Below the pieces are notes generated by a model. The model was not told where the DNA came from. It saw only the letters and a list, made by a program, of their open reading frames with translations, and made no database searches. From NCBI RefSeq assembly GCF_009696275.1, contig NZ_VUMI01000022.1, positions 1-64,000 of the forward strand: a DNA stretch of 64,000 bases, given 5' to 3'. This DNA is from Eisenbergiella porci (GTDB lineage: Bacteria > Bacillota > Clostridia > Lachnospirales > Lachnospiraceae). Of this stretch, positions 1-64,000 are shown in pieces. The stretch's first letter is position 1. Each line of letters begins with the position of its first letter. Both the position numbers and the translations under genes were made by a program.

Positions 1-136
1 TACCCAAAACCCTCTATTTTCGTACCAGATACAGAGAAATGTCCATCCTCTTGGCTCATTTATCTGAGATATGAAATTAAAAATTTCTTGAAAAATAAGG
101 AAAAAACACTTGACTAAATAGGGAGGAGAATGGGGG

Positions 137-201
137 TTGATTTATGTATCTGTAATTGGTATAATTACAGATATAAACTGTTAATTAATATGTTACAGAT
201 A
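137..201 (+). promoter_or_regulatory. Promoter with overlapping palindromic operator
   Basis: A sigma-70 type promoter reads TTGATT (137-142), 17-bp spacer, TATAAT (160-165). A perfect inverted repeat with 11-bp arms, TATCTGTAATT (147-157) and AATTACAGATA (163-173), covers the spacer and the -10 box. A third half-site, TTACAGATA, lies at 193-201. This layout fits a repressor that blocks RNA polymerase. It points toward the lactonase-gnd-zwf operon, leaving an untranslated leader of about 200 bases. The regulator is not in the window. The rest of 1-369 is AT-rich with no gene that I can see. Confidence 0.7.
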
Positions 202-369
202 AAAATTATCAATATGGGAAATGAATATAGATTTTTTGTGTGATAGTGAAGGAAGTGGCTGGTTGGGGGAATACTTTTGTTGGAGAGTTTGACAGGGAGA
301 GTTATGACGGGGTTTTAGTGGAAAAGATAAGAGAATGCTTTTACATAATATTTTAGGAGGTTTGGTGGA

Positions 370-1353
370 ATGAAGGGGTATATTGGGACTTATGAGGGTG
401 TGGGGAGTGTTGGGATTTATGGGTTTGAGATGGATGTCAGGTCGGGGGAGATGTCAGGCGGGGAGTTGGTGTGCGAGGCGCCGGATGCAAAGTTCCTGGC
501 GTTGGAGGATGGAGTGCTGGCGGCTCCGGTGAAGAGGGGGGAGCAGGCGGGAATTTTGCTGGCGGATGTGAGGAGAAGGAGTGGAAGCGGAAGCTCGGAA
601 GGGGAGAAGGAGGAGGTTTTGACGGAGAGGGTTGCTTCCTGTTATGTGGGAATGGATGGGGGGCGGCTGTTCTCGGCGAATTTTCATGAGGGGACGGTGT
701 CTGTTTACAGGATTGAGGGATTGAAGGCAGTCCTGGAAAAAAGGATTTTAATCGGGGAAGGAGCCGGATGTCATCAGGTTTTGTTTTCAGGGCGGAGGAT
801 GCTGGTTCCGTGTATGGAATTGGATGAGATTCGGGTGTTTGAGCGGGATGGGGCTTTTGCGGAGGCGGGCAGGATTCGGCTTCCGGAAGGGTGCGGGCCG
901 CGGCATGGTGTGTGTGACAGGGAAGAAAAACGGCTTTTTATTGTGGGGCAGAAGAATAACAGGCTTTATTGTTTTCATATGATGGAGGATGGGAAATTCA
1001 GGGAAGCGTGGAATCTGGGGCTTCTTGACGGAACGGAGGAAAGCGGGAATGAGGCGGCGGCCATACGGCTGTCGGCGGATGAAAGGTTCCTTTATGTAAG
1101 TGTCAGGGGGGCGGATATTGTTGTGGTAGTTTCTCTTGAGGAAGGGACTGGGAAGGTGGTACAGAGGAAGGAGTGCGGAGGCAGGCATCCAAGGGATTTG
1201 GTGCTGGCGGCGGACGGCAGATTTCTGATAACGGCAAACAGGGATTCAAGGGATTTGGTAAGCTTTCCTGTGGATCAGGGGAGCGGAAGGATCGGAAAGG
1301 AGTGCGGACGGGTACGGACGGGAAGAGCTGTTTGTATTGCGTTGGAGGAATAG
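370..1353 (+). CDS. Lactonase family protein (6-phosphogluconolactonase-like, beta-propeller)
   Basis: This 327-residue protein starts KGYIGTYEG and shows repeated blade-like motifs (for example DERFLYVSVRGADIVVV near residues 239-254 and DGRFLITANRDSRDLVSF near the end), typical of the YbhE/Pgl seven-bladed lactonase family. Family members hydrolyse 6-phosphogluconolactone to 6-phosphogluconate in the cytoplasm. The gene directly precedes gnd and zwf, so all three enzymes of the oxidative pentose-phosphate branch sit together, which supports the assignment. An AGGAGG stretch lies before the ATG. The coding strand is unusually rich in G (runs of GGG, GAG, AGG codons) compared with downstream genes. 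A second, more typical lactonase is encoded at 12593-13729. Confidence 0.85.
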   Translation: MKGYIGTYEGVGSVGIYGFEMDVRSGEMSGGELVCEAPDAKFLALEDGVLAAPVKRGEQAGILLADVRRRSGSGSSEGEKEEVLTERVASCYVGMDGGRLFSANFHEGTVSVYRIEGLKAVLEKRILIGEGAGCHQVLFSGRRMLVPCMELDEIRVFERDGAFAEAGRIRLPEGCGPRHGVCDREEKRLFIVGQKNNRLYCFHMMEDGKFREAWNLGLLDGTEESGNEAAAIRLSADERFLYVSVRGADIVVVVSLEEGTGKVVQRKECGGRHPRDLVLAADGRFLITANRDSRDLVSFPVDQGSGRIGKECGRVRTGRAVCIALEE

Positions 1354-1503
1354 GCTGGCAGAGTACCGAAATGGCTGTACCGGAAAAAGGGCAGTAATGA
1401 TTTGCGGAGTATGGATTTTTTAATAGTTTGTAAATTCATATTGCTGCGGACTTAAATATAGAAAAATAGTATGCACATAAAAAGAAAGGAAAGGAAAGAA
1501 GAG

Positions 1504-2916
1504 ATGGGAACATTTGATATTGGTATGATAGGACTTGCAGTAATGGGAAGGAGCCTGGCGCTTAATATGGCGGATAAGGGGTTCCGGGTAGCCGGCTATA
1601 ACAGGAGCCGGGAGGTGACGGAAGCGATGGTGAAGGAATATCCTCATGATAATTTTACGCCTTTTTATGATTTAAGGGAGTTTGTGGAGGCGCTGGCCCG
1701 GCCGAGAAAGGTGATGCTGATGATCAAGGCCGGAAGGGCCGTGGATGCGGTAATCGGCCAGCTGACAGAGCTTCTGGAGGAAGGGGATATTATCCTGGAC
1801 GGGGGAAATTCCTTTTTTGAGGATACCAGAAGGCGTTATGAGGCGCTGAAGGAAAAGGGAATCCGTTATTTCGGCGTGGGAATTTCCGGCGGTGAGGAAG
1901 GGGCCAGGCGCGGTCCATCCATTATGCCCGGCGGTGAGAAGGAAGCGTATGAACAGATCCGGCCTGTGCTGGAAAAAATAGCGGCTTATGCCGAGGGCGA
2001 ACCGTGCTGTACCTATATCGGACCGGACGGCGCAGGGCATTATGTAAAAATGGTACACAATGGAATTGAGTATGCGGATATGCAGCTGATTGCTGAGGCA
2101 TATATTCTCCTGAAGTCGGTGGCTGGCTATACCAATGCTGAACTGGGCGATATTTTTGAGGAATGGAACCAGGGAGAGCTGAAGAGCTACCTGATTGGGA
2201 TTACGGCTGATATTTTTAGGGAAAAGGATGATTTTGAAGCGGGAGAGCTGCTGGATTACATTGTGGACAGTGCGGCCCAAAAGGGTACGGGACGCTGGGC
2301 GAGCATAGAATCCATGAAGCAGGGCGTGGATATTTCCATGATTACGGCCGCCTGCAACGCCAGGATCCTGTCCAATCATACAGAGATGAGAAAAAAAGCG
2401 GCGGGTCTGCTTTCCGGGCCGGAGCCTGTGAAGGCGGAAAACAGGGAGCTTTTCAAAAATCAGGTAAGGGATGCGTTGTATGCGGCCAAAATCGCGGCTT
2501 ATGCCCAGGGTTTTGATCTGATGCGAGATGCTTCGAAGGAATATGGCTGGAACCTTGATTTAGGGAAAATCGCATCCATTTTCAGGGCGGGATGTATTAT
2601 CCAGGCCGTATTTTTGAATGATATAACTGAGGCTTACCGGAAAAATCCGGAGCTGGATAATCTGATGCTGGATGAATTTTTCAGGAGCCGTCTGGAGGAG
2701 TGCCAGGGCGGGCTTCGTCATGCGGCGGCGGAGGGCATCCGCAGCGGTCTGCCGCTTCCGGCAATGACTGAAGCGCTCTCTTATTTCGATACATTCAGAG
2801 GCGGATATACCGGAGCCAACCTGATTCAGGCGCAGAGGGACTGCTTTGGGGCCCATAAGTTTGAGCGTACGGACCGGGAAGGCACGTTTCATCATGATTG
2901 GGGGAAAAGAAATTGA
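1504..2916 (+). CDS. gnd: 6-phosphogluconate dehydrogenase, decarboxylating
   Basis: Cytoplasmic enzyme that oxidatively decarboxylates 6-phosphogluconate to ribulose 5-phosphate with NADP+. The 470-residue product has the Rossmann motif GLAVMG (10-15) followed by NRS (33-35), which favours NADP. The substrate signature GVGISGGEEGA is at 124-134 and the catalytic KMVHNGIEY segment at 182-190. Length matches the family (about 470). I chose ATG 1504 because it starts the conserved domain and follows a GA-rich ribosome site; the open frame extends upstream to 1471 without homology. The stop overlaps the zwf start by four bases (TTGA), so the two are probably translationally coupled. Confidence 0.96.
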   Translation: MGTFDIGMIGLAVMGRSLALNMADKGFRVAGYNRSREVTEAMVKEYPHDNFTPFYDLREFVEALARPRKVMLMIKAGRAVDAVIGQLTELLEEGDIILDGGNSFFEDTRRRYEALKEKGIRYFGVGISGGEEGARRGPSIMPGGEKEAYEQIRPVLEKIAAYAEGEPCCTYIGPDGAGHYVKMVHNGIEYADMQLIAEAYILLKSVAGYTNAELGDIFEEWNQGELKSYLIGITADIFREKDDFEAGELLDYIVDSAAQKGTGRWASIESMKQGVDISMITAACNARILSNHTEMRKKAAGLLSGPEPVKAENRELFKNQVRDALYAAKIAAYAQGFDLMRDASKEYGWNLDLGKIASIFRAGCIIQAVFLNDITEAYRKNPELDNLMLDEFFRSRLEECQGGLRHAAAEGIRSGLPLPAMTEALSYFDTFRGGYTGANLIQAQRDCFGAHKFERTDREGTFHHDWGKRN

Positions 2917-4313
2917 AAAAAACAATTACTATTTTCGGCGGGACCGGGGATCTGACCTTCAGAAAGCTGCTTCCGGCCATGTATAATATGCATGTGACAG
3001 GGGGCGAGGGAGCTGGGTATGATATTGTAATCATCGGCAGGAGAGACTATACCTCCGGGGAATACCGGCAGATCGCAAGGGATTGGATAAAGCAGTTTTC
3101 CAGGCTGCCCTTTACGGAAGAGAAATATAAAGATTTTTCAGAAAAAATAGAGTATTACCGGATGGATTTTTCAGATCCGGCAGCCTATGAGGGTTTGGAG
3201 AATTATTATAAGGAAAGGGGGCTGAGTGAGCATATTTTTTATTTTGCGGTGGCGCCGCGGTTTTTCAGTACGATTGCGGAAGGGCTGGACGGGATCCATG
3301 AGGCCGGAAAGGGCAAGGTGATTCTGGAAAAACCTTTCGGGGAAGATCTTGAGTCGGCAAAGGAGCTGAGCAGGCGGCTGGAGGAGATTTTTGCGCCGGA
3401 TCGGATTTACCGTATCGATCATTATCTGGGAAAAGAAATGGTCCGCAATATGCAGATCATCCGCTTCACCAATCCGGTTTTTGCAAACAACTGGAACAGG
3501 GACGCGGTCAGCTGCATCCAGATTTCCGCCATGGAGGATGTGGGCGTAGAAAACAGGGCCGGTTATTATGATACCAGCGGCGCGATGAAGGATATGGTGC
3601 AGAACCATCTGCTGCAGATACTTTCCATCGTGGCTATGGAACGTCCGGCTTCTTTTAAGGGAGAGGATCTGCATGAGGAACAGCTGAAGGTGCTGAAGGC
3701 GCTTCGACCGGCATCCGGGGAAACCATACGGGATATGCTCGTACTGGGGCAGTATGAAGGCTATCGGGAGGAAAAGGGGGTAAAGCCTGACTCCGCCACG
3801 GAAACCTATGCTGCACTGCGGCTGTTCGTTGACAATGAACGCTGGCAGGATGTACCCTTTTATATCCGCACAGGGAAAAAGCTGGGACGCAGGGAGATGG
3901 AGGTAGCCGTGATTTTCCGGCAGACGGAAGAATATGGCGAAAACAACGTGCTTCTCATTAAAATCCAGCCCATGGAGGGCGTTTACTTTCAGTTCAATAT
4001 CAAACGCCCCGGGGAATCCGAGGAAGTCATCCAGACAAAAATGGACTTCTGCCAAAGCTGCGTCGTGGAAAACCGCATCAACACTCCCGAAGCCTATGAA
4101 CGCCTTCTGGGCGCCTGTATGCGCGGCGAACGCTCCTGGTTCTCCCAGTGGGATCAAATCGAGGCAGGCTGGCGTTATGTGAGCGGAATGAAGCGGATTT
4201 ACCAGGAAGAAAACCTTCCCATTGTCACATACGCACAGGGAACCTCCGGCCCGGAGGCCGCAGACCAAATGCTGAATACGATGGGGCATTCCTGGTTTGG
4301 CCAGGATGATTAA
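2913..4313 (+). CDS. zwf: Glucose-6-phosphate 1-dehydrogenase
   Basis: First enzyme of the oxidative pentose-phosphate path: glucose 6-phosphate to 6-phosphogluconolactone, making NADPH. The 466-residue protein has the N-terminal nucleotide-binding motif GGTGDLTFRKL (9-19), EKPFG (139-143) and the active-site signature IDHYLGKE (168-175). I chose TTG 2913 because it overlaps the gnd stop and follows GGGGGAAAAG; a TTG at 2898 would add five residues but has no better ribosome site. Codon choice in the last third shifts from G-rich to C-rich. With the upstream lactonase and gnd it completes the path from G6P to ribulose 5-phosphate. Confidence 0.95.
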   Translation: MKKTITIFGGTGDLTFRKLLPAMYNMHVTGGEGAGYDIVIIGRRDYTSGEYRQIARDWIKQFSRLPFTEEKYKDFSEKIEYYRMDFSDPAAYEGLENYYKERGLSEHIFYFAVAPRFFSTIAEGLDGIHEAGKGKVILEKPFGEDLESAKELSRRLEEIFAPDRIYRIDHYLGKEMVRNMQIIRFTNPVFANNWNRDAVSCIQISAMEDVGVENRAGYYDTSGAMKDMVQNHLLQILSIVAMERPASFKGEDLHEEQLKVLKALRPASGETIRDMLVLGQYEGYREEKGVKPDSATETYAALRLFVDNERWQDVPFYIRTGKKLGRREMEVAVIFRQTEEYGENNVLLIKIQPMEGVYFQFNIKRPGESEEVIQTKMDFCQSCVVENRINTPEAYERLLGACMRGERSWFSQWDQIEAGWRYVSGMKRIYQEENLPIVTYAQGTSGPEAADQMLNTMGHSWFGQDD

Positions 4314-4322
4314 CAGGAAAAA

Positions 4323-4400
4323 CTGGATTTAATCATCGCGAAAGCAAAAGTATTCGCCAGTGAAATTCTGGTAACGGATTATAACGGTAAGGTTGCGTAG
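4323..4400 (+). other. Possible orphan C-terminal coding remnant after zwf
   Basis: Just after the zwf stop and in the same frame, 25 sense codons (reading LDLIIAKAKVF... ending YNGKVA) run to a TAG at 4398-4400 before a terminator. There is no start codon. It may be chance or the tail of a lost gene. I do not recognise the family. Confidence 0.2.
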
Positions 4401-4402
4401 TA

Positions 4403-4438
4403 AAATAACCGATCAGACAATTATCTGGTCGGTTATTT
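4403..4438. terminator. Rho-independent terminator between convergent genes
   Basis: Inverted repeat with arms AAATAACCGATCAGA (4403-4417) and TCTGGTCGGTTATTT (4424-4438), one wobble pair, A-rich on the left and T-rich on the right. It lies between zwf (+) and the Fe-S protein gene (-) and can serve both. Confidence 0.75.
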
Positions 4439-4496
4439 CCATGTCAGTTGAATATCGTAGTCTTACTCACAGATTCAAATCCATTCTGGTAAAATA

Positions 4497-5183
4497 TTAT
4501 CTTTTAAAATTCTTATTTTCGCTACCTAAGTTGAAAGGGCAGATATCCCTGCATTTATGACAGTATATTTCCCAATTCCTGGTATCCTCATTACCTCCAA
4601 AGGCATTATCCCAACATACCTGCTGGTTAAGTTCTGCTTTTTCAAGCGCGTTATGGGGGCAGGCTTCCACACACAGGTTACAGTCGTTACAGATTTTTTC
4701 AAGGACAGGATCCTCTGCCAGTTCCGCCTCCGTAAGAACTGCACCCAGCCAGACCATGCTTCCGAATTCAGGCGTTATAAGCAGGGAATGCCTTCCTATG
4801 GTTCCCAGCCCCGCAGCCTGCGCGGCATGCTTCTGGGAAACAATGGAACGCCAACGCCCTGTTTTATCATCCCACTGGCTTTCATTCGTAGGAACAGGAA
4901 CTGCTAAAAACCCCATTTTTTCCAGTTGAATACATAAATCCAGGGCAATGGCGTCCATTTTAGCAGTAATGGAGTTCCTCACCCTTGTGTAAGGGACCGC
5001 AGTCCTGCACGCCAGGGTGCCCGCCGGAAACCTGCATGCAAAAGAAATCACTGAATTGCATGAAGGCAGCACATCCCGGGGATGATACCCTTCCGGCGCA
5101 TCCTTAAACCTTTCCATTCCCGCGATTTTACACAAATCCGCTCCCAGGGAAATTACAATTTTTTTAATATCATCACTGCACAT
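4497..5183 (-). CDS. QueG-like double 4Fe-4S cluster protein
   Basis: This 228-residue protein has a C-terminal pair of 4Fe-4S motifs: ICNDCNLCVEACPHNAL, then CWDNAF followed by CHKCRDICPFN. The upstream region (LGTIGRHSLLITPEFGSMVWLG) resembles epoxyqueuosine reductase QueG and related reductive-dehalogenase-like proteins. It is shorter than QueG (usually over 300) and lacks a HEAT-repeat tail, so it is probably a paralogue of uncertain substrate rather than the tRNA-modifying enzyme. It stands alone, facing away from fructokinase. The 282-bp gap to 5466 holds divergent promoters, with TATAAT at 5414-5419 toward the kinase. Confidence 0.75.
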   Translation of the reverse strand: MCSDDIKKIVISLGADLCKIAGMERFKDAPEGYHPRDVLPSCNSVISFACRFPAGTLACRTAVPYTRVRNSITAKMDAIALDLCIQLEKMGFLAVPVPTNESQWDDKTGRWRSIVSQKHAAQAAGLGTIGRHSLLITPEFGSMVWLGAVLTEAELAEDPVLEKICNDCNLCVEACPHNALEKAELNQQVCWDNAFGGNEDTRNWEIYCHKCRDICPFNLGSENKNFKR

Positions 5184-5465
5184 TCGTCCCCTCCATAAGT
5201 GGTTCCCGTAAGCAATACCCGCCTACCCCAACTGTTACGTTTCCATATTCCCACTTTAATTTCATATGTCCGGGCTGTCAAGCCAAAGCGGAAGCAGGCC
5301 GATAAATACCGGGAAACAGGCGGGTAAACAGCAAGATTAACTAAGCGGCTTATAGACCCAAACTTTCCCCGAAAAATTCTTTTCATTTTTCCTAAAAGCT
5401 GATAGAATAAAATTATAATCAGCCGGTTTGGGCTGTATAAAACAGGAAGGGCGGACGTTTATGTT

Positions 5466-6431
5466 ATGAAAAAATTTGATGTGACAGCACTTGGAGAGCT
5501 TTTGATTGACTTTACCGACAATGGAAAGAGCGCTCAGGGAAATACACTGTTTGAGGCGAATCCGGGCGGGGCACCCTGCAACGTACTGGCGATGCTGAAT
5601 AAATGCGGACACCCCACCGCTTTTGTAGGAAAAGTGGGAAAAGATATATTTGGCCTGAAGCTGAAGGCAACGCTGGAGGAAGTGGGAATCGATACTTCAA
5701 ACCTGATTGTGGACGAGAATGCACGGACAACCCTGGCTTTCGTACAGACCTTTGAGGATGGGGACAGGGATTTTTCCTTTTTCCGCAATCCCGGTGCAGA
5801 TATGATGCTTACGGCTGATGAGGTGAATGAGGAGCTTATCAGGGAATCCCGTATTTTCCATTTTGGTACGCTTTCCATGACTCACGACGGTGTGAGGGAG
5901 GCGACCAAAAGAGCCATTGCGGTGGCAAAGGAAAGCGGAGCTGTGATTTCCTTTGATCCGAATTTAAGACCTCCTCTGTGGAAGTCTCTGGAGGATGCCA
6001 GAGTTCAGGTGGCGTATGGGCTGGGACAGTGTGACGTGCTGAAGATTTCCGATAATGAAATCCAGTGGTTTACCGGAGAAGAGGATTTCGATGCGGGAAT
6101 TGCCAGGCTCCGTGAGCAGTACCAGATTCCGCTGATTCTTCTTTCCATGGGAAGGGACGGCAGCAGGGCTTATTATAAGGAGCTGAAGGTGGATGCAGCG
6201 CCGTTCCTGCAGGAAAGCACGATTGAAACAACAGGAGCAGGGGATACCTTCGGCGGAAGCTGTCTTCACTACATACTGAAATACGGCCTTGATAAGCTGG
6301 ATGAAGAAAAGCTGAAGGAAATGCTTACCTTCGCCAACGCGGCGGCGTCCATTGTTACCACCAGGAAGGGTGCGCTTCGCGTAATGCCTGAAGTGGAGGA
6401 AGTGGAAAGCTTTATCCAGTCTAGAAAGTAG
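5466..6431 (+). CDS. scrK: Fructokinase, PfkB/ribokinase family
   Basis: ATP-dependent sugar kinase of 321 residues, most likely phosphorylating fructose to fructose 6-phosphate. It shows the N-terminal substrate motif NPGGAPCNV (about 32-40) and the C-terminal PfkB signature TTGAGDTFGG (about 254-263), whose Asp is the catalytic base. Start ATG 5466 follows AGGAAGGGCGG. Among PfkB kinases the ALGELLIDFT opening and FFRNPGADMML block are typical of bacterial fructokinases. There is no sucrose hydrolase or transporter next to it, so it appears to be a stand-alone gene. A hairpin follows (6457-6501, arms CGCAGGTGTT/AACACCTGCG) without a clear T-tract. Confidence 0.88.
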   Translation: MKKFDVTALGELLIDFTDNGKSAQGNTLFEANPGGAPCNVLAMLNKCGHPTAFVGKVGKDIFGLKLKATLEEVGIDTSNLIVDENARTTLAFVQTFEDGDRDFSFFRNPGADMMLTADEVNEELIRESRIFHFGTLSMTHDGVREATKRAIAVAKESGAVISFDPNLRPPLWKSLEDARVQVAYGLGQCDVLKISDNEIQWFTGEEDFDAGIARLREQYQIPLILLSMGRDGSRAYYKELKVDAAPFLQESTIETTGAGDTFGGSCLHYILKYGLDKLDEEKLKEMLTFANAAASIVTTRKGALRVMPEVEEVESFIQSRK

Positions 6432-6599
6432 CAGATACATTTTTTATGAAAGCAGCGCAGGTGTTGGATTGCCGTTTAAGGCACGCCGGGAAAACACCTG
6501 CGAACTTTCTGTGCCCGCAGGGCGATACGGACCGGACAGGGGGAAAAGGAACTCCTGGACGGTGGTTTGATTACCCGAAGATACGATGAGGAGGATATC

Positions 6600-7802
6600 A
6601 TGGAAGCTTATAGTGTGTTTAAGGATTTGGCGATTATCATAGTAGCGGCAAAGGTTTTTGCGATCCTGGCAAGAAAATGCAAGGCGCCCCAGGTAGTGGG
6701 TGAAATTGTGGCAGGACTTCTTTTGGGGCCAAGTCTCCTTGGACTGGTGCAGCAGTCGGAATTTATTCTGCAGATGGCAGAAATCGGCGTTATACTCCTC
6801 ATGTTTTCAGCAGGACTTGGCACCAACCTGCGTGAGCTGATGAAAACAGGACCGATAGCGCTGTTGATAGCCACCTTCGGCGTAGGCATTCCATTGATCG
6901 GCGGCGCGCTGCTGTATATGTGCTTTTACGGATTTATGCCCTGGGGATCGGAGGACTTTTATAAAGCGGTGTTCATGGGCGTAATTCTCACCGCAACTTC
7001 GGTCAGCATTACCGTGGAATCACTGAAGGAAATGGGCAAGCTGAAGGGGAAGGTGGGAACCACAATCCTGAGCGCGGCGATAATCGACGATGTTATCGGC
7101 ATCATTGTCCTGACCTTTGTTATCGGCTTTAAAAATCCCGAATCCAATCCCGGAACGGTAGTCATGGACACGGTTCTGTTTTTCCTGTTTGCCATTGGTG
7201 TTGGCTTCGTATGCTATATTGTATTTAAATGGATGGATAAAAGATATCCCCATACGAGAAGAATTCCCATCATGGGCCTGGCTCTCTGCTTTGCCATGGC
7301 ATATATTGCGGAAAAATATTTTGGGATTGCGGACATCACAGGGGCCTATGTGGCAGGACTGATCCTCTGCTCCATTCAGGATTCCGACTATATTGCCCGT
7401 AAGATGGATATCAATTCCTATATGATATTCGGGCCGATTTTCTTCGTCAGCATCGGTTTGAAAACAGATATCGGCGACATGAATATGTCCATTCTTCTTT
7501 TTGCCGTATGTTTTGTTCTGGTGGGGCTGCTTACCAAGATCGTGGGCTGCGGCCTGATGGCAAAGGCCTGCCGTTTCAATGCGGCGGATTCCCTGAAAAT
7601 CGGCGTGGGTATGATGACCAGAGGAGAGGTTGCCCTGATTGTTGCGCAGAAGGGGCTGAACGTGGGGCTGCTTAATCCCGTATACTTTACGGCGGTCATC
7701 CTTTTGATTGTATTTTCCTCTATCCTTACGCCCATTATCTTGAAGGTTCTTTACTCAAAGGATAAAATGCCCCAGGATCCGGAATCAGCACTGGTTTCTT
7801 AG
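6600..7802 (+). CDS. Kef/CPA2-type cation:proton antiporter
   Basis: A 400-residue integral membrane protein with about 12 hydrophobic segments. It has the antiporter core motif AAIIDDVIGI, whose paired Asp is expected for Na+(K+)/H+ exchange, and no cytosolic TrkA-N domain. ATG 6600 follows a perfect GAGGAGG; the open frame extends to 6567 but that part is non-conserved. The MBOAT gene starts 9 bp downstream with its own AGGAGG, so the antiporter, acyltransferase and SGNH-like gene are probably co-transcribed. The transported ion cannot be read from the sequence. Confidence 0.88.
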   Translation: MEAYSVFKDLAIIIVAAKVFAILARKCKAPQVVGEIVAGLLLGPSLLGLVQQSEFILQMAEIGVILLMFSAGLGTNLRELMKTGPIALLIATFGVGIPLIGGALLYMCFYGFMPWGSEDFYKAVFMGVILTATSVSITVESLKEMGKLKGKVGTTILSAAIIDDVIGIIVLTFVIGFKNPESNPGTVVMDTVLFFLFAIGVGFVCYIVFKWMDKRYPHTRRIPIMGLALCFAMAYIAEKYFGIADITGAYVAGLILCSIQDSDYIARKMDINSYMIFGPIFFVSIGLKTDIGDMNMSILLFAVCFVLVGLLTKIVGCGLMAKACRFNAADSLKIGVGMMTRGEVALIVAQKGLNVGLLNPVYFTAVILLIVFSSILTPIILKVLYSKDKMPQDPESALVS

Positions 7803-7811
7803 GAGGACTGA

Positions 7812-9272
7812 ATGCTTTTTAACTCATACGTTTTTATTTTTCTGTTTCTGCCCCTCGCACTGGCGGGCTGGCTGATTCTTAACAAATGCAGACAATATAA
7901 GCTGGCACAGGGATATCTGATTGGGATGTCCCTGTGGTTTTATGCTTATTTTAACGTCAGCTTCCTGTGGGTGATAGCCGGAAGCTGTCTCTTTAATTAT
8001 GGGCTCAGCCTGATACTTTCAAAAAAAGACACCCCGAAAATGAGGAAAACGTTGATGCTCCTTGGCTGTCTCGGCAATCTGGGGGCGCTGGGATATTTTA
8101 AATACTGCAATTTTTTTCTGGAAAATATCAATGCGTTGTTCCGTGCCGGTTTCCAGATGAAGAACATCCTTCTTCCGCTGGGAATCAGCTTTTTTACGTT
8201 CCAGCAGCTTTCCTTCCTCATTGACAGGTGCCGGGGGGAAGCGCCCCATTACGGGCCGCTGGATTATCTGAGCTTTGTCACATTTTTCCCGTCCCTTATC
8301 TCCGGACCGATTGTGCTGCACGCGGCGACGGTTTCCCAGTTTCGTGATATTTCACGCAGGCATTTTGATGAGGAAAGCTTTGCAAAGGGCGTTATGCAGT
8401 TTACCATGGGCCTTGGAAAAAAAGTGCTTCTGGCCGACACGCTCATGCTGGCCGTGAATTACGGCTATGAAAATATCGGTTCCCTGGACACTGTTTCAGC
8501 CCTTCTGACAGCCTGCTTCTATACGCTGGAGCTTTATTTCGACTTCAGCGGCTATTCGGACATGGCCATCGGTGTGGGAAAAATGTTCCGTATTACAATC
8601 CCGGAAAATTTCAATTCTCCCTATAAGGCGGTGTCGGTCAAGGATTTCTGGAAAAGATGGCATATTACCCTCAGCTCCTTTTTACAGACCTATATCTATT
8701 TTCCTCTGGGAGGAAGCCGCAGGGGAAAGGCCAGGACTATCATAAATACCCTTATTACCTTTCTGCTCAGCGGCCTGTGGCACGGTGCCAACTGGACCTT
8801 CGTGTTCTGGGGGCTGCTTCACGGGATCGGCGTTGCCTTTAACAGCCTGAAGCTCTTTTCCATCAAAAAGAAATGGCTCTGCCGCCTTTTTACTTTTTCC
8901 TACGTGTGCATGGCCTTTGTATTTTTCCGAGCGGACAGCCTGGCGGACGGCTTTCACCTGCTGGGCCGTATCCTGTCCTTCCAGTACAACGGAAGCCTGG
9001 TGAACCTGGCCGCCGCCATGGAGCCGTCGGAAATCTATATCGTTACCAAAGCGCTTTCCATGATGGCCCCCGGCCTGATAAGCCTGGTCCAGATCGGTAT
9101 GATGCTGCTTATCACTATAATATCTGCAGTGGTCCTCACCCGCAGCACGGCGCGGCAGATTACAGAACAAAAAAAAATAACCGGCAGGTTTACGGTTGCC
9201 CTGGCATTTTTATTTGCCTGGTCGGTCATTTCCTTATCCGGGGTAAGCTCCTTTGTTTATTTCAATTTTTAA
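7812..9272 (+). CDS. MBOAT family membrane O-acyltransferase (AlgI/DltB-like)
   Basis: Membrane-bound O-acyltransferase of 486 residues that moves acyl (often acetyl) groups across or at the membrane to an extracytoplasmic glycan. It has the typical opening MLFNSYVFIFLFLPL, the block FSGYSDMAIGVGKMFRI, the KDFWKRWHITLSSF motif and the conserved His region SGLWHGANWTFVFWGLLHG. Length fits AlgI-like members. The next gene encodes a membrane-anchored SGNH-like protein, the usual partner that completes the transfer. No polysaccharide synthesis genes are adjacent, so the acceptor is unknown. Confidence 0.92.
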   Translation: MLFNSYVFIFLFLPLALAGWLILNKCRQYKLAQGYLIGMSLWFYAYFNVSFLWVIAGSCLFNYGLSLILSKKDTPKMRKTLMLLGCLGNLGALGYFKYCNFFLENINALFRAGFQMKNILLPLGISFFTFQQLSFLIDRCRGEAPHYGPLDYLSFVTFFPSLISGPIVLHAATVSQFRDISRRHFDEESFAKGVMQFTMGLGKKVLLADTLMLAVNYGYENIGSLDTVSALLTACFYTLELYFDFSGYSDMAIGVGKMFRITIPENFNSPYKAVSVKDFWKRWHITLSSFLQTYIYFPLGGSRRGKARTIINTLITFLLSGLWHGANWTFVFWGLLHGIGVAFNSLKLFSIKKKWLCRLFTFSYVCMAFVFFRADSLADGFHLLGRILSFQYNGSLVNLAAAMEPSEIYIVTKALSMMAPGLISLVQIGMMLLITIISAVVLTRSTARQITEQKKITGRFTVALAFLFAWSVISLSGVSSFVYFNF

Positions 9273-9314
9273 ACCCGCCGCTGTTGCGGCAGGCCTGAAA
9301 GGCACGGAGAAAAT

Positions 9315-10361
9315 ATGTATCGGAAGTTTTTGAAAAATTTTACAATTACAGCAGCCATACTTTTCATTGCGGCAGCAGCCCTGGTGCTCTTTTTTGATCC
9401 TTTTTTCCACTACCACGGGCCGGCTGCCCCGCTGAAAGCCGTCCTTACCAAAAAGGAATACCAGGGCATCGGAACCATCCGCAATTTCAATTACGACAGC
9501 CTGCTTGTGGGTTCCTCCACCGCGGAGAACTTCAATAACAAATGGTTTGACGAAGCCTTTGACGCCACTACCATCAAGGCTATCAAAAGCTCCGGCATCA
9601 CCGCCCAGCTGGATTACTACCTGACCCAGGCGTTTGAAGAGCGTGAAATCAAAAATATTTTCTACAGCCTCGATCTGTTTGCCCTGGGAGGCGACCCCGA
9701 GGCCGAATTCCCGGATGATTCCATGCCTCTTTATCTCTACGACAAAAATCCCTTCAACGACATAAATTACCTTCTTAACAAAGACGTAATTTTTGAAGAC
9801 ATCCCATACATGCTGGCGGAAACCTTCCTGGATGACTACGACGAAGGAGCCTCCTATAACTGGGCACAATACAAAACCTTCGGAACGCAGGAGGCTCTGT
9901 CCCACTACGACCGCCCGGCCGAAATCATCCCTATGAAAACGGAGGATCAGTACAAGGCTGTCATAGATGCCAATGTGGATCTGCTGATAAAGCAGGTAAA
10001 TGCCTATCCGGAGACCACCTTCTATTTCTTTTATCCGCCCTATTCCCTTTTGTGGTGGGACAATATGACCCGGAGCGGGGAGCTGAATCAGGTTCTCTAT
10101 GCTGCCCAGGCTTCCGCCCAGGCACTGCTTTCCTGCGACAATGTTAAGCTGTATTACTTCCAGAATGATCCGGATATTATTTATAACCTGGATCTCTATA
10201 TGGATCCCATCCATTTTACGGCCGATATCAACCACTACATGGTAACCCAGATGCAGCAGGATAATTACCGCCTTACTCCGCAAAATTATCTCTCAGAACT
10301 TCAGAAAATGAGGGAGTTGGTTCAGGAGATGGAGGAGAGTGAGATTGGGAAGTATTATTAG
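9315..10361 (+). CDS. Membrane-anchored SGNH-like protein, partner of MBOAT
   Basis: This 348-residue protein has one N-terminal membrane segment (about 8-30) and an external domain. LLVGSSTAENF (near 53-63) resembles a GDS-type nucleophile block with Ser after Gly-Ser. DPIHFTADIN near the end matches the Asp-x-x-His pair of SGNH enzymes. Such proteins (DltD, AlgJ/AlgX, PatB-like) accept acyl groups from an MBOAT and place them on a glycan. The gene starts 42 bp after the MBOAT gene. Its stop codon lies inside the outermost pairing region of the giant inverted repeat that follows. The functional pairing is inferred from context. Confidence 0.7.
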   Translation: MYRKFLKNFTITAAILFIAAAALVLFFDPFFHYHGPAAPLKAVLTKKEYQGIGTIRNFNYDSLLVGSSTAENFNNKWFDEAFDATTIKAIKSSGITAQLDYYLTQAFEEREIKNIFYSLDLFALGGDPEAEFPDDSMPLYLYDKNPFNDINYLLNKDVIFEDIPYMLAETFLDDYDEGASYNWAQYKTFGTQEALSHYDRPAEIIPMKTEDQYKAVIDANVDLLIKQVNAYPETTFYFFYPPYSLLWWDNMTRSGELNQVLYAAQASAQALLSCDNVKLYYFQNDPDIIYNLDLYMDPIHFTADINHYMVTQMQQDNYRLTPQNYLSELQKMRELVQEMEESEIGKYY

Positions 10362-10842
10362 AGGGGGGAAAGAGGAATTCTGAGATGAGGGGGCATGCTT
10401 TCCGGTCCGGGGGGCTGTCTTACCCGGCTATAGTCTGCCGGCTGTGCCGAGCTGGGGGGCGGGCTTTCTTCTTTGGGGATGCTGTGGGGTATTTTCTGTT
10501 CCAGTCTCAAAAACGGGGTATTTCTAACTGTCCCGGAAGGTCAGAATTCCGCCAACGCGGCTGAACTCCTCGCAAAGCGACGGCGGGGGGCTGGATTGTC
10601 TTTTGTGTGTTAAGTCGCATTTGCTCGTCAGACAAGCCGCTAAGGGCGGCGGAGTTCTGACCTTCTGGGGCAGTAAGAAATATCACCGTTTTTTCCAATG
10701 GAACAGAAAATACCCCACAGCATCCCCAAAGAAGAAAGCCCGCCCCCCGGCCCGGAACAGCCGGCAGACTATGGCCGGGTAAGACAGCCCCCCGGACCGG
10801 AAAGCATGCCCCCTCATCTCAGAATTCCCGGCCTCTCATAAT
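10353..10842. repeat. Giant imperfect inverted repeat (~490 bp)
   Basis: The outer arms 10375-10502 and 10700-10827 are 128 bp each and differ at only four positions when one is reverse-complemented. Pairing continues inward with bulges (about 10509-10590 against 10611-10693), leaving a loop of about 20-30 bases near 10592-10611. It continues weakly outward through the stop codon of the SGNH-like gene. Both outer arms begin with GAATTC. No credible gene lies inside. Transcribed from either side it would form a very long RNA hairpin; as DNA it could extrude a cruciform. It could be a MITE-like element, a processed 3' hairpin or a duplication in inverted orientation. Confidence 0.9.
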
Positions 10843-11003
10843 GTTCCTTAATCCCTCTAAAATCTATTTCCTGAACGTGTTGAAGGAATAGTTGGCTGAT
10901 TGGGAATTTTATCCGGGGCGTGGGAGGCGGATGGATTTTGGGCGCGGCGGGGGGCTGGTATTTTTTGATTTGTCCGAAAAAAGGGGGAGATTTCTTACGT
11001 TAA

Positions 11004-11107
11004 AAACAGCCCTTCTATAACCATCTTTCAACTGCTTTGTCAGCAACTTTTGTCGCTTGTGAACAATGCGAGGCGTTCAGGCAGTTGAGGTTATGGAAGG
11101 GCTGTTT
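11004..11107. repeat. Second long hairpin element near darA
   Basis: Arms 11004-11022 and 11089-11107 pair over 19 bp with one wobble (AAACAGCCCTTC against GAAGGGCTGTTT). A second nested stem (CAACTGC near 11029-11035 with GCAGTTG near 11081-11087) lies inside. There is no coding potential. It sits between the giant repeat and the 3' end of darA and could terminate or stabilise the darA transcript. The remaining sequence 10843-11245 holds nothing else I can support. Confidence 0.7.
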
Positions 11108-11245
11108 GTAGTGTTAGGACTATCCCATTTTTGAAATTGAATCAGAAAATATCCGTTATGACCGGCGTTTCCAGGATCTGTTTGTCTCGTTTGGATCTAT
11201 GTGCTGCAGATAAAAACTGCATTCCGGGAGGCCGTTTATCCCATC

Positions 11246-11584
11246 TCAGACTTTCCGGAAATCATCTACCGGCATGATGAAGATGGTGGCTCCTCCTACC
11301 TCTACATTTACGGGTACGGAGGATACGGCATTAGGGTATATATTACAGTTTGACGGTGCCGGCGGAGTGTACATGATCTGCTGGCGTTTGCCGGAATGCT
11401 GTTTGATAATATTGCATACCTCATCCACCTTTTCGTCCTCAATGCCAAGGAGTAGGGTGGTGTTTCCTTTTTTCAAGAATCCGCCGGTGGTGGCAAGCTT
11501 GGTTACGAAATACTTTTTTTCATTCAGTTCATTAATGAGTAAGGGTGCATCTTCATTATGCACGATAGCTAAGAGCATTTTCAT
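11246..11584 (-). CDS. darA: Cyclic-di-AMP receptor, PII-like DarA/PstA family
   Basis: Small trimeric PII-like cytoplasmic protein of 112 residues that binds c-di-AMP. It opens KMLLAIVHNEDAPLLINEL, has the TTGGFLKKGNTTLLLGIED block and ends with the conserved VEVGGATIFIM strand, all diagnostic of this family (about 109 residues). Its downstream target is unknown in most species. A promoter on the minus strand reads TTGCTA (11661-11656), 17-bp spacer, TATACT (11638-11633). It appears monocistronic. Confidence 0.93.
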   Translation of the reverse strand: MKMLLAIVHNEDAPLLINELNEKKYFVTKLATTGGFLKKGNTTLLLGIEDEKVDEVCNIIKQHSGKRQQIMYTPPAPSNCNIYPNAVSSVPVNVEVGGATIFIMPVDDFRKV

Positions 11585-11632
11585 AGGCTACTCCTTCCGC
11601 CGCACATCTGCGGCACAAGTTCTCTTTTTCTT

Positions 11633-11661
11633 AGTATAAATATTTTCCGGGGAAATAGCAA
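11633..11661 (-). promoter_or_regulatory. Promoter of darA
   Basis: Read on the minus strand: -35 TTGCTA, 17-bp spacer, -10 TATACT, placed about 50-75 bases upstream of the darA start codon. Confidence 0.6.
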
Positions 11662-11841
11662 TTTATTTTACGCATTTTTAACAAAAATTGTGCAAATTAA
11701 ATAATAATGAGGTATGATTAGATTTATAAAAAGGCTGTATGGGACGGATTTGTGTCTGCAGGGATGTAGGGTGCAGTTGGTTGTGGTATAATACAGGCGC
11801 TGCGGGATGCAATACGGCGGCGGAAAGGAAAGAGATTAGCC

Positions 11842-12591
11842 GTGACCGATAAGGAACGTTTTGAGTGGGCCAGGGATAAGATTGTAGGGACAGAGAGAGA
11901 AAAGCAGGGAATCGGTACGCTTTCGGAAAAGACGGTTCATGCGGTGCTGAAGAATTTTTACGCGCCGGATGAGGACATGCATGAAATTCCCATAGAGGGC
12001 TGTGTGGCGGATATTTATACCGGAACGGAAATTGTGGAGATACAGACGAGGAATTTTGACCGGATGAGGGATAAGCTGGGGAAATTTCTTCCGCTTTACC
12101 CGGTGACGATCGTTTATCCGATTCCCTATGAAAAGTGGCTGATTTGGATCGATGAAGAAACAGGGGAATTCAGCAGCCGGAGAAAATCACCGGTGAAGGG
12201 GAATCCGTATGTGGCCTTCAAGGAGCTGTACCGGATAAAAAATTTTCTTCTGGATGAGAATCTGCATTTAAAGTTTGTGTTTATAAATATGGAGGAATAC
12301 CGGCTTCTGAATGGATGGAGCCGGGACAGGAAAAAGGGCTCCTCCCGTTTTGACAGGATTCCGCTGGAGCTGGTGGAGGTAATGGATATTGACTGTCCCA
12401 GGGATTATCTGCAGCTGGTTCCCTACGGGATACCGGAGCCTTTTACGGTAAAGGAGTTTGCGAAGGAAGTACATATCCGGGCGAGCCTGGCGCAGGTGGT
12501 TTTGCAGATCCTGGCTTACGCCGGGGTGGTGGAACGGGTTGGGAAAAAAGGAAATGCCTATCTTTATAAAGTATTGGAAGGAGACGAGTGA
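11842..12591 (+). CDS. Uncharacterised protein with nuclease-like motif and C-terminal winged-helix-like region
   Basis: I cannot assign a named function to this 249-residue protein. The N-terminal part contains CVADIYTGTEIVEIQTRNF (about 52-70). The spacing of Asp and Glu-x-Gln between two predicted strands resembles a PD-(D/E)XK nuclease fold with Gln in place of Lys. The C-terminal 60 residues (FTVKEFAKEVHIRASLAQVV..LAYAGVVERVG) look like a winged helix. GTG 11842 follows GGAAAGGAAAGAG and is the only sensible start. The stop TGA nearly abuts the next lactonase gene (ATG at 12593), so they are co-transcribed. The nuclease reading is inference from motif spacing. Confidence 0.6.
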   Translation: MTDKERFEWARDKIVGTEREKQGIGTLSEKTVHAVLKNFYAPDEDMHEIPIEGCVADIYTGTEIVEIQTRNFDRMRDKLGKFLPLYPVTIVYPIPYEKWLIWIDEETGEFSSRRKSPVKGNPYVAFKELYRIKNFLLDENLHLKFVFINMEEYRLLNGWSRDRKKGSSRFDRIPLELVEVMDIDCPRDYLQLVPYGIPEPFTVKEFAKEVHIRASLAQVVLQILAYAGVVERVGKKGNAYLYKVLEGDE

Positions 12592-12592
12592 A

Positions 12593-13729
12593 ATGTATCC
12601 ACAGGAGAATGAAAAAAAAGTAAAGTTATACACAGGCAGTTATAACGCGCCTGTTGTGACAGGGGACGGCAGCGTCTATCTGGGAAAAGGACAGGGGATC
12701 TGTCTCTGGGAGTTTGACGAGAGTACGGGAAAAGTAAGGCTTGAGGAGAGCTGGCCTGAGGCTTTAAATGCTTCCTTGCTTACCATATCGCCGGATGGGA
12801 AAATGCTTTATGCGGTAAATGAGCTGGATGACTATGAGGGAACCATGGGAGGCGCGCTCAGCGCTTACCGCATTGACATGCAGGGGTGTCTTGCGGCGGA
12901 CAGCATTCTTCCTGTAATGGGTGCGGCTCCTTGCCATGTGAGCTGCGACGGTTCCGGCAGACATGTGTTTACCGCCAATTATAACGGCGGAAGCATGAGC
13001 TGTTTTCGGCTGTCGCCAGACGGCGGACTAGCAGAGATGGACGGACAGCTGGTACATAGCTTTGGGGAAAAGGAAAATGCGGATGGCAGGGAGAGGCTGC
13101 GTCATCAGGTAAGGCAGGAGAAGCCGCATGTACACAGCGCCGCCGTAAAGGACGGATTTGTGTGGGTTGCAGATTTGGGAACGGATGAAATATCCTGTTA
13201 TGAACTTGATAAGGAAGGAAAGCCGGGTAAATGTGCGGCTTCTGTTTTCCTGGAGGCGGGAAGCGGACCGAGGAGCTTTGCTTTTTCACAGGCGGGGAAT
13301 ATGGTGTATGTGACCTGTGAGCTGAAAAACAGGATAGCAGTGTACCGATGGGAGAAAGAGGAGCGGCGCCTTTCATTCGTACAGATGGTTTCCAGCCTGC
13401 CGGAAGAGGATGCAGGGGTGGAAAGCTCTATCGGCGGAATTGTACTTTCCGATGACGGAAGGTATATTTATGTGGGAAACAGAGGGGCGGATACGATAGG
13501 TGTTTTCGCTGTGGATAACGATGGGCTTTTAAGTCCGGTGCAGTGGATATCTTCAGAAGGGAAAAATCCCAGGGGCTTTACCTTGGCTCCATCCGGCGGA
13601 TGGCTGCTTGCTGCAAACCAGAACAGTGATAATCTGGTGGTGTTTGAAAGGGAGCCGGATACCGGGCTTCTCAGGAAAAAGAAGGTGTATGAGGCGGGAG
13701 CCGTGGTCTGTTTGCTTTTTGCAGAATAA
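12593..13729 (+). CDS. Lactonase family protein, second copy
   Basis: This 378-residue seven-bladed beta-propeller protein of the YbhE/Pgl family contains repeated blade motifs such as DGKMLYAVNELDDYEG, KPHVHSAAVKDGFVWVADLG, DDGRYIYVGNRGADTIGVF and NPRGFTLAPSGGWLLAANQNSDNLVVF. The probable activity is 6-phosphogluconolactone or a related sugar-lactone hydrolysis. It is longer and better matched to the usual family length than the copy at 370-1353. ATG 12593 follows GGAAGGAGACGAG. The open frame extends upstream but overlaps the preceding gene. Having two lactonases in one window suggests one may act on a different sugar lactone. Confidence 0.88.
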   Translation: MYPQENEKKVKLYTGSYNAPVVTGDGSVYLGKGQGICLWEFDESTGKVRLEESWPEALNASLLTISPDGKMLYAVNELDDYEGTMGGALSAYRIDMQGCLAADSILPVMGAAPCHVSCDGSGRHVFTANYNGGSMSCFRLSPDGGLAEMDGQLVHSFGEKENADGRERLRHQVRQEKPHVHSAAVKDGFVWVADLGTDEISCYELDKEGKPGKCAASVFLEAGSGPRSFAFSQAGNMVYVTCELKNRIAVYRWEKEERRLSFVQMVSSLPEEDAGVESSIGGIVLSDDGRYIYVGNRGADTIGVFAVDNDGLLSPVQWISSEGKNPRGFTLAPSGGWLLAANQNSDNLVVFEREPDTGLLRKKKVYEAGAVVCLLFAE

Positions 13730-13810
13730 GGCGTCAGGCTCTCAAAAAACATGCTTTACAAAATTGCTCTGCAAAATCACCCCCTTGCAAGCAAAAATAA
13801 AAAATGTTAC

Positions 13811-13830
13811 TATAATAAAAACGATTTTAT
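13811..13830 (+). promoter_or_regulatory. LacI-type operator adjoining a -10 box upstream of the lacI-family gene
   Basis: TATAAT at 13811-13816 is followed directly by ATAAAAACGATTTTAT (13815-13830), an imperfect palindrome centred on CG. The same A-tract-CG-T-tract design recurs twice before the permease gene. This suggests autoregulation by the LacI-family protein encoded from 13859. Confidence 0.55.
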
Positions 13831-13858
13831 CTTCGTGTAAAAAGAAGGGGTATCAGGC

Positions 13859-14890
13859 ATGAAGAAGGCAACGATTAAAGATGTGGCCAGAGAAGCAGGG
13901 GTCGCACTGTCCACGGTATCCAATGCCATGAACGGTTCCAGCCTGGTGACGGAAGAAACCAGGGAAAAGGTAATGGAGGCCGCAAAAAAACTGAATTATG
14001 TGCCCAACATGAACGGCCGTTTTCTCAAGTCAGGGCGCAGCAGGCAGCTGTGTTTTATAACCTCCAGTATCAGCGGGGAGTATTTTTATCGTCTTACGGA
14101 TTCCATGAATGCGGAATGTGAGAAAAATGGGTACTGCCTGAACATTGTAGTAACCAGGGATAAGAATACGATGATGAATAATGTTCTGGGAGGGCGGTTT
14201 GACGGCTTTTTTCTGTTTGAAGGAGAGCGAATTGCGGCAGAAGAGCTGGAGCGTCTGGAAAAAGAACATATCGTTGCGATTATGCTGGACAGAAAATATG
14301 TAAAAAAAACAATTGGAAGCGTGGTATTTGACTCTTATCAGGCCGGCTATGAAATAACCAAGCATCTTATAAACCTGGGGCATAAAAGGATCGGCTTTCT
14401 GGACTCGGCATCAGATATTTATGATTGCTCGGAAAGAAAAAGGGGATATCAGAAAGCCCTGGAGGAGCATGGAATCGCTTTATTGGAGAAGGATATTCTT
14501 CAGGGTTTTTTTGATGAAAATATTTCTTATTCCGCGGTTATTGCCCAGGCGCATCTGTATCATCGGGATTTGCCGACCGCATATGTGGCCGGCAATGATA
14601 AGAGCGCGATTGGATGTGTAAAGGCTCTGCAGTTTCTGGGCTTCCGTGTACCGGAAGATATCAGCGTGGCCGGATTTGATGATATTGAATTGTCGCGGTA
14701 TTTTACGCCATCCCTTACAACGGTCAGGAATCCCATTGAAGAGCAGGGGCGTGCAGCTGTGGATCTGATGGTGGAAATATTGGATAAAAAGGCGGAGGGG
14801 CGCAGCCGTGAACTAAAAGGGATCCTTGTTCCAAGGAATTCTACAGGCATTTGTATGGGGAGCGGCAGCGCCGTTTATCATTATGTATGA
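13859..14890 (+). CDS. LacI family transcriptional regulator
   Basis: DNA-binding repressor of 343 residues. The N-terminal helix-turn-helix ATIKDVAREAGVALSTVSNAMNG (about 4-26) and hinge (YVPNMNG) are followed by a periplasmic-binding-like effector domain ending DDIELSRYFTPSLTTVRNP. It precedes a sugar ABC importer and a glycosidase, and CG-centred palindromes typical of LacI operators lie before its own gene and before the importer. It therefore probably represses the locus until a breakdown sugar binds. The effector cannot be deduced. Confidence 0.93.
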   Translation: MKKATIKDVAREAGVALSTVSNAMNGSSLVTEETREKVMEAAKKLNYVPNMNGRFLKSGRSRQLCFITSSISGEYFYRLTDSMNAECEKNGYCLNIVVTRDKNTMMNNVLGGRFDGFFLFEGERIAAEELERLEKEHIVAIMLDRKYVKKTIGSVVFDSYQAGYEITKHLINLGHKRIGFLDSASDIYDCSERKRGYQKALEEHGIALLEKDILQGFFDENISYSAVIAQAHLYHRDLPTAYVAGNDKSAIGCVKALQFLGFRVPEDISVAGFDDIELSRYFTPSLTTVRNPIEEQGRAAVDLMVEILDKKAEGRSRELKGILVPRNSTGICMGSGSAVYHYV

Positions 14891-14954
14891 GTACATATTA
14901 TTATGGGGGCCGATCTGTTGGCTTATATTCTGCTGTTTATTTTTAACAAAAATT

Positions 14955-14966
14955 AAAAACGTTTTT
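14955..14966. promoter_or_regulatory. LacI-type operator 1 before importer operon
   Basis: Perfect palindrome AAAAACGTTTTT with CG at the centre, located in the intergenic region after the lacI-family gene. It is identical to the site at 15062-15073, 107 bp away, so looping between the two is possible. Confidence 0.6.
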
Positions 14967-15061
14967 TTGTTACATACTACAAAATTGATTAAAAATAACA
15001 GTTATAATATATAAAATACTTGTATTTGTGCCTTTATAATGCTAGTATTAAATAAATTAGT

Positions 15062-15073
15062 AAAAACGTTTTT
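15062..15073. promoter_or_regulatory. LacI-type operator 2 before importer operon
   Basis: Second perfect AAAAACGTTTTT palindrome, ending eight bases before the GGGAGG ribosome site of the first permease gene. A candidate TATAAT is at 15035-15040, so bound repressor would sit near or just after the transcription start. Confidence 0.6.
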
Positions 15074-15093
15074 ATTATTTGGGAGGATATCCA

Positions 15094-16032
15094 GTGAAAA
15101 AGGAAAAATCTTTGCAAAAAAGAATCAGGCAATGGATAAAAGAGTACATAAAGCAGTTCCCATTACAGCTTATGGTTTTGCCGGGTATTCTTTTCATGAT
15201 TATTTTCAGCTACATACCGATATATGGTCTGAGTATTGCCTTTAAAAATTATACGGTTGTCAGTACGATGCGTTCGGCGGCCTGGGTTGGCTTTGAAAAT
15301 TTTGAGATTATATTGAAGGATCGTTATTTCTGGGGTTCCGTAACCAATACGCTGGCGATCAGTTTCCTGAAGCTGCTGTTTGGTTTTGTTACGCCAATCC
15401 TGCTGGCGGTTATGATATACGAAATTAAGGACGGGCCGTTCAAAAGAATAGTGCAGACCATCTCCTATCTGCCCCATTTTTTATCATGGATTGTACTTGG
15501 GGGCATGCTGATCAGCTGGATGTCCACCAATGGGATGTTCAACCAGATTCTGATGGGGCTGGGAATTATTAAAGAGGGAAAGAACATACTTCTGGATGCG
15601 GACAAGTATTGGTGGATAGCCTCTCTTTCTGATGTGTGGAAGGAAGCGGGATGGGGAACGATTTTGTATCTGGCCACTATGGCAGGCATTGATCCGACCT
15701 ATTATGAGGCCGCGAGAATTGACGGGGCAAGCAGGTTCAGACAGATTATCAGTATTACAATTCCCTTGATAAAAACAATTATCTGCCTGAATTTTATACT
15801 TACAATCAGCGGGCTGCTGAATTCCAATCTGGATCAGACGCTGGTTCTGATGAATACACAGAATCAGGAGACAGCGGAGGTCATCAATTCCTATGTTTAC
15901 CGTATGGGACTGGCACAGGGAGATTTCTCCTACGCGACAGCGGCAGGACTGGGAGTGTCCATCGTTTCAGTGGTTCTTCTTGTGCTTGCAAACCTGCTTA
16001 CTAAGAAACTGAATGACCGGTCGGTATTATAG
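15094..16032 (+). CDS. Sugar ABC transporter permease (LplB/YteP-type)
   Basis: A 312-residue inner-membrane permease with about six transmembrane segments and the EAA loop YYEAARIDGASRFRQIISITIPL (about 205-227), which contacts the ATPase. The first segments (LQLMVLPGILFMIIFSYIPIYGLSIAFKNY) are typical of the LplB group, which imports oligosaccharides such as pectin or mannan fragments in Firmicutes. I chose GTG 15094 with GGGAGG seven bases upstream. The second permease and binding protein follow. No ATPase gene is present, as usual for importers served by a shared MsmX-like ATPase. Confidence 0.9.
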   Translation: MKKEKSLQKRIRQWIKEYIKQFPLQLMVLPGILFMIIFSYIPIYGLSIAFKNYTVVSTMRSAAWVGFENFEIILKDRYFWGSVTNTLAISFLKLLFGFVTPILLAVMIYEIKDGPFKRIVQTISYLPHFLSWIVLGGMLISWMSTNGMFNQILMGLGIIKEGKNILLDADKYWWIASLSDVWKEAGWGTILYLATMAGIDPTYYEAARIDGASRFRQIISITIPLIKTIICLNFILTISGLLNSNLDQTLVLMNTQNQETAEVINSYVYRMGLAQGDFSYATAAGLGVSIVSVVLLVLANLLTKKLNDRSVL

Positions 16033-16048
16033 AAGGGAGAAAACAGGG

Positions 16049-16942
16049 ATGCGGATGAATAAAGCAGGAGTGGGGAGCAGAATCAGCGGGGATAGAATTT
16101 TTAACGGATTTAATATGGTGTTTTTAACGATTCTGACCATAATTATTGTTTTTCCTATTTGGAATGTTATCGTAAATTCCTTCAGTTCGGCCCAGGCTGT
16201 TGCAGGGGGAAAAAGTATTTTCTGGCCGGCGGAATTTTCACTGGAAAATTACAAGGCGGTGTTCCGGGATACTTCCATCTGGATGGCATTTCTGGTTTCG
16301 GTGGCCAAAACCGTATTGGGTGTTATCTGCCACGTGCTTTTCTGCGCCATGGTTGCCTATGGCATGAGCAAGGAATATCTGAAGGGAAGAAAGCTGTATA
16401 CGGTTATGGGCGTCATAACCATGTTTTTTTCAGGGGGCATTATTCCCACCTACCTGCTGATTAAATCGCTGGGGATGCTCAATTCCTTTTGGGTGTACAT
16501 TATTCCGGCGCTGTTCTCCTATTATGACATGATCATACTGATGAACTTTTTCCGACAGGTGCCGGAATCCCTGGAGGAAGCGGCGAGAATTGACGGCGCC
16601 GGCGTATGGAGGATATTTATCTACGTCATACTGCCCACATCAAAGTCCGCGCTGGCTACAATTGCTCTGTTCCATGGGGTATCCCAATGGAATGATTTCA
16701 TGACTGCAAAGCTGTACATCACGGAAAAGGCGCTTTATCCGCTGCAGATGAAGCTTTATGAGATTATTGTCCAGCAGCAGATGGCTACAATGACAAACCC
16801 CACCAGTGTGACGGTGACAACAACGGCAAAAGGGATACAGCTTGCAACAATTATTGTGACGACCCTGCCGATTATAATCATATACCCGTTGCTTCAAAAG
16901 CATTTTGTAACTGGCATGATGCTGGGAGCGGTTAAAGAATAA
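16049..16942 (+). CDS. Carbohydrate ABC transporter permease (YtcP-type)
   Basis: Partner permease of 297 residues with six membrane segments and the EAA loop LEEAARIDGAGVWRIFIYVILP. It ends with the typical LLQKHFVTGMMLGAVKE tail of the YtcP group. ATG 16049 follows AGAAGGGAG at good distance. The open frame begins at 16013, but that would overlap the upstream permease without an improved ribosome site. It forms a heterodimer with the 15094-16032 product by family analogy. Confidence 0.92.
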   Translation: MRMNKAGVGSRISGDRIFNGFNMVFLTILTIIIVFPIWNVIVNSFSSAQAVAGGKSIFWPAEFSLENYKAVFRDTSIWMAFLVSVAKTVLGVICHVLFCAMVAYGMSKEYLKGRKLYTVMGVITMFFSGGIIPTYLLIKSLGMLNSFWVYIIPALFSYYDMIILMNFFRQVPESLEEAARIDGAGVWRIFIYVILPTSKSALATIALFHGVSQWNDFMTAKLYITEKALYPLQMKLYEIIVQQQMATMTNPTSVTVTTTAKGIQLATIIVTTLPIIIIYPLLQKHFVTGMMLGAVKE

Positions 16943-16999
16943 GTAACTGTAAAGGGTACTGAACAGTTCCAATAAAAGGATAAAAGGAGAGGAAAAGAA

Positions 17000-18613
17000 A
17001 TGAGAAGTAAAAAACTGGCAGCTTTAACATTGACATTTGCCATGGTCCTGACGACCCTGGCCGGATGTTCACAAAAGAAGGCGCAGAGCGGCGTGTTGCC
17101 GGAGCTGGACGGCAGATATGAGGTAAATGCAGAAGTGCCTGCCTATCAGCTGGATAAGACGGAGGATAATAAGCTTACCTGGTATGTGAACGCAGACTGG
17201 TGGAACACGGACTGGGGAAATGATACCGTAACAAAGAAGGTCAAAGAGGACTTGAACCTTGATATTGAATTTCTTACAGGGGACGACACGAAACTGAACA
17301 CTTATTTTGCGGGGGAGGAGCTGCCGGACATCATTACCATATTCAGTTCTTCTTCCAGCATAGCAACAAGCGCAAACCAGTGGGCTTATTCACTTAATGA
17401 ACTGGCTGACAAATATGATCCTTATTTTTATAAGGTGGCAAAAGAAGATACCCTGAACTGGTTTAAGCTTTCAGATGGAAAAACCTACGGCTATCCGGGC
17501 TATTCAAACAGTCAGGAGGACTATGACGACGGCAGCCTGAACGCTTCCACGGCTTTTGTTATCCGTAAGGATATTTATGAGGCGTTGGGAAAGCCCTCCA
17601 TGGGTACGCCGGAGGAATTCCTTGACGTTCTTTCCCGGATTAAGGAGCAGTTCCCGGACGTTATTCCGTTTGGTTCCAATGCCATGACCACGGATGAAGG
17701 TTCCCTGGGAAGAGATTTGCAGAACTTCCTTGGTGTGCCGATTGAAAATGAGGACGGCAGTTTCTATGACAGACAGATGGATGATGATTATCTTACCTGG
17801 ATTAAAACGCTGAATCAGGCCTATAGAAACGGCTGTATCAGTGATGATAATTTTTCGGATGATGGAACAGCGCATGAGGAAAAAGTTAAAATAGGAAAGT
17901 ATGGCTGTATCTTCATCGGCGGAACCCCTCAGAGAAGCGGACCTTTGCAGACCTGGTACGGAACAAATCCGGAAGCTGCATATATTGCGATTGACGGCCC
18001 CCGGAGCATCAAGGGAAACGCCCCTACACTGGCTCAGGCAGGTCTTTCCGGATGGCCGGTTACCTATATCAGCAAAAACTGTTCCGATCCCATTAAGGCA
18101 ATTGAACTTTTCACATATCTGCTGACAGATGAAGCGGGCATTCTGACCACCTATGGCGTTGAAGGGGAAACCTACGAATTTAACAGCGATGGAAAAATTG
18201 TGCTTCTTCCCGAGGTTGAAGAAATGCGCAACACGGAAAATGATAAATTTAAAAAGGTATATCGTCTCGGTGAATTCTGCCTGTTTGGCCATGACAGATA
18301 TAAGGCATATGGAGCTGATGTTACGCCTGCCATGGAACAGCTTAACGAGTGGGGCGAAGGAAAACTGAAAACGCAGTTTGTTATAGAAAATATTAATCCG
18401 GAGGAAGGGACTGCGGAGGCAAGAAGCTTAAGCGCGATTAACACAAAATGGGCCACGACGCTTGTCAGCCTGATCCGTTCCCAGGATGATGCACAGTTTG
18501 ATGCTGTACTGGAGGAATACAAAGCGTTCAGGGAGCAGAACAACTGGAATGAAATCGTTAAAATTTACAATGAAAAAATGGATATTAACAGAGAAAAGCT
18601 GGGATATAAGTAA
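17000..18613 (+). CDS. Extracellular sugar-binding lipoprotein of ABC importer
   Basis: Solute-binding protein of 537 residues with a lipoprotein signal (lipobox LAGC, Cys 23), so it is anchored outside the membrane. The large size and the LTWYVNADWWNTDWGN opening of the mature domain fit the LplA/YtcQ group that works with LplB/YtcP permeases on oligosaccharides. A ribosome site AGGAGAGG precedes ATG 17000. The intergenic 16943-16999 holds a small inverted repeat (GTAACTGT/ACAGTTCC), which may protect or separate the high-level binding-protein message. Cargo is unknown; the following glycosidase suggests a beta-linked glucan or xylan-type oligosaccharide. Confidence 0.9.
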   Translation: MRSKKLAALTLTFAMVLTTLAGCSQKKAQSGVLPELDGRYEVNAEVPAYQLDKTEDNKLTWYVNADWWNTDWGNDTVTKKVKEDLNLDIEFLTGDDTKLNTYFAGEELPDIITIFSSSSSIATSANQWAYSLNELADKYDPYFYKVAKEDTLNWFKLSDGKTYGYPGYSNSQEDYDDGSLNASTAFVIRKDIYEALGKPSMGTPEEFLDVLSRIKEQFPDVIPFGSNAMTTDEGSLGRDLQNFLGVPIENEDGSFYDRQMDDDYLTWIKTLNQAYRNGCISDDNFSDDGTAHEEKVKIGKYGCIFIGGTPQRSGPLQTWYGTNPEAAYIAIDGPRSIKGNAPTLAQAGLSGWPVTYISKNCSDPIKAIELFTYLLTDEAGILTTYGVEGETYEFNSDGKIVLLPEVEEMRNTENDKFKKVYRLGEFCLFGHDRYKAYGADVTPAMEQLNEWGEGKLKTQFVIENINPEEGTAEARSLSAINTKWATTLVSLIRSQDDAQFDAVLEEYKAFREQNNWNEIVKIYNEKMDINREKLGYK

Positions 18614-18683
18614 GAATCCCTTTACTGTTAAAAGAATTTAAATCAGCTAAAAAGAATAACTACAGGTAAAGGAACTGGAATTT

Positions 18684-20000
18684 ATGAAATATTATGTAAC
18701 AAACGAAAAGGTTCGCTTTGAAGAAAGGGAGACGTCACTGGAGCATCATCCGAAGGCGGAAATGAATCTTGTCAAGGTATATACGGATATTGAGGAACAG
18801 GAAATCAAAGGCTTCGGAGGCGCTCTCACAGAAGCCTCCGCATGGGTATACGCACAGATGAGCCCGCAGAAGCAGGAGGAGCTTTTGGATCTGTATTTCG
18901 GGGAGAAGGGAAACCGGTATACAATGGGGCGCCTGCATATCCAAAGCTGTGATTTTTCGCTGGGAAACCGTGCATATGTCCAGGAAGGGGATGGGGAACT
19001 GAAAACCTTCTCCATTGAAGAAGATTTTCAATACCAAATTCCCTTTATCAAAGCTGCACTAAGCAGGCAGTCGGATATCCAATTCCTTGCTTCTCCCTGG
19101 AGCCCCCCGGCTTTTATGAAAACCAACGGGGAAATGAATCATGGAGGCCTCCTTCGGGAGGAATACTATGATGCATGGGCAAAGCTTATTGTACGCTATC
19201 TTCTGGCATACCGTGAAGAAGGGATTGAGATCGGACGTGTCACTGTACAGAATGAGCCGGCAGCGGTACAGACATGGGATTCCTGCATTTTTTCAGGGAC
19301 ACAGGAGGCAGTTTTTGCAGTCAGAAATCTGCGCCGGGAGCTGGACAGCGCCGGACTGGCTAATGTAAAAATTTTTATCTGGGATCATAACAAAGATATG
19401 ATTATAGAACGGGTAAAAGAAACCTTTGCTGTGGAAGGTGCAACAGAAGCCATAGACGGCATTGCATTCCATTGGTATTCCGGGGATCATTTTGAAGCGC
19501 TGGCTCATGTAAGTAAGCTTTATCCGGATAAGGAAATCATTTTTACGGAAGGCTGCGTGGAATATTCCAGGTTTTCCACGGTTAATCAGGTAGCGCATGC
19601 AGAAATGTACGCCCATGATATCATAGGAGATCTGAAGGCCGGGATGAATGGTTTCCTGGACTGGAATCTGATTCTGGATGAAAAAGGCGGGCCGAACCAT
19701 GTACAGAATTTCTGTGATGCCCCCGTTATGTGCGACATAAGCACGGGTGAAATAGATGTGAAGCTTTCCTACTACTACATCGGACACTTCAGCCGTTTTA
19801 TCCGGCCGGGTGCAAAGCGCCTGCTTGTCTCATCCTGCCATAAAGGGCTTGAGTGCACGGGCTTTGTCAATCCGGACGGAAGTAAAGGCACCGTAATTTT
19901 AAATGCGACGGACAGTGACAGGACGTTTGAACTTTGGGCAGACGGTAAGGGCTGTAAGATTGTGCTGGAAGCACATTCTATAATGACGGCGTGTCTGTAA
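18684..20000 (+). CDS. Glycoside hydrolase family 30 enzyme, predicted cytoplasmic
   Basis: Retaining beta-glycosidase of 438 residues. GFGGALTEA (43-51) is the family signature. Glu 191 in VQNEP is the expected acid/base and Glu 289 in FTEGC the nucleophile; LASPWSPPAFMKTN (135-148) is also conserved. GH30 includes beta-glucosidases, beta-1,6-glucanases and xylanases. There is no signal peptide, so it should cleave sugars after uptake by the upstream importer. It is the last gene of the LacI-controlled locus and is followed by a terminator. The exact linkage cannot be told from sequence. Confidence 0.9.
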   Translation: MKYYVTNEKVRFEERETSLEHHPKAEMNLVKVYTDIEEQEIKGFGGALTEASAWVYAQMSPQKQEELLDLYFGEKGNRYTMGRLHIQSCDFSLGNRAYVQEGDGELKTFSIEEDFQYQIPFIKAALSRQSDIQFLASPWSPPAFMKTNGEMNHGGLLREEYYDAWAKLIVRYLLAYREEGIEIGRVTVQNEPAAVQTWDSCIFSGTQEAVFAVRNLRRELDSAGLANVKIFIWDHNKDMIIERVKETFAVEGATEAIDGIAFHWYSGDHFEALAHVSKLYPDKEIIFTEGCVEYSRFSTVNQVAHAEMYAHDIIGDLKAGMNGFLDWNLILDEKGGPNHVQNFCDAPVMCDISTGEIDVKLSYYYIGHFSRFIRPGAKRLLVSSCHKGLECTGFVNPDGSKGTVILNATDSDRTFELWADGKGCKIVLEAHSIMTACL

Positions 20001-20018
20001 TCAAAAATATCTTATAAT

Positions 20019-20060
20019 AAAACGATGAGCAGGTTCAGTATAACCGCTCATCGTTTTCTC
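20019..20060 (+). terminator. Terminator of the importer-GH30 operon
   Basis: Arms AAAACGATGAGC (20019-20030) and GCTCATCGTTTT (20046-20057) pair perfectly over 12 bp and are followed by TCTC. The A-rich left arm would also serve the convergent acetyltransferase gene. Confidence 0.85.
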
Positions 20061-20114
20061 ATAATAATATATTTAAACTGCTTTGATCTATTTTTTACTT
20101 AAGCCTAAAATAAA

Positions 20115-20675
20115 TTAAATACATGTTATCCTTTCCCATTCGCTTTTTAGTAATCGGTATTCCAGTCTGGTTTTCATTTTCCCATCGTGCCATTCGTAAT
20201 CAATGTGTTCTGCTTCTTTAATAAGACCACATTTTTGCATGACCTTTTCAGAACCAATATTTTCAGCTAAACATCCGGCTGCAACCCTATAAACATTGTT
20301 TTCAAGAAACGCAAATTTTAAAACCCGTTCAAACGATTCAGTAGCATATCCATTACCCCAGAATTTGGGATAAATGAAATACCCCGCGCCAACCAGTTTG
20401 CCAACGGGTGTATTGTCTGTCACTGTATATCCAATACTTCCGACTTGTTGATGTGATGATTTCATTTCTATATGTAAGAAATAAAATTTTCGATTAATGC
20501 TCCTTGAATCCTCCAAAATTTTTTGGAAATCCTTAACAGCGGCTGCTTTGGTAAAAAGTTGAATACCTTGTAAATAATACATTGTTTTAGGATCGCTTCT
20601 TAATTCAAAATAGGCATCTGCATCTGATTCTGTATAATCCCGCAGTATAAGCCGATTGGTTTCAAGATATACCAT
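20115..20675 (-). CDS. GNAT family N-acetyltransferase (RimJ/RimL-like)
   Basis: A 186-residue acetyl-CoA-dependent acetyltransferase. It opens with LETNRLILRDYTESDADAYFEL, typical of the RimJ/L group. The acetyl-CoA loop is around FWGNGYATESFERVLKFAF, followed by NIGSEKVMQKCGL. Substrates in this group are protein N-termini or small molecules, and none can be chosen here. It is AT-richer than its neighbours (about the lowest GC of the coding genes by eye), which may indicate recent acquisition. It stands alone between a terminator and a dispersed repeat. Confidence 0.88.
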   Translation of the reverse strand: MVYLETNRLILRDYTESDADAYFELRSDPKTMYYLQGIQLFTKAAAVKDFQKILEDSRSINRKFYFLHIEMKSSHQQVGSIGYTVTDNTPVGKLVGAGYFIYPKFWGNGYATESFERVLKFAFLENNVYRVAAGCLAENIGSEKVMQKCGLIKEAEHIDYEWHDGKMKTRLEYRLLKSEWERITCI

Positions 20676-20687
20676 TATTTTCCTACT

Positions 20688-20740
20688 CCTGAATCACTTT
20701 CTTACGGTCAGCGCAAAGCGCTGGCCTGATGAACAGTTAC
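20688..20740. repeat. Dispersed hairpin repeat, copy 1
   Basis: A segment running from CCTGAATCACTTTCTTACGG to TGAACAGTTAC matches a second copy at 50015-50070, with only the hairpin loop and a few bases changed. A GGTCAGCGC...GCGCTGGCC stem lies in the middle. It is located upstream of the minus-strand acetyltransferase gene. Confidence 0.75.
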
Positions 20741-20755
20741 AAAAATTAATACATC

Positions 20756-21868
20756 CTATAATTGCAGGCTATACTCCTGCAGCTTCCCAGATATAATTTT
20801 AAACGGATAATACATCAGCGCAGTCAAACCCAGGGAAAAGATCAACACGACTGCTGTATAAATGAAGTCACTCTTTATATAAAACCTATCACTCCGGAAT
20901 ATTTCAAGGAACAGTCCATGAATCAGATACAGCTCAAAGGAATGGGTCCCCAGAAAGCGGAGAAATATATTATTAAACCTGATTTTCAGTGTCAGCAGGA
21001 AAACAAAAGCAACGAAGCTGATGACGGCCAGCGTCTGCCAGATGAAGCAGATCCAGCTTTCCAGCATTTCCTTTACAAAAATATGTTCGTTCAGCAGCAG
21101 TGGTTCGATCTTATCAAGGACCTGGACGGACTTGGGGAAAAAGTAAAGGAAGGTAAGGGCCGCCGCCAGCAGCAGGGGATAATACCATTTGCGGGCGAAG
21201 TCCAGGATCTGTTTTTCAAACTGGGCTATCAGGACGCCGATAAAAAACAGGCTGCTGGAATTAAACCACCATTCGCCCTGGAACCAGTAGACGCCGGGCC
21301 CTTTCACCATGCAGTAGGTAGGGAAGGCAATCTGGAAGACCCCAAGCAGCAGAAAACTGACGGCGGTTTTCCGAATATAGCGGAAGGTGAGAAAGAACAC
21401 AAAATAAAACAGGGCGATTACGATAATATACCAGGACTGGGGATTAATCAGCCGGATGCCGCTTAAATATTCCAGTGACAGCTTTATTCCATAACGATTT
21501 CCGGTCAGGTAGTAAACGAAGAGATATATGGCATTGCAGAGAAAAAAGGGAAGAAATATCTTGATATATCTCCTGAGAAAAAAATGATGGAAATATCCAT
21601 GATTGGTGAGAACGCTTTTCCTCAGTCCGTAGCCGGAATAGAAGAAAAAGGCGGCAACGCAAAGAATCCCCACTTCCTGGAATACCCGGAACGGTCCGGG
21701 GTTGTCCAGATACTGGGATAGATGGTGAAATACGATCACCAATGTGAAAAAACCGCGCAGCGGCAGTTCAAAATTTTTAGTGAAATGCTCTTCCTGGAAA
21801 TTTTCCGGCCCGGAAGAGCTTGCCTGGAACAGTAACAGGAAAAGCAGCAATAAAATATATAAATACAT
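20756..21868 (-). CDS. Acyltransferase 3 family membrane protein
   Basis: This 370-residue protein has about ten hydrophobic segments. LPLRGFFTLVIVFHHLSQYL (near 37-56) carries the family Arg-x10-His pattern, and FFYSGYGLRKS follows. It ends with LGTHSFELYLIHGLFLEIF, also typical. Members transfer acetyl or other acyl groups to surface glycans or lipids. I chose ATG 21868, which has AGAGGGGA upstream and begins directly with a hydrophobic segment; the frame opens at 21886. There is no glycan locus beside it, so the acceptor is unknown. Confidence 0.85.
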   Translation of the reverse strand: MYLYILLLLFLLLFQASSSGPENFQEEHFTKNFELPLRGFFTLVIVFHHLSQYLDNPGPFRVFQEVGILCVAAFFFYSGYGLRKSVLTNHGYFHHFFLRRYIKIFLPFFLCNAIYLFVYYLTGNRYGIKLSLEYLSGIRLINPQSWYIIVIALFYFVFFLTFRYIRKTAVSFLLLGVFQIAFPTYCMVKGPGVYWFQGEWWFNSSSLFFIGVLIAQFEKQILDFARKWYYPLLLAAALTFLYFFPKSVQVLDKIEPLLLNEHIFVKEMLESWICFIWQTLAVISFVAFVFLLTLKIRFNNIFLRFLGTHSFELYLIHGLFLEIFRSDRFYIKSDFIYTAVVLIFSLGLTALMYYPFKIISGKLQEYSLQL

Positions 21869-22006
21869 AAAAATCCCCTCTTGCAATTATATGCGGCGGC
21901 AGGCTCCGAAAGAACAGGTTTAAAAATTATTTTAATTATAAACGGTAAAAACTAAGCTGTCACAAAAATTTCTTTAAAAATTTATTAAAAAAAGTCTTTT
22001 GTCCGG

Positions 22007-22035
22007 TTGATTTTTTGCGCCGACTTTGTTACACT
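22007..22035 (+). promoter_or_regulatory. Promoter for the leader-peptide transcript
   Basis: TTGATT (22007-22012), 17-bp spacer, TACACT (22030-22035). Transcription would begin near 22042, about 38 bases before a short reading frame with its own ribosome site. Confidence 0.6.
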
Positions 22036-22079
22036 GATACTAATTGGGAAAATAGTTCCATTATGTGAAGAGGTTGACT

Positions 22080-22154
22080 ATGAGAAACAAAATGACCACA
22101 ACTGCAGATTCCATGATGTGCACAGTCATGTCCATGAACTTCCGGTACTTGTAG
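22080..22154 (+). CDS. Putative 24-residue leader peptide
   Basis: A short frame with AGAGG eight bases before ATG 22080, ending at TAG 22152-22154. It is rich in Met, Thr and Ser, with the stretch SMMCTVMSMN, and ends NFRYL. Its last codons form one arm of an RNA stem, and a terminator follows 65 bases later. That is the arrangement of translational attenuators seen before antibiotic-resistance or ribosome-modifying genes. I do not recognise the peptide with certainty. Confidence 0.5.
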   Translation: MRNKMTTTADSMMCTVMSMNFRYL

Positions 22155-22269
22155 CTGTTATAGCAGATGCAAGTACGCAGAGGCTTGTATCTGTGTGGTC
22201 TGAATAGATAGGATGAAACCGCATGGATTCCAGATTTGAATATTCTGATAATCCGTGCGGATTTTTTAT
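22145..22269 (+). promoter_or_regulatory. Attenuator: competing stems and terminator after leader peptide
   Basis: GTACTTG (22145-22151, the last leader codons) can pair with CAAGTAC (22170-22176). The latter overlaps GATGCAAG (22166-22173), which can instead pair with CTTGTATC (22184-22191). A terminator follows: CCGCATGGATT (22219-22229) with AATCCGTGCGG (22250-22260), then ATTTTTTAT. A ribosome stalled in the leader could switch between these folds. Confidence 0.6.
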
Positions 22270-22328
22270 GTCCGTGAAGAGGCCCGCAACTTTCTGCCTG
22301 CAGGCCGAAGTAAAAGAAAGAAGGTATT

Positions 22329-22445
22329 ATGAAGATGCTTTTACTCACAAACCGTAAGGGAAAACTGATGCCGGGGTGCACCAGAACGGCCGTCATGTGC
22401 AGGCCGTTGTCCTTTTGCATTACCGGGGACGCGGCGGCAAGATAA
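22329..22445 (+). CDS. Small 38-residue reading frame downstream of attenuator
   Basis: ATG 22329 follows AAGAAGG with good spacing and the frame ends at TAA 22443-22445. The peptide begins KMLLLTNRKGKLMPGC and contains four Cys. I do not recognise it. It may be a real small protein controlled by the attenuator, a remnant of a lost resistance gene, or non-coding. The acetyltransferase gene starts 94 bases further on and is the next clear gene that read-through would reach. Confidence 0.3.
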   Translation: MKMLLLTNRKGKLMPGCTRTAVMCRPLSFCITGDAAAR

Positions 22446-22539
22446 AGAGGAGTATTTTTATAAATATCAGGTTTGACACAAAAAAAGAAGGAAAGGTTCG
22501 TCCGGCACAGCTGCCGGGACGTACAGACAGGAGCAGAAA

Positions 22540-23046
22540 ATGGAATTTACACTGGAAACATGGAAAAAAGAACATATACCGTCGGTTGCAAAATACGCTG
22601 ATAATGAAAAAATCGCAGGAAGGCTGAGGGATTCCTTCCCCTACCCTTATACGGAGGACGATGCGGAATGGTTCGTTCAGGATTGCATGGAAAAGGAAGG
22701 GATTACCCAGCTTGCCAGGGCGATCATTGTAAACGGGGAAGCGGTGGGAAGCATTACCGTTATGCTTAACGACGATGTATACTGCAAGTCGGCGGAGCTG
22801 GGCTACTGGCTGGGAGAGCCCTTCTGGAGAAAAGGCATCATGACAAAGGCGGTGCAGCTGATGTGTGAAGAGGCGTTTCGCCGTTATAAGCTTGTGAGGA
22901 TTTATGCGGAGCCATTTTCCACCAATCTGGCTTCCAGGGGTGTTCTGGAAAAGGCCGGTTTTGAGCTGGAGGGTATCAAACGGAAAAGTATTTTCAAAAA
23001 CGGATGTATCCAGGATTCCTATTTATACGCGGTAATCCATGTATAG
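22540..23046 (+). CDS. GNAT family N-acetyltransferase
   Basis: A 168-residue acetyltransferase of the RimJ/RimL type. The core LGYWLGEPFWRKGIMTKAVQLM holds the acetyl-CoA binding turn, and FSTNLASRGVLEKAGFELEG is the typical following motif. ATG 22540 follows AGGAGC. It is the first complete gene downstream of the 22.0-22.3 kb attenuator, so it may be induced by read-through, but its own promoter cannot be excluded. Substrate unknown. It differs strongly from the other GNAT at 20115-20675. Confidence 0.88.
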   Translation: MEFTLETWKKEHIPSVAKYADNEKIAGRLRDSFPYPYTEDDAEWFVQDCMEKEGITQLARAIIVNGEAVGSITVMLNDDVYCKSAELGYWLGEPFWRKGIMTKAVQLMCEEAFRRYKLVRIYAEPFSTNLASRGVLEKAGFELEGIKRKSIFKNGCIQDSYLYAVIHV

Positions 23047-23182
23047 ATCAACGACCTTCCCGGCAATGGCGCAGGAATCGCTAAATTAAGAAAATCTTCC
23101 TTGTTTTTTACAGGGCTGTTGTTATACTGAAAATATAATGGATAATGATAATAATGGAAAACAGGAAGAGGGAGGTTGGTCT

Positions 23183-23983
23183 ATGGATGGGAAAAAAGAA
23201 ATGGATGAACGCGGCGGGAACCGCAAAGGCGGGGCCGGTGAATGGAAATCGGTGATTATTGCACTGATTGCAGGAATTACGGCCATCGTGTGTGTGGTTA
23301 TTTTTTCAGGGAGCATTGTGGACTATAAAAAGACCTCCGGAGCCGGCGGGCTGACGGCTACCGGTTCGGCGAGCATTGATTTCGAATCTGATCTGGTGGT
23401 CTGGAGAGGGAGCTTTTCCGCTTACGGCGCCACGCCCAAGGATGCCTACGCCATTATTAAGAAGGACGCGGAGGTAGTCAGGCAGTATCTGCTGGAAAAC
23501 GGGGTTTCGGAAGAGGAGCTGGTTTTCAGTTCCGTGGATATTTCCCAGCGTTACCGTACGGAATATGACGAAAACGGGAACTATATAAGAGATTATCCGG
23601 ATGGTTATGATCTCTATCAGAGCCTGTCCGTTACTTCAGAGGATATTGATAAGGTGGAGAATATCTCCAGGGATATTACCAAGCTGATTGAATCGGGTGT
23701 GGAGTTTGTCTCCAATTCTCCGGAATATTATTGTACCAAGCTGGACGAGGTGAAGCTGGAGCTTATTGAGAAGGCAACTGATAATGCAAAGCAGAGGATC
23801 GATATCATGGCGGCAGGCACTGGCAGCAGGACGGGCGCCCTGCTCAGCGCGAACCTGGGAGTTTTCCAGATTACAGCCAAGAATTCCGGATCCGGGGAAT
23901 ACAGCTATGACGGAGCCTTTGATACCAGTTCCAGATATAAGAATGCCATGATTACGGTGAGGCTGAATTATGCTGCCGAATAG
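23183..23983 (+). CDS. SIMPL domain-containing protein, membrane-anchored
   Basis: This 266-residue protein has an N-terminal membrane anchor (VIIALIAGITAIVCVVIFSG, about 25-44) and an external SIMPL (DUF541) domain: LTATGSASIDFESDLVVWRGSF, then a paired repeat typical of the fold, ending NAMITVRLNYAAE. The biochemical role of this family in bacteria is not settled; some members affect oxidative stress or envelope properties. I chose ATG 23183 with AGAGGGAGG upstream; the frame is open from 23138. A small conserved gene follows 12 bp later. Confidence 0.85.
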   Translation: MDGKKEMDERGGNRKGGAGEWKSVIIALIAGITAIVCVVIFSGSIVDYKKTSGAGGLTATGSASIDFESDLVVWRGSFSAYGATPKDAYAIIKKDAEVVRQYLLENGVSEEELVFSSVDISQRYRTEYDENGNYIRDYPDGYDLYQSLSVTSEDIDKVENISRDITKLIESGVEFVSNSPEYYCTKLDEVKLELIEKATDNAKQRIDIMAAGTGSRTGALLSANLGVFQITAKNSGSGEYSYDGAFDTSSRYKNAMITVRLNYAAE

Positions 23984-23995
23984 GGGATGAAGCAT

Positions 23996-24223
23996 ATGTT
24001 TTCACGGAAAAAGAAGTCTGCCGCAGGGTATCCGTCCTTTGACCGGATAAACCAGATCCCGGTGCTGCGGTGCAGCATCTGTACGGGAGAACGGGTTGCG
24101 TGCTTCCGGGACAGACAGACGGGGCATGTGGAGGAAGTGATGTATATCCGGGAGGACAGCGACCTCCGGGAATTCCTGGAGCATTACGGGCTGTCTGAGC
24201 AGGATTTGAAAAAAGAATGGTAG
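23996..24223 (+). CDS. Small conserved protein of unknown function
   Basis: A 75-residue basic protein beginning MFSRKKKSAAG, with the conserved-looking block VLRCSICTGERVACFRDRQTG, then EEVMYIREDSDLREFLEHYGL. I recall similar small proteins in Lachnospiraceae carrying an aspartate-dehydrogenase label, but nothing here supports a dehydrogenase: it lacks a Rossmann motif and is far too short. The two Cys in CSIC do not form a full zinc site. I chose ATG 23996 with GGGG nine bases upstream; an in-frame ATG at 23987 is possible. It is probably co-transcribed with the SIMPL gene. Confidence 0.65.
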   Translation: MFSRKKKSAAGYPSFDRINQIPVLRCSICTGERVACFRDRQTGHVEEVMYIREDSDLREFLEHYGLSEQDLKKEW

Positions 24224-24249
24224 ACAGAAAGCAGAGCGAAAGCGTAAAA

Positions 24250-24405
24250 TAGGAAGGACAGAGAGTCCTTCCCCGGCCGGAGTAGTACAGCGGGCGGCGG
24301 GTAAGACGGTTGTGAACAGGCGTCGCATCCATAATCCGCCGCCGCGTGTATCTGACTTTGGCTTAGAAGGCAGTCCGGCTGGAAGATGCAGCCGGGCTGC
24401 TTTTA
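24250..24405 (+). ncRNA. Candidate structured transcript with strong terminator
   Basis: Between the small conserved gene and the Ham1-like gene lie three stems: GGAAGGAC/GTCCTTCC (about 24252-24272), a GC-rich pair CGGGCGGCGG/CCGCCGCCG (about 24290-24350), and a terminator with arms GCAGTCCGGCTG (24370-24381) and CAGCCGGGCTGC (24389-24400) followed by TTTT. This could be an independent small RNA or the structured 3' end of the upstream operon. I see no promoter and no match to 6S, tmRNA, SRP or RNase P RNA. Confidence 0.35.
24370..24405 (+). terminator. Rho-independent terminator before Ham1-like gene
   Basis: Arms of 12 bp (24370-24381 and 24389-24400, one wobble), loop of seven and a TTTTATA tail. 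It separates the SIMPL operon from the pyrophosphatase gene. Confidence 0.85.
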
Positions 24406-24467
24406 TATAGAACTTTAGGAATGGAAGAGTACCTGAAAAAAGTATTTTTGGAAAGGCGGGAAGCGTT

Positions 24468-25073
24468 TTGAAGCTGATTTACGGAACCGGGAATCCGGGA
24501 AAGTTTTCCATGATGAAGGAAGCTTTGAAGGAACTGGATGTGGAACTGCTCAGTCTCAGGGATCTGCCGGCCATACAGGAAGAGCCGGAGGAAACGGGCA
24601 GGACTCCGCTGGAAAATGCAAGGCAGAAGGCGGAATTTTATTACAGCATTTTTAAAATGCCTGTGTTCTCCTGTGACAGCGGCATGTATATAGAAGGCCT
24701 GCCGGAGGAGGAGCAGCCGGGGGTTCATGTGCGTAATGTGGGCGGCCGGCGTCTCAGTGATGCGGAAATGACGGCCTATTATGCGGGGATCGCCCACAGG
24801 CTGGGAGGCAGGTGTATGGCGGAATACAGAAATGCTATCTGTCTGATTCTGGATGAAAACAGGCGGTATGAGCATTACGGGCCGGATATCAGCGGAGTCA
24901 GATTTTATCTGGTGGACAAGCCGGTGCAGCAGAAGGAAGAGGGATTTCCGCTGGATCCGATTTCGGTGGATGTGGATAACGGAAAGTATTTTACACAGCT
25001 TGAGGGGCAGCAGAGTATTTTTGAGAAGAGTGAAGGGATCGTGCGGTTTTTCAGGAATGCGCTGGAAATATAG
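24468..25073 (+). CDS. Ham1/RdgB-like non-canonical purine NTP pyrophosphatase
   Basis: This 201-residue protein resembles inosine/xanthosine triphosphate pyrophosphatases, which clean the nucleotide pool by hydrolysing ITP or XTP to the monophosphate. It shows the family start YGTGNPGKFSMM (Thr-x-Asn-x-x-Lys pattern), EETGRTPLENARQKA and the catalytic-region CDSGMYIEGL. The C-terminal half is divergent: GFPLDPISVDVDNGKYF takes the place of the usual GFGYDP block, so substrate choice may differ. The start is TTG 24468 after GGAAAGGCGGG; no ATG fits. It is followed 94 bases later by the tRNA-editing gene. Confidence 0.78.
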   Translation: MKLIYGTGNPGKFSMMKEALKELDVELLSLRDLPAIQEEPEETGRTPLENARQKAEFYYSIFKMPVFSCDSGMYIEGLPEEEQPGVHVRNVGGRRLSDAEMTAYYAGIAHRLGGRCMAEYRNAICLILDENRRYEHYGPDISGVRFYLVDKPVQQKEEGFPLDPISVDVDNGKYFTQLEGQQSIFEKSEGIVRFFRNALEI

Positions 25074-25167
25074 GCTGGAAACATAAAGCTGGCAAATAGG
25101 AAGCCAGCAAATATAAAACAGCGAATTTTAAGCAATAACCAGCTGCGGGCAGAAAGGGAAGTAAGAC

Positions 25168-26322
25168 ATGTTTACCAAGAGATTATATGATGAGAATTCT
25201 TATATCAGGGAGTTTGACGCCAGGGTTTTAAGCTGTGAAGAGGGTAAGAATGGCTATGAGGTGGTTCTGGATGAAACCGCTTTTTTCCCGGAGGGCGGCG
25301 GACAGCCTGCGGATCAGGGTTTCCTGAATGATGTCCGGGTGACGGATGTGAGGGATAAGAAGGATTATGTGCTTCATATCTGCTCACAGTCCCTGAAACC
25401 AGGCAGCCTGGTTCACGGCAGGATAGACTGGGAGCGCCGCTTCCTTCACATGCAGCAGCATTCCGGGGAGCATATTTTCTCCGGGATTGTGCACAGGCTT
25501 CATGGCTATGACAATATCGGCTTTCACATGGGGAAGGATTTTGTCACTGTGGATTTCAGCGGACTGCTTACGGAGGAGGAGATTGCGGAGGCGGAGAAGC
25601 AGGCCAATACCGTGGTTCTGACCAATGAAAGGATTCTGGCGGAATACCCCTGCGCCCGGGAACTGGAGACGCTGGAATACCGGAGTAAAAAGGAAATTGA
25701 CGGGGCGGTGCGTATCGTGACGGTGCCGGGAGCAGACGTATGCGCTTGCTGCGGGACCCATGTAAAACGGACCGGGGAAATCGGGCCGATTAAGGTTACC
25801 TCCTCGGAGCATTACAAAACAGGAATCCGGCTTACGCTTGAGATCGGTTGGAGGGCGCTGGAGGATTATGAGGAAAAGCACAGAAATGTAAAAGCCATAT
25901 CGGCCCTGCTTTCCGTAAAACCGGAGGAAACCGCGGCGGCGGTTCAAAAGCAGCAGGAGCTGATGCAGGAGCTGAGGCTTCAGAATAATGGGCTGAAGCA
26001 AAGGCTGTTTGAAATGATGGTAAAGGAAATACCTGAAGGCCAGGAAAAAACAGTAATTTTCGAGGACGGGCTGAATGCAGTGGAAATAAGGAAGCTTGCG
26101 GATATGCTTTCAGAACGGACGGGCCTTGCGGCTGTCTTTTCCGGCAGTGATGGGGAAGGCTATAAATATGTGGTCTGCAGCCGGCAAAAGGATGCGGCGG
26201 CATTGGGAAAAGATCTGAACCGGGAGCTGAACGGCAGGGGCGGAGGGAAGAATCCGATGATTCAGGGCTCTGTGCAGGCTGAGAAAGCGGAAATAAGGGA
26301 GTTTTTTGAAAAAGTTTATTGA
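25168..26322 (+). CDS. Alanyl-tRNA editing protein, AlaX-like with DHHA1 domain
   Basis: A 384-residue trans-editing factor expected to hydrolyse mischarged Ser- or Gly-tRNA(Ala). The N-terminal part resembles the AlaRS editing module: FFPEGGGQPADQG (about 37-49), zinc ligands HSGEH in MQQHSGEHIFSG, and CACCGTHV near 193-200. A central coiled coil leads to a DHHA1-type C-terminus with GRGGGKNPMIQGS. The arrangement matches AlaX-L/AlaX-M type proteins. ATG 25168 follows AAAGGGAAG. The mntP promoter begins inside its last codons. Confidence 0.9.
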   Translation: MFTKRLYDENSYIREFDARVLSCEEGKNGYEVVLDETAFFPEGGGQPADQGFLNDVRVTDVRDKKDYVLHICSQSLKPGSLVHGRIDWERRFLHMQQHSGEHIFSGIVHRLHGYDNIGFHMGKDFVTVDFSGLLTEEEIAEAEKQANTVVLTNERILAEYPCARELETLEYRSKKEIDGAVRIVTVPGADVCACCGTHVKRTGEIGPIKVTSSEHYKTGIRLTLEIGWRALEDYEEKHRNVKAISALLSVKPEETAAAVQKQQELMQELRLQNNGLKQRLFEMMVKEIPEGQEKTVIFEDGLNAVEIRKLADMLSERTGLAAVFSGSDGEGYKYVVCSRQKDAAALGKDLNRELNGRGGGKNPMIQGSVQAEKAEIREFFEKVY

Positions 26323-26347
26323 CATCATTTTATCAAAATGCTATGAT
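26319..26347 (+). promoter_or_regulatory. Promoter of the mntP riboswitch transcript
   Basis: TTGACA (26319-26324), 17-bp spacer, TATGAT (26342-26347): a near-consensus sigma-70 promoter that overlaps the last codons of the upstream editing gene. Confidence 0.85.
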
Positions 26348-26354
26348 GAATTTC

Positions 26355-26475
26355 ACGATAAGGGAGTAGTTAGCACTGAATGGTGTAGTGAAGTCAACAT
26401 ACTGATAAGAAGCTTATCTGGCTTTACTTTAAATAATGAGACTTATTTGCCGGGCGGCAGATAGGTCTTTTTTTT
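26355..26475 (+). promoter_or_regulatory. yybP-ykoY manganese riboswitch with terminator
   Basis: The leader holds the two conserved loops of the yybP-ykoY class: AGGGAGTAG (26361-26369) and ATGAGACTTATTTGCCG (26436-26452). The aptamer 3' strand also forms a terminator: 26440-26452 pairs with CGGCAGATAGGTC (26455-26467), followed by nine T. Known members bind Mn2+ and turn on manganese exporters by preventing termination. The next gene is mntP, which fits exactly. Confidence 0.92.
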
Positions 26476-26538
26476 ACGTCCGGCGGACATACGGGCACAG
26501 TCCATTGGGGGCTGCCTATTTTACAGGAGGAACGACAG

Positions 26539-27138
26539 ATGAATTTGTGGGAATTGTTTATAATTGCGGTGGGATTGTCCATGGACGCCTTTGCAGTGTC
26601 GATCTGCAAAGGGCTTTCCATGAAAAAGATGAGCTGGAAAAACGGCATTATCGCCGGATTGTATTTCGGGGGCTTTCAGGCGGGCATGCCGCTGATTGGC
26701 TATGTGCTGGGGACACAGTTCAAGGTTCTGATTACGAGCATTGATCACTGGGTCGCGTTCATCCTGCTTTGTCTCATCGGGCTGAATATGGTGAAGGAAG
26801 CGGTGGATTCCTTCCGCTCCGCCGGCTGCGGCTGTGAAAAGTGCGCCCAGGAGGAGCAGAATGATTCCTTTGATGTGAAAACTATGGTTCCCCTGGCAGT
26901 TGCCACCAGCATTGATGCGCTTGCTGTAGGCATAACCTTTGCATTTCTGAGCGTGGATATCGTACCGGCGGTTTCCTTTATCGGATCCATTACCTTTTTC
27001 CTCAGTGTGCTGGGCATTAAAATAGGAAATGTATTCGGCGCGAAATTCAAGGCCAAGGCAGAGCTGGCAGGCGGAATCATCTTAATTCTCATGGGAACGA
27101 AGATTCTGCTGGAGCATCTGGGTATCCTTGCCTTCTAA
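26539..27138 (+). CDS. mntP: Manganese efflux pump
   Basis: A 199-residue six-helix membrane exporter of the MntP (YebN) family that removes excess Mn2+. It has the paired Asp motifs [13 protein letters not shown] (about 14-26) and [13 protein letters not shown] (about 117-129), and a Cys-rich cytosolic loop [11 protein letters not shown]. It follows a yybP-ykoY riboswitch, the usual manganese sensor for this gene. ATG 26539 has AGGAGG upstream. It converges with the tauE-like gene 18 bp away, without an obvious terminator between. Confidence 0.95.
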
Positions 27139-27156
27139 TATCACAGGACTTTGACA

Positions 27157-27924
27157 TTACAGGAAGTTCATCACTACCATAATGGCTCCTAGGCCGGTCA
27201 GTACTGCGCCGGTGGCCCGGTTCAGCGTTTTGGCGGAGGCCTTGTTGGCAAACAGGGCGGCCAGGCGGGCGCCCAGGAGTGTGAACAGAATACACAGAAT
27301 CAGGGCAGGGATGTCGGGCATGCCGCCGATGGTAAAATGGGACAGCGCGCCGGTAAAGGCTGTAAAGGTCATGATAAAAACGCTGGTTCCCACAGCGGTT
27401 TTCAGCTCATAGCCAAGTACGCTGGTGAGGATGAGAAGCATCATCATGCCGCCGCCTGCGCCGATAAAGCCGCAGATAAAGCCGATGAGCATTCCGCACA
27501 GGATTGACTGGATGACTTTGGTTTTCAGATCCTTGTCGGCCTGGTTTTCTTTGGTGGTCATAACGGGCTTTACCAGGAATTTAATACCAAGAAGCAGGGT
27601 CATAATGACGGAAAAGCTGCCCATGGAACGGTTGGGGACCCTGGATGCAATGAAGCTTCCCACGAGGGTGAAGACCAGTACGGATATCAGCATGATGATA
27701 CCGTTTTTAATATCCAGGTTTTTGTGTTTTCCATAGGTGTAGGCGGAAATTGCCGATGCCAGGACATCGGATGCCAGGGCGATGCCTACCGCTTCATAGG
27801 CAGGAAAGCCCAGGAAGGTGATGAGCATGGGGGAAATGACCGCAGCCGCGGACATGCCGGCAAATCCGGTTCCGATACCGGCTCCCAGGCCGGCGATGAT
27901 ACATACGATAATTTTTGCAATCAT
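27157..27924 (-). CDS. TauE/SafE family sulfite or sulfoacetate exporter-like permease
   Basis: This 255-residue membrane protein has about eight hydrophobic segments and two internally similar halves. The first is GLGAGIGTGFAGMSAAAVISPML and the second GFICGFIGAGGGMMMLLILTS, the duplicated Gly-rich motif of the TauE/SafE (DUF81) family. Members export sulfur-containing or other organic anions, and the substrate here is unknown. The gene lies 4 bp downstream of a marR-type gene on the same strand, so its expression is probably set by that regulator and by the palindrome at 28414-28447. Confidence 0.88.
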   Translation of the reverse strand: MIAKIIVCIIAGLGAGIGTGFAGMSAAAVISPMLITFLGFPAYEAVGIALASDVLASAISAYTYGKHKNLDIKNGIIMLISVLVFTLVGSFIASRVPNRSMGSFSVIMTLLLGIKFLVKPVMTTKENQADKDLKTKVIQSILCGMLIGFICGFIGAGGGMMMLLILTSVLGYELKTAVGTSVFIMTFTAFTGALSHFTIGGMPDIPALILCILFTLLGARLAALFANKASAKTLNRATGAVLTGLGAIMVVMNFL

Positions 27925-27928
27925 GTTA

Positions 27929-28357
27929 TTATGTCTCCTTCAGGTTATGTGATATGACGGAAAGAACGTGGTCAACGACCTTCAGCTCCTCCGGGTCGAT
28001 CCCCTTGTATATAAAACGGAGGAAGTTCTCCTGGCTCTGTCTGGCCGCCTTTACGGCATCAAGAGCTGCCGGGCGGATCCGCAGATGGAGGATTCTGCGA
28101 TCCTCTTTATCCACGATGCTTTCCAGATAGCCTCTGGCGCTCAGGGATTCCACAGCCTTGGATACATTTGATTTGGGGAAGGAACGCAGCTCCACAATAT
28201 CAGACGCTGTGTCGTAGCCCGGATTATTGTACAGGAAAAGAAGGACGTTTGTTTCCATCCCGCTCAGGCCGTAGACATTGCTGGTCTTGCTGAGAAATTT
28301 GTTATATGCCCTCTTCAGGCTTCTTCCGGTGAGAAGATAATCAATAATGGTATTCAT
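27929..28357 (-). CDS. MarR family transcriptional regulator
   Basis: A 142-residue winged-helix repressor. The core NVLLFLYNNPGYDTASDIVELRSFPKSNVSKAVESLSARGYLESIVDKEDRRILHLRI contains recognition helix and wing, with the DxRxxxL-like DRRILHL. It is the first gene of a two-gene unit with the TauE-like exporter. A perfect palindrome directly downstream of its likely promoter is a good autoregulatory operator. Ligand unknown. Confidence 0.9.
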   Translation of the reverse strand: MNTIIDYLLTGRSLKRAYNKFLSKTSNVYGLSGMETNVLLFLYNNPGYDTASDIVELRSFPKSNVSKAVESLSARGYLESIVDKEDRRILHLRIRPAALDAVKAARQSQENFLRFIYKGIDPEELKVVDHVLSVISHNLKET

Positions 28358-28413
28358 ATGGATTCTCTCTTTATAAATAAAAAGGGAAAGCTTCCCGGTT
28401 AACAGAGTGAACG

Positions 28414-28476
28414 AAAACAGTTAGTTCCTTTTAGAACTAACTGTTTTTATATTAGCATGATTCTAGCAAAAGTCAA
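28414..28476 (-). promoter_or_regulatory. Promoter and palindromic operator of marR-tauE
   Basis: On the minus strand TTGACT (28476-28471), 16-bp spacer, TAATAT (28454-28449). Immediately downstream is a perfect inverted repeat with 14-bp arms, AAAACAGTTAGTTC (28414-28427) and GAACTAACTGTTTT (28434-28447). The size and position fit a MarR dimer site that blocks transcription. Confidence 0.65.
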
Positions 28477-28483
28477 GCGGTGC

Positions 28484-28517
28484 TTTACAAAGAACTTACA
28501 AACTCATAACCTTACTT
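28484..28517 (+). promoter_or_regulatory. Candidate Pho box upstream of pstS
   Basis: Direct repeats with 11-bp period, TTTACA (28484-28489), CTTACA (28495-28500) and a weaker ATAACC (28506-28511), resemble the PhoP/PhoB binding pattern of Firmicutes. They lie about 100 bases before the pstS start. Confidence 0.5.
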
Positions 28518-28597
28518 TGCTTTTTTCTTTTTTGTGAAACAGTTATCATTGCTATTGCAGACAAGAGAAAGAAACAGATGTAAAGGAGAAAAATATT

Positions 28598-29560
28598 ATG
28601 AAAAAGAAAATTACAGCAATTGTAGCGGCAGCGGTACTTGCCATGGCGGCGCTGGCTGGCTGCGGCACTACGGAAACAACAACAGCGGATAACGGAGCTG
28701 CTTCTTCCCAGGCGGCATCGGAGATGGCCGGCACGGGCACGGATACGGCGGCCGGAAGTGAAACGGCCTCCGGCGAAGCGGCATCAGAAACAGCATCGGA
28801 AGCGGCATCTGCAAGCGCCGACCTGAGCGGCAGTATTTCCATGGCAGGCTCCACCTCCATGGAGAAGCTTTCCAATGCGCTGGCTGAAAGCTTTATGGCA
28901 AAGTATCCCGGTGTTACCGTAACTGCTGAGTTTACGGGATCCGGCGCAGGTGTGGAGGCCGTTGCCGCAGGAAGCGTTGATATTGGAAATGCCTCCAGAA
29001 ATCTGACGGAGGAAGAAAAGGCAGGCGGCGTGGCTGAAAATATTGTAGCCATCGACGGAATCGCCGTGGTTACCGATCCTGCAAACACAGCTTCAGGCCT
29101 TACCAGGGAACAGCTTTCCGGAATTTATACCGGTGAAATCAAGAACTGGAAGGATGCAGGCGGTGCGGATCAGGCAATTGTAGTGGTAGGCAGGGAAGCC
29201 GGATCAGGCACCAGAGGCGCTTTTGAAGAGCTGCTGGAAATCGAAGACCAGTGTGCTTATGCAAACGAGCTGGACAGCACAGGCGCGGTGATGGCAAAGG
29301 TTGCGGCGACACCCGGGGCAATCGGTTATGTATCCCTGGATGTAATTGATGATACCGTTAAAACGCTTTCCATTGATGAAGTGGAGCCTACGGTGGAAAA
29401 CATCAAGGGAGGCAGCTATCTGCTGAGCAGGCCTTTTGTAATGGCTACAAAGGGTGAGATTTCCGAACAGAACGAGACGGTACAGGCGCTGTTTGATTAC
29501 CTGGCCTCTGACGAAGGAAAGGCCCTGATTGAGAGTGTCGGCCTGATTGTCGCAGAGTAA
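28598..29560 (+). CDS. pstS: Phosphate ABC transporter substrate-binding lipoprotein
   Basis: Binds inorganic phosphate outside the cell and passes it to PstCA. The 320-residue precursor has a lipoprotein signal with lipobox LAGC (Cys 22) and a Ala/Ser/Thr/Glu-rich linker of about 50 residues. The phosphate-binding domain follows: SMAGSTSMEKL, FTGSGAGVEAV, GNASRNLTEEE and GREAGSGTRGAFEELL. It is the first gene of the complete pstSCAB-phoU operon, with a Pho-box-like repeat upstream. A GC hairpin after the gene probably limits downstream expression. Confidence 0.96.
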   Translation: MKKKITAIVAAAVLAMAALAGCGTTETTTADNGAASSQAASEMAGTGTDTAAGSETASGEAASETASEAASASADLSGSISMAGSTSMEKLSNALAESFMAKYPGVTVTAEFTGSGAGVEAVAAGSVDIGNASRNLTEEEKAGGVAENIVAIDGIAVVTDPANTASGLTREQLSGIYTGEIKNWKDAGGADQAIVVVGREAGSGTRGAFEELLEIEDQCAYANELDSTGAVMAKVAATPGAIGYVSLDVIDDTVKTLSIDEVEPTVENIKGGSYLLSRPFVMATKGEISEQNETVQALFDYLASDEGKALIESVGLIVAE

Positions 29561-29588
29561 GCTTTTGAAACTGAATAGTGCAAGTTTG

Positions 29589-29610
29589 GGGCCCTGTGAA
29601 AAACAGGGCC
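29589..29610 (+). terminator. Intra-operon hairpin between pstS and pstC
   Basis: GGGCCCTG/CAGGGCC-type stem (about 29589-29610) with a seven-base loop and no T-tract. Such structures commonly stabilise the abundant binding-protein message and reduce read-through to the permeases. Confidence 0.6.
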
Positions 29611-29636
29611 TCTGCGGGGATAAAGGAACATATATT

Positions 29637-30662
29637 ATGAAAATGGCTTTTTCAATTGTAAGGGGCAGGCATTCCAAAAATGCAGTGGAAAAGGCTGCCC
29701 AAATCATATTTACTGTTTGCGCTTTTTTTGCCGTTCTGGCTGTTTTCTCCATTACTTTATATATGTTGATCAATGGGACACCGGCCCTGTTTAAGGTGGG
29801 GCTTAAGGATATCCTGTTCGGGACGGTCTGGAAGCCCACGGCGAAGGAACCAAGTTTTGGTATCCTTTATATTATTCTGACTTCAATCGTTGGGACGGCG
29901 TTTTCTATAGCAATCGGAGTGCCTATAGGTGTGCTGACCGCCGTTTTTCTGGCGGAGGCAGCGCCGAAAAAGCTGGCTGCCGTGGTAAAACCGGCGGTTG
30001 AACTGCTGGCTGGCGTTCCCTCTGTGATTTACGGCCTGCTGGGAATCATGATTTTAAACCCGTTGATGTACCGGGTGGAAACTGCGGTTTTCAAAGGTTC
30101 AGAGACACATCAGTTCACAGGCGGCGCCAATCTGATCTCCGCTGTCATTGTGCTTGCCATTATGATACTGCCTACGGTAATCAATATCAGCGAGTCCGCC
30201 CTGCGGGCGGTGCCTTCCCAATATAAATCCGCCTCCCTGGCCCTGGGCGCTTCCAAAATACAGACTATTTTCAGGGTGATGCTTCCTGCGGCCAAATCGG
30301 GAATTATAACGGCGGTTGTCCTGGGTGTGGGACGCGCAATAGGCGAGGCCATGGCGATCACGCTTGTTTCCGGCAGCTCCGTCAATTTTCCGCTGCCCTT
30401 TCATTCCGTTCGTTTTCTTACCACCGCAATTGTCAGTGAGATGGGCTATGCTTCAGGACTTCACAGGGAAGTGCTGTTTACTATCGGGCTTGTTTTATTT
30501 GCCTTTATCATGCTTATCAATACGTGTCTGACAAAGCTTCTGAAGTCAAAGGATACGCACGAAAAGGTAAAAGAGGCGAGAAGCAGAAGCGAGGGCAAAA
30601 GCTGTGGGACGGCAGGGGAAAAGAAAGACAGGGCCGGCGCGGCAGTTCAGGGAGAGGCATAA
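29637..30662 (+). CDS. pstC: Phosphate ABC transporter permease PstC
   Basis: Inner-membrane permease of 341 residues for phosphate import, with six membrane segments. It has GILYIILTSIVGTAFSIAIGVPIGVL, the conserved AGVPSVIYGLLGI and the EAA-type ALGASKIQTIFRVMLPAAKSGI loop. I chose ATG 29637 with AAAGGAA upstream; the frame opens at 29547, but that would overlap pstS and translate the hairpin. The C-terminal 35 residues are a charged Lys/Arg/Glu-rich tail that is longer than usual. It pairs with PstA. Confidence 0.94.
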   Translation: MKMAFSIVRGRHSKNAVEKAAQIIFTVCAFFAVLAVFSITLYMLINGTPALFKVGLKDILFGTVWKPTAKEPSFGILYIILTSIVGTAFSIAIGVPIGVLTAVFLAEAAPKKLAAVVKPAVELLAGVPSVIYGLLGIMILNPLMYRVETAVFKGSETHQFTGGANLISAVIVLAIMILPTVINISESALRAVPSQYKSASLALGASKIQTIFRVMLPAAKSGIITAVVLGVGRAIGEAMAITLVSGSSVNFPLPFHSVRFLTTAIVSEMGYASGLHREVLFTIGLVLFAFIMLINTCLTKLLKSKDTHEKVKEARSRSEGKSCGTAGEKKDRAGAAVQGEA

Positions 30663-30698
30663 TCGGCGGCGGACTCTGTGGATGTGAGGAGATAAATT

Positions 30699-31571
30699 AT
30701 GGATCAAAGTATTCTGGTAAAAAGGGTCAGAGTTTCTGACATAGTGATTACTGCGGCAATTTATGCGGCGGCTTCCCTGTCCATTCTCCTGCTGGCGGGA
30801 ATTGTCTGTTATACCTTTGTAAAAGGGATTTCCAGCATCAGCTGGCAGTTTTTGACGACAGTTCCCAGCAGCCTGAAGGGAACCTTCGGAATTGCGGGAA
30901 ATCTGTTAAATACGTTGTATATTGTTGTTATTACGCTGGTTATTGCCACACCCATCGGCGTGGGATCGGCCATTTATCTGAATGAATATGCCAAACCGGG
31001 AAAAGTGGTGCGTACCATTGAGTTTACCACGGAAATCCTTTCCGGCATCCCTTCAATAATTTTTGGCTTGTTCGGCATGGTTTTTTTCGGAAATACTCTG
31101 GGCCTTGGCTATTCCATTATAACGGGCGCCCTTACATTGACGCTTATGGTGCTGCCTCTCATTACCCGCAACACGCAGGAAGCGCTGAAAACAGTGCCGG
31201 AAAGCTATCGGAGCGGGGCGTTGGGAATGGGGGCCGCCAGATGGTATATGATACGCACCATTCTTCTGCCCTCCGCCATGCCGGGTATTATAACCGGTAT
31301 TATCCTGGCTGTGGGCAGAATTGTGGGTGAGTCGGCGGCGCTTTTGTTCACTGCGGGAAGCGGTTTCCTTCTTCCAAAGAGCGGCATGGGCTTTCTTACC
31401 AAAATCCTGGAATCAGGGGGCACCCTTACCATACAGCTGTATCTGTGCATGTCTAAGGCACAGTATGGAGAGGCCTTCGGAATCGCTGTGGTGCTTCTGG
31501 TTCTGGTGCTTCTTATCAATATGCTCACAAAGTACCTGTCCGGGAAGTTCAATGTGGAAACAAGAGAATAA
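30699..31571 (+). CDS. pstA: Phosphate ABC transporter permease PstA
   Basis: The second phosphate permease, 290 residues. The periplasm-facing VPSSLKGTFGIAGNLLNTLYI, membrane block TTEILSGIPSIIFGLFGMVFF and EAA loop ALGMGAARWYMIRTILLPSAMPGI are all typical. It forms the channel with PstC and is powered by PstB. It starts 36 bp after pstC with ribosome site GGAG. Confidence 0.95.
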   Translation: MDQSILVKRVRVSDIVITAAIYAAASLSILLLAGIVCYTFVKGISSISWQFLTTVPSSLKGTFGIAGNLLNTLYIVVITLVIATPIGVGSAIYLNEYAKPGKVVRTIEFTTEILSGIPSIIFGLFGMVFFGNTLGLGYSIITGALTLTLMVLPLITRNTQEALKTVPESYRSGALGMGAARWYMIRTILLPSAMPGIITGIILAVGRIVGESAALLFTAGSGFLLPKSGMGFLTKILESGGTLTIQLYLCMSKAQYGEAFGIAVVLLVLVLLINMLTKYLSGKFNVETRE

Positions 31572-31626
31572 AAGACTGATTGATGCAGTATTGCAGGCAG
31601 GACTGTGATATGCCGGAGGTATGAGA

Positions 31627-32385
31627 ATGAATAATGCAAAAATAAGTACGAAAAAGCTGAATTTATATTACGGCGCCAACCATGCGCTGAAGGATGTGGA
31701 TATGGATATTACCGCCAATGCCATTACCGCTTTTATCGGTCCCTCGGGATGCGGGAAATCCACTTTTTTAAAGACGCTGAACCGCATGAATGATCTGGTG
31801 GACGGCGTAAAAATTGACGGAGAGGTCACGCTGGACGGCGAGAATATTTATGATGAAAAGGTGGATACAACCCTGCTTCGTAAAAAAGTGGGCATGGTAT
31901 TCCAGCAGCCCAACCCGTTTCCGATGAGTATTTACGACAATATTGCCTATGGTCCCAGGATTCATGGGATTAAGAGTAAGGCGCGGCTGGATGAAATTGT
32001 GGAAGAAAGCCTGAAAGGGGCTGCTATTTTTGATGAGGTGAAGGATCGGCTGAAAAAGTCCGCGCTGGGATTATCAGGAGGGCAGCAGCAAAGGCTCTGT
32101 ATCGCCAGGGCGCTTGCCGTACAGCCGGAGGTGCTGCTTATGGACGAGCCAACATCGGCGCTGGATCCTATTTCCACGTTAAAAATCGAGGATTTAATGG
32201 AGGATCTCAAGAAAAAGTATACGGTGGTGGTGGTTACCCACAATATGCAGCAGGCTGCCAGGGTTTCTGATGAAACCGCTTTTTTCCTGGTGGGGGAAGT
32301 GGTGGAAAAGGATATTACGTCCAATATTTTTGCAAGGCCAAAGGATAAACGGACTGAGGATTATATTACGGGGCGTTTCGGATAA
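31627..32385 (+). CDS. pstB: Phosphate ABC transporter ATP-binding protein
   Basis: ATPase of the phosphate importer, 252 residues. Walker A is GPSGCGKST, the signature [17 protein letters not shown], Walker [13 protein letters not shown] and the switch His in [12 protein letters not shown]. PstB-specific features include [12 protein letters not shown] near the start and the C-terminal [20 protein letters not shown] 31627 is seven bases from GGAGG; ATG 31621 is only one base away and so less likely. Confidence 0.96.
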
Positions 32386-32412
32386 CAGAGCAGAGGAGTG
32401 AGGTTTAAAGCT

Positions 32413-33075
32413 ATGACGACGAGAAGTATGTATCTGGAGGAATTAAACAGCCTGCGGAAAAGCCTAGCGGAAATGGGGGCGGCAGTGGAGGAGTCCTTTA
32501 ATCTGCTGCTGACTGCGGTGGAAAAAAAGGATACAGATCTGGAGCAGCAGATTATCAGGGGAGATCGGGTGATCAATGATATGGAAAGAAGCATTGAATC
32601 ACAGTGTCTTTCCCTGATTACCAGGCAGCAGCCGATTGCAGGGGATCTGCGGATGATATCCGCGGCCCTGAAGGTAGTAACGGATATTGAGCGGATTGGG
32701 GATCAGACTGCGGATATTGCGGAGCTGATGCTTCGTCTGCGGGATTGTGATCTGGATGCTTATTCCAGGCATATTACGGGTATGCTGCAGGTGGCTAAGG
32801 AAATCGTGCATGATGCGGTACGTGCTTTTGTAAACCGTGACAGCAGGGCCGCGGATGAGGTGATCCGGCATGATGATGTGGTGGATGAGCTTTTTGCCAA
32901 GGTGAAGGATGATCTGGTTCATATGCTTCAGGAGGGTGTGGATAATATCGATGCCTGTGTGGATGTGCTGATGATTGCCAAGTATCTGGAACGGATTGGG
33001 GATCATGCGGTGAATATCGCTGAATGGGAGATTTTCCAGGAGAGCGGAGCCATCCAACACATCCGCCTTATGTAG
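32413..33075 (+). CDS. phoU: Phosphate signalling protein PhoU
   Basis: Cytoplasmic negative regulator of phosphate uptake that connects PstB to the PhoR sensor kinase. The 220-residue protein is two three-helix repeats: the first contains RGDRVINDMERSIESQCLSLITRQQPIAGDLRMI, the second RHDDVVDELFAKVKDDLVHML. Each carries the acidic metal-binding E/DxxxD pattern. I chose ATG 32413 after GAGGAGTGAGG; GTG 32398 in frame is too close to the ribosome site. It is the last gene of the pst operon. No phoPR genes are in the window. Confidence 0.94.
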   Translation: MTTRSMYLEELNSLRKSLAEMGAAVEESFNLLLTAVEKKDTDLEQQIIRGDRVINDMERSIESQCLSLITRQQPIAGDLRMISAALKVVTDIERIGDQTADIAELMLRLRDCDLDAYSRHITGMLQVAKEIVHDAVRAFVNRDSRAADEVIRHDDVVDELFAKVKDDLVHMLQEGVDNIDACVDVLMIAKYLERIGDHAVNIAEWEIFQESGAIQHIRLM

Positions 33076-33163
33076 TGGAGGCGGCGGCCTCCTGGGGTAG
33101 GTTTTTAAGGACAAGGAATAAAGGCAAAGGGCAAGAGATAAGGGCGGTGGAGTTGGGGAGGGG

Positions 33164-34570
33164 TTAGGGGTGGAGTTGGGTTTCTCTTTTTTGGACGACG
33201 AATTTGGTGTAGAGGATGAGGGCGGTGAGGAAGAGGACGCCCAGGGTGTTGGTGATTTGTTGGGCGTAGAGGGGGCGGCCGGCCAGGATTAGGGGGGTGT
33301 GTTGGAGGTGGGAGAGGAGACGGCCGGCGAGGAAGGAGACGAGGAAGCCGTAAACGCCTCCGATGGATGAGAGGATGGAGAGCTGGAGGGTTCTTTTTTC
33401 CTCGTTTATGAGTTCAAGCTGTATGCCGAAGAGGCCGATGCCCGCAAAGCTCCAGCCTATTGCCGAGAAGATGGTGGCGGCAATGGTCATGGGGTAGGCG
33501 TTGGAGGGGACGGAGAGGGCCATGAAGGCAAAGTTGAGGAGTATGCCGACGAGGGAGTATTTGTATATGCAGGCCATGCCGTAGCGGTCTCCCATGCGGC
33601 CTACCATGGGGGTGATGGCAATTCTTATGAGGTTGCCGAAGAAGCCCACTACCATGATGAAGGTGAATGGGAGGCTGAGGTCTTTTATCTGGTAGCTGGT
33701 GTTGAAGGGGGAGGAGACGTAAAAGGCGGTAAGCCACAGGATATTGGTCCAGAAGGCCTTGCGGAAGTCGGGATTGCGGAAGGCTTCGAGGATTTCTGTT
33801 TTCAGGACGCCTTTTTGTCTGGCAGGGGCGTCTTGTTTGTTTTTTCTGGCAAGGTGGCCGTGCATTTCCTGGCCGAAGGCGTTGAGGCGGGCATGGCGGG
33901 GCTCTTTCATGCAGCTGAAGGCCCAGAAATTAAGGATTACCAGGATGAGGATGAGGCTGCCGTTGATGAGAAAGCCGATGTGTTGGAGCGGTCCGGCTGT
34001 TTTGTCCATGATAACGCCTGCAAGGAGCATGGTGGTAACGGTGACGAATACGGCGATGGCGTCTTTGCGGGAGAAGTAGCGGCCGCGTAATTCCATGGGG
34101 ACGAGGGTGGCGATCCAGTCCTGGGTGGCGGGGGTGCCGATCTGTGTGCAGGCCTGGGCAAAAAAGTAGCCTGTAATGATGAGGAATTGTGCGGCGTGGT
34201 TTTCCAGGGACATGAGGGGGATGAAGAAAATCAGGGCGAGGAAGAGTTTTTGGAGGACGCAGAGGGAGACAAAGAGCTTCCTTTTTTTGAGTCGGTTGAT
34301 TTTCTGCATGGTGAAGAGCTGAAAAAGGGCAGCAAAGCTCGCCATGGAGGTGATGACCCCAATGGCGGCATCCGGGATGTTGACGGAGAGCATTAAGGAG
34401 ACGAGGAAGGTTCCGCCTGCCAGCTGGGCTATGGTTTGTGTGGCGGAATCCCCCGCTATGTAGTAGCCGCGGCTTTTTTCGTAGTCTTCTTCGTTTTCGG
34501 GCAGAGCCATAAAGTAGATGCGGCGCAGGTGTCCCAGCAGCCAGTTGAAATCAAGTATAAGTTTGCTCAT
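33164..34570 (-). CDS. Major facilitator superfamily transporter
   Basis: This 468-residue protein has about 12 membrane segments. The Gly-Arg motif GRMGDRYG (about 320-327) between two helices is the MFS loop signature. The sequence resembles the divergent MFS group found next to Firmicute cell-surface genes, with substrates unknown. I chose ATG 34570 with GGAG and GGGG upstream; the frame opens at 34609. The coding strand is markedly C-rich (CCC, CTC, CCT codons) and the opposite strand G-rich, unlike pstSCAB-phoU next to it. No terminator is clear in 33076-33163, which is purine-rich. Confidence 0.85.
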   Translation of the reverse strand: MSKLILDFNWLLGHLRRIYFMALPENEEDYEKSRGYYIAGDSATQTIAQLAGGTFLVSLMLSVNIPDAAIGVITSMASFAALFQLFTMQKINRLKKRKLFVSLCVLQKLFLALIFFIPLMSLENHAAQFLIITGYFFAQACTQIGTPATQDWIATLVPMELRGRYFSRKDAIAVFVTVTTMLLAGVIMDKTAGPLQHIGFLINGSLILILVILNFWAFSCMKEPRHARLNAFGQEMHGHLARKNKQDAPARQKGVLKTEILEAFRNPDFRKAFWTNILWLTAFYVSSPFNTSYQIKDLSLPFTFIMVVGFFGNLIRIAITPMVGRMGDRYGMACIYKYSLVGILLNFAFMALSVPSNAYPMTIAATIFSAIGWSFAGIGLFGIQLELINEEKRTLQLSILSSIGGVYGFLVSFLAGRLLSHLQHTPLILAGRPLYAQQITNTLGVLFLTALILYTKFVVQKRETQLHP

Positions 34571-34727
34571 AAAATACCCCATTCTCCGCGTTTGGCGCGG
34601 CTTTCCCAAGTAGGTCCCTCAGCCTGATATTACAATAAGGGCGGCCGGAAAAAAATGTATTATCTTAGTCAGATTTATGTATTTTATTGGTGTGGGCAGG
34701 GAATAAAAAAGGCGTTTGACATAAGCT

Positions 34728-35324
34728 TTGGCAGGAATATTGATTGGTCTGGGGGCTATGGGAGCGTATTTCGCACCCAGGCTTTATGAGGAGTTCGGAG
34801 AGAAGTTCAGGGTGATTGCCGGAGGGGATAGGAAGAAGCGGCTGGAGGAAAATGGAATTGTAATAAATGGTACGCGCCGGTATTTTCCTGTGGTTGAGCC
34901 TGCGGATTTGGTGATTATTGCCGTGAAGGGGTATGGGCTGGATCAGGCAATTGAGGATATCCGGAACCAGGTGGGAGAGAATACGGTGATTCTCTCGGTG
35001 CTGAATGGTGTGGACAGTGAGCAGCGGGTAATAGAGGCGTATGGGGAGGGCAAAGTGCTTTATTCTTATATGCGGGTTTCCGTTGTGATGAAGGATGGAT
35101 GTACCAGCTATGATCCAAAGCTGGGAGTGGATTTGGGGAAAGAGGATATGGACAGGCAGGAATCAACGCTGATGGCGCTTCCATTTCAGATCAAGCCGTC
35201 CACATTGCAGGATCTGGAGGCAGGTAAACGGATGGAAATTGATATGTTTGCAGGGACTATAATTGAATATGGACGCCGGCTGGGAATTGCTACGCCGGGG
35301 GCCTGTGATATACGGAGGGATTAA
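34728..35324 (+). pseudogene. Ketopantoate reductase (PanE/ApbA) remnant with internal deletion
   Basis: The first 125 residues match the NADP-binding half of 2-dehydropantoate 2-reductases (LIGLGAMGAYFAPRLYEEFG, VVEPADLVIIAVKGYGLDQA, VLNGVDSEQRVIEAYG). The text then jumps within about 30 residues to a C-terminal motif, DLEAGKRMEIDMFAGTIIE, and stops early at CDIRRD. Intact enzymes are about 300 residues, so roughly 100 residues including catalytic ones are missing. The only start is a TTG with a poor ribosome site. It is almost certainly non-functional. Confidence 0.8.
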
Positions 35325-35403
35325 AAAGGGAATCTGTGAGAAGAGCAGCCGCGGATCAGGCGGCATTGCGGCTGTCTGAATCCAAAGCCCTTTTTTCCAT
35401 GAT

Positions 35404-35861
35404 TCATGCGTTGGGGCGGGAGAGCGTGCCAAGGCGGTTCTTTATCCAGAACAGCTCGGAAACAGCCTTTTCCCGGAAGCGCGCAGATATTCCAGGAGCT
35501 GCGGATGGAGTATCAGGTCCGAGTCCACAAGGAAAAGTCTATCGTAATCGTGCTGCAGGGCGTAACGGATAATTCGGTTGCGGTATCCGGCCACGCGTAC
35601 CAGCCTGGTTTCATCTCTTATATCTGTTATCTCACTCGTTTCGGTTTTCCCTTTTACTGCGGGTAAAACCATAACTGAGGAGCCATCTCTTTTGAAAGCA
35701 GACAGAAGCTGTCTGGAAGTTTCTTTTTCGTTATCATCAACAAAAACATAATCAATAAGAAAATCTTTGTGAAGCAGACTTTTCAGGGAAATCAGAAATG
35801 CCCGGAGAATACTGCTTTTTTCACGTATGGGGCAACCTATCAGAACTCGTTGTATTGCCAT
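35404..35861 (-). pseudogene. Glycosyltransferase-2-like gene, frameshifted and truncated
   Basis: ATG 35861 follows GGAAAGAGGTGG. The first 135 residues look like a GT-A glycosyltransferase (VLIGCPIREKSSILRAFLISL, YVFVDDNEKE, RLFLVDSDLILHPQLLEYL with the DxD-like DSD). Near 35470 the frame breaks. The expected continuation (AVSELFWIKN) is in another frame and ends at a stop at 35404-35406. The remainder of the protein is missing. It faces the panE remnant, and the two decayed genes meet head to head. Confidence 0.75.
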
Positions 35862-36194
35862 AAAACCACCTCTTTCCGGATAGCGGGAGGCCTTCCGTGT
35901 ATCCATTGCGCCTGAAGCCAGATATCAGGCTGTAAATAACCGGGTATTTATCCTGAATACTGGAATATCTGATATTCAAGGCAGTCGTCAGATGCACGCA
36001 CAGGTACGTCTTCCTGACTTGTTGCTTATAAAAAGAAAAAGCCACTTTAATTAAGTGACTTTTACCTGAATTCATTTATCGGTGCGGCAGCTATTCACCC
36101 GGAACTGCCTCTATATTAGTTTACCATTAATTTGCCGGAAAGTCAAATAAATAAATATAATATTTTGAATGTACTTTCCTTGACTTAATAAATA

Positions 36195-36248
36195 TTTATT
36201 GTAAAACAATAAAAACATATTGACTTTCAATGCGCATGGTGTTATTTT
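36195..36248 (+). promoter_or_regulatory. Promoter and operator for the DUF2975/YozG-type operon
   Basis: TTGACT (36220-36225), 17-bp spacer, TATTTT (36243-36248). A perfect palindrome TTTATTGT-AAA-ACAATAAA (36195-36213) lies just upstream of the -35 box. The rest of 35862-36324 is AT-rich, with a weak stem (CACTT/AAGTG near 36045-36060) and no gene. The operator might bind the small HTH protein encoded at 37264. Confidence 0.55.
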
Positions 36249-36324
36249 ATGGAAAAGGGATGAGATACATGGGAGAAACAGGAAACTTTATGGGCTGCTG
36301 TACCGCTGCAAAGGAGAATGGACA

Positions 36325-36780
36325 ATGAAAAGTAAAAAGAAGAAACTGATTTCAGTGATTGCAGTAGTTATTGCGGTTGTCCTGGCAGCAGGGCTTCCAA
36401 TGATACAGCGGGCGGCGGGGAGGAATTCTTATCTGAAGGTTATCAGGAATAACTGGGGGCTTTCTCTACCAGCAGGGTGTGTGGAGGTTTATGAGATTGA
36501 CAGCGGGCCCAGCTTTCATGGGGATGGAGAGCGGTATCATGTATTTGAATACCGGGAGGGGAAGGAGGTTCCCGTATGGGGGAACGCAGAAGGACTGCAG
36601 GATGCCGACAGGAAGCGGATTGTGGAGATTCTTGACGGGCTGGACGGGAAGAAGGAATGGTATCGGGATTTTGAATCGGTTACCGATATGGGGAAGGATA
36701 AGAAGCAGGATGAATCCTGCGTATATTTTCTGTTTGATGGTGAAGCCGCAAGGCTGTATGTGGTTGAAAGGTTTATTTAA
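36325..36780 (+). CDS. Membrane-anchored protein of unknown function
   Basis: A 151-residue protein with a Lys-rich start (MKSKKKKLISVIAVVIAVVL) that forms one membrane anchor. The external domain contains GLSLPAGCVEVYEIDSGPSFHGDGERYHVFEY. I do not recognise the family. ATG 36325 follows AAAGGAGAATGG. Its TAA overlaps the upstream ATG of the next frame (TAATG at 36778-36782), so it is coupled to the DUF2975 gene. It probably senses or binds something outside the cell, but this is inference. Confidence 0.65.
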   Translation: MKSKKKKLISVIAVVIAVVLAAGLPMIQRAAGRNSYLKVIRNNWGLSLPAGCVEVYEIDSGPSFHGDGERYHVFEYREGKEVPVWGNAEGLQDADRKRIVEILDGLDGKKEWYRDFESVTDMGKDKKQDESCVYFLFDGEAARLYVVERFI

Positions 36781-36803
36781 TGATTGCAGGAGGACAGGAA
36801 GGG

Positions 36804-37253
36804 ATGAAGGGAAATACACTCACACGTTTTACAAAGGGGCTTTTGGATTTTATGTTTTTTGCAGGGATTGCGGTAACGGTGACGCTGCCGGTTTCCGTGA
36901 AGATTTACGGGTATTTCAATTCCTATTTTGAACAGTTTTATATTCATCTGGTGATATTATTTGCGATTTCCGGCGTGCTGGCGGAGCTGATATTGTATGA
37001 ACTGCGGAATATGTTCCGTACGGTGCTTGCCAACGACTGTTTTGTGGAGGCAAATGTGAAAAGCCTGAACAGGATGGGGACCTACAGCTTCCTGATCGCC
37101 CTTGTCACCGCAGGAAGGCTGCTGTTGTATCTGACACCGGCGGTGATGATCGTTATCCTCGTATTTGTGATTGCGGGGCTGTTCAGCAAAGTGCTGAGCC
37201 AGGTTTTTGACCGGGCGGTGGCCTATAAGCTGGAAAATGACCTGACAATTTAG
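36804..37253 (+). CDS. DUF2975 family membrane protein
   Basis: A 149-residue protein with four hydrophobic segments (FMFFAGIAVTVTLPVSV, FYIHLVILFAISGVLAELI, FLIALVTAGRLLLYL, VMIVILVFVIAGLF) and the family block LRNMFRTVLANDCFVEANVKSLNRMG. DUF2975 genes are nearly always followed by a YozG-type HTH gene, as here. The function is unknown. ATG 36804 with GGAGGA nine bases upstream is preferred over ATG 36780. Confidence 0.85.
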   Translation: MKGNTLTRFTKGLLDFMFFAGIAVTVTLPVSVKIYGYFNSYFEQFYIHLVILFAISGVLAELILYELRNMFRTVLANDCFVEANVKSLNRMGTYSFLIALVTAGRLLLYLTPAVMIVILVFVIAGLFSKVLSQVFDRAVAYKLENDLTI

Positions 37254-37263
37254 GAGGTGGAAG

Positions 37264-37506
37264 ATGGCGATAATTATTAATCTGGATGTTATGATGGCCA
37301 AACGGAAAAAGGGCCTGACGGAGCTGGCGGGAGAGGTGGATATCACTCTTGCCAACCTGTCAATTTTGAAAAATAACAAGGCAAAAGCGGTACGTCTGTC
37401 CACTCTCAATTCCATCTGCAAGGCGCTGGACTGTCAGCCCGGTGATATTCTGCAGTATGTGGAGGATGAGGAAGAGGATGGGGCAATTGAGCCGAAAGAT
37501 CTTTGA
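37264..37506 (+). CDS. YozG-type helix-turn-helix transcriptional regulator
   Basis: An 80-residue Cro/C1-like DNA-binding protein: MAIIINLDVMMAKRKKGLTELA, then the recognition-helix region ITLANLSILKNNKAKAVRLSTLNSICKALDCQPGDILQY. It is 10 bp after the DUF2975 gene with AGGAGG upstream. The pair probably forms a membrane signal-to-regulator unit in which the membrane protein controls the small DNA-binding protein. It is 16 bp from the following DUF4173 gene, so one operon. Confidence 0.93.
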   Translation: MAIIINLDVMMAKRKKGLTELAGEVDITLANLSILKNNKAKAVRLSTLNSICKALDCQPGDILQYVEDEEEDGAIEPKDL

Positions 37507-37522
37507 AAGGAGCCGGAGCAGA

Positions 37523-39154
37523 ATGGATTATGGAAGAATGGACATGGTAAACGGAAACTATATGGAAGAAAACAACCGGAGGATGGCGGAAGATGAGCAG
37601 CGCCGGAGAGCGGAGGAGGAACGCCGGAGGGCGGAGGAGCTCAGGATGGAAGAACAACGGCTGGAGGAAGAGCGGCGCACGGCTGTTATGCGCCGGAATT
37701 TTCCTTTTTTCGGATGGGCCGGCGCGGTGTATGCCCTGTTTTATACATTCTGTCTGTATAAAAATGCATCGGGGATCACCTACCCTTTTTTCGTCGCAGG
37801 AACCCTTATCTATTTTGGCTTATGTACCAGAAGATCAGGGGTTCCATTGAAAAAAGACAGTACCTTCACCGTTGTGAGCATGCTCCTGCTGGGCGTATCC
37901 GTTTTCCTCACAGACAATCTGAGCATACAGCTCTTTACAAAAACAGGACTTTTTCTTCTCACCATCAGCCTGATGCTTCATCAGTATTTAGATGACAGCA
38001 AATGGAATTTTTCCAAATTTCTGCTTGCCATAGGCCAGTGTCTGCTGGAAACGGTGGCCTGTCTGGGGCGGCCCTTCAGCGACGGTGCCGCATGGCGGGT
38101 AAAGGCTGTCCAGGAGGGGAAAAAGGATGGAAAGGGCCGGTATGTGGCTTTGGGAATACTGGTGGCAGTGCCTCTGACGCTGTTAATCCTGGCTCTTCTT
38201 GTAAGCGCGGACGCAGTGTTCAGGGATCTGTTTGTCCGGGTTTTCCGTCACATTAATATCCTGAGTATTCTGTGCATCCTGTGTATGCTGGCCTTCGGCT
38301 TCCTTGGTTCCTATTGTTTTATTGCCATGCTGAACAGCAGGGTTATTAAGGAGGAGTGTAAGAAAAACCGGAATCAGGAGCCGGTGCTGGCGATTACCTT
38401 TACCTCGGTGCTGGCGGCTTTGTATCTGGTGTTCAGCATGATTCAGATTGTATATCTCTTTATGGGGCAGATGAAGCTGCCTGAAGGATATACGTATTCA
38501 TCCTACGCAAGGCAGGGTTTTTTCCAGCTGCTGGCGGTATGTCTGATCAATCTGGTCATTGTGCTGGTATGTCTGGGCTTTTTCAGGGAGAGCAGGGTGC
38601 TGAAGGCCATTCTCACCGTAATTTCCCTTTGTACCTATATTATGGTGGCTTCCAGTGCATATCGTATGATTCTGTATATCAGGATTTGCCAGCTTACCTT
38701 TCTGAGGATTATTGTATTATGGGCGCTGGCGGTGACGGCTTTTGTGCTGGCGGGGATTATCGTTACTATTTTCCGCCCGGATTTCCGGCTGTTTCGGTAC
38801 TGTATGATGGTGGTGACGGTTTTCTATCTGGTGCTTGCTTTTGCAAAGCCGGATTACTGGATTGCAAGATATAACATCCAATATGTGAATTTGGAAGGGA
38901 ACGCGGCGGAGCAGGCGGAGAACAGTTACAGGGATTTCAATTATCTGAGCCATCTTTCCGCAGACGCTGCGCCGGTGCTGACGAAGCCGGAGAATTATGC
39001 TTACCTGACGGAAAATTCCACGGCCATGCAGAGTTATTTCAGTAGGATGCAGGACAAAGCGGATAGAATGGGAATCAGGAGCTTTAATTTGTCAAGATAT
39101 CTGGCAGGCAGGGCGGTCCGGAGCGTAAGTGATGCGGCGGCTCAGACATCTTAA
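37523..39154 (+). CDS. DUF4173 (DUF4153-like) polytopic membrane protein
   Basis: This 543-residue protein has an N-terminal highly charged coiled coil of Arg/Glu repeats (about residues 20-55) and then about twelve hydrophobic segments. It contains the family block YTYSSYARQGFFQLLAVCLINL and, near the end, NIQYVNLEGNAAEQAE. Function unknown; related genes often accompany regulators of envelope stress. ATG 37523 with AGGAG upstream is preferred; the frame is open from 37442 but overlaps the HTH gene. It closes the four-gene operon from 36325. Confidence 0.85.
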   Translation: MDYGRMDMVNGNYMEENNRRMAEDEQRRRAEEERRRAEELRMEEQRLEEERRTAVMRRNFPFFGWAGAVYALFYTFCLYKNASGITYPFFVAGTLIYFGLCTRRSGVPLKKDSTFTVVSMLLLGVSVFLTDNLSIQLFTKTGLFLLTISLMLHQYLDDSKWNFSKFLLAIGQCLLETVACLGRPFSDGAAWRVKAVQEGKKDGKGRYVALGILVAVPLTLLILALLVSADAVFRDLFVRVFRHINILSILCILCMLAFGFLGSYCFIAMLNSRVIKEECKKNRNQEPVLAITFTSVLAALYLVFSMIQIVYLFMGQMKLPEGYTYSSYARQGFFQLLAVCLINLVIVLVCLGFFRESRVLKAILTVISLCTYIMVASSAYRMILYIRICQLTFLRIIVLWALAVTAFVLAGIIVTIFRPDFRLFRYCMMVVTVFYLVLAFAKPDYWIARYNIQYVNLEGNAAEQAENSYRDFNYLSHLSADAAPVLTKPENYAYLTENSTAMQSYFSRMQDKADRMGIRSFNLSRYLAGRAVRSVSDAAAQTS

Positions 39155-39275
39155 CTGTTATGAAAGGGAGATTGCTAATAAGCGTGATAGTGGTGAACCG
39201 TTAAGAATATTTAAAATATTCTTAATAAATAATTACTTTGTACCCTTACAGTTACATTTTTAAGTACATAAGCAT

Positions 39276-39318
39276 TATAATGGTAACCGTACTCTTTGGA
39301 AGGGTACGGTTACTTTTA
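39276..39318 (+). terminator. Hairpin/terminator after a candidate -10 box
   Basis: TATAAT (39276-39281) is followed directly by a stem GTAACCGTAC (39283-39292)/GTACGGTTAC (39304-39313) and TTTTAG. It could end the upstream operon or act as a 5' stem for the next transcript. Further on, CCGTGTGTCCGG occurs twice (about 39331 and 39370). The 308-bp gap 39155-39462 holds no gene I can support. Confidence 0.5.
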
Positions 39319-39462
39319 GATTTGAGGATCAGCCGTGTGTCCGGTACCACTTGCACTGGCAGTCCGGACTGCCGTGTGTCCGGCGCTTCTGTGACGGACA
39401 GGAATTTACTCCGGAGCCTTTCAGGAAAGAAAAGGCCGGGTATAAAAAGAAAGGAAGAGAGT

Positions 39463-40029
39463 ATGGAAGCTAAGGAATTAATTAATTTTCTGGGGAAAGC
39501 GGAAAAACTGAAGTCAGTGCCAAGGCACTGCGTAACGTCGGACGGAGTTGTTGAAAATGTGGCTGCCCACAGCTGGCGGCTGGCGCTTATGGCCTTCCTG
39601 CTGAAGGATGAGCTGGGGGAGATCAACATTGACCGGGTTATCCGGATGTGCCTTGTGCATGATCTGGGCGAGGCCGTAACAGGGGATATTCCTACCTTTG
39701 AAAAAACGGAGGAGCATGAGGAAATAGAAAAGCTGGCGATGGACGGACTGCTCCGGGAGCTGCCGGAGCCTTTGTATCAGGAGCTGCATGCAATGTTTGA
39801 AGAAATGGAAGCGCTGCAGACAAAGGAGGCCAGGGTCTATAAGGCGTTAGACAAGCTGGAAGCAGTAATCCAGCATAATCAAAGTGATATCAGTACGTGG
39901 CTGCCGCTGGAATATGAGCTGCAGAAAACATATGCGGCCGAAAGCGTCAAAGGCTTTCCCATACTGGAAAAGCTCCAGGAGGAATCCGTGAAGGAGACAG
40001 AACAAAAAATTATTGCCTTCAAAAAATAA
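39463..40029 (+). CDS. HD-domain 5'-deoxynucleotidase, YfbR-like
   Basis: A 188-residue cytoplasmic metal-dependent phosphohydrolase, likely removing phosphate from dNMPs. The HD motifs are visible: ENVAAHSWRLALMAF supplies the first His, CLVHDLGEAVTGDIP the His-Asp pair and following acidic residue, and ALDKLEAVIQHNQSDI the final Asp. These match the YfbR/HDDC2 group. I chose ATG 39463 after AAAGGAAGAGAG; the open frame extends to 39238 but translates non-conserved sequence. Confidence 0.88.
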   Translation: MEAKELINFLGKAEKLKSVPRHCVTSDGVVENVAAHSWRLALMAFLLKDELGEINIDRVIRMCLVHDLGEAVTGDIPTFEKTEEHEEIEKLAMDGLLRELPEPLYQELHAMFEEMEALQTKEARVYKALDKLEAVIQHNQSDISTWLPLEYELQKTYAAESVKGFPILEKLQEESVKETEQKIIAFKK

Positions 40030-40174
40030 TTTATTTTTCAAACTTTTATCCAAACCTGTACATCTATAGTATGAAAGGAAACGTTGGACAACGGACCATT
40101 CGGAAAAGCGGCCGATAACAGCCTGGCTTTTCCATACTGAAAGGGTAATCCGCTCAGGATGAATACCCGCATAC

Positions 40175-40237
40175 AGGAGGAAAATCCCCTGTTCGCCAGG
40201 GAAACTCGCATTTTGCTCCGTAAAACAAGTAGGAGGA
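40175..40237 (+). repeat. SD-bearing repeat, single diverged copy before sigma gene
   Basis: A sequence running from AGGAGGAAAATCCCCTG through GCATTTTGCTCCGTAAAAC to AGGAGG is the same element as the tandem copies at 48077-48206 (other strand). It contains two small stems and ends in the ribosome site of the sigma gene, nine bases before ATG 40246. Confidence 0.8.
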
Positions 40238-40245
40238 GGATTAAA

Positions 40246-40758
40246 ATGAGGCAGGATATTTATGACATGACAGTGGCTTATATCCTGGAAAACCAGGAAA
40301 AGTTTTATCGGCTGGCCTATAGTTATGTGCAGGACAGGGACAGCGCTTTGGATGTGGTTCAGAATTCCATATGCCAGGCGCTGGAGAAATGCTGGGGACT
40401 CAGAAACCCGGCTGCAATGAAGACGTGGTTTTACCGTATTGTAGTAAATGAAGCGCTGCAGTATCTGCGCAGGCATAAAAAAGAAATCAGTACGGAACCA
40501 TCGGAGATAAGAGAAGAGCCATACCAGGAAGAGGGCTTTTTGAAGGCTGACGCAGGATCAGGAGAAGTCTACGAACAAATACAGAAGCTTCCGCCGGAAA
40601 TGAAAACGGTAGTCGTACTTCGTTTCTACGAGGAGCTGAGCCTTCAGGAAATTTCCGAGGTAACGAAAACGAATCTGAGTACCGTAAAATCACGATTGTA
40701 TGCGGCTCTTAAAAAACTGGAAAAAAGTTTGGAGGAGATAAATTATGAGAAAGCCTGA
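40246..40758 (+). CDS. ECF-type RNA polymerase sigma factor (SigV-like)
   Basis: A 170-residue sigma factor. Region 2 spans FYRLAYSYVQDRDSALDVVQNSICQALEKCWGL...TWFYRIVVNEAL; region 4 spans LPPEMKTVVVLRFYEELSLQEISEVTKTNLSTVKSRLYAALKKL. It overlaps by 14 bp with an RsiV-like anti-sigma gene, the normal arrangement for SigV-type envelope-stress factors. ATG 40246 follows AGGAGGAGG, which is contributed by the repeat element. The upstream in-frame extension from 40159 would translate that repeat. Confidence 0.93.
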   Translation: MRQDIYDMTVAYILENQEKFYRLAYSYVQDRDSALDVVQNSICQALEKCWGLRNPAAMKTWFYRIVVNEALQYLRRHKKEISTEPSEIREEPYQEEGFLKADAGSGEVYEQIQKLPPEMKTVVVLRFYEELSLQEISEVTKTNLSTVKSRLYAALKKLEKSLEEINYEKA

Positions 40759-41710
40759 AGATGGAAAAAAAGTTTATGATAATATAGAAATCCCGGCAGA
40801 ATTGAACGATGTGGTGAACAATGCCATCCATTCCATGGATAAGGAGAAATCGTTAAAAAAGCATCGTTCGCGCAATACCGTAAGGATCTTCAGGTATTGC
40901 GGTACAGCCGCGGCAGCGCTGCTCGTCTGCATGACAATCGGTCTCAACACAAGTGAAGTGTTTGCAAGGGAAATGAGTGAGCTTCCCGTTATCGGTTCCC
41001 TGGCAAAGGTTCTGACCATCCGTTCCTACCATGAGAAGGATGAAGGACATGATATTACGGTAAAGGTTCCGGAAATCCAGCTGGAAGGCCAGCCTGAAAG
41101 CCAGGTGGAAGAGGGGCTGGCAGGAAGCACGGAAGAGCAGAAGGAAACCTTTATAGGGGATATCAATGCCGAAATCCAGTCCATAGTGGATAATTATGTG
41201 GCGGAAGCAAAGCAGAAGTTCGCGGAATATAAGGATGCATTTTTTGCTACCGGAGGAACTGAGGAGGAATGGGGCAACCGTGATATTGCCGTCAATGTGG
41301 ATTACGAGGTGAAGTATCAGGAGGGAAATATCCTTTCCATGGTGCTGACCACGGATGAGGCATGGGTAGCGGCCTATGGGGTGCGTTATTATTACAACCT
41401 GGATCTGGCTTCGAACCGTGAGCTTACCCTTCGGGATCTTCTCGGTGATAATTACGTGGAAATCGCCAATGAAAGCATCCTGCGCCAGATGGAGGAACGG
41501 TCGGCGGCGGATGAAAACGTGGTTTACTGGGGAATCGGCAAGCAGCTGGAGGATGATGTGTCGGCAATTGACGGATTTAAAACGGTAGATGAGAATACAA
41601 ATTTTTATATCAATGCCGATGGCAACCCGGTAGTCTGCTTTGAAAAATATGAGGTATCGCCCGGATTCATGGGAGTCCAGGAATTTGTTATAGAAAAACC
41701 GGCGGCATAA
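40745..41710 (+). CDS. RsiV-family anti-sigma factor with DUF3298-like domain
   Basis: A 321-residue membrane protein: cytoplasmic sigma-binding part (1-50), one membrane segment (YCGTAAAALLVCMTIGL, about 53-69), then an external region. The latter ends in a DUF3298/RsiV-like fold (YYYNLDLASNRELTLRDLLGDNY, FYINADGNPVVCFEKYEVSPG). In Bacillus RsiV the external domain binds lysozyme and triggers cleavage, freeing SigV. The same signal is possible here but not shown. A signal-peptidase-like AREMSELPVIGS region follows the membrane segment. Confidence 0.9.
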   Translation: MRKPEDGKKVYDNIEIPAELNDVVNNAIHSMDKEKSLKKHRSRNTVRIFRYCGTAAAALLVCMTIGLNTSEVFAREMSELPVIGSLAKVLTIRSYHEKDEGHDITVKVPEIQLEGQPESQVEEGLAGSTEEQKETFIGDINAEIQSIVDNYVAEAKQKFAEYKDAFFATGGTEEEWGNRDIAVNVDYEVKYQEGNILSMVLTTDEAWVAAYGVRYYYNLDLASNRELTLRDLLGDNYVEIANESILRQMEERSAADENVVYWGIGKQLEDDVSAIDGFKTVDENTNFYINADGNPVVCFEKYEVSPGFMGVQEFVIEKPAA

Positions 41711-41781
41711 AAAGAGCCGGTAAATAGGCGGCATAAAATTAATCTGGAAACGCCGTTGCAGTAAAAGGAAGGAAGCGCAGG

Positions 41782-42936
41782 CTACGCTTCCTTCTTTTTT
41801 TCTTTCTTTTTCTTTTCCGGTTCCAGATCCTTCAGGACGGAGCTGAGGACATTCCTGACAACGGAGGCCAGAATCCAGATGAGCCAGCTGGTTGACCAGG
41901 AGCCGATAAAGAAGCTCCATACAAAATAAAAGCAGGTGACAAGGGGCCAGTAGACGGAAAGGATCAGGGATATCGTCTTTGCTGTGCTATTTGAGGAATG
42001 GGTGAAGTGTTCTTCCTTTTTTTCCGCCTTCCGTTTCTTTTCCTGCAGCAGAATTTTATAAATTTCTTCTTCGCCGTTGGAGGTTACAAAGAGATATACG
42101 GCGATGGCAATAAAGAGAAGCATGAAGAAAACCCCGATGGTCCCTCCGTTTTCCTCGCCCAGGAAGGTGGATTCACCAATCTGGGAAATGATAATCAGGA
42201 TAAAGGGAGAAAGCACGCACAGCACAATGCCTATTGTTGTAATCACGGCATATTGGGGCTGGAAATCAGCCTGCATACTCATGATAAACGACTGGAGGGA
42301 AGGGCTTACTATCAGGTTGGAATGCTTCAGGAACTTGTACTGCTCCAGTCTGCTGCTTCCGTAAATAATCAGACTCAGCCCGACGGCCAGGCCCAGAAAC
42401 AGGGGAAACAGAGTCAGCAGCCCGTGAAGGCGGGAAAAATCACGAATAAATCCGGCGGCGGTGGGACTGTCAGGTGAAAATATGCCGCCGAGAAGTATCA
42501 TAAAAGCAGGGCCGATAATGCAGAGGGCAATGCCGATGCCCATCATGCGGTGGCATTTTCTCGTATCGGAGATTACCTGTTCCACCTGATCCCTGGACAG
42601 GTAAATATCCCCGCTGTCATAGTCCGCAAAGCCTTCCGCCTGACGGCTGCCGGAGGCGTCTCCAGAATTCCCTGTTTCCCGGAAACCGCCGTTTCCGTTG
42701 CCGACGCCGTTCTCTGCGGCTGTGGAAAGCAGGCCCAGCTCATCAATAAGCTCATCAATATTCCCAAATTCGGAAATAACGATTCCTATGGCTTCATTTT
42801 CCGATTTGCCTTCCATCTTTAATTCTTCGTATTTATCTTCCATTGTCCGGAGCATATCGTTCTCCAGTTTGATTATTTCAGGAGTACGGGGTAATCTGCT
42901 AAACATATTTTCCAGATAAATTCTAATCGTTTCCAT
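41782..42936 (-). CDS. Permease-prefix-domain membrane protein controlled by PadR
   Basis: A 384-residue protein whose first 80 residues (METIRIYLENMFSRLPRTPEIIKLENDMLRTMEDKYEEL...NEAIGIVISEFGNIDELIDELG) form the helical prefix domain often found on PadR-partnered permeases. About six hydrophobic segments follow, with a Lys/Glu-rich C-terminal tail. Function unknown; related pairs respond to membrane or antibiotic stress. I chose ATG 42936 with GAAAGGAACC upstream. The padR gene ends 13 bp before it, making a two-gene operon. Confidence 0.85.
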   Translation of the reverse strand: METIRIYLENMFSRLPRTPEIIKLENDMLRTMEDKYEELKMEGKSENEAIGIVISEFGNIDELIDELGLLSTAAENGVGNGNGGFRETGNSGDASGSRQAEGFADYDSGDIYLSRDQVEQVISDTRKCHRMMGIGIALCIIGPAFMILLGGIFSPDSPTAAGFIRDFSRLHGLLTLFPLFLGLAVGLSLIIYGSSRLEQYKFLKHSNLIVSPSLQSFIMSMQADFQPQYAVITTIGIVLCVLSPFILIIISQIGESTFLGEENGGTIGVFFMLLFIAIAVYLFVTSNGEEEIYKILLQEKKRKAEKKEEHFTHSSNSTAKTISLILSVYWPLVTCFYFVWSFFIGSWSTSWLIWILASVVRNVLSSVLKDLEPEKKKKEKKKEA

Positions 42937-42949
42937 ATGGTTCCTTTCT

Positions 42950-43273
42950 TTACAGACGTATGAACTGTTCAACAACTTCCTTGGTTACTTTCCACTCTTC
43001 GCACTTTTCCACATAATAACGCCGGCCGGTTTCCGTAATGCGGTAGTATGTACGGCGCTTTCCGTTTGTCTCATCCCCGGAAAAGGATTCAATATAACCG
43101 TTTTTCTCAAGCCTTGTGAAGGCGGAGTACAGCGTCGTCTCTTTAATAATGTATTTTCCATCGGACTGCTCTCTGATATGCTTTGAAATCTCGTAGCCGT
43201 AAGAGGGGCCGTCCAGCAGAAAGAAAAGAATGAAGGTATCATTGTAGCCGCGGATGACATCACTGCTTATCAA
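42950..43273 (-). CDS. PadR family transcriptional regulator
   Basis: A 107-residue winged-helix repressor: GYNDTFILFFLLDGPSYGYEISKHI, then ETTLYSAFTRLEKNGYIESFSGDETNGKRRTYYRITETGRRY, the classical PadR core. It is the first gene of the unit with the prefix-domain membrane protein. A CTGTCGTA direct repeat just downstream of the likely promoter is a candidate binding site. Confidence 0.94.
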   Translation of the reverse strand: MISSDVIRGYNDTFILFFLLDGPSYGYEISKHIREQSDGKYIIKETTLYSAFTRLEKNGYIESFSGDETNGKRRTYYRITETGRRYYVEKCEEWKVTKEVVEQFIRL

Positions 43274-43349
43274 CTCATCAGCTCCTTTTAACTTCCGCAG
43301 GCGGCGGAAACAATCTGCCAGGCCAAGGGAACTTTTTCTTCTACTTCAT

Positions 43350-43407
43350 CTGTCGTACTATGTCTGTCGTAGTAATTACAGTATAGCAGGTAATCTGTGG
43401 ATGTCAA
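43350..43407 (-). promoter_or_regulatory. Promoter and repeat operator of padR operon
   Basis: Minus strand: TTGACA (43407-43402), 16-bp spacer, TATACT (43385-43380). Directly downstream are two copies of an 11-bp unit, CTGTCGTACTA (43350-43360) and CTGTCGTAGTA (43364-43374) on the plus strand, which together form a TACTA...TAGTA palindrome as in PadR sites. Confidence 0.65.
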
Positions 43408-43421
43408 TGCTATTTTGTAAT

Positions 43422-43458
43422 AAAAAAACCGGAAGACTGCAAAAGCGGCAGCTTCCGG
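43422..43458 (-). terminator. Terminator of the CPBP protease gene
   Basis: On the minus strand, CCGGAAGCTGCC pairs with GCAGTCTTCCGG around a short loop and is followed by seven T. It lies about 45 bases after the stop of the CPBP gene. Confidence 0.85.
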
Positions 43459-43504
43459 GGGAATGTTTCAGTATGCGGTTATGCTTCGGCGGCTTATATC
43501 GGGG

Positions 43505-44458
43505 TTAATTGCCCCGCCGTTTGCGCCGTCCTGGTTTTGATGCCTTTCCGGCAGTGGGGATTGAAGATTTTGAGCGCTGCCCTGCGTTGGAATGCATGGA
43601 TTTCATGCTGCGCTGCCTGCGGCCGGCCGGCTGTTTTTTGTGTTTTGCAAGCAGTATGACAAGAAGGAGGGAAAGCACATTGGACAGCGCAAGCCGGAAT
43701 ATCTGAAGCTCATCTGTCCCTGTAGCTGTGACCACATGCAGGAAGCTTCCGATAACATTATTAAAAAAATGTTGGAAGATACCTGTCCAGAGAGTACCGG
43801 TGAGCGTGACGCACAGGCCCCATGCAAAGCCCGAGATACCGGCGGTGAGGAGATAGCCGGCACCGAAAAGCAGCGCAGAGGGAATTGTCAGGCTGCCCTG
43901 CCTGTACCATACAACAACCGTAATCAGATGCCAGATGCTAAAAAGCAGCGCCTGGAGCAGGTTGGCGTATTTTACGGAAAGGGCGCGGCGGCCCAGCTTG
44001 TAGAAAAGCCCTCTGAAAAGGCCTTCCTCCGCCAGTACATTTATGATATTTCCGGCAATGCAGATAAGGATCGCTGAGACGGTAAGTTTGGTGGCTGTCC
44101 GGTTGGTCAGGGAAAAACTGGTGAGGTAAAAACCAGGCTTGGGAGATTTGCCAAGGATAAGAAGTAGGATGAATTCCACCAGATATGAGGCCGTGAAGGT
44201 AATAATACCGATGGAAAAACCCAGAATCATACCTTTGGTAATACCGCTGCGGCGCAGGCCGATGCTTCTCCAGGTGAGTTTCCGGTCTTCCAGACACAGA
44301 TAAATCATGAGGAGGGCAAAGAGCTTGCAGAATATATTTTCCGCCAGGAAGGTTTCGTCCGTTTTCAGGACGAGAAATTCGAAATCCATGGCGGCAGAGC
44401 ACAAAATAAAAACAAACAGAATGTAAAGCAGCGTATTTTTTTGCTTTTTTGTAAGCAT
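43505..44458 (-). CDS. CPBP family intramembrane glutamic endopeptidase
   Basis: A 317-residue membrane protease of the CPBP (CAAX/Abi) family, about eight hydrophobic segments. Motif 1 is LAEEGLFRGLFY (EExxxR), motif 2 LLFSIWH (FxxxH), and motif 3 FFNNVIGSF. The C-terminal 40 residues are a basic Lys/Arg/Ser tail (KHKKQPAGRRQRSMKS to the end) that is not typical of the family. ATG 44458 has AGGAGCC upstream. Members may process prenylated or bacteriocin-related peptides; the substrate is not indicated here. Confidence 0.9.
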   Translation of the reverse strand: MLTKKQKNTLLYILFVFILCSAAMDFEFLVLKTDETFLAENIFCKLFALLMIYLCLEDRKLTWRSIGLRRSGITKGMILGFSIGIITFTASYLVEFILLLILGKSPKPGFYLTSFSLTNRTATKLTVSAILICIAGNIINVLAEEGLFRGLFYKLGRRALSVKYANLLQALLFSIWHLITVVVWYRQGSLTIPSALLFGAGYLLTAGISGFAWGLCVTLTGTLWTGIFQHFFNNVIGSFLHVVTATGTDELQIFRLALSNVLSLLLVILLAKHKKQPAGRRQRSMKSMHSNAGQRSKSSIPTAGKASKPGRRKRRGN

Positions 44459-44686
44459 TAAGGCTCCTGTTCCGACACTTCCGGCAGGTTTTTATCCGAT
44501 GATAAACACCTGCGAGCATATCTTCTGTAATAAGCGTCACTTTACTGCACATTTTCACTCCTTCCATGAGGAAAAGGAGGAACGCAGCAGTTTCCTTTGG
44601 AGAAAAGTGGCTCAAGGGCCGCTTTTCTCTTATTGTAAAGGGCAGTGGGGGAAAAATCAAGAGAAGATGCTGGCAGGCGTCAGTTG

Positions 44687-45542
44687 TTACGGATGTTCAG
44701 GCAGATTGGCGTGCAGAATTTCAAGTACCTTATCCATACATGCGGCGGCCTCCCTTATTTTTGCGGCAATTTTGCCGCGCCTGGTTTTGTCCTGGAGGTT
44801 GGGGAGAGTGACATTAAAGCCTCCACCCAGGGCTTCCAAATCATTTCCGTTGTCGTTATTCCAGTTCCGCCGTGCGCCTGTACTGTCTGCCGATATCCTC
44901 GAGGAAGGCAAAATCAGGATTCAGTTCCCGCGCTCTGTCCAGAAAGGTAAAAACACAGCTGCCATTAGTCGCCATGTTGCAGATATTGCTGATATGGGAA
45001 TCCCAGCCGTCCTCAAAGCTTTCAAGGCTCATAGCGTCGAATTTTCCGCTTTCTATGCTCTCAGCCCAGGCGCGGAAGGCTTCCGGGCCAAAACAGAACC
45101 CGTCCGTTTTTACGGTGAGCAGCCGGGGCATATCGATAATAATGTTCCTGTAGATCTGCGCCAAATCCACTGTGCGCTTCTTTTCACCGATAAACAGCCA
45201 GCCCTGGCCGGCATAGGTCGCTGTCTGTTGTTCATCGATTGCCTGTTGTGCGGGAATCCGTTCAGGCTCCGTTTTATCACCCAAAAAATAAAGCAGGGTT
45301 CTGCCGTATTCCTCATAACCTGCATAAATACCCCAGGGAGCGTCCCCGCCAAAACGGGTGATGGCAATGACGGGTACGCCTTTGTCAATATAGGCCATAA
45401 GCGTCTGCAGATACATTTCCCTGTTGGAACAAAGCTGTTCCAGGCTTACAAAGGTGGAGGCATAGCCGCACTTTTCAAAAATTCCCTGAAAATAGCTGCC
45501 GCCCATGCTGTTGAACATACAGGAGGATACGGCCTCTCCCAT
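44687..45542 (-). pseudogene. Uncharacterised protein gene, truncated and frameshifted
   Basis: A 228-residue frame (44856-45542) reading SSCMFNSMGGSYFQGIFEKCGY, EMYLQTLMAYIDKGVPVIAITRFG, YEEYGRTLLYFLG and FGPEAFRAWAESIESG looks like a real globular protein with a Cys-protease-like or ligand-binding domain. It stops at TAELE. The next 50 residues in another frame (NDNGNDLEALGGGFNVTL, KIREAAACMDKVLEILH) read as its natural end, so a frameshift lies near 44860. No proper start exists; coding-like sequence continues upstream of the first ATG and is cut at the junction with the kinase remnant. I do not know the function. Confidence 0.65.
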
Positions 45543-45574
45543 ATATTTTTCATAAGAAGAACAGAGGGAAAAAA

Positions 45575-46375
45575 ATGGAGAAGGAAAAGATTCTGGAAAT
45601 ATTGAATGAGCATTATCCCGTGTGTTTTGACAGTCTGGAGTTTGTACGGGACAGCGGCAGTATGGCTTATGCTGTATTTTCCGGCAGGGATAAGTATTTC
45701 CTGCGGATTACGAAACCAGCGTTTTTTGATACGGTGCATAAATCACTGGAGATTCATGTATTTCTGATGAAACAGGGATTTTCCGTGCCGCCGGTTATTT
45801 TTACCCGAGATGGCTCACCTCGTGTCCATACGAGTGAAGAAGACGGAGAGCATCTTTATATTCTGTATGAGTTCATAGAAGGCAAAGAAGTGGATACAGA
45901 ACAGGATGCGGAGGCAATTGGTGCTTTGCTGGGGAAATTTCACAGCGCGAAAGGCGTATCCCAGGGTTGAAGAGGTTTTCCCATGTATGATCCGGTATTA
46001 ATCTGTAATATGACCGATTATTTTGAGTTTCAGGAGAACGGCTATGAGAAATCCCGTGAGGTGTTTGCCCGTTTTCTGCCTGCGTATTTAAAATATAGTG
46101 AACTTATGCCGGAGGAGGCGGCATTTTATGATCTGATCGCACTTTACCATTTTGCCCTGCAGGACACGATTGTTGAAGTATTCGGCATGGACTGTGTGGA
46201 TGATGAATTTTTCGACTGCCAGTTGGAGAGCTGTATAAATGGCGGGAGCAATGTGAGAAATGTGGATGGAACTGATATAAAAGGGAACCTGCGGCGGAAA
46301 GGCCGGGGTTCCCTTTTGACAGCCCGTAAACTTAAGCGGAGAGGTTTACTCCATGTAGCCGCCCTTCATGGGTGA
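45575..46375 (+). pseudogene. Aminoglycoside phosphotransferase-fold kinase with deleted catalytic core
   Basis: The first frame (45575-45970) is an N-lobe of the APH/choline-kinase fold (MAYAVFSGRDKYFLRIT, LYILYEFIEGKEVD, IGALLGKFHS) and stops at VSQG. The second frame (45983 on) begins RGFPMYDPVLICNMTDYFEF and ends YDLIALYHFALQDTIVEV, which is the C-lobe. The segment with the catalytic HGD and DFD motifs, about 65-70 residues, is absent between them. The last 40 residues read into a terminator. The gene is therefore dead as a kinase. Confidence 0.8.
46279..46317. terminator. Bidirectional terminator after dehydratase gene
   Basis: Arms AAAAGGGAACC (46279-46289) and GGTTCCCTTTT (46307-46317) pair perfectly with A- and T-rich flanks on both sides. 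It lies 30 bases past the stop of the minus-strand dehydratase gene. Confidence 0.85.
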
Positions 46376-48067
46376 AACCGCATGTTCGGAGTAAATTTTC
46401 AGCACTCCTTTTTTATATTTCGGCTCCCTGGGCTTCAGGTTAGCTCTTCGTTCTTCCAGAATTTTATCTATTTCCTCTGGAGGAAGCTCCCGGCCCTTGA
46501 CGCCGATGATCTCCAGCACACGGGCCGGAATGTCAATACGTATCAGGTCATCCTCTTCCACAAGGGCAATCGGTCCGCCGTCAGCGGCTTCCGGAGAAAC
46601 ATGGCCGATGGCAGGGCCTTTGGAGGCGCCTGAAAATCTGCCGTCTGTAATCAGTGCAATGGATTTGCCAAGCCCCGGATCGGAAGAAATAGCTTCCGTA
46701 GTATAGAACATTTCCGGCATCCCTGCTCCCTTAGGCCCTTCGTAACGGATAAAGACCGCATCTCCGGGACGGATTTTCCGGGATAAAACAGCGGCGATGG
46801 CATCCTCCTCACAGTCAAAGGGGCGGGCTTTAAGAACTGCCTGAAACATTTCGGCAGGTACGGCGGAGTGTTTTACAACAGAGCCCTCCGGGGCGAGGTT
46901 GCCGCGGAGAATGGCAACGGTTCCGTCCGAACCGATGGGATTATCAAAGGGGCGTATGACGTCCGTACGCTTCAGCCCCCATTTTTCCAGGGATACGCTG
47001 CATTTTTCATAGAAACCGTTCTGCTTCAGCTCCTCCAGGTTTTCTCCCAGGGTTTTTCCCGTGACCGTCATGACATCCAGATGAAGCATGGATTTTATTT
47101 CCTCCATGACGGCAGGCACGCCGCCTGCATAATAGAAAAACTGTGCGGGCCATTTGCCTGCGGGGCGGATATCCAGGAGATAGTGGGCGCCGCGGTGCAT
47201 CCGGTCAAAGGTGTCCGCATCGATTTCCATGCCGAGCTCATGGGCCATTGCCGGGATGTGCAGCAGGGAATTGGTGGAGCCGGAAATAGCCGCGTGAACC
47301 ATGATCGCGTTTTCAAAGGCTTCCATTGTTACTATATCACTTACCTTCAGCCCTGCTTTAACCAGTTCCATTACCTGTCTGCCTGCTTTATAGGCCATCT
47401 CCTTCAGCTCCGGGCAGGTGGCGGGCATCAGTGCTGAACCGGGAAGCATCAATCCCAACGCTTCCGCCATAATCTGCATGGTGGAAGCGGTTCCCATAAA
47501 GGAGCATGCGCCGCAGGAGGGGCATGCATTCTGTTTATAATAGGTAAGCTTTTCTTCAGTAATTTCGCCGCGCTGGCACATTGCGGAATAAGCGCCGATT
47601 TGTTCCAGAGTAAGCAGGTCGGGTCCGGCTTCCATGACGCCCCCCGTAATGACGATGGAGGGCATATTAAGCCTTGCCAGCCCCATCAGACAGGCCGGAA
47701 CGGATTTATCACAGCTGGCGATGAATACACCGCCGTCAAAACCAGTGGAATTGCCATGTATTTCAATCATATTGGCAATCATATCCCGGTGGGCGAGGGA
47801 ATAGTTAATTCCGTCATGCCCCTGGGCGATTCCGTCACAGATATCCGTCGTAAAATAACGCGCGCCCCTGCCGCCCGAATCCCGGATCCCTTTCATGGCT
47901 TCTCCCACAAAAAGATTAAGATGCGCGCTTCCCGGATGGCTGTCCCCGAAGGTGCTTTCCACAAGAATCTGCGGCTTATCAAGATCCTCAACCGTCCAAC
48001 CCATGCCGATTTTCAGTGGATCGTTTTCCGGGGCCAGTGCCCTGACCCGCTGACTATTCAATTCCAT
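46346..48067 (-). CDS. IlvD/Edd family dehydratase, probably sugar-acid specific
   Basis: An Fe-S cluster dehydratase of 573 residues. It has ASCDKSVPACLMGLARL and NACPSCGACSFMGTASTM, which supply cluster ligands, and the C-terminal TDGRFSGASKGPAIGHVSPEA signature. It could be dihydroxy-acid dehydratase (IlvD) of branched-chain amino acid synthesis. However, the SFMGTASTM variant and the FadR-type GntR regulator directly upstream, with no ilv genes nearby, point to an aldonic or uronic acid dehydratase (for example for xylonate, arabinonate or gluconate). ATG 48067 uses the ribosome site AAGGAGGG supplied by the repeat. Confidence 0.85.
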   Translation of the reverse strand: MELNSQRVRALAPENDPLKIGMGWTVEDLDKPQILVESTFGDSHPGSAHLNLFVGEAMKGIRDSGGRGARYFTTDICDGIAQGHDGINYSLAHRDMIANMIEIHGNSTGFDGGVFIASCDKSVPACLMGLARLNMPSIVITGGVMEAGPDLLTLEQIGAYSAMCQRGEITEEKLTYYKQNACPSCGACSFMGTASTMQIMAEALGLMLPGSALMPATCPELKEMAYKAGRQVMELVKAGLKVSDIVTMEAFENAIMVHAAISGSTNSLLHIPAMAHELGMEIDADTFDRMHRGAHYLLDIRPAGKWPAQFFYYAGGVPAVMEEIKSMLHLDVMTVTGKTLGENLEELKQNGFYEKCSVSLEKWGLKRTDVIRPFDNPIGSDGTVAILRGNLAPEGSVVKHSAVPAEMFQAVLKARPFDCEEDAIAAVLSRKIRPGDAVFIRYEGPKGAGMPEMFYTTEAISSDPGLGKSIALITDGRFSGASKGPAIGHVSPEAADGGPIALVEEDDLIRIDIPARVLEIIGVKGRELPPEEIDKILEERRANLKPREPKYKKGVLKIYSEHAVSPMKGGYME

Positions 48068-48076
48068 TTGTCAATC

Positions 48077-48206
48077 CCTCCTTGTTTTGCGGAGCAAAAT
48101 GCGAGCCCTCTGGCGAGCAGAGGGATTTTCCTCCTTGTTTTGCGGAGCAAAATGCGAGCCCTCTGGCGAGCAGAGGGATTTTCCTCCTTGTTTTGCGGAG
48201 CAAAAT
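48077..48206 (-). repeat. Tandem 53-bp SD-bearing repeat (2.5 copies)
   Basis: Units 48077-48129 and 48130-48182 are essentially identical, followed by a partial unit 48183-48206. On the gene-sense (minus) strand each unit has a CCCTCTG/CAGAGGG stem, a palindromic ATTTTGCTCCGCAAAAC, and ends with AAGGAGG. The last unit gives the Shine-Dalgarno of the dehydratase gene ten bases from its ATG. A diverged copy lies at 40175-40237. The unit length is not a multiple of three. Confidence 0.9.
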
Positions 48207-48214
48207 ATAAATCA

Positions 48215-48964
48215 TCAGATGTCTTTTGCTTTATCCCTATGGTTTGGGTGGGCCAGGGCAGGAGCTTCCTGTTCTTTTATCAATTGCTTTATCATATCCC
48301 GGTTATAAATCATATGCATCGGCATCGCTGTTTTGGCGCCGATGGAATCATGTTCTGCAATGGCATCCGTAATGGCGCGGTGGGTCTGGATGGTTTCTTT
48401 GGTTAGCCGGCGGTGGGTTACATTGACAAACATCAGGACGGCAGTATCAATGATGGGAATGAGCTGCTTTACCACGATATTGCCGGAACATTCTGCAAAG
48501 CAGGTATGAAAAGCAATATCCTCGTCAATGTAGCTTTCTTCCCTGGCAATTCGTCTTTCGATGAGGCGGCACAGGCTGTCCAGCTTTTCTACGTCTGCGG
48601 GACGGGCTTTAAGGGCGGCCATTTCTGCAATTCCCGGTTCCAGTATAATCCGTACATAAGCCAAATCCAGGGCGAGTGCCATTTTATCCTCTGCTTTTCT
48701 CAGTCCCAGCGGCTCCAGGTCTGCGGGAGTGGTTGAAACTACATAGGTTCCCGAACCTCTTCTCACTTCCAGAATACCACGGGAAACAAGCAGCTTTACC
48801 GCCTCCCGGACAGTGCTTCGCCCCACGCCGAATTTCCGGCCCAGTTCAAATTCATTGGGAAGGCGCGCACCGACAGGCAGAGGGGTGTTTAGTATAAACT
48901 GATAGATTTGTTCCTGGACCTGCTCCGCAAGCAGGGCATGTTTCAGGTTGGAAAAACCGTCCAT
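48215..48964 (-). CDS. FadR-subfamily GntR transcriptional regulator
   Basis: A 249-residue regulator. The N-terminal winged helix reads QIYQFILNTPLPVGARLPNEFELGRKFGVGRSTVREAVKLLVSRGILEVRRGSGTYV. The C-terminal all-helical FCD domain carries the metal-binding His pattern (DIAFHTCFAECSGN, THRAITDAIAEHD). FCD members usually sense organic or sugar acids. It is upstream of, and on the same strand as, the dehydratase, which it probably represses. I chose ATG 48964 with GGAGAAAAAAT upstream; the frame opens at 49093. Confidence 0.92.
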   Translation of the reverse strand: MDGFSNLKHALLAEQVQEQIYQFILNTPLPVGARLPNEFELGRKFGVGRSTVREAVKLLVSRGILEVRRGSGTYVVSTTPADLEPLGLRKAEDKMALALDLAYVRIILEPGIAEMAALKARPADVEKLDSLCRLIERRIAREESYIDEDIAFHTCFAECSGNIVVKQLIPIIDTAVLMFVNVTHRRLTKETIQTHRAITDAIAEHDSIGAKTAMPMHMIYNRDMIKQLIKEQEAPALAHPNHRDKAKDI

Positions 48965-49173
48965 ATTTTTTCTCCATAAGAAGGGAAGCGGGCAGATGCC
49001 GCCGCCAGCTATCCGCTGTGCGGCAAAACCTCCAAGTTGCGTCCTGCCGGCATTCCCGTTATAATAAATAGTATAGCAGCCATTTTGCAGCAACGGGAGC
49101 TTCGGGAGATTCTGAAGCCCGTTATTTCATGATAACACAGATGAAGAAAACAGTCAGCAGGGGGAAAACACCG

Positions 49174-49800
49174 ATGACAAAAAAAGAGAAGCTACAGCAT
49201 ATATTGGAGACTCTGGATAAGATTTATGGTACTACAAAAGACGGGTTTTATCATAATCAGGACTGGCAGCTGCTGACAGCGATAATGCTCAGCGCCCAGA
49301 GCACGGATAAACAGGTGGATGAGGCCCTTCCCGATCTGTTTGGAAGATTCCGGACGGCGGAGGAAGTGGCACAGGCCCCGGTGGAAGAGATAGAGGAATA
49401 TATCCGGTCAGTGGGGCTTTATAAAAATAAGGCGAAAAACATGAAAAAATGTTGTGAACAGCTTGTAAAAGATTATGGCGGGAAAGTTCCGGATAAGCTG
49501 GAAGAAGTGCTGAAGCTGGCCGGCGTGGGAAGAAAGACGGCCACGCTTTTTCTCGCGGATGCTTATGGGATTCCCGGGGTTACGGTGGATACCCATGTAT
49601 TTCGGATTTCCCATAGGCTGGGATGGGCAAAAGGGAAAAACCCCCAGCAGACGGAACAGGAATTGATGAAGGTTCTGCCCAAGGATCACTGGAACCGGAT
49701 TAATTTTCAGCTGATTTATCTGGGAAGGGAGATCTGTACAGCGCGTAATGCCAAATGTACACAATGTCCGCTTCAGGAATGGTGCGAGAAAAATTTGTGA
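49174..49800 (+). CDS. nth: Endonuclease III
   Basis: DNA glycosylase/AP lyase of 208 residues that removes oxidised pyrimidines. The helix-hairpin-helix LAGVGRKTATLFLADAYG includes the catalytic Lys; the catalytic Asp is in VTVDTHVFRISHRLG. The 4Fe-4S motif at the C-terminus is C-x6-C-x2-C-x5-C (CTARNAKCTQCPLQEWC). Length equals the E. coli enzyme (211). I chose ATG 49174 with GGGGG nine bases upstream; in-frame ATGs at 49129 and 49141 are possible. Confidence 0.96.
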   Translation: MTKKEKLQHILETLDKIYGTTKDGFYHNQDWQLLTAIMLSAQSTDKQVDEALPDLFGRFRTAEEVAQAPVEEIEEYIRSVGLYKNKAKNMKKCCEQLVKDYGGKVPDKLEEVLKLAGVGRKTATLFLADAYGIPGVTVDTHVFRISHRLGWAKGKNPQQTEQELMKVLPKDHWNRINFQLIYLGREICTARNAKCTQCPLQEWCEKNL

Positions 49801-50014
49801 TAAAATAGATGAACTGGTAAAGTGGGTTAATGATCAGAGAAAAAAGTGATGATTGAATTAACAGCTTCCCTGTAGAATGTTTTTGCAGCTCTTGCGGAAA
49901 AGACCGGGGTAGACGGAACTGCTTTTATTCCAGCGTCTGCTGAGGCATGAGATGATTCATTTGAAGCATGAAAAAGGACGAACTAAAATTCTGAAAGGAA
50001 GCGTTTGTAACATT

Positions 50015-50070
50015 CCTGAATTACTTTCTTATGGTCAGCGCGGTAGATGCGTTGACCTGCTGAACAGTTA
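50015..50070. repeat. Dispersed hairpin repeat, copy 2
   Basis: Matches 20688-20740 across its length (CCTGAATTACTTTCTTATGG through TGAACAGTTA) with changes concentrated in the loop of a GGTCAGCGC...GCGTTGACC stem. The rest of 49801-50167 has only the following terminator; scattered short frames there are not convincing. Confidence 0.75.
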
Positions 50071-50094
50071 TTATAAATTCATATATTCTTATAT

Positions 50095-50132
50095 AAAAAG
50101 ACGTTGGCTGATAAACGGCCAACGTCTTTTTC
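50095..50132. terminator. Bidirectional terminator between nth side and relA/spoT-like gene
   Basis: AAAAAGACGTTGGC (50095-50108) pairs perfectly with GCCAACGTCTTTTT (50118-50131). It is flanked by T-rich sequence on the right and A-rich on the left, so it can stop transcripts from both directions. Confidence 0.9.
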
Positions 50133-50167
50133 CTGCAATTTTCCAGGACATTATAAAAAACAACTGC

Positions 50168-51409
50168 TTATGTATTCCCGGAAGCCGCCAGCTGGGAAAG
50201 GATTTCCCGCACATCGTCACCCATTTTTATAAGGGCGGCCATATCGGGAATTTCTATTCCATGGACGAGGACATTCCGGGCGTTCCGCAACGCAACCACC
50301 CGGTCCAGGTTTTCCTTGGAAAGTACCTTCATCCGTTTCAGGCTGTTCACATTAAAGGTGCCTCTTGCCTTGGGATTGCTTTTCAGGGTCAGCCTGCCGA
50401 GAATGGTTTCCAGGCTAATCCATGGCTTCATGAAGTATTCCATGGCCTGGTACTGCTCTTTGCTCAGCTTTTCTCCGGGGGCGCGAAGCTCCATGTAAAG
50501 ATGATAGCGTTTTTCATTGCCGCAGATGATTTGGTCGGAGAGCTGTTCTGAGATGGTCCGCTTGTCGTTGACAAGCTTTGTGGACTTCAGAATCGGTTCA
50601 AGCTCTTTGGCGTTGGCTATTTTCAGCCGTCCCATCAGACGCAGAAGCAGTTCTACATTTCCCATGCGCGGTTCGATATCCATCCGCTTATACCGGGTGC
50701 TCAGATAATTGTAAAGATAAGCCGCCAGATCATATTGGTTGTTAAAGGATGTATTTTTACTCTGGATTCGCTCGTTTCCTGCAGCCTGCAGCCGTTCCAG
50801 AGCTATCTCGCCGCTGAGGACAAGACCGTTCAGTTCGTCAAGGATGGCGAGCTCTTCATCGGACAGGGTGCCCTGAAGCGGCTTGTAAACCAAATCATGC
50901 TCCACCTCCGACCAGGCATGCATCAGAACGGACGCTACCTGGATTTCCAGGCGGACAGGGGCATATTTTATCCGGGTTTTATCCAGGGAATCTTCCTTCA
51001 TGGAAGCCCGGTAATGGGTGGCCCAGTAGCCGGAAAAACGTTTGTTGTAGGAAGGCTGTTTGGACTGCACTGGGAATTTCTTGGTTTCAGCCACTGTAAA
51101 CAGGTTGTTGATGACCCGATCCGCTTTGGCACGGTCGCCGGGGAAATAGAGGGACACGCGTACGCCGGAAAGGTCGGCGATATCCGCATAGATTTCGCTC
51201 ATGTTTTTATAGGGAGTTTCCCGTTTTTCATTCCGCTGCGTCACCTTGATTTTGAGCCGGCTGGGGCTCTTGGCGCGCGAGGTTACCATGGCGCGGATAC
51301 CGGAGGAGCGCAGGGCATCCTCCAGCATTTCGGCGGCAATGCGTCCTGCTGTTTCGTAAAAGTTTATTTTCTTCTTGTAATTTTCTATAAATTGATTTAT
51401 CAGATCCAT
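50168..51409 (-). CDS. RelA/SpoT-domain nucleotide synthetase with C-terminal HEPN-like motif
   Basis: The N-terminal ~180 residues are a complete RelA/SpoT synthetase domain: SRAKSPSRLK (44-53), DLSGVRV (79-85), GYWATHYR (127-134), EIQV (155-158) and HAWSEVEHD (164-172). No N-terminal hydrolase domain is present. The remaining ~230 residues are mostly helical and unlike RelP/RelQ (about 210-250 total). They contain ALRNARNVLVHG, whose RNVLVH (378-383) fits the RNxxxH catalytic motif of HEPN ribonucleases. Known relatives with extra domains include toxic alarmone synthetases. A frameshifted membrane-protein gene sits 29 bp upstream on the same strand. The HEPN call is inference from motif and position. 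Confidence 0.85.
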   Translation of the reverse strand: MDLINQFIENYKKKINFYETAGRIAAEMLEDALRSSGIRAMVTSRAKSPSRLKIKVTQRNEKRETPYKNMSEIYADIADLSGVRVSLYFPGDRAKADRVINNLFTVAETKKFPVQSKQPSYNKRFSGYWATHYRASMKEDSLDKTRIKYAPVRLEIQVASVLMHAWSEVEHDLVYKPLQGTLSDEELAILDELNGLVLSGEIALERLQAAGNERIQSKNTSFNNQYDLAAYLYNYLSTRYKRMDIEPRMGNVELLLRLMGRLKIANAKELEPILKSTKLVNDKRTISEQLSDQIICGNEKRYHLYMELRAPGEKLSKEQYQAMEYFMKPWISLETILGRLTLKSNPKARGTFNVNSLKRMKVLSKENLDRVVALRNARNVLVHGIEIPDMAALIKMGDDVREILSQLAASGNT

Positions 51410-51438
51410 ATTGATTGCCTCTTAATTGTGTCTCACGG

Positions 51439-51936
51439 TCACAGCCAATCCTCATTGGGCAGGGACTGGCCGCCATCGGCATATATGATCGTATTTGCTT
51501 TATATTCAAAAATCAAATCGTCATAGTCAGTGGAATATAAAAACCTTGTTTCATTCAAATCCTCATAAATATCCAGATAAATGCCTTCCTCCACAGAGGT
51601 CTCATCCGGGCCGACACTGATGTCGGTGAGATCGCAGGGAAGGGTAAGGAATTCTTGACCCCGCCTGCTTTTCCTTTTCTTCCCGGATGCTGCGGAACTG
51701 TTCCAGCACATTCTGAAGGATGGAATCCGGCTTTTTGCTTTCTTCCAGGCGGGAGCTTATAACGGCCGGATTTTCAGTAATCCCCACATTTACGGCGCCG
51801 TGCCTGCCCGGCCCTCCGCCGGACTGCAGCAACAAAATAAGCAGAACTATATTTACAGTCGCCAGGATGCCGATGGCAACAGCGCATATTATTATTTTCC
51901 TTTTGGATTTGGAATCATTTTTTCAGTAATCATCAT
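51439..51936 (-). pseudogene. Membrane-anchored protein gene with two apparent frameshifts
   Basis: From ATG 51936 (GAGGGA upstream) the frame runs out after 14 codons at an A6 tract. One added A would join it to a frame coding KSKRKIIICAVAIGILATVN and a long hydrophobic segment, then an acidic stretch. That frame is lost again near 51660 (a G4 tract), and the natural continuation EFLTLPCDLTDISVGPDE to GGQSLPNEDWL is in a third frame ending at 51439. The joined product would be about 165 residues with one N-terminal membrane anchor. It could be a pseudogene, sequence error at homopolymers, or slippage-expressed. Confidence 0.6.
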
Positions 51937-52144
51937 AACTATCCCTCATATCAATTTGTTTTTATTATAATGGAGTACGGGCAAATATACAATAAAAAAC
52001 GAACGGCAGCCTGAACGGTGTCTATACAGAAATAAATAGCCTGATCTTTAGAGAATCTTAATGGGAAGTGAAGAAAGTTTTATAATTAACAGGTTATGAT
52101 GGAAACAGATAAAAGAAAACTGTCTGAAAGGGGAGGATGAGGGA

Positions 52145-53020
52145 ATGTTATTTATCCTGAATTTGGCAATAGGAGCCGGCAGCGGACTGGCGCTTTCCAT
52201 TCCTTTTCTGGGATGGCTGGAGGGCACGGTGCATAAAAGGATGCGCAACACGGCGCAAAAGGGTATGGCACAGTGCAGTACGGCTCAGGGGAAAGGAAAG
52301 TGTGAAATAAGCGGATGGCATACGGCGGGTGTCTTTCTGTTTGCATTTTTGCTGGCTGGTATTCTGACGCTGACAGGGGTGCCGGCGTTTCAGGAATTTC
52401 ATTTTGACGCTAATATCAATATGATTCCTATGGCGGAATTTTTCAGTAATTCCAGACAATATTTTGAAAACACGCTGCTGTTTATACCACTGGGATTTCT
52501 TGTCCCTCTGCTTTGGCGGCGGGAACAGATGGTGGAAAAGACGGTGAGCATCGGCTTCCTCTTTTCTCTGTTTATTGAGGCTGCGCAGTTATTCTCCTTC
52601 CGGGCTACAGATATTGATGATCTGCTTATGAATACTATGGGCACATGGCTGGGATATCTGCTGTTTCTGGCAATAAACCGTATTTTTCCCAGGACGTGCG
52701 GCAGGTTCGGCGTGGGAGAAAAGCCGGAGCCCGGAAGTCTGTGGGCAGTGGAGGAAGCAGGCGGTCAGGAGGCGAAAGCGGAAGGAAATGTGCAAGGAAA
52801 TGCGGAGGATGCCTGTATGAAGGCACAGACTGTGAATGAGGAATGCTGCGGCAGTAAAGGCTGTAGGAATAAAAGCTGCGGAAATAAAAGCTCCGGCGCG
52901 GAAAGTCCCGTCTGCCGATACGAGATGGAGCTTTCCTTTGCCATTGTCATTCTTATTATGATGACCCTGCAGCCGTTGCTTGGCAGTGTTCTCTGGAACC
53001 TTTGGTATGGACTCCGGTAA
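52145..53020 (+). CDS. VanZ family membrane protein with Cys-rich insert
   Basis: This 291-residue protein has four to five hydrophobic segments and the VanZ core: NMIPMAEFFSNSRQYFENTLLFIPLGFLVPLL, then FIEAAQLFSFRATDIDDLLMNTMGTWLGYLLF. VanZ proteins give low-level teicoplanin resistance or have unknown roles. Unusual is a hydrophilic insert of about 75 residues before the last membrane segment containing six Cys (CMKAQTVNEECCGSKGCRNKSC). ATG 52145 follows GGGGAGGATGAGGG. It is a stand-alone gene. Confidence 0.88.
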   Translation: MLFILNLAIGAGSGLALSIPFLGWLEGTVHKRMRNTAQKGMAQCSTAQGKGKCEISGWHTAGVFLFAFLLAGILTLTGVPAFQEFHFDANINMIPMAEFFSNSRQYFENTLLFIPLGFLVPLLWRREQMVEKTVSIGFLFSLFIEAAQLFSFRATDIDDLLMNTMGTWLGYLLFLAINRIFPRTCGRFGVGEKPEPGSLWAVEEAGGQEAKAEGNVQGNAEDACMKAQTVNEECCGSKGCRNKSCGNKSSGAESPVCRYEMELSFAIVILIMMTLQPLLGSVLWNLWYGLR

Positions 53021-53070
53021 ATCAGTAAGGATATCCGGAGGGGAATCTCCGCCGGAATAACCTGCAGAAG

Positions 53071-54627
53071 TCAGAATACCCTTGTCGTCCATTTGGTGCA
53101 GTCCCAGACATCGGTTGCCAGCCCGTCATAAAATTCAGGTTCGTGACAAACCATGAGAATGCTTCCCCTGTACTCCTGAAGCGCGCGCTTCAGTTCGGCC
53201 TTTGCATCCACGTCCAGATGGTTGGTAGGCTCGTCCAGAAGCAGGATGTTGGTTTCCTTATTGATGAGCTTGCACAGACGTACCTTTGCCTGCTCGCCGC
53301 CGCTTAAGACCTTTACCATGCTTTCGATATGTTTTGTGGTCAGCCCGCATTTCGCCAGGGCGGAGCGGACCTCATACTGGGTGAAACCGGGGAATTCCTG
53401 CCAGATTTCCTCAATACAGCTGGTGGATATATCCGGCGGCATCTCCTGTTCAAAATAGCCTATGCTCAGATAATCCCCCTGCTCTACGGCGCCGGAAAGA
53501 GGCGGGATCAGGCCGAGTATACTTTTTAAAAGCGTGGTTTTACCTATGCCGTTGGAACCGATGAGGGCGATTTTCTGACCCCGTTCCATGGACAGGTTCA
53601 GCGGCGTGGAAAGCGGATCGTCATAACCGATCACCAGATCCTGCGTGGTAAAAATGTAACGGCCGGGGGTACGGGCCTCTTTAAAATGAAATTCCGGCTT
53701 AGGCTTTTCGCCGGCAAGCTCAATCACATCCATTTTATCCAGTTTTTTCTGACGGGACATGGCCATGTTCCTGGTGGCGACCCGTGCTTTGTTTCTGGCT
53801 ACAAAATCCTTGAGATCCGCAATTTCCTTCTGCTGCTTGTTGTAAGCGGCCTCCAGCTGCGACTTTTTCATGGCATAGACTTCCTGGAATTTGTCATAAT
53901 CCCCTACATAGCGTGTCAGGGCCTGGTTATCCATGTGGTAAATCAGGTTGATAACGCTGTTTAAAAAAGGAATGTCATGAGATATCAGGATAAAGGCGTT
54001 TTCATAATCGTTCAGATACCGTTTCAGCCATTCGATATGTTCTGCATCCAGATAGTTGGTAGGTTCGTCAAGGAGAAGGATATCGGGTTTCTCCAAGAGC
54101 AGCTTGCCAAGCAGAACCTTGGTGCGCTGCCCGCCGCTTAAGTCGGCCACATCCTTGTCCAGTCCGATATCCGCAAGGCCCAGGGCGCGCCCCACTTCCT
54201 CCACTTTGGCGTCTATCATATAAAAATCATGCATGGTAAGCATATCCTGGATTGTGCCCAAATCTTCCATATATACTTCCAGCTCTTCCGGGGTGGCTTC
54301 CCCCATCTTATCGCATATTTCATTCATCTGAGCTTCCATTTCAAACAGGAAGGAAAAGGCGGAAGCCAGAGTTTCCCGGATGGAAGTGCCCTTTTCCAGT
54401 ACCGTGTGCTGATCCAGATAGCCCACACGGACATTTTTGGCCCATTCCACTTTGCCTTCATCAGGCATAAGCTTTCCGGTGATAATATTCATAAAGGTAG
54501 ATTTCCCCTCGCCGTTGGCGCCGATCAGGCCAATATGCTCTCCCTTGAGCAGGCGGAAGGAAACATCATGAAAAATGGCTCTGTCTCCAAAGCCATGGGA
54601 AAGATGTTCAACATTTAAAATACTCAT
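53071..54627 (-). CDS. ABC-F family ATPase
   Basis: A 518-residue cytoplasmic protein with two ATP-binding domains and no membrane segments. Walker A: GANGEGKST and GSNGIGKTT. Signatures: LSGGQRTKVLLGKLLL and LSGGEQAKVRLCKLI. Walker B: LLLDEPTNYLD and LLLDEPTNHLD. An inter-domain linker (about 245-300, QKEIADLKDFVARNKARVATRNMAMSRQKKLDKM) fits the YkpA/YbiT group, which acts on the ribosome. The length and lack of a C-terminal extension argue against the Uup type. Whether it protects against an antibiotic is not shown. Confidence 0.93.
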   Translation of the reverse strand: MSILNVEHLSHGFGDRAIFHDVSFRLLKGEHIGLIGANGEGKSTFMNIITGKLMPDEGKVEWAKNVRVGYLDQHTVLEKGTSIRETLASAFSFLFEMEAQMNEICDKMGEATPEELEVYMEDLGTIQDMLTMHDFYMIDAKVEEVGRALGLADIGLDKDVADLSGGQRTKVLLGKLLLEKPDILLLDEPTNYLDAEHIEWLKRYLNDYENAFILISHDIPFLNSVINLIYHMDNQALTRYVGDYDKFQEVYAMKKSQLEAAYNKQQKEIADLKDFVARNKARVATRNMAMSRQKKLDKMDVIELAGEKPKPEFHFKEARTPGRYIFTTQDLVIGYDDPLSTPLNLSMERGQKIALIGSNGIGKTTLLKSILGLIPPLSGAVEQGDYLSIGYFEQEMPPDISTSCIEEIWQEFPGFTQYEVRSALAKCGLTTKHIESMVKVLSGGEQAKVRLCKLINKETNILLLDEPTNHLDVDAKAELKRALQEYRGSILMVCHEPEFYDGLATDVWDCTKWTTRVF

Positions 54628-54739
54628 ACGGACATTCTCCTATAATACAGCTATAATGTTCTATGCGGGAGCGGCCCGTTCCGGCGGTTAAGTGCCGTTG
54701 CGGAGCGTCCGACGACGCAAGTATATCATAAGAAACGCC

Positions 54740-55085
54740 TGTTGACCAGAGGTTTATCAGCGCAGCTACCGCACGATTATTTTCACCGCGGATCATGGCG
54801 GACATGGAAAGCACAGGTTTTCCCGGCCGCGGCCAGCTGCTCACACAGCCCGTTTACAGGACGGACCTGAGGAACATAGGTATTGGTAAGAATGCCGTGA
54901 CGATCAGGTGAAACACTGTGGAATAGCGACATATGACAGGGGAGCGTAACGGAAGGATAAACGGTTTCTGTTTCCAGGGAATAACTTCCCAGCTTCAGCA
55001 GCCGCTGTCCATAAGGATGGCCGCAGGTGGTTAATGCATCGGGACGGAAACCGTCCGCAAGGATGAGGATTACTTTCTGATTCAT
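54740..55085 (-). pseudogene. Alkaline phosphatase/phosphodiesterase-family remnant with inverted tail
   Basis: The minus-strand frame 54783-55085 encodes the N-terminus of a type I phosphodiesterase/alkaline phosphatase (VILILADGFRPDALTTCGHPYG, SVTLPCHMSLFHSVSPDRHGILTN with the metal Asp and nucleophile Thr). It breaks off at AAAGKTCAF. On the opposite strand, reading from about 54760, SYRTIIFTADHGGHGKH matches the C-terminal metal-binding block of the same enzyme family. The gene therefore looks deleted in the middle with its tail flipped. ATG 55085 lacks a strong ribosome site. Confidence 0.65.
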
Positions 55086-55293
55086 ATACTGTGCCTTTCT
55101 GTCCGCCTTTTGCCAGCCTGCACTATTATCTGATCCAAAATATCAATAAGAGCGCGCTGCACCGCCACCAGCTCATGAATGTGATCGCTGATACCAAAAT
55201 CCAGGCATATCCACCTGGTTATTGTCTCTGCACCCCCATCCACTTCCCGAATAATAATCCCTCCCTTCCCGTCCTCCCTTCATAGCCTGCCCG

Positions 55294-55371
55294 CCCGGTT
55301 CGCCTTCCGGACTTTCGGGGGCCAACCCCCAGCGGCGGCCAGGACCCCGAAAGTCCGGAAGGCGAACCGGG
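55294..55371. repeat. Perfect 27-bp inverted repeat, GC-rich
   Basis: Arms 55294-55320 and 55345-55371 are perfectly complementary (starting CCCGGTTCGCC, ending GGCGAACCGGG) with a 24-base loop. No T-tract follows. The gap 55086-55544 otherwise holds an AT-rich stretch with a possible promoter (TTGTTG near 55428, TATGAT 55454-55459, long spacer) and a 12-bp palindrome ATATACGTATAT (55445-55456). Confidence 0.85.
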
Positions 55372-55544
55372 GCCCCACCCCCCTTATGTTAAATCTGAGT
55401 GAAACTTTCTTTAAGATTTTATGTATTTTGTTGTAAATATGGATATATACGTATATGATGGGTGGAAGAAATGGGAAAATGCGGCATCCTCCTGAGAGGA
55501 AGTTTACATAACATGTTGGAAAAGGAAAGAAAGGAGCTGATGAA

Positions 55545-56687
55545 ATGAAGTTCAGGGAAGATGGAACTTTTCATATATTACAGTTTGCAGATATACAGGA
55601 ATTGCCTGAGGCGTCGGAGGATACCATGGCGCTTATCAGAAGAGCGCTGGATACGGCCCGGCCGGATCTGGTGGTGCTCACCGGTGATCAGCTGAAGGGC
55701 TACAGCCGTGCATTCAGGAAGAAGCCCGGGCAGACAGAAAAAGCAATACGGGGCATACTGGAGCCGATTGTGTCCAGGGGCATCCCCTTTGCCGTAACCT
55801 TTGGGAACCATGACAGGCAGAGCGGAATGAGCAACGAGGAACAGATGGGAATTTACCGCAGAATTCCGGGCTGTGTGGACTGGCTGAACAGCCGGGGACA
55901 GGAGATACTTCATGGGCCGGAGGAAGGCACCTTTGCCATAGGGATACAGAATTTTGAAGAGACAAAGACGGTGATGGCCGTTTACCTGCTGGATTCCCAG
56001 GGTGACGCCGCCGGCGGTGGCTGTCAGACCCTCCATCCCAAGCAGATCTACTGGTACAAGGCGGCAAGGGATACCTTCGCGCAGGTTCATGGCGGCCTGG
56101 TGCCGGGAATTGTGTTCCAGCACATTCCCATGCCCGAGTATTACCGGCTTCTGCGCAGAGTGGATAAGAAAACCAGGGGCGCAATCCGTACCTACCGTAC
56201 CCATGCCAACGAGTATTACCTTCTGGATGAGGAAAAATGCGATGGCGGCAGCTTCCGGGAGGCGGTAAGCGCGCCTGACAACAATGCCAGGGAATTTGAA
56301 AGCCTTCGTGAAAAAGGAGATATTTTTGCCGTATACTGCGGTCATGATCACAGAAACAGCTTTGTGGGAAACTGGGGCGGAATTGATTTGGGCTATACGC
56401 CCTCCTGCGGTTTTCATGATTATGGCGACGGTGTCAGCCGGGCGGTCAGGGAACTGATATTCCATGAGGAAAATCCGGCGGACTATGAGACAAGGCTGCT
56501 GACCTATAAGGAACTGGTGGGAAGCAGGCCGTCGCATCCCTTTCGGGATTTTGTATACAGCCATATCCCGGCTACCAGAGAGGAGGCGCTGGAAAAGGTA
56601 AAAAAGTATCTGCTTTTTACCGGACTGGCGATAGCGGTGGTGCAGACGTTAAGGAGCGCGGCCAAAAAGAACGGCGGAAAGAAATAG
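55545..56687 (+). CDS. Metallophosphoesterase, calcineurin-like
   Basis: A 380-residue two-metal phosphoesterase. Metal-site blocks are visible in order: LQFADIQEL (first Asp, with Gln where His is usual), VVLTGDQL (GD), TFGNHDRQSG (GNHD), FQHIPMPEY (His) and YCGHDHRNSF (GHDH). Such proteins of PhoD- or purple-phosphatase-like type cleave phosphodiesters or monoesters. No signal peptide is seen at the start, but a hydrophobic segment near residues 353-367 (LLFTGLAIAVVQTL) may tether the C-terminus. ATG 55545 follows AAAGGAG. A terminator follows. Confidence 0.88.
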   Translation: MKFREDGTFHILQFADIQELPEASEDTMALIRRALDTARPDLVVLTGDQLKGYSRAFRKKPGQTEKAIRGILEPIVSRGIPFAVTFGNHDRQSGMSNEEQMGIYRRIPGCVDWLNSRGQEILHGPEEGTFAIGIQNFEETKTVMAVYLLDSQGDAAGGGCQTLHPKQIYWYKAARDTFAQVHGGLVPGIVFQHIPMPEYYRLLRRVDKKTRGAIRTYRTHANEYYLLDEEKCDGGSFREAVSAPDNNAREFESLREKGDIFAVYCGHDHRNSFVGNWGGIDLGYTPSCGFHDYGDGVSRAVRELIFHEENPADYETRLLTYKELVGSRPSHPFRDFVYSHIPATREEALEKVKKYLLFTGLAIAVVQTLRSAAKKNGGKK

Positions 56688-56702
56688 AATAAAAAGACAT
56701 GG

Positions 56703-56740
56703 CGGAGGACACCGGAAAAAGGTGCCCTCCGTTATTTTTT
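56703..56740 (+). terminator. Terminator of metallophosphoesterase gene
   Basis: CGGAGGACACC (56703-56713) pairs with GGTGCCCTCCG (56721-56731), one wobble, and is followed by TTATTTTTT. It separates this gene from the 57-kb operon. Confidence 0.88.
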
Positions 56741-56872
56741 CCCTGAAAAAGACATCCTGCAAAATCAAGAGCCTTCAGGAAAGTCCGCATACGCCGTAAA
56801 ACAGCAAAATGCCGCATTTGGCAATACCGCGCCGCAAAAGCCGAACAGGAAACGGTTGGGCGAAGGAATTGG

Positions 56873-56892
56873 ATTGTAAGAAAATTGTAAGA
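56873..56892 (-). promoter_or_regulatory. CTTACA direct repeat upstream of the 57-kb operon
   Basis: ATTGTAAGA occurs twice with 11-bp period (56873-56881 and 56884-56892). On the minus strand this reads CTTACA-N5-CTTACA, the same hexamer and spacing as the candidate Pho box at pstS. It lies about 90 bases before the binding-protein gene. Confidence 0.4.
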
Positions 56893-56979
56893 GTTTTATC
56901 GGAATTTTAACAAGATTTGTCCTTTAAGATCAGGGTAAAGAAAACAGGACAGCAAGGCCTGAGGAAAGGATAATTTATT

Positions 56980-59307
56980 ATGAAAAGAAAACCGGGAATG
57001 AAAACGCTTGCCCTGCTTTTGACAGCGGGCATGCTTTTTACAGGCTGCGGAGGAAGAGCGGGAAATACATCGGAGGAAGAACCGGAAACAGGCGGCAGCG
57101 GAAAAACCATGGGGAGATATATGGAGGAAGCGGTGGGGATGCCGGAGGATATGATGCGCAATGCCGGAATAACCCGTCTGACGGACGGCAGTCTCCAGAT
57201 ATTTGACTATAATAACGGCCCCTGCATTTCCCAGGATGAAGGCAGAACCTGGACAAGGAAATACGACGACTGGATGGGAATGGTTGGAAACGCTTACTAT
57301 ATGACTGCTGCAATGGCGAAGGACGGCACGTTGTTTTTAATGTACAGCAGCTACGAAGAATCGGCTGATGAGGAAACGGAACAGGCATCAGAAACTGACA
57401 ATCTGTTTAAAATGGATTACCGCTATATGATAGTTTCTCCGGAAGGAGAGATGCGGGATCTTCCGGTCCCCTTTAATCTGGACAATTATGAAATCCTCAC
57501 AAATTGCTGGTACACACCGGATAACAGACTGTTTGCCAGCCAGGGCGGAGCCGTTTATGAAATCAATCAGGAGGACGGAGCGTTAACTAGGCTGTTTGAC
57601 ACGGAAGGGGACGTGGAGTTGGCCTGTTTTTCGGAAACACGGATGGCGGCATTTACGACTACCAGGGCCTACAGCTATGATTATGTCAATGGAGAACTCC
57701 TGGAACAGGATGACGAGCTGGACAGCTTTGTGCAAAAACAGATGACCGATGGTATGGATACGATTTTTTATACCAGCGGAAATTATAAGTTCATTGCCGC
57801 ATTAGATAAGGAAAACAACCTGTACCTGGGCTGTGACGAAGGTATTTACAGCTATAAGGAGGGAGAGGGCATAAAGCTGCTGCTGGAAGGCGGACTTTGC
57901 TCCCTGGCAGATCCTTCCGTAGCCAAATACGGTATGCTTGCAGAGGACGGGCCTGTATTCCTCATGCTTTTAGGAAGCGGTGTTTCCCGGTTTGCTTTTG
58001 ATGAAACAGTGCCTTCCGTACCGGATAAGGAGCTGCTTGTATACAGCCTGAAGAAAGACAGAACCATCCAGCAGGCGGTATCTGCTTATCAGAAGGAGCA
58101 CAATGATGTTTATGTAAGATATGAGGTTGGCATGTCCGGAGATAATGGGCTGACCGCAGAGGATGCAGTCAAAGCGCTGAATACGGAAATCATGGCGGGA
58201 AAAGGGCCTGATGTGCTTTGTTTGGACGGACTTCCGCTGGATTCCTACTTATCAAAGGGAATGCTGGCCGACTTAAGTGATACTCTGAAGGCAGCAGAGG
58301 AAAAGGAAGAGTTCTTTAACAATATCACAAGAGCATTTGAAAAAGATGGAAAAATTTACGCGCTTCCCACCCGTTTCCGGATCCCCCTTCTTGTGGGAGA
58401 ACAGGAAACCCTGGCGGGAATCCAGGATCTAAAATCCTTCGCGGATGCCTGTGAAAAACTCAGGGCGGAAAGCCCGGATGGTTCCATTCTGTCCGCTTAT
58501 CAGCCTGATATTGTACTCCGTATGCTGGCCCTGGCCTGTGAGCCTTCATGGAGCAGGGAGGATGGTACACTGGAAGAGGCGGCGGTACAGGAATTTTTAA
58601 CCCAGGCAAAACGGATTTATGATGCGGAAATAAGCGGCATCTCCGAAAGCGATATGGAGGATTTCCTGGAATCCAACAGAAGCAGAGGGGATGAAGGCGG
58701 AAGCTACGCGGAAACCGCGCTTGATATTTCCTTCAGTATTATGAATTTCCTGACAAGATCCCAGGAACAGTTCGGGTTGGGGAATACTCAGCAGGTGAGC
58801 CTTGACTTTACCAATGTAATTTCTATTCCCAGGGTAAGAAAGGAAATCGTCTTTACTACGCCTTCCTTCCAGAATTCAAAGGTTTTCCAGGCGGAATCCA
58901 TTATGGGCGTATCCACCAAAGCGGCCCGGCCGGAAATGGCGAAGGATTTTATACAGACGCTTTTATCCTACGAGGTAATGGCCTCACAGGAGGAACCGTA
59001 TCCGGTAAATAAGGCCAGCTTTGATCGGATGTTCTATACGGAAATGGATCTGGACACTCCGTTTGGCGCCTATGATATTGCAAAGGAGGACGGAAGCGTG
59101 CTCATGCTGGATTTGTACTGGCCCAATGAAGAGGAACAAAAAAGCCTGAAGAATCTGGTTTCTTCCCTGGATACGCCTTATCTTCCTGACAGCAGAATTG
59201 AACAGGCCGTTGTGGCGGCAGGCACACAGGTGCTGAACGGCAAACTGGGTGTGGAAGAAGGAGTGGCGCAGATAAAGCAGAAGGTACAGCTGTATCTGGC
59301 TGAATAG
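56980..59307 (+). CDS. Large solute-binding lipoprotein with N-terminal propeller-like domain
   Basis: A 775-residue lipoprotein: signal peptide with lipobox FTGC (Cys 23), a propeller-like half to about residue 345 (BNR-type SQDEGRTWTRKYD near 80-92, further strands to DEGIYSYKEG), then a typical group-1 sugar-binding domain (QAVSAYQKEHNDVYVRYEV, IMAGKGPDVLCLDGLPLDSYLSKGMLADLS, IYALPTRFRIPLLVG). Ordinary binding proteins have about 400-550 residues, so the first half is an extra module. It is followed by two permease genes after 4 bp and 7 bp. Cargo unknown. Confidence 0.85.
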   Translation: MKRKPGMKTLALLLTAGMLFTGCGGRAGNTSEEEPETGGSGKTMGRYMEEAVGMPEDMMRNAGITRLTDGSLQIFDYNNGPCISQDEGRTWTRKYDDWMGMVGNAYYMTAAMAKDGTLFLMYSSYEESADEETEQASETDNLFKMDYRYMIVSPEGEMRDLPVPFNLDNYEILTNCWYTPDNRLFASQGGAVYEINQEDGALTRLFDTEGDVELACFSETRMAAFTTTRAYSYDYVNGELLEQDDELDSFVQKQMTDGMDTIFYTSGNYKFIAALDKENNLYLGCDEGIYSYKEGEGIKLLLEGGLCSLADPSVAKYGMLAEDGPVFLMLLGSGVSRFAFDETVPSVPDKELLVYSLKKDRTIQQAVSAYQKEHNDVYVRYEVGMSGDNGLTAEDAVKALNTEIMAGKGPDVLCLDGLPLDSYLSKGMLADLSDTLKAAEEKEEFFNNITRAFEKDGKIYALPTRFRIPLLVGEQETLAGIQDLKSFADACEKLRAESPDGSILSAYQPDIVLRMLALACEPSWSREDGTLEEAAVQEFLTQAKRIYDAEISGISESDMEDFLESNRSRGDEGGSYAETALDISFSIMNFLTRSQEQFGLGNTQQVSLDFTNVISIPRVRKEIVFTTPSFQNSKVFQAESIMGVSTKAARPEMAKDFIQTLLSYEVMASQEEPYPVNKASFDRMFYTEMDLDTPFGAYDIAKEDGSVLMLDLYWPNEEEQKSLKNLVSSLDTPYLPDSRIEQAVVAAGTQVLNGKLGVEEGVAQIKQKVQLYLAE

Positions 59308-59311
59308 GAAA

Positions 59312-60199
59312 ATGAGGAAACAAAGAAGAAACAAGAATATTGCCTGTCTGTATTTTCTGCTTCCAAGCTTTCTGGGGGTCATCGTGTTTGTGCTGGCCCC
59401 CTTTGCGGATGTCTGCAGGCGTTCCTTAACGACCGCGGTGACAGGGGAATTCAGAGGAATTGACAATTATAAACAGGTATTTGAAAATAAGGCGTTTTGG
59501 CTGGCAGCGGGAAATACGGCAAAATTAGTTCTTGTCTGCCTGCCGCTGCTCATCGGGCTGGGCCTGATTATCGCCTGTTTTCTCAGCCGTTTTACCCGGA
59601 TACATTTTCTGAAATCTGCCTTTCTCTTTCCCATGGCGGTGCCGGCGGCCACGGTAGTGCTGGTTTGGAAGCTGATTTTTGACAGGCAGGGGTTTTTGAA
59701 TCTGTTTCTTACCAGGCTGGGGGAAGCGGCATACAGCGCAGGGGTGCTGCAAAGCGCCCCTGTGTTTGACATTGATTATATGGGGACGGGCGCGGCTTTC
59801 TGGGTGCTGGTGTTCAGCTACATATGGAAAAATCTCGGGTATACGGTAGTGCTGTGGCTTACGGGAATCCTGTCCATTTCCACGCAGATACGGGAAGCGG
59901 CCAGGGTTGACGGGGCCGGGGAATTCACGTGCTTTGTCAAGATAATCATGCCCAATCTGAAACCTGTCCTTTATACGATTACCGTGCTTTCCTTCCTGAA
60001 TACTTTCAAGGCCTTCCGGGAGGCTTATCTGGTGGCAGGATCGTATCCGGATGAAAGCATGTATCTGTTGCAGCATCTGTTCAATAACTGGTTTACAAAT
60101 CTGGATTTTGACAAGATGGCGGCGGCAGCAGTTATCCTGGGTTTTATACTGTTCGCGGCGATACTGCTTCTGCAGAAGCTGTGGGACGAAGGAGAGTGA
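59312..60199 (+). CDS. Sugar ABC transporter permease (MalF-like)
   Basis: A 295-residue permease with six membrane segments. It opens NIACLYFLLPSFLGVIVFVLAPF and has the EAA loop REAARVDGAGEFTCFVKIIMPNLKPV (about 191-216). It starts 4 bp after the binding-protein stop with AGGAAA overlapping. It pairs with the next permease. Compared with usual permeases of this group the third external loop (GEAAYSAGVLQSAPVFDIDYMG) is long. Confidence 0.9.
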   Translation: MRKQRRNKNIACLYFLLPSFLGVIVFVLAPFADVCRRSLTTAVTGEFRGIDNYKQVFENKAFWLAAGNTAKLVLVCLPLLIGLGLIIACFLSRFTRIHFLKSAFLFPMAVPAATVVLVWKLIFDRQGFLNLFLTRLGEAAYSAGVLQSAPVFDIDYMGTGAAFWVLVFSYIWKNLGYTVVLWLTGILSISTQIREAARVDGAGEFTCFVKIIMPNLKPVLYTITVLSFLNTFKAFREAYLVAGSYPDESMYLLQHLFNNWFTNLDFDKMAAAAVILGFILFAAILLLQKLWDEGE

Positions 60200-60206
60200 A
60201 AGGCAT

Positions 60207-61124
60207 ATGAGGGGTGTTGGCATCCAAAATCGAAGGAAGAAAAGCGGGCATATATATGCCCTGGCCGGAAAGATATGCAGACAGACGGCAAGAGCATTAT
60301 TAATGGGGGTTCTTATTTTTACCGGCCTGTTTACCTGCTCTCCTGTTCTGCTATTGCTTTCAGGCTCCATGACCGGGGAATATGAGCTGACACAGGCGTT
60401 TAAAGCAGTGCTTTCCGGGGGAAGCGGTTTTATTAACTGGACGGTGCTGCCGGAGTTTCCCACACTGGAGTGGTATCGGAGGTTGCTTTTTTATTCTCCC
60501 CAGTTTTTTATCCTGTTCTGGAATTCTATCAAAATGGTGCTCATCATCCTGGCGGGCCAGCTGGTGATAGCGGTGCCGGCGGCATGGGCCTTTGCGGTTT
60601 ACAGATTTCCTTTCCGCAGGCTTTTGTTTACCCTGTATATTGTTTTAATGCTGATGCCATTTCAGGTGACCATGCTGTCTTCATATCTGGTGCTGGACCG
60701 GCTGCGTCTTATGGATACGCAGGCTGCCGTCATACTTCCTGTCATTTTTTCCACTTTTCCTGTGTTTCTGATTTACAGAGGGTTCTGCAGCATTCATCCC
60801 GGGCTGCTGGAGGCTGGAAGGATAGACGGCGCAGGAGAGCTTGGACTTTTTGTAAGGATAGGGCTTCCGTTGGGCTCCTCGGGAATCCTTTCCGCATTTG
60901 TGCTGGGCTTTCTGGAGTATTGGAATATGATTGAGCAGCCGCTCACCTTTTTAAAGAGTAAAGAATTGTGGCCGCTGTCCTTATATCTGCCCGAAATCGG
61001 GCTTACGCAGGCGGGCTTTGCATTTGCCGCATCGGTGGTGACGCTGATCCCCGCGGTCTTTGTTTTTCTGCTGGGACAGGATTATCTGGAACAGGGGATT
61101 GCTATGAGCGGATTGAAGGAATAG
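60207..61124 (+). CDS. Sugar ABC transporter permease (MalG-like)
   Basis: The partner permease, 305 residues: a basic cytoplasmic start, six membrane segments (first LLMGVLIFTGLFTCSPVLLLLSG), and the EAA loop LLEAGRIDGAGELGLFVRIGLPLGSSG. I chose ATG 60207, eight bases after the first permease stop, with GAAAGG upstream; the open frame reaches back to 60051 in another reading of the upstream gene. The adaptor gene begins 12 bp later. Confidence 0.9.
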   Translation: MRGVGIQNRRKKSGHIYALAGKICRQTARALLMGVLIFTGLFTCSPVLLLLSGSMTGEYELTQAFKAVLSGGSGFINWTVLPEFPTLEWYRRLLFYSPQFFILFWNSIKMVLIILAGQLVIAVPAAWAFAVYRFPFRRLLFTLYIVLMLMPFQVTMLSSYLVLDRLRLMDTQAAVILPVIFSTFPVFLIYRGFCSIHPGLLEAGRIDGAGELGLFVRIGLPLGSSGILSAFVLGFLEYWNMIEQPLTFLKSKELWPLSLYLPEIGLTQAGFAFAASVVTLIPAVFVFLLGQDYLEQGIAMSGLKE

Positions 61125-61136
61125 GAGAGATAAGTC

Positions 61137-63188
61137 ATGGAATTTCTGAAGAAAAAGAAAAAAATCCTGTATGCCGGCTGTGTATTTTTTGTGATTATGT
61201 TTTTGTGCACGCTGTTATCAAAGGGGATTTACGGAGCGAGTCTGCCGCAGGTGGAGACGGAAAAGCCGGAAAAAAGGGCACTCGGCCATATGGTGGAGGC
61301 GGAAGGTATGGTAACAGCCAACCGGGAGGTGGCTGTGGATACCGTCAGCGGCCTGAAGGTCAATCAGATTTATGTAAACCTGGGAGACAGCATTTCTGCG
61401 AATACATTGTTGTTTGATGTGGATCAGGAGGATTTAAAGGAAAAAATATCGGAACAGGAGCTTGCGATCAAAAAGCTGGAGATGAGCAATGAGCAGGCAA
61501 GGCAGCAAAAGGAGCTTGATGCCCAGAAGGAGCTGCTGGCCCAGAACCGTTCTCTGGAGGATTATGCGCTTGCGGATACGGAGGAGGATAGGAAAATAGA
61601 GCAGGCGGGGGATGCTGTGGCGAAGGCGGAAAAAAAGCTGGATGACCATCTGAATAACCAGCCCAGGCAGACCCCGGATGAGGAACGGAACCAGAAAAAA
61701 GAGGAGTATAAGGACTGGGACAGCCGGATGAAGGATTTACAGAAGCAGCAGATAAGCGCAAATTCGGAGCTGGAAGCGGCTAAGGCGGAGGAAGAGGCGG
61801 CCCGGAAGGCGCTGGATGATTATATCGCCGCCCACGGTGATTTCGGCGGCGGGGACGGTGACAGCGGATCTGATAGTTCGGGCGAGGATAACAACAGCGG
61901 ATCCGGCAGCTCCGGTGGCAGCCCGGACAGCCATGACGGTGGACAGGAGGCGGTCCGGGAAAATACGGCGCAAAGCAGGGAAGGCCAGGCATCAGGCGGC
62001 AGTGTAAGCGGGAATGATGGCGGTTCGGATGGCAGTGGAACAGCTGGGGGTGATTCAACTGGCGGCGATTCGGTTGGTGGTTCAGATGATGGTGGATCAG
62101 CCGGCGATGGTTCCAGTACCGGCGGCGGTTCGGACAGCGGTGAAGCATCTGATAATGGCGGGACACCAGATGGCGGGGAAGACAACACCGGCGGCGGTTC
62201 CGGCCCTGCGGCGGATCCTGAACGAGAGCGGCTGGAGGAAGCGCTGAAGGCGGCTGAAGCCAGGAGAGAAAGCGCGGAAAGAAGAGTTAAAAGCATAGAA
62301 GAGAAGCTGGCGAAGGGAAATGTAGATCCAAAGACCAAGCCGGACTATGCAATCGAAGATTCTGCCTGGGAAAACTGGGAGAGTACAAAGAAAAGCCTGG
62401 AGGATTCCGTAGACAGTGCAAAGCAGAATCAGGAAAACAGCGTTTGGGATAAGCTGGACGCCATGCTTGAGGCAAAGCGGAAGGTAGAGGACTCAACGCT
62501 TGCAGCGAATCCGGATCTGACTCTGGAAATGAACCAGACGGAGATTGCCTACCGGAATGAAATCCTGCAGAAGTACGTGCAGCTCCAAAAAGCAGACGGA
62601 CAGGTATTCAGCGAGGATAACGGCATCGTAACCAAAATCAAAATATCCTCCGGAGAAAGAGTGCCGGACGGCGCTTCCGTGGTTCTGGCCGATCTGGATG
62701 AAAGCTTTAAATTCCGGACTACGCTCACCAGGGAGGAAAAGAAGTATGTGGATATCAATGATACGGTTTCCCTGAAGCTGGGTAACAGCGGCAGAACTGT
62801 GGAAGGACAGGTTGCCTATCTGGCGGAAAGCGAAAGCACGCCGGGCGGCTATGACGCCATAGTTTACCTGCCCCCCGGCGAAGGCGCGGTAGGACAGAGT
62901 GGAACCATGACGGCTTCCTCTCAGTCACAAAGCTATCCCCTGACTATTCCGGCAAAGGCAGTTTATACTGATAACGGCATTTCTTATGTTTTTGTACTCA
63001 GAAAACAGCAGGGAATTTTGGGGGAAGAACTTGCCGCAAGCCGCGTAAACGTAAATGTACTGGACAAGAACAATAAATTTGCCTCCATTGAAGAAGGAAC
63101 AATAGATGCGGATACGGAAATTATAGTAGATACGACAAAAGCCCTTGAAGAGGGGGCGGTGGTACGTTACGGCAGTAGGAAGGAATAG
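61137..63188 (+). CDS. HlyD/MFP-type membrane adaptor with long Gly/Ser/Asp-rich insert
   Basis: A 683-residue protein: N-terminal anchor (ILYAGCVFFVIMFLCTLL, about 10-27), lipoyl/barrel half-motifs (VEAEGMVTANREVAVDTVSGLKVNQIYVNLGDSI), a coiled-coil hairpin, and the return motifs EDNGIVTKIKISSGERVPDG and TIPAKAVYTDNGISYVFVL. These are features of MFP adaptors of ABC exporters. The tip of the hairpin (about residues 235-360) is replaced by a low-complexity stretch of Gly, Ser and Asp. The gene is 12 bp after an importer permease; no exporter ATPase or permease of the MacB type follows in the window. Confidence 0.85.
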   Translation: MEFLKKKKKILYAGCVFFVIMFLCTLLSKGIYGASLPQVETEKPEKRALGHMVEAEGMVTANREVAVDTVSGLKVNQIYVNLGDSISANTLLFDVDQEDLKEKISEQELAIKKLEMSNEQARQQKELDAQKELLAQNRSLEDYALADTEEDRKIEQAGDAVAKAEKKLDDHLNNQPRQTPDEERNQKKEEYKDWDSRMKDLQKQQISANSELEAAKAEEEAARKALDDYIAAHGDFGGGDGDSGSDSSGEDNNSGSGSSGGSPDSHDGGQEAVRENTAQSREGQASGGSVSGNDGGSDGSGTAGGDSTGGDSVGGSDDGGSAGDGSSTGGGSDSGEASDNGGTPDGGEDNTGGGSGPAADPERERLEEALKAAEARRESAERRVKSIEEKLAKGNVDPKTKPDYAIEDSAWENWESTKKSLEDSVDSAKQNQENSVWDKLDAMLEAKRKVEDSTLAANPDLTLEMNQTEIAYRNEILQKYVQLQKADGQVFSEDNGIVTKIKISSGERVPDGASVVLADLDESFKFRTTLTREEKKYVDINDTVSLKLGNSGRTVEGQVAYLAESESTPGGYDAIVYLPPGEGAVGQSGTMTASSQSQSYPLTIPAKAVYTDNGISYVFVLRKQQGILGEELAASRVNVNVLDKNNKFASIEEGTIDADTEIIVDTTKALEEGAVVRYGSRKE

Positions 63189-63330
63189 CGGTTATTTTTT
63201 ACTGTTAATTTGAAGGGCAACCGTCTATCGGCAGCACCTATATAATATAATCATGGCACTGCCTTGCCTGATTTGCAATATTTTCAGGAAACAAGATTAA
63301 AAAATATGCAGAAAAAATACGGGAAACCCT

Positions 63331-63359
63331 TTGACAAAGCCAAAGGCGCCTGTTATTAT
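63331..63359 (+). promoter_or_regulatory. Promoter for the leader before mutS2-like gene
   Basis: TTGACA (63331-63336), 17-bp spacer, TATTAT (63354-63359): a near-consensus promoter. The predicted start is near 63366, giving a leader of about 337 bases before ATG 63703. Confidence 0.75.
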
Positions 63360-63365
63360 AGGGGC

Positions 63366-63608
63366 AGTGACTGAAGCTGTGTCATTCGGACATGTGTAAA
63401 GCTTCAGTTACAGAAAGAAAGAGAGGAAAATGTATGTTAATTGCAGCCAATGTGAGGAAGACAGGCGAATAGCGTGTTAAGGCAGAGACGGGGTTTTTGC
63501 GTCGTTCCCTCTGGGAGTCTGCCCTGATGAGTTCCGAACAGGTTGCGTAGACACATACTTTAAAAGTATAGAAGGCATAATCCTGATTGCGGGGTTATGC
63601 CTTTCCTT
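63366..63608 (+). promoter_or_regulatory. Structured leader with short ORF and terminator-like hairpin
   Basis: The leader contains a 12-bp stem (63367-63378 with 63400-63411), a 16-codon frame (63430-63480), a stem with GGCAGAGAC/GTCTGCC (about 63481-63525), and a terminator-like stem AAGGCATAATCC (63572-63583)/GGGGTTATGCCTT (63591-63603) with a weak T-tract. No T-box or known riboswitch core was found. The order resembles an attenuator, either for the mutS2-like gene or as a free small RNA. Confidence 0.45.
63430..63480 (+). CDS. Putative 16-residue Cys-rich leader peptide
   Basis: ATG 63430 follows AGAGAGGAAA and the frame ends TAA at 63478. The peptide (MYVNCSQCEEDRRIAC) has three Cys and ends in Cys, which could make translation sensitive to cysteine or to redox state. 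It could equally be chance. It sits between two RNA stems in the leader of the mutS2-like gene. Confidence 0.35.
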   Translation: MYVNCSQCEEDRRIAC

Positions 63609-63702
63609 GTCTTCCCACAAATCTGAAAAACAATTGAAAGAAACAAAAACAGGCGGCGGTTCAGCCGTCTGAACTGTAAGAAAAATGGGGAGAATCAATA
63701 TT

Positions 63703-64000
63703 ATGAACGAAAACAACGATATGAATGAAATGCTGGAATTTCGCAGAATAAAAGAAATGCTGGTAAAAAATGCAATGACGGAAAAGGCCGCGCAGCGGTT
63801 TGAACAAATGGAGCCTTTCCTGGATCAGGCCAGGGCGGAGGCCGCCCTGCAGGAGACGACAGAGGCAAGGAAGGTTCTGGATGCACTGGGAACCCCGCCC
63901 TTTTCGGATACGGCAGGAGTAAGGGAAGCCGCCCAGGAGGCAAAAGCGGGAAGGATGCTGACCCCGGATCAGCTGGAGAGCGTCAGGCAGTTTGCCGTAC
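63703..64000 (+). CDS. MutS2-like protein, 5' part only
   Basis: The frame is open from ATG 63703 to the window edge (99 codons). It begins NENNDMNEMLEFRRIKEML and contains LDALGTPPFSDTAGVREAAQEA and MLTPDQLESVRQFA. This matches the start of MutS2/MutS-III proteins, which have an all-helical first domain (for example Bacillus MutS2, with the G.PPF..v.dvR.al..a pattern). MutS2 acts on recombination intermediates or collided ribosomes. The ATPase and Smr domains lie outside the window, so the assignment rests on the first domain only. GGGGAG lies upstream. Confidence 0.75.
   Translation, partial: MNENNDMNEMLEFRRIKEMLVKNAMTEKAAQRFEQMEPFLDQARAEAALQETTEARKVLDALGTPPFSDTAGVREAAQEAKAGRMLTPDQLESVRQFAV

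Follow-up and report, generated by a model that had tools for sequence, protein, structure and literature searches.

The stretch of DNA analysed here (the window, 64,000 nucleotides of an Eisenbergiella porci contig) contains a single open reading frame in which a RelA/SpoT synthetase is followed by a helical middle region and a C-terminal HEPN domain, and next to it lies a broken frame with a hydrophobic stretch; the coordinates of these features are collected in the table. Re-reading the sequence gave the same positions as in the original prediction for the frame of 413 residues, for the motifs of the synthetase and for RNVLVH (residues 378-383), the last being encoded by CGG AAT GTC CTC GTC CAT. 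The observation behind that prediction is thus confirmed, while its interpretation, which likened the protein to a compact MNT-HEPN module with a membrane partner, is only partly supported, as discussed below.

Features of the RelA/SpoT-HEPN locus (positions are those of the window)
Feature	Position	Strand	Basis or remark
RelA/SpoT-HEPN fusion gene, 413 aa	50168..51409	-	open frame and translation
Synthetase domain, residues 1-215	50765..51409	-	Pfam RelA_SpoT core 44-176 = 50882-51280
Helical middle region, residues 216-295	50525..50764	-	AF2 model; common to HEPN-less relatives
YXXY motif, Y302-x-x-Y305 (lead only)	50495..50506	-	just N-terminal of the HEPN bundle
HEPN domain, residues 296-413	50171..50524	-	AF2 models and VIA structure matches
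E334, acidic residue of HEPN helix 2	50408..50410	-	kept in 77/78 rows
RNVLVH, residues 378-383, predicted RNase active site	50261..50278	-	H 77/77, R 76/77, N 76/77
Frame-broken remnant of a putative membrane-protein gene	51439..51936	-	not a conserved part of the system

The N-terminal part is assigned by its Pfam RelA_SpoT match (E 4.3e-11, 43.5 bits against a cut-off of 27), a profile that is matched at E <= 0.1 by all 77 family members. The roles of the ATP-site, Mg and acceptor residues in RelA/SpoT synthetases were taken from the available part of PMC11782079 and their counterparts in the fusion protein were assigned by spacing; on this basis R45, K47, K55, D79, G82, R84, E155 and Q157 (ATP-site/Mg), as well as the acceptor-stacking Y128, are invariant in the 77/77 full-length members. 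The position of FaRel2 S70 is occupied by R51, and the EIQIRT of RelQ/RelP reads EIQVAS. A BFVD fold search returned seven matches at E <= 0.001 over some 200-250 columns, several of them named RelA/SpoT and with no bearing on HEPN. Judged from sequence and models, the head is a RelQ-like RelA/SpoT pyrophosphokinase with an intact predicted active site. Both ends of the protein are under purifying selection across eight genus orthologs, with dN/dS ratios of 0.03-0.09 at the synthetase end and 0.10-0.28 at the HEPN end (dS > 1 throughout). The same genome (G000) holds five further RelA_SpoT matches, on contigs 24, 82, 119, 126 and 142, one in a frame of 831 aa and four in frames of 213-241 aa.

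The C-terminal part is modelled in two AF2 models as a HEPN-type helical bundle, with helices at residues 299-309, 317-344, 354-360, 365-382 and 390-409, RNVLVH closing the third main helix (365-382). Rows 1-11 of the VIA structure matches for the tail are all HEPN structures (1wwp and 1ylm being named as such in the available part of PMC3710099), with a small margin over unrelated bundles, and Foldseek gave none at E <= 0.001. The same part of PMC3710099 defines HEPN by an Rx4-6H motif ending helix 3, with a polar residue after the arginine, and the model and alignment present this arrangement, with R378, polar N379 and H383 at the end of helix 365-382. The acidic residue of HEPN helix 2, typically in the form Ex3[KR], is present as E334, the basic residue four positions on being absent (G338). 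Single-sequence profile matches of the fusion protein to Pfam HepT-like (residues 354-384, E 0.045) and NCBIfam HepT_toxin (E 0.086) are below the cut-offs, and HepT-like is matched at E <= 0.1 by 23 of the 77 family members, the best at 8.6e-5. In an entropy ranking of the 78 rows with an intact HEPN, variation in the tail is lowest at H383, W330, E334, R378, N379 and F326. By sequence and modelled fold, the tail is a bundle of HEPN type in which RNxxxH and the helix-2 glutamate are conserved and for which RNase activity is predicted.

Conservation of the motif was counted in the best 80 of 138 relatives found in genome_contigs, and RNxxxH is kept in 77 of these, down to 37% identity; the exceptions are a 258-aa fragment (L080) and two proteins with RRSYIH (L109) and KNNLLH (L117). 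Among the full-length members (n=77), H383 is found in all and R378, N379 and E334 in 76 each. The 13 relatives from viral contigs comprise six with RNxxxH, two of which are identical proteins, and seven with another C-terminus. The counts among full-length members derive from alignment A2 (77 rows), which joins the window protein to 71 of the 80 genome_contigs loci and five of the 13 viral loci and, having been picked by similarity to a HEPN-bearing query, is biased toward HEPN. It omits L045, L047, L073, L080, L084, L089, L094, L104 and L106 as near-duplicates or fragments and, on the viral side, L011 (same protein as L010) and the HEPN-less L012 and L014-L019; A3 omits L082, A4 is a 50-row subset, and L109 and L117 are counted within the 78 intact rows. 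Many proteobacterial members have an apparent TTG start (L086, L088, L090, L091, L097-L099, L108 and others), these starts having been chosen by aligning to the start of the window protein.

The alternative that RNxxxH arose by coincidence in a helical tail with no relation to HEPN draws on the single-sequence HEPN matches falling below their cut-offs, and is contradicted by the motif conservation, the HepT-like matches of other members, the HEPN structures returned by VIA and the entropy ranking, so that we regard it as exceedingly improbable; the conservation of RNxxxH is more than chance. Among close homologues we encountered neither a non-HEPN fold of the tail nor a failure to keep the motif, and the central claim of the original prediction, that one protein unites a HEPN tail with a synthetase head that is intact, is borne out by fold and by conservation of catalytic residues.

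This holds for close homologues, whereas a distinct scenario resulted from more distant genomes. When 391 genomes were drawn evenly from the class (Clostridia) and searched at E <= 1e-20, the sample was fairer than A2 and less favourable, although the query was still the A2 profile: 16 of the 391 genomes matched and only two of the 16, the own genome and G375, keep the motif. The HEPN motif is decayed (RNxxxF, RNxxxY or arginine absent) in seven (G140, G191, G206, G214, G277, G297 and G384), and five genomes of genus g79 (G114, G316, G080, G420 and G236) encode proteins of 318-321 aa without HEPN (L120-L124), which align up to residue 295-298 and have an intact synthetase. The remainder are a contig-end fragment (G333), left unjudged, and a distant type (G293). 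The claim of a joined head and HEPN thus stands in close homologues and fails in distant class genomes as regards the HEPN, decayed in seven rows and lost in five, but not as regards the head. Indeed, 14/14 checked head residues are intact in 12/12 decayed or HEPN-less rows and equally in 8/8 rows with another tail, and in one relative (L033:1498-3261, the same gene as L137) the same synthetase is followed, by our reading of its sequence, by TPR-like repeats that replace HEPN. As the head is intact where HEPN is decayed, gone or replaced, the synthetase is the constant core of the family, whereas the C-terminal module can be exchanged (HEPN, TPR-like, other or none), its swapping being visible on the synthetase tree. 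The retention of HEPN-less heads also means that the head does not everywhere require HEPN as its antitoxin, and that the head is not merely the antitoxin of HEPN.

These same rows bear on the possibility that the protein is a small alarmone synthetase whose HEPN-derived tail has ceased to cut RNA and instead binds RNA or nucleotides or holds an oligomer. The seven decayed and five missing HEPN domains next to 12/12 intact heads agree with it, and a parallel exists in HEPN-like tails that are presumed substrate-binding parts of other nucleotidyltransferases. It is at variance with the ranking over 78 rows, in which the arginine, asparagine, histidine and helix-2 glutamate all fall within the six positions that vary least in an otherwise fast-evolving domain, and we consider it rather unlikely.

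Just before the HEPN bundle lies a YXXY motif, with both tyrosines in 60 of the 78 intact-HEPN rows and both positions aromatic in 67, which is also present in 6/7 decayed-HEPN rows and in the TPR-like relative. According to the available parts of PMC9712102 and PMC11782079, the YXXY of CapRel and ATfaRel2 closes the ATP site, and Y302/Y305, present in most rows of the fusion family, resembles this lock. CapRel and other toxSAS enzymes (FaRel2, Tas1) likewise have a RelA/SpoT head, regulated by a partner or a tail to which the tail described here may correspond, and share the carriage by prophages. A CapRel-like mode of action, in which the head would be a toxic tRNA 3'-CCA pyrophosphokinase and the variable C-terminus its sensor and inhibitor, YXXY keeping the ATP site shut as long as no phage product is bound, accords with this distribution of the motif as well as with the constant synthetase, the exchangeable C-termini and the carriage by prophages, and is nevertheless, in our estimate, distinctly unlikely.

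The original prediction had further proposed an MNT-HEPN-like relation, which in a single chain would make the HEPN part a toxin that is modified and silenced by the synthetase. In its favour, RelA/SpoT and MNT heads are alike members of the Pol-beta nucleotidyltransferase superfamily (available parts of PMC3710099 and PMC5512222), and the tail is HepT-like by VIA. In type VII HepT/MntA, as described in the available part of PMC7641770, HepT has RX4HXY with an acceptor tyrosine and MntA a GSX10DXD motif. The first 220 residues contain an MntA-like motif in 0/98 rows, even when loosened to G[ST], 8-14 residues and DxD, and the position of the acceptor tyrosine at H+2 is I385 in the fusion protein and a tyrosine in only 2/78 rows. 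Together with the retention of the synthetase without HEPN, these results go against the proposed relation: HepT/MntA-type control of the fusion protein is unlikely by its sequence, and we judge the single-chain version improbable. A difference from HepT/MntA is also evident in that HEPN is here fused to a RelA/SpoT enzyme.

The membrane-anchored gene noted upstream was found as described, with a stop codon ending 29 bp before the fusion ATG on the minus strand, and a three-frame translation evidences a hydrophobic stretch in pieces spread over two frames with two changes. Its proposed role as a partner did not survive comparison within the genus. The remnant is absent upstream of the fusion gene in the other 12 genus genomes (L023 and L028 showing only 217 and 261 bases there); its N-terminal piece is found in 1/13 genus genomes, its own, and its C-terminal piece in 2/13, the own genome and a 26% match on another contig of G008, and neither piece has a Pfam match at E <= 0.1. 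A membrane-protein partner was rejected on the grounds that the locus yielded neither piece in any of the 12 congeners, a search which a strongly decayed copy could escape. As far as the evidence goes, the remnant is a degraded bystander, an assembly error in the window being also possible.

In respect to distribution, 13/13 genus genomes (own included) have one full-length ortholog, the other 12 at 75-92% identity, and a full-length match occurs in none of 24 other genomes sampled from the same family. The synthetase tree (98 rows, built by a quick method, with long branches and a flagged L129-L119 join) is unrooted and therefore does not tell HEPN gain from loss. One starred branch of 38 rows gathers Eisenbergiella, Hungatella, Enterocloster, Clostridium, Lachnospiraceae and the like, or unnamed members, and the rest of the tree is mixed, with Pseudomonadota, Bacteroidota, Actinomycetota, Acidobacteriota, Latescibacterota and Bacillota. 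The fusion pairing, as recognized by sequence, recurs in several bacterial groups and in prophages. From tree and synteny we infer that the E. porci copy is part of a Lachnospiraceae branch in which the gene has been passed on vertically, and by now it may be a housekeeping stress enzyme. Among plasmids there are 19 matching records, one of which, in Azospirillum, covers at least 80% of the query, and annotated phages yielded one record with a partial match.

Some relatives are prophage cargo. The seven viral-contig relatives with another C-terminus (L012, L014-L019) all lie directly behind an integrase-like gene, with Pfam Phage_integrase confirmed in the four scanned, and they are likely to sit at a prophage end, in a cargo slot. 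Of the HEPN-bearing ones, L010 is flanked by a gene for tail-fibre assembly and the tail sheath gene, with an intervening frame of 63 aa, and L011 has the same layout. L013 comes after a phrog_52 tail gene and a regulator. Two small frames separate L008 from a phrog_52 tail gene upstream of it, and two separate L007 from a tape-measure gene downstream of it. In P2, the fun(Z) gene occupies the L010 position. The anti-phage hotspots of P2-like phages given in the available part of PMC9122126, between gpA and gpQ, are at a site other than that of L010. This phage context supports, without proving, a defence role for the mobile members.

A conserved operon partner was likewise rejected, as, across 42 scattered and viral loci, none of the neighbour families in the first 40 clusters listed reaches more than 4 loci, and the gene therefore looks stand-alone; families in three to four loci are phage structural genes or come from near-duplicate Streptomyces loci, the others being pairs. 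At Lachnospiraceae-type loci outside Eisenbergiella a neighbour is shared in at most 9/31, and close nth/ABC-F matches occur only at Eisenbergiella-type loci. PADLOC returned 50 models at E <= 1e-15 for 118 neighbours of 34 scattered loci (ThsB, Dsr1, NsnA/PD-T4-2_A and SoFic among the 25 listed), and 27 models for 103 neighbours of Lachnospiraceae-type loci (DEDDh and GlgB among the 25 listed). With sets that omit 6/124 and 8/111 of the respective neighbours, and tallies that, the first member excepted, are not assignable to single neighbours, the comparison is suggestive only. Two mutually related genes, L081:3745-4800 and L008:7337-8461, lie near two of the relatives, the former matching Pfam GmrSD_N and PADLOC NsnA and PD-T4-2_A.

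Taken together, the reading that we tentatively prefer, at somewhat short of an even chance, is that of a growth-arrest enzyme encoded by one gene and catalytic at either end, a pyrophosphokinase and an RNase, both activities being predicted. The head would transfer a pyrophosphate group from ATP, most likely to GTP/GDP since the fold is nearest to RelQ/RelP, or possibly to a tRNA 3' end, while the HEPN part would cut RNA, so that both ends together might slow translation under stress or phage infection; mobile members would be prophage cargo, probably directed against rival phages. A more elaborate version appears rather unlikely: a one-protein immune enzyme that would attack the translation machinery both by pyrophosphorylation (of an alarmone precursor or a tRNA 3' end) and by HEPN cleavage of RNA, would be kept in check by an internal YXXY lock, and would have spread with prophages, its tails being exchanged, and been domesticated on the chromosome in gut bacteria of the Eisenbergiella, Hungatella and Enterocloster type.

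In comparison with known systems, the solved chains of RelQ/SAS1 and RelP/SAS2 have 209-255 aa, to which the fusion protein adds about 200 residues with the HEPN bundle. Among other HEPN effectors (Csm6, AbiA, HepS), Csm6 is built with a CARF domain and AbiA with a reverse transcriptase, and these are not known to carry a RelA/SpoT enzyme. In the open-access literature searched, we found no description of a RelA/SpoT-HEPN fusion, although supplements and the 2020 PNAS toxSAS survey, outside that scope, may list it. Nor was it met with in the available parts of PMC3710099, PMC10440598, PMC7159879, PMC5512222, PMC8649781 and PMC13414232, the main text of the first mentioning neither SpoT nor ppGpp.

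In their stress responses and in conflict with phages, bacteria have time and again deployed RelA/SpoT enzymes as well as HEPN RNases, and the fusion may act on its own as an enzyme of growth arrest or phage defence. If both ends work, alarmone or tRNA chemistry and RNA cutting would be joined in one gene, and comparing natural members whose HEPN domain is intact, decayed, lost or replaced would reveal the contribution of the tail. The copy in common gut Lachnospiraceae would, in addition, be an unrecognised RelA/SpoT enzyme that stands beside the one long and four small ones of this genome.
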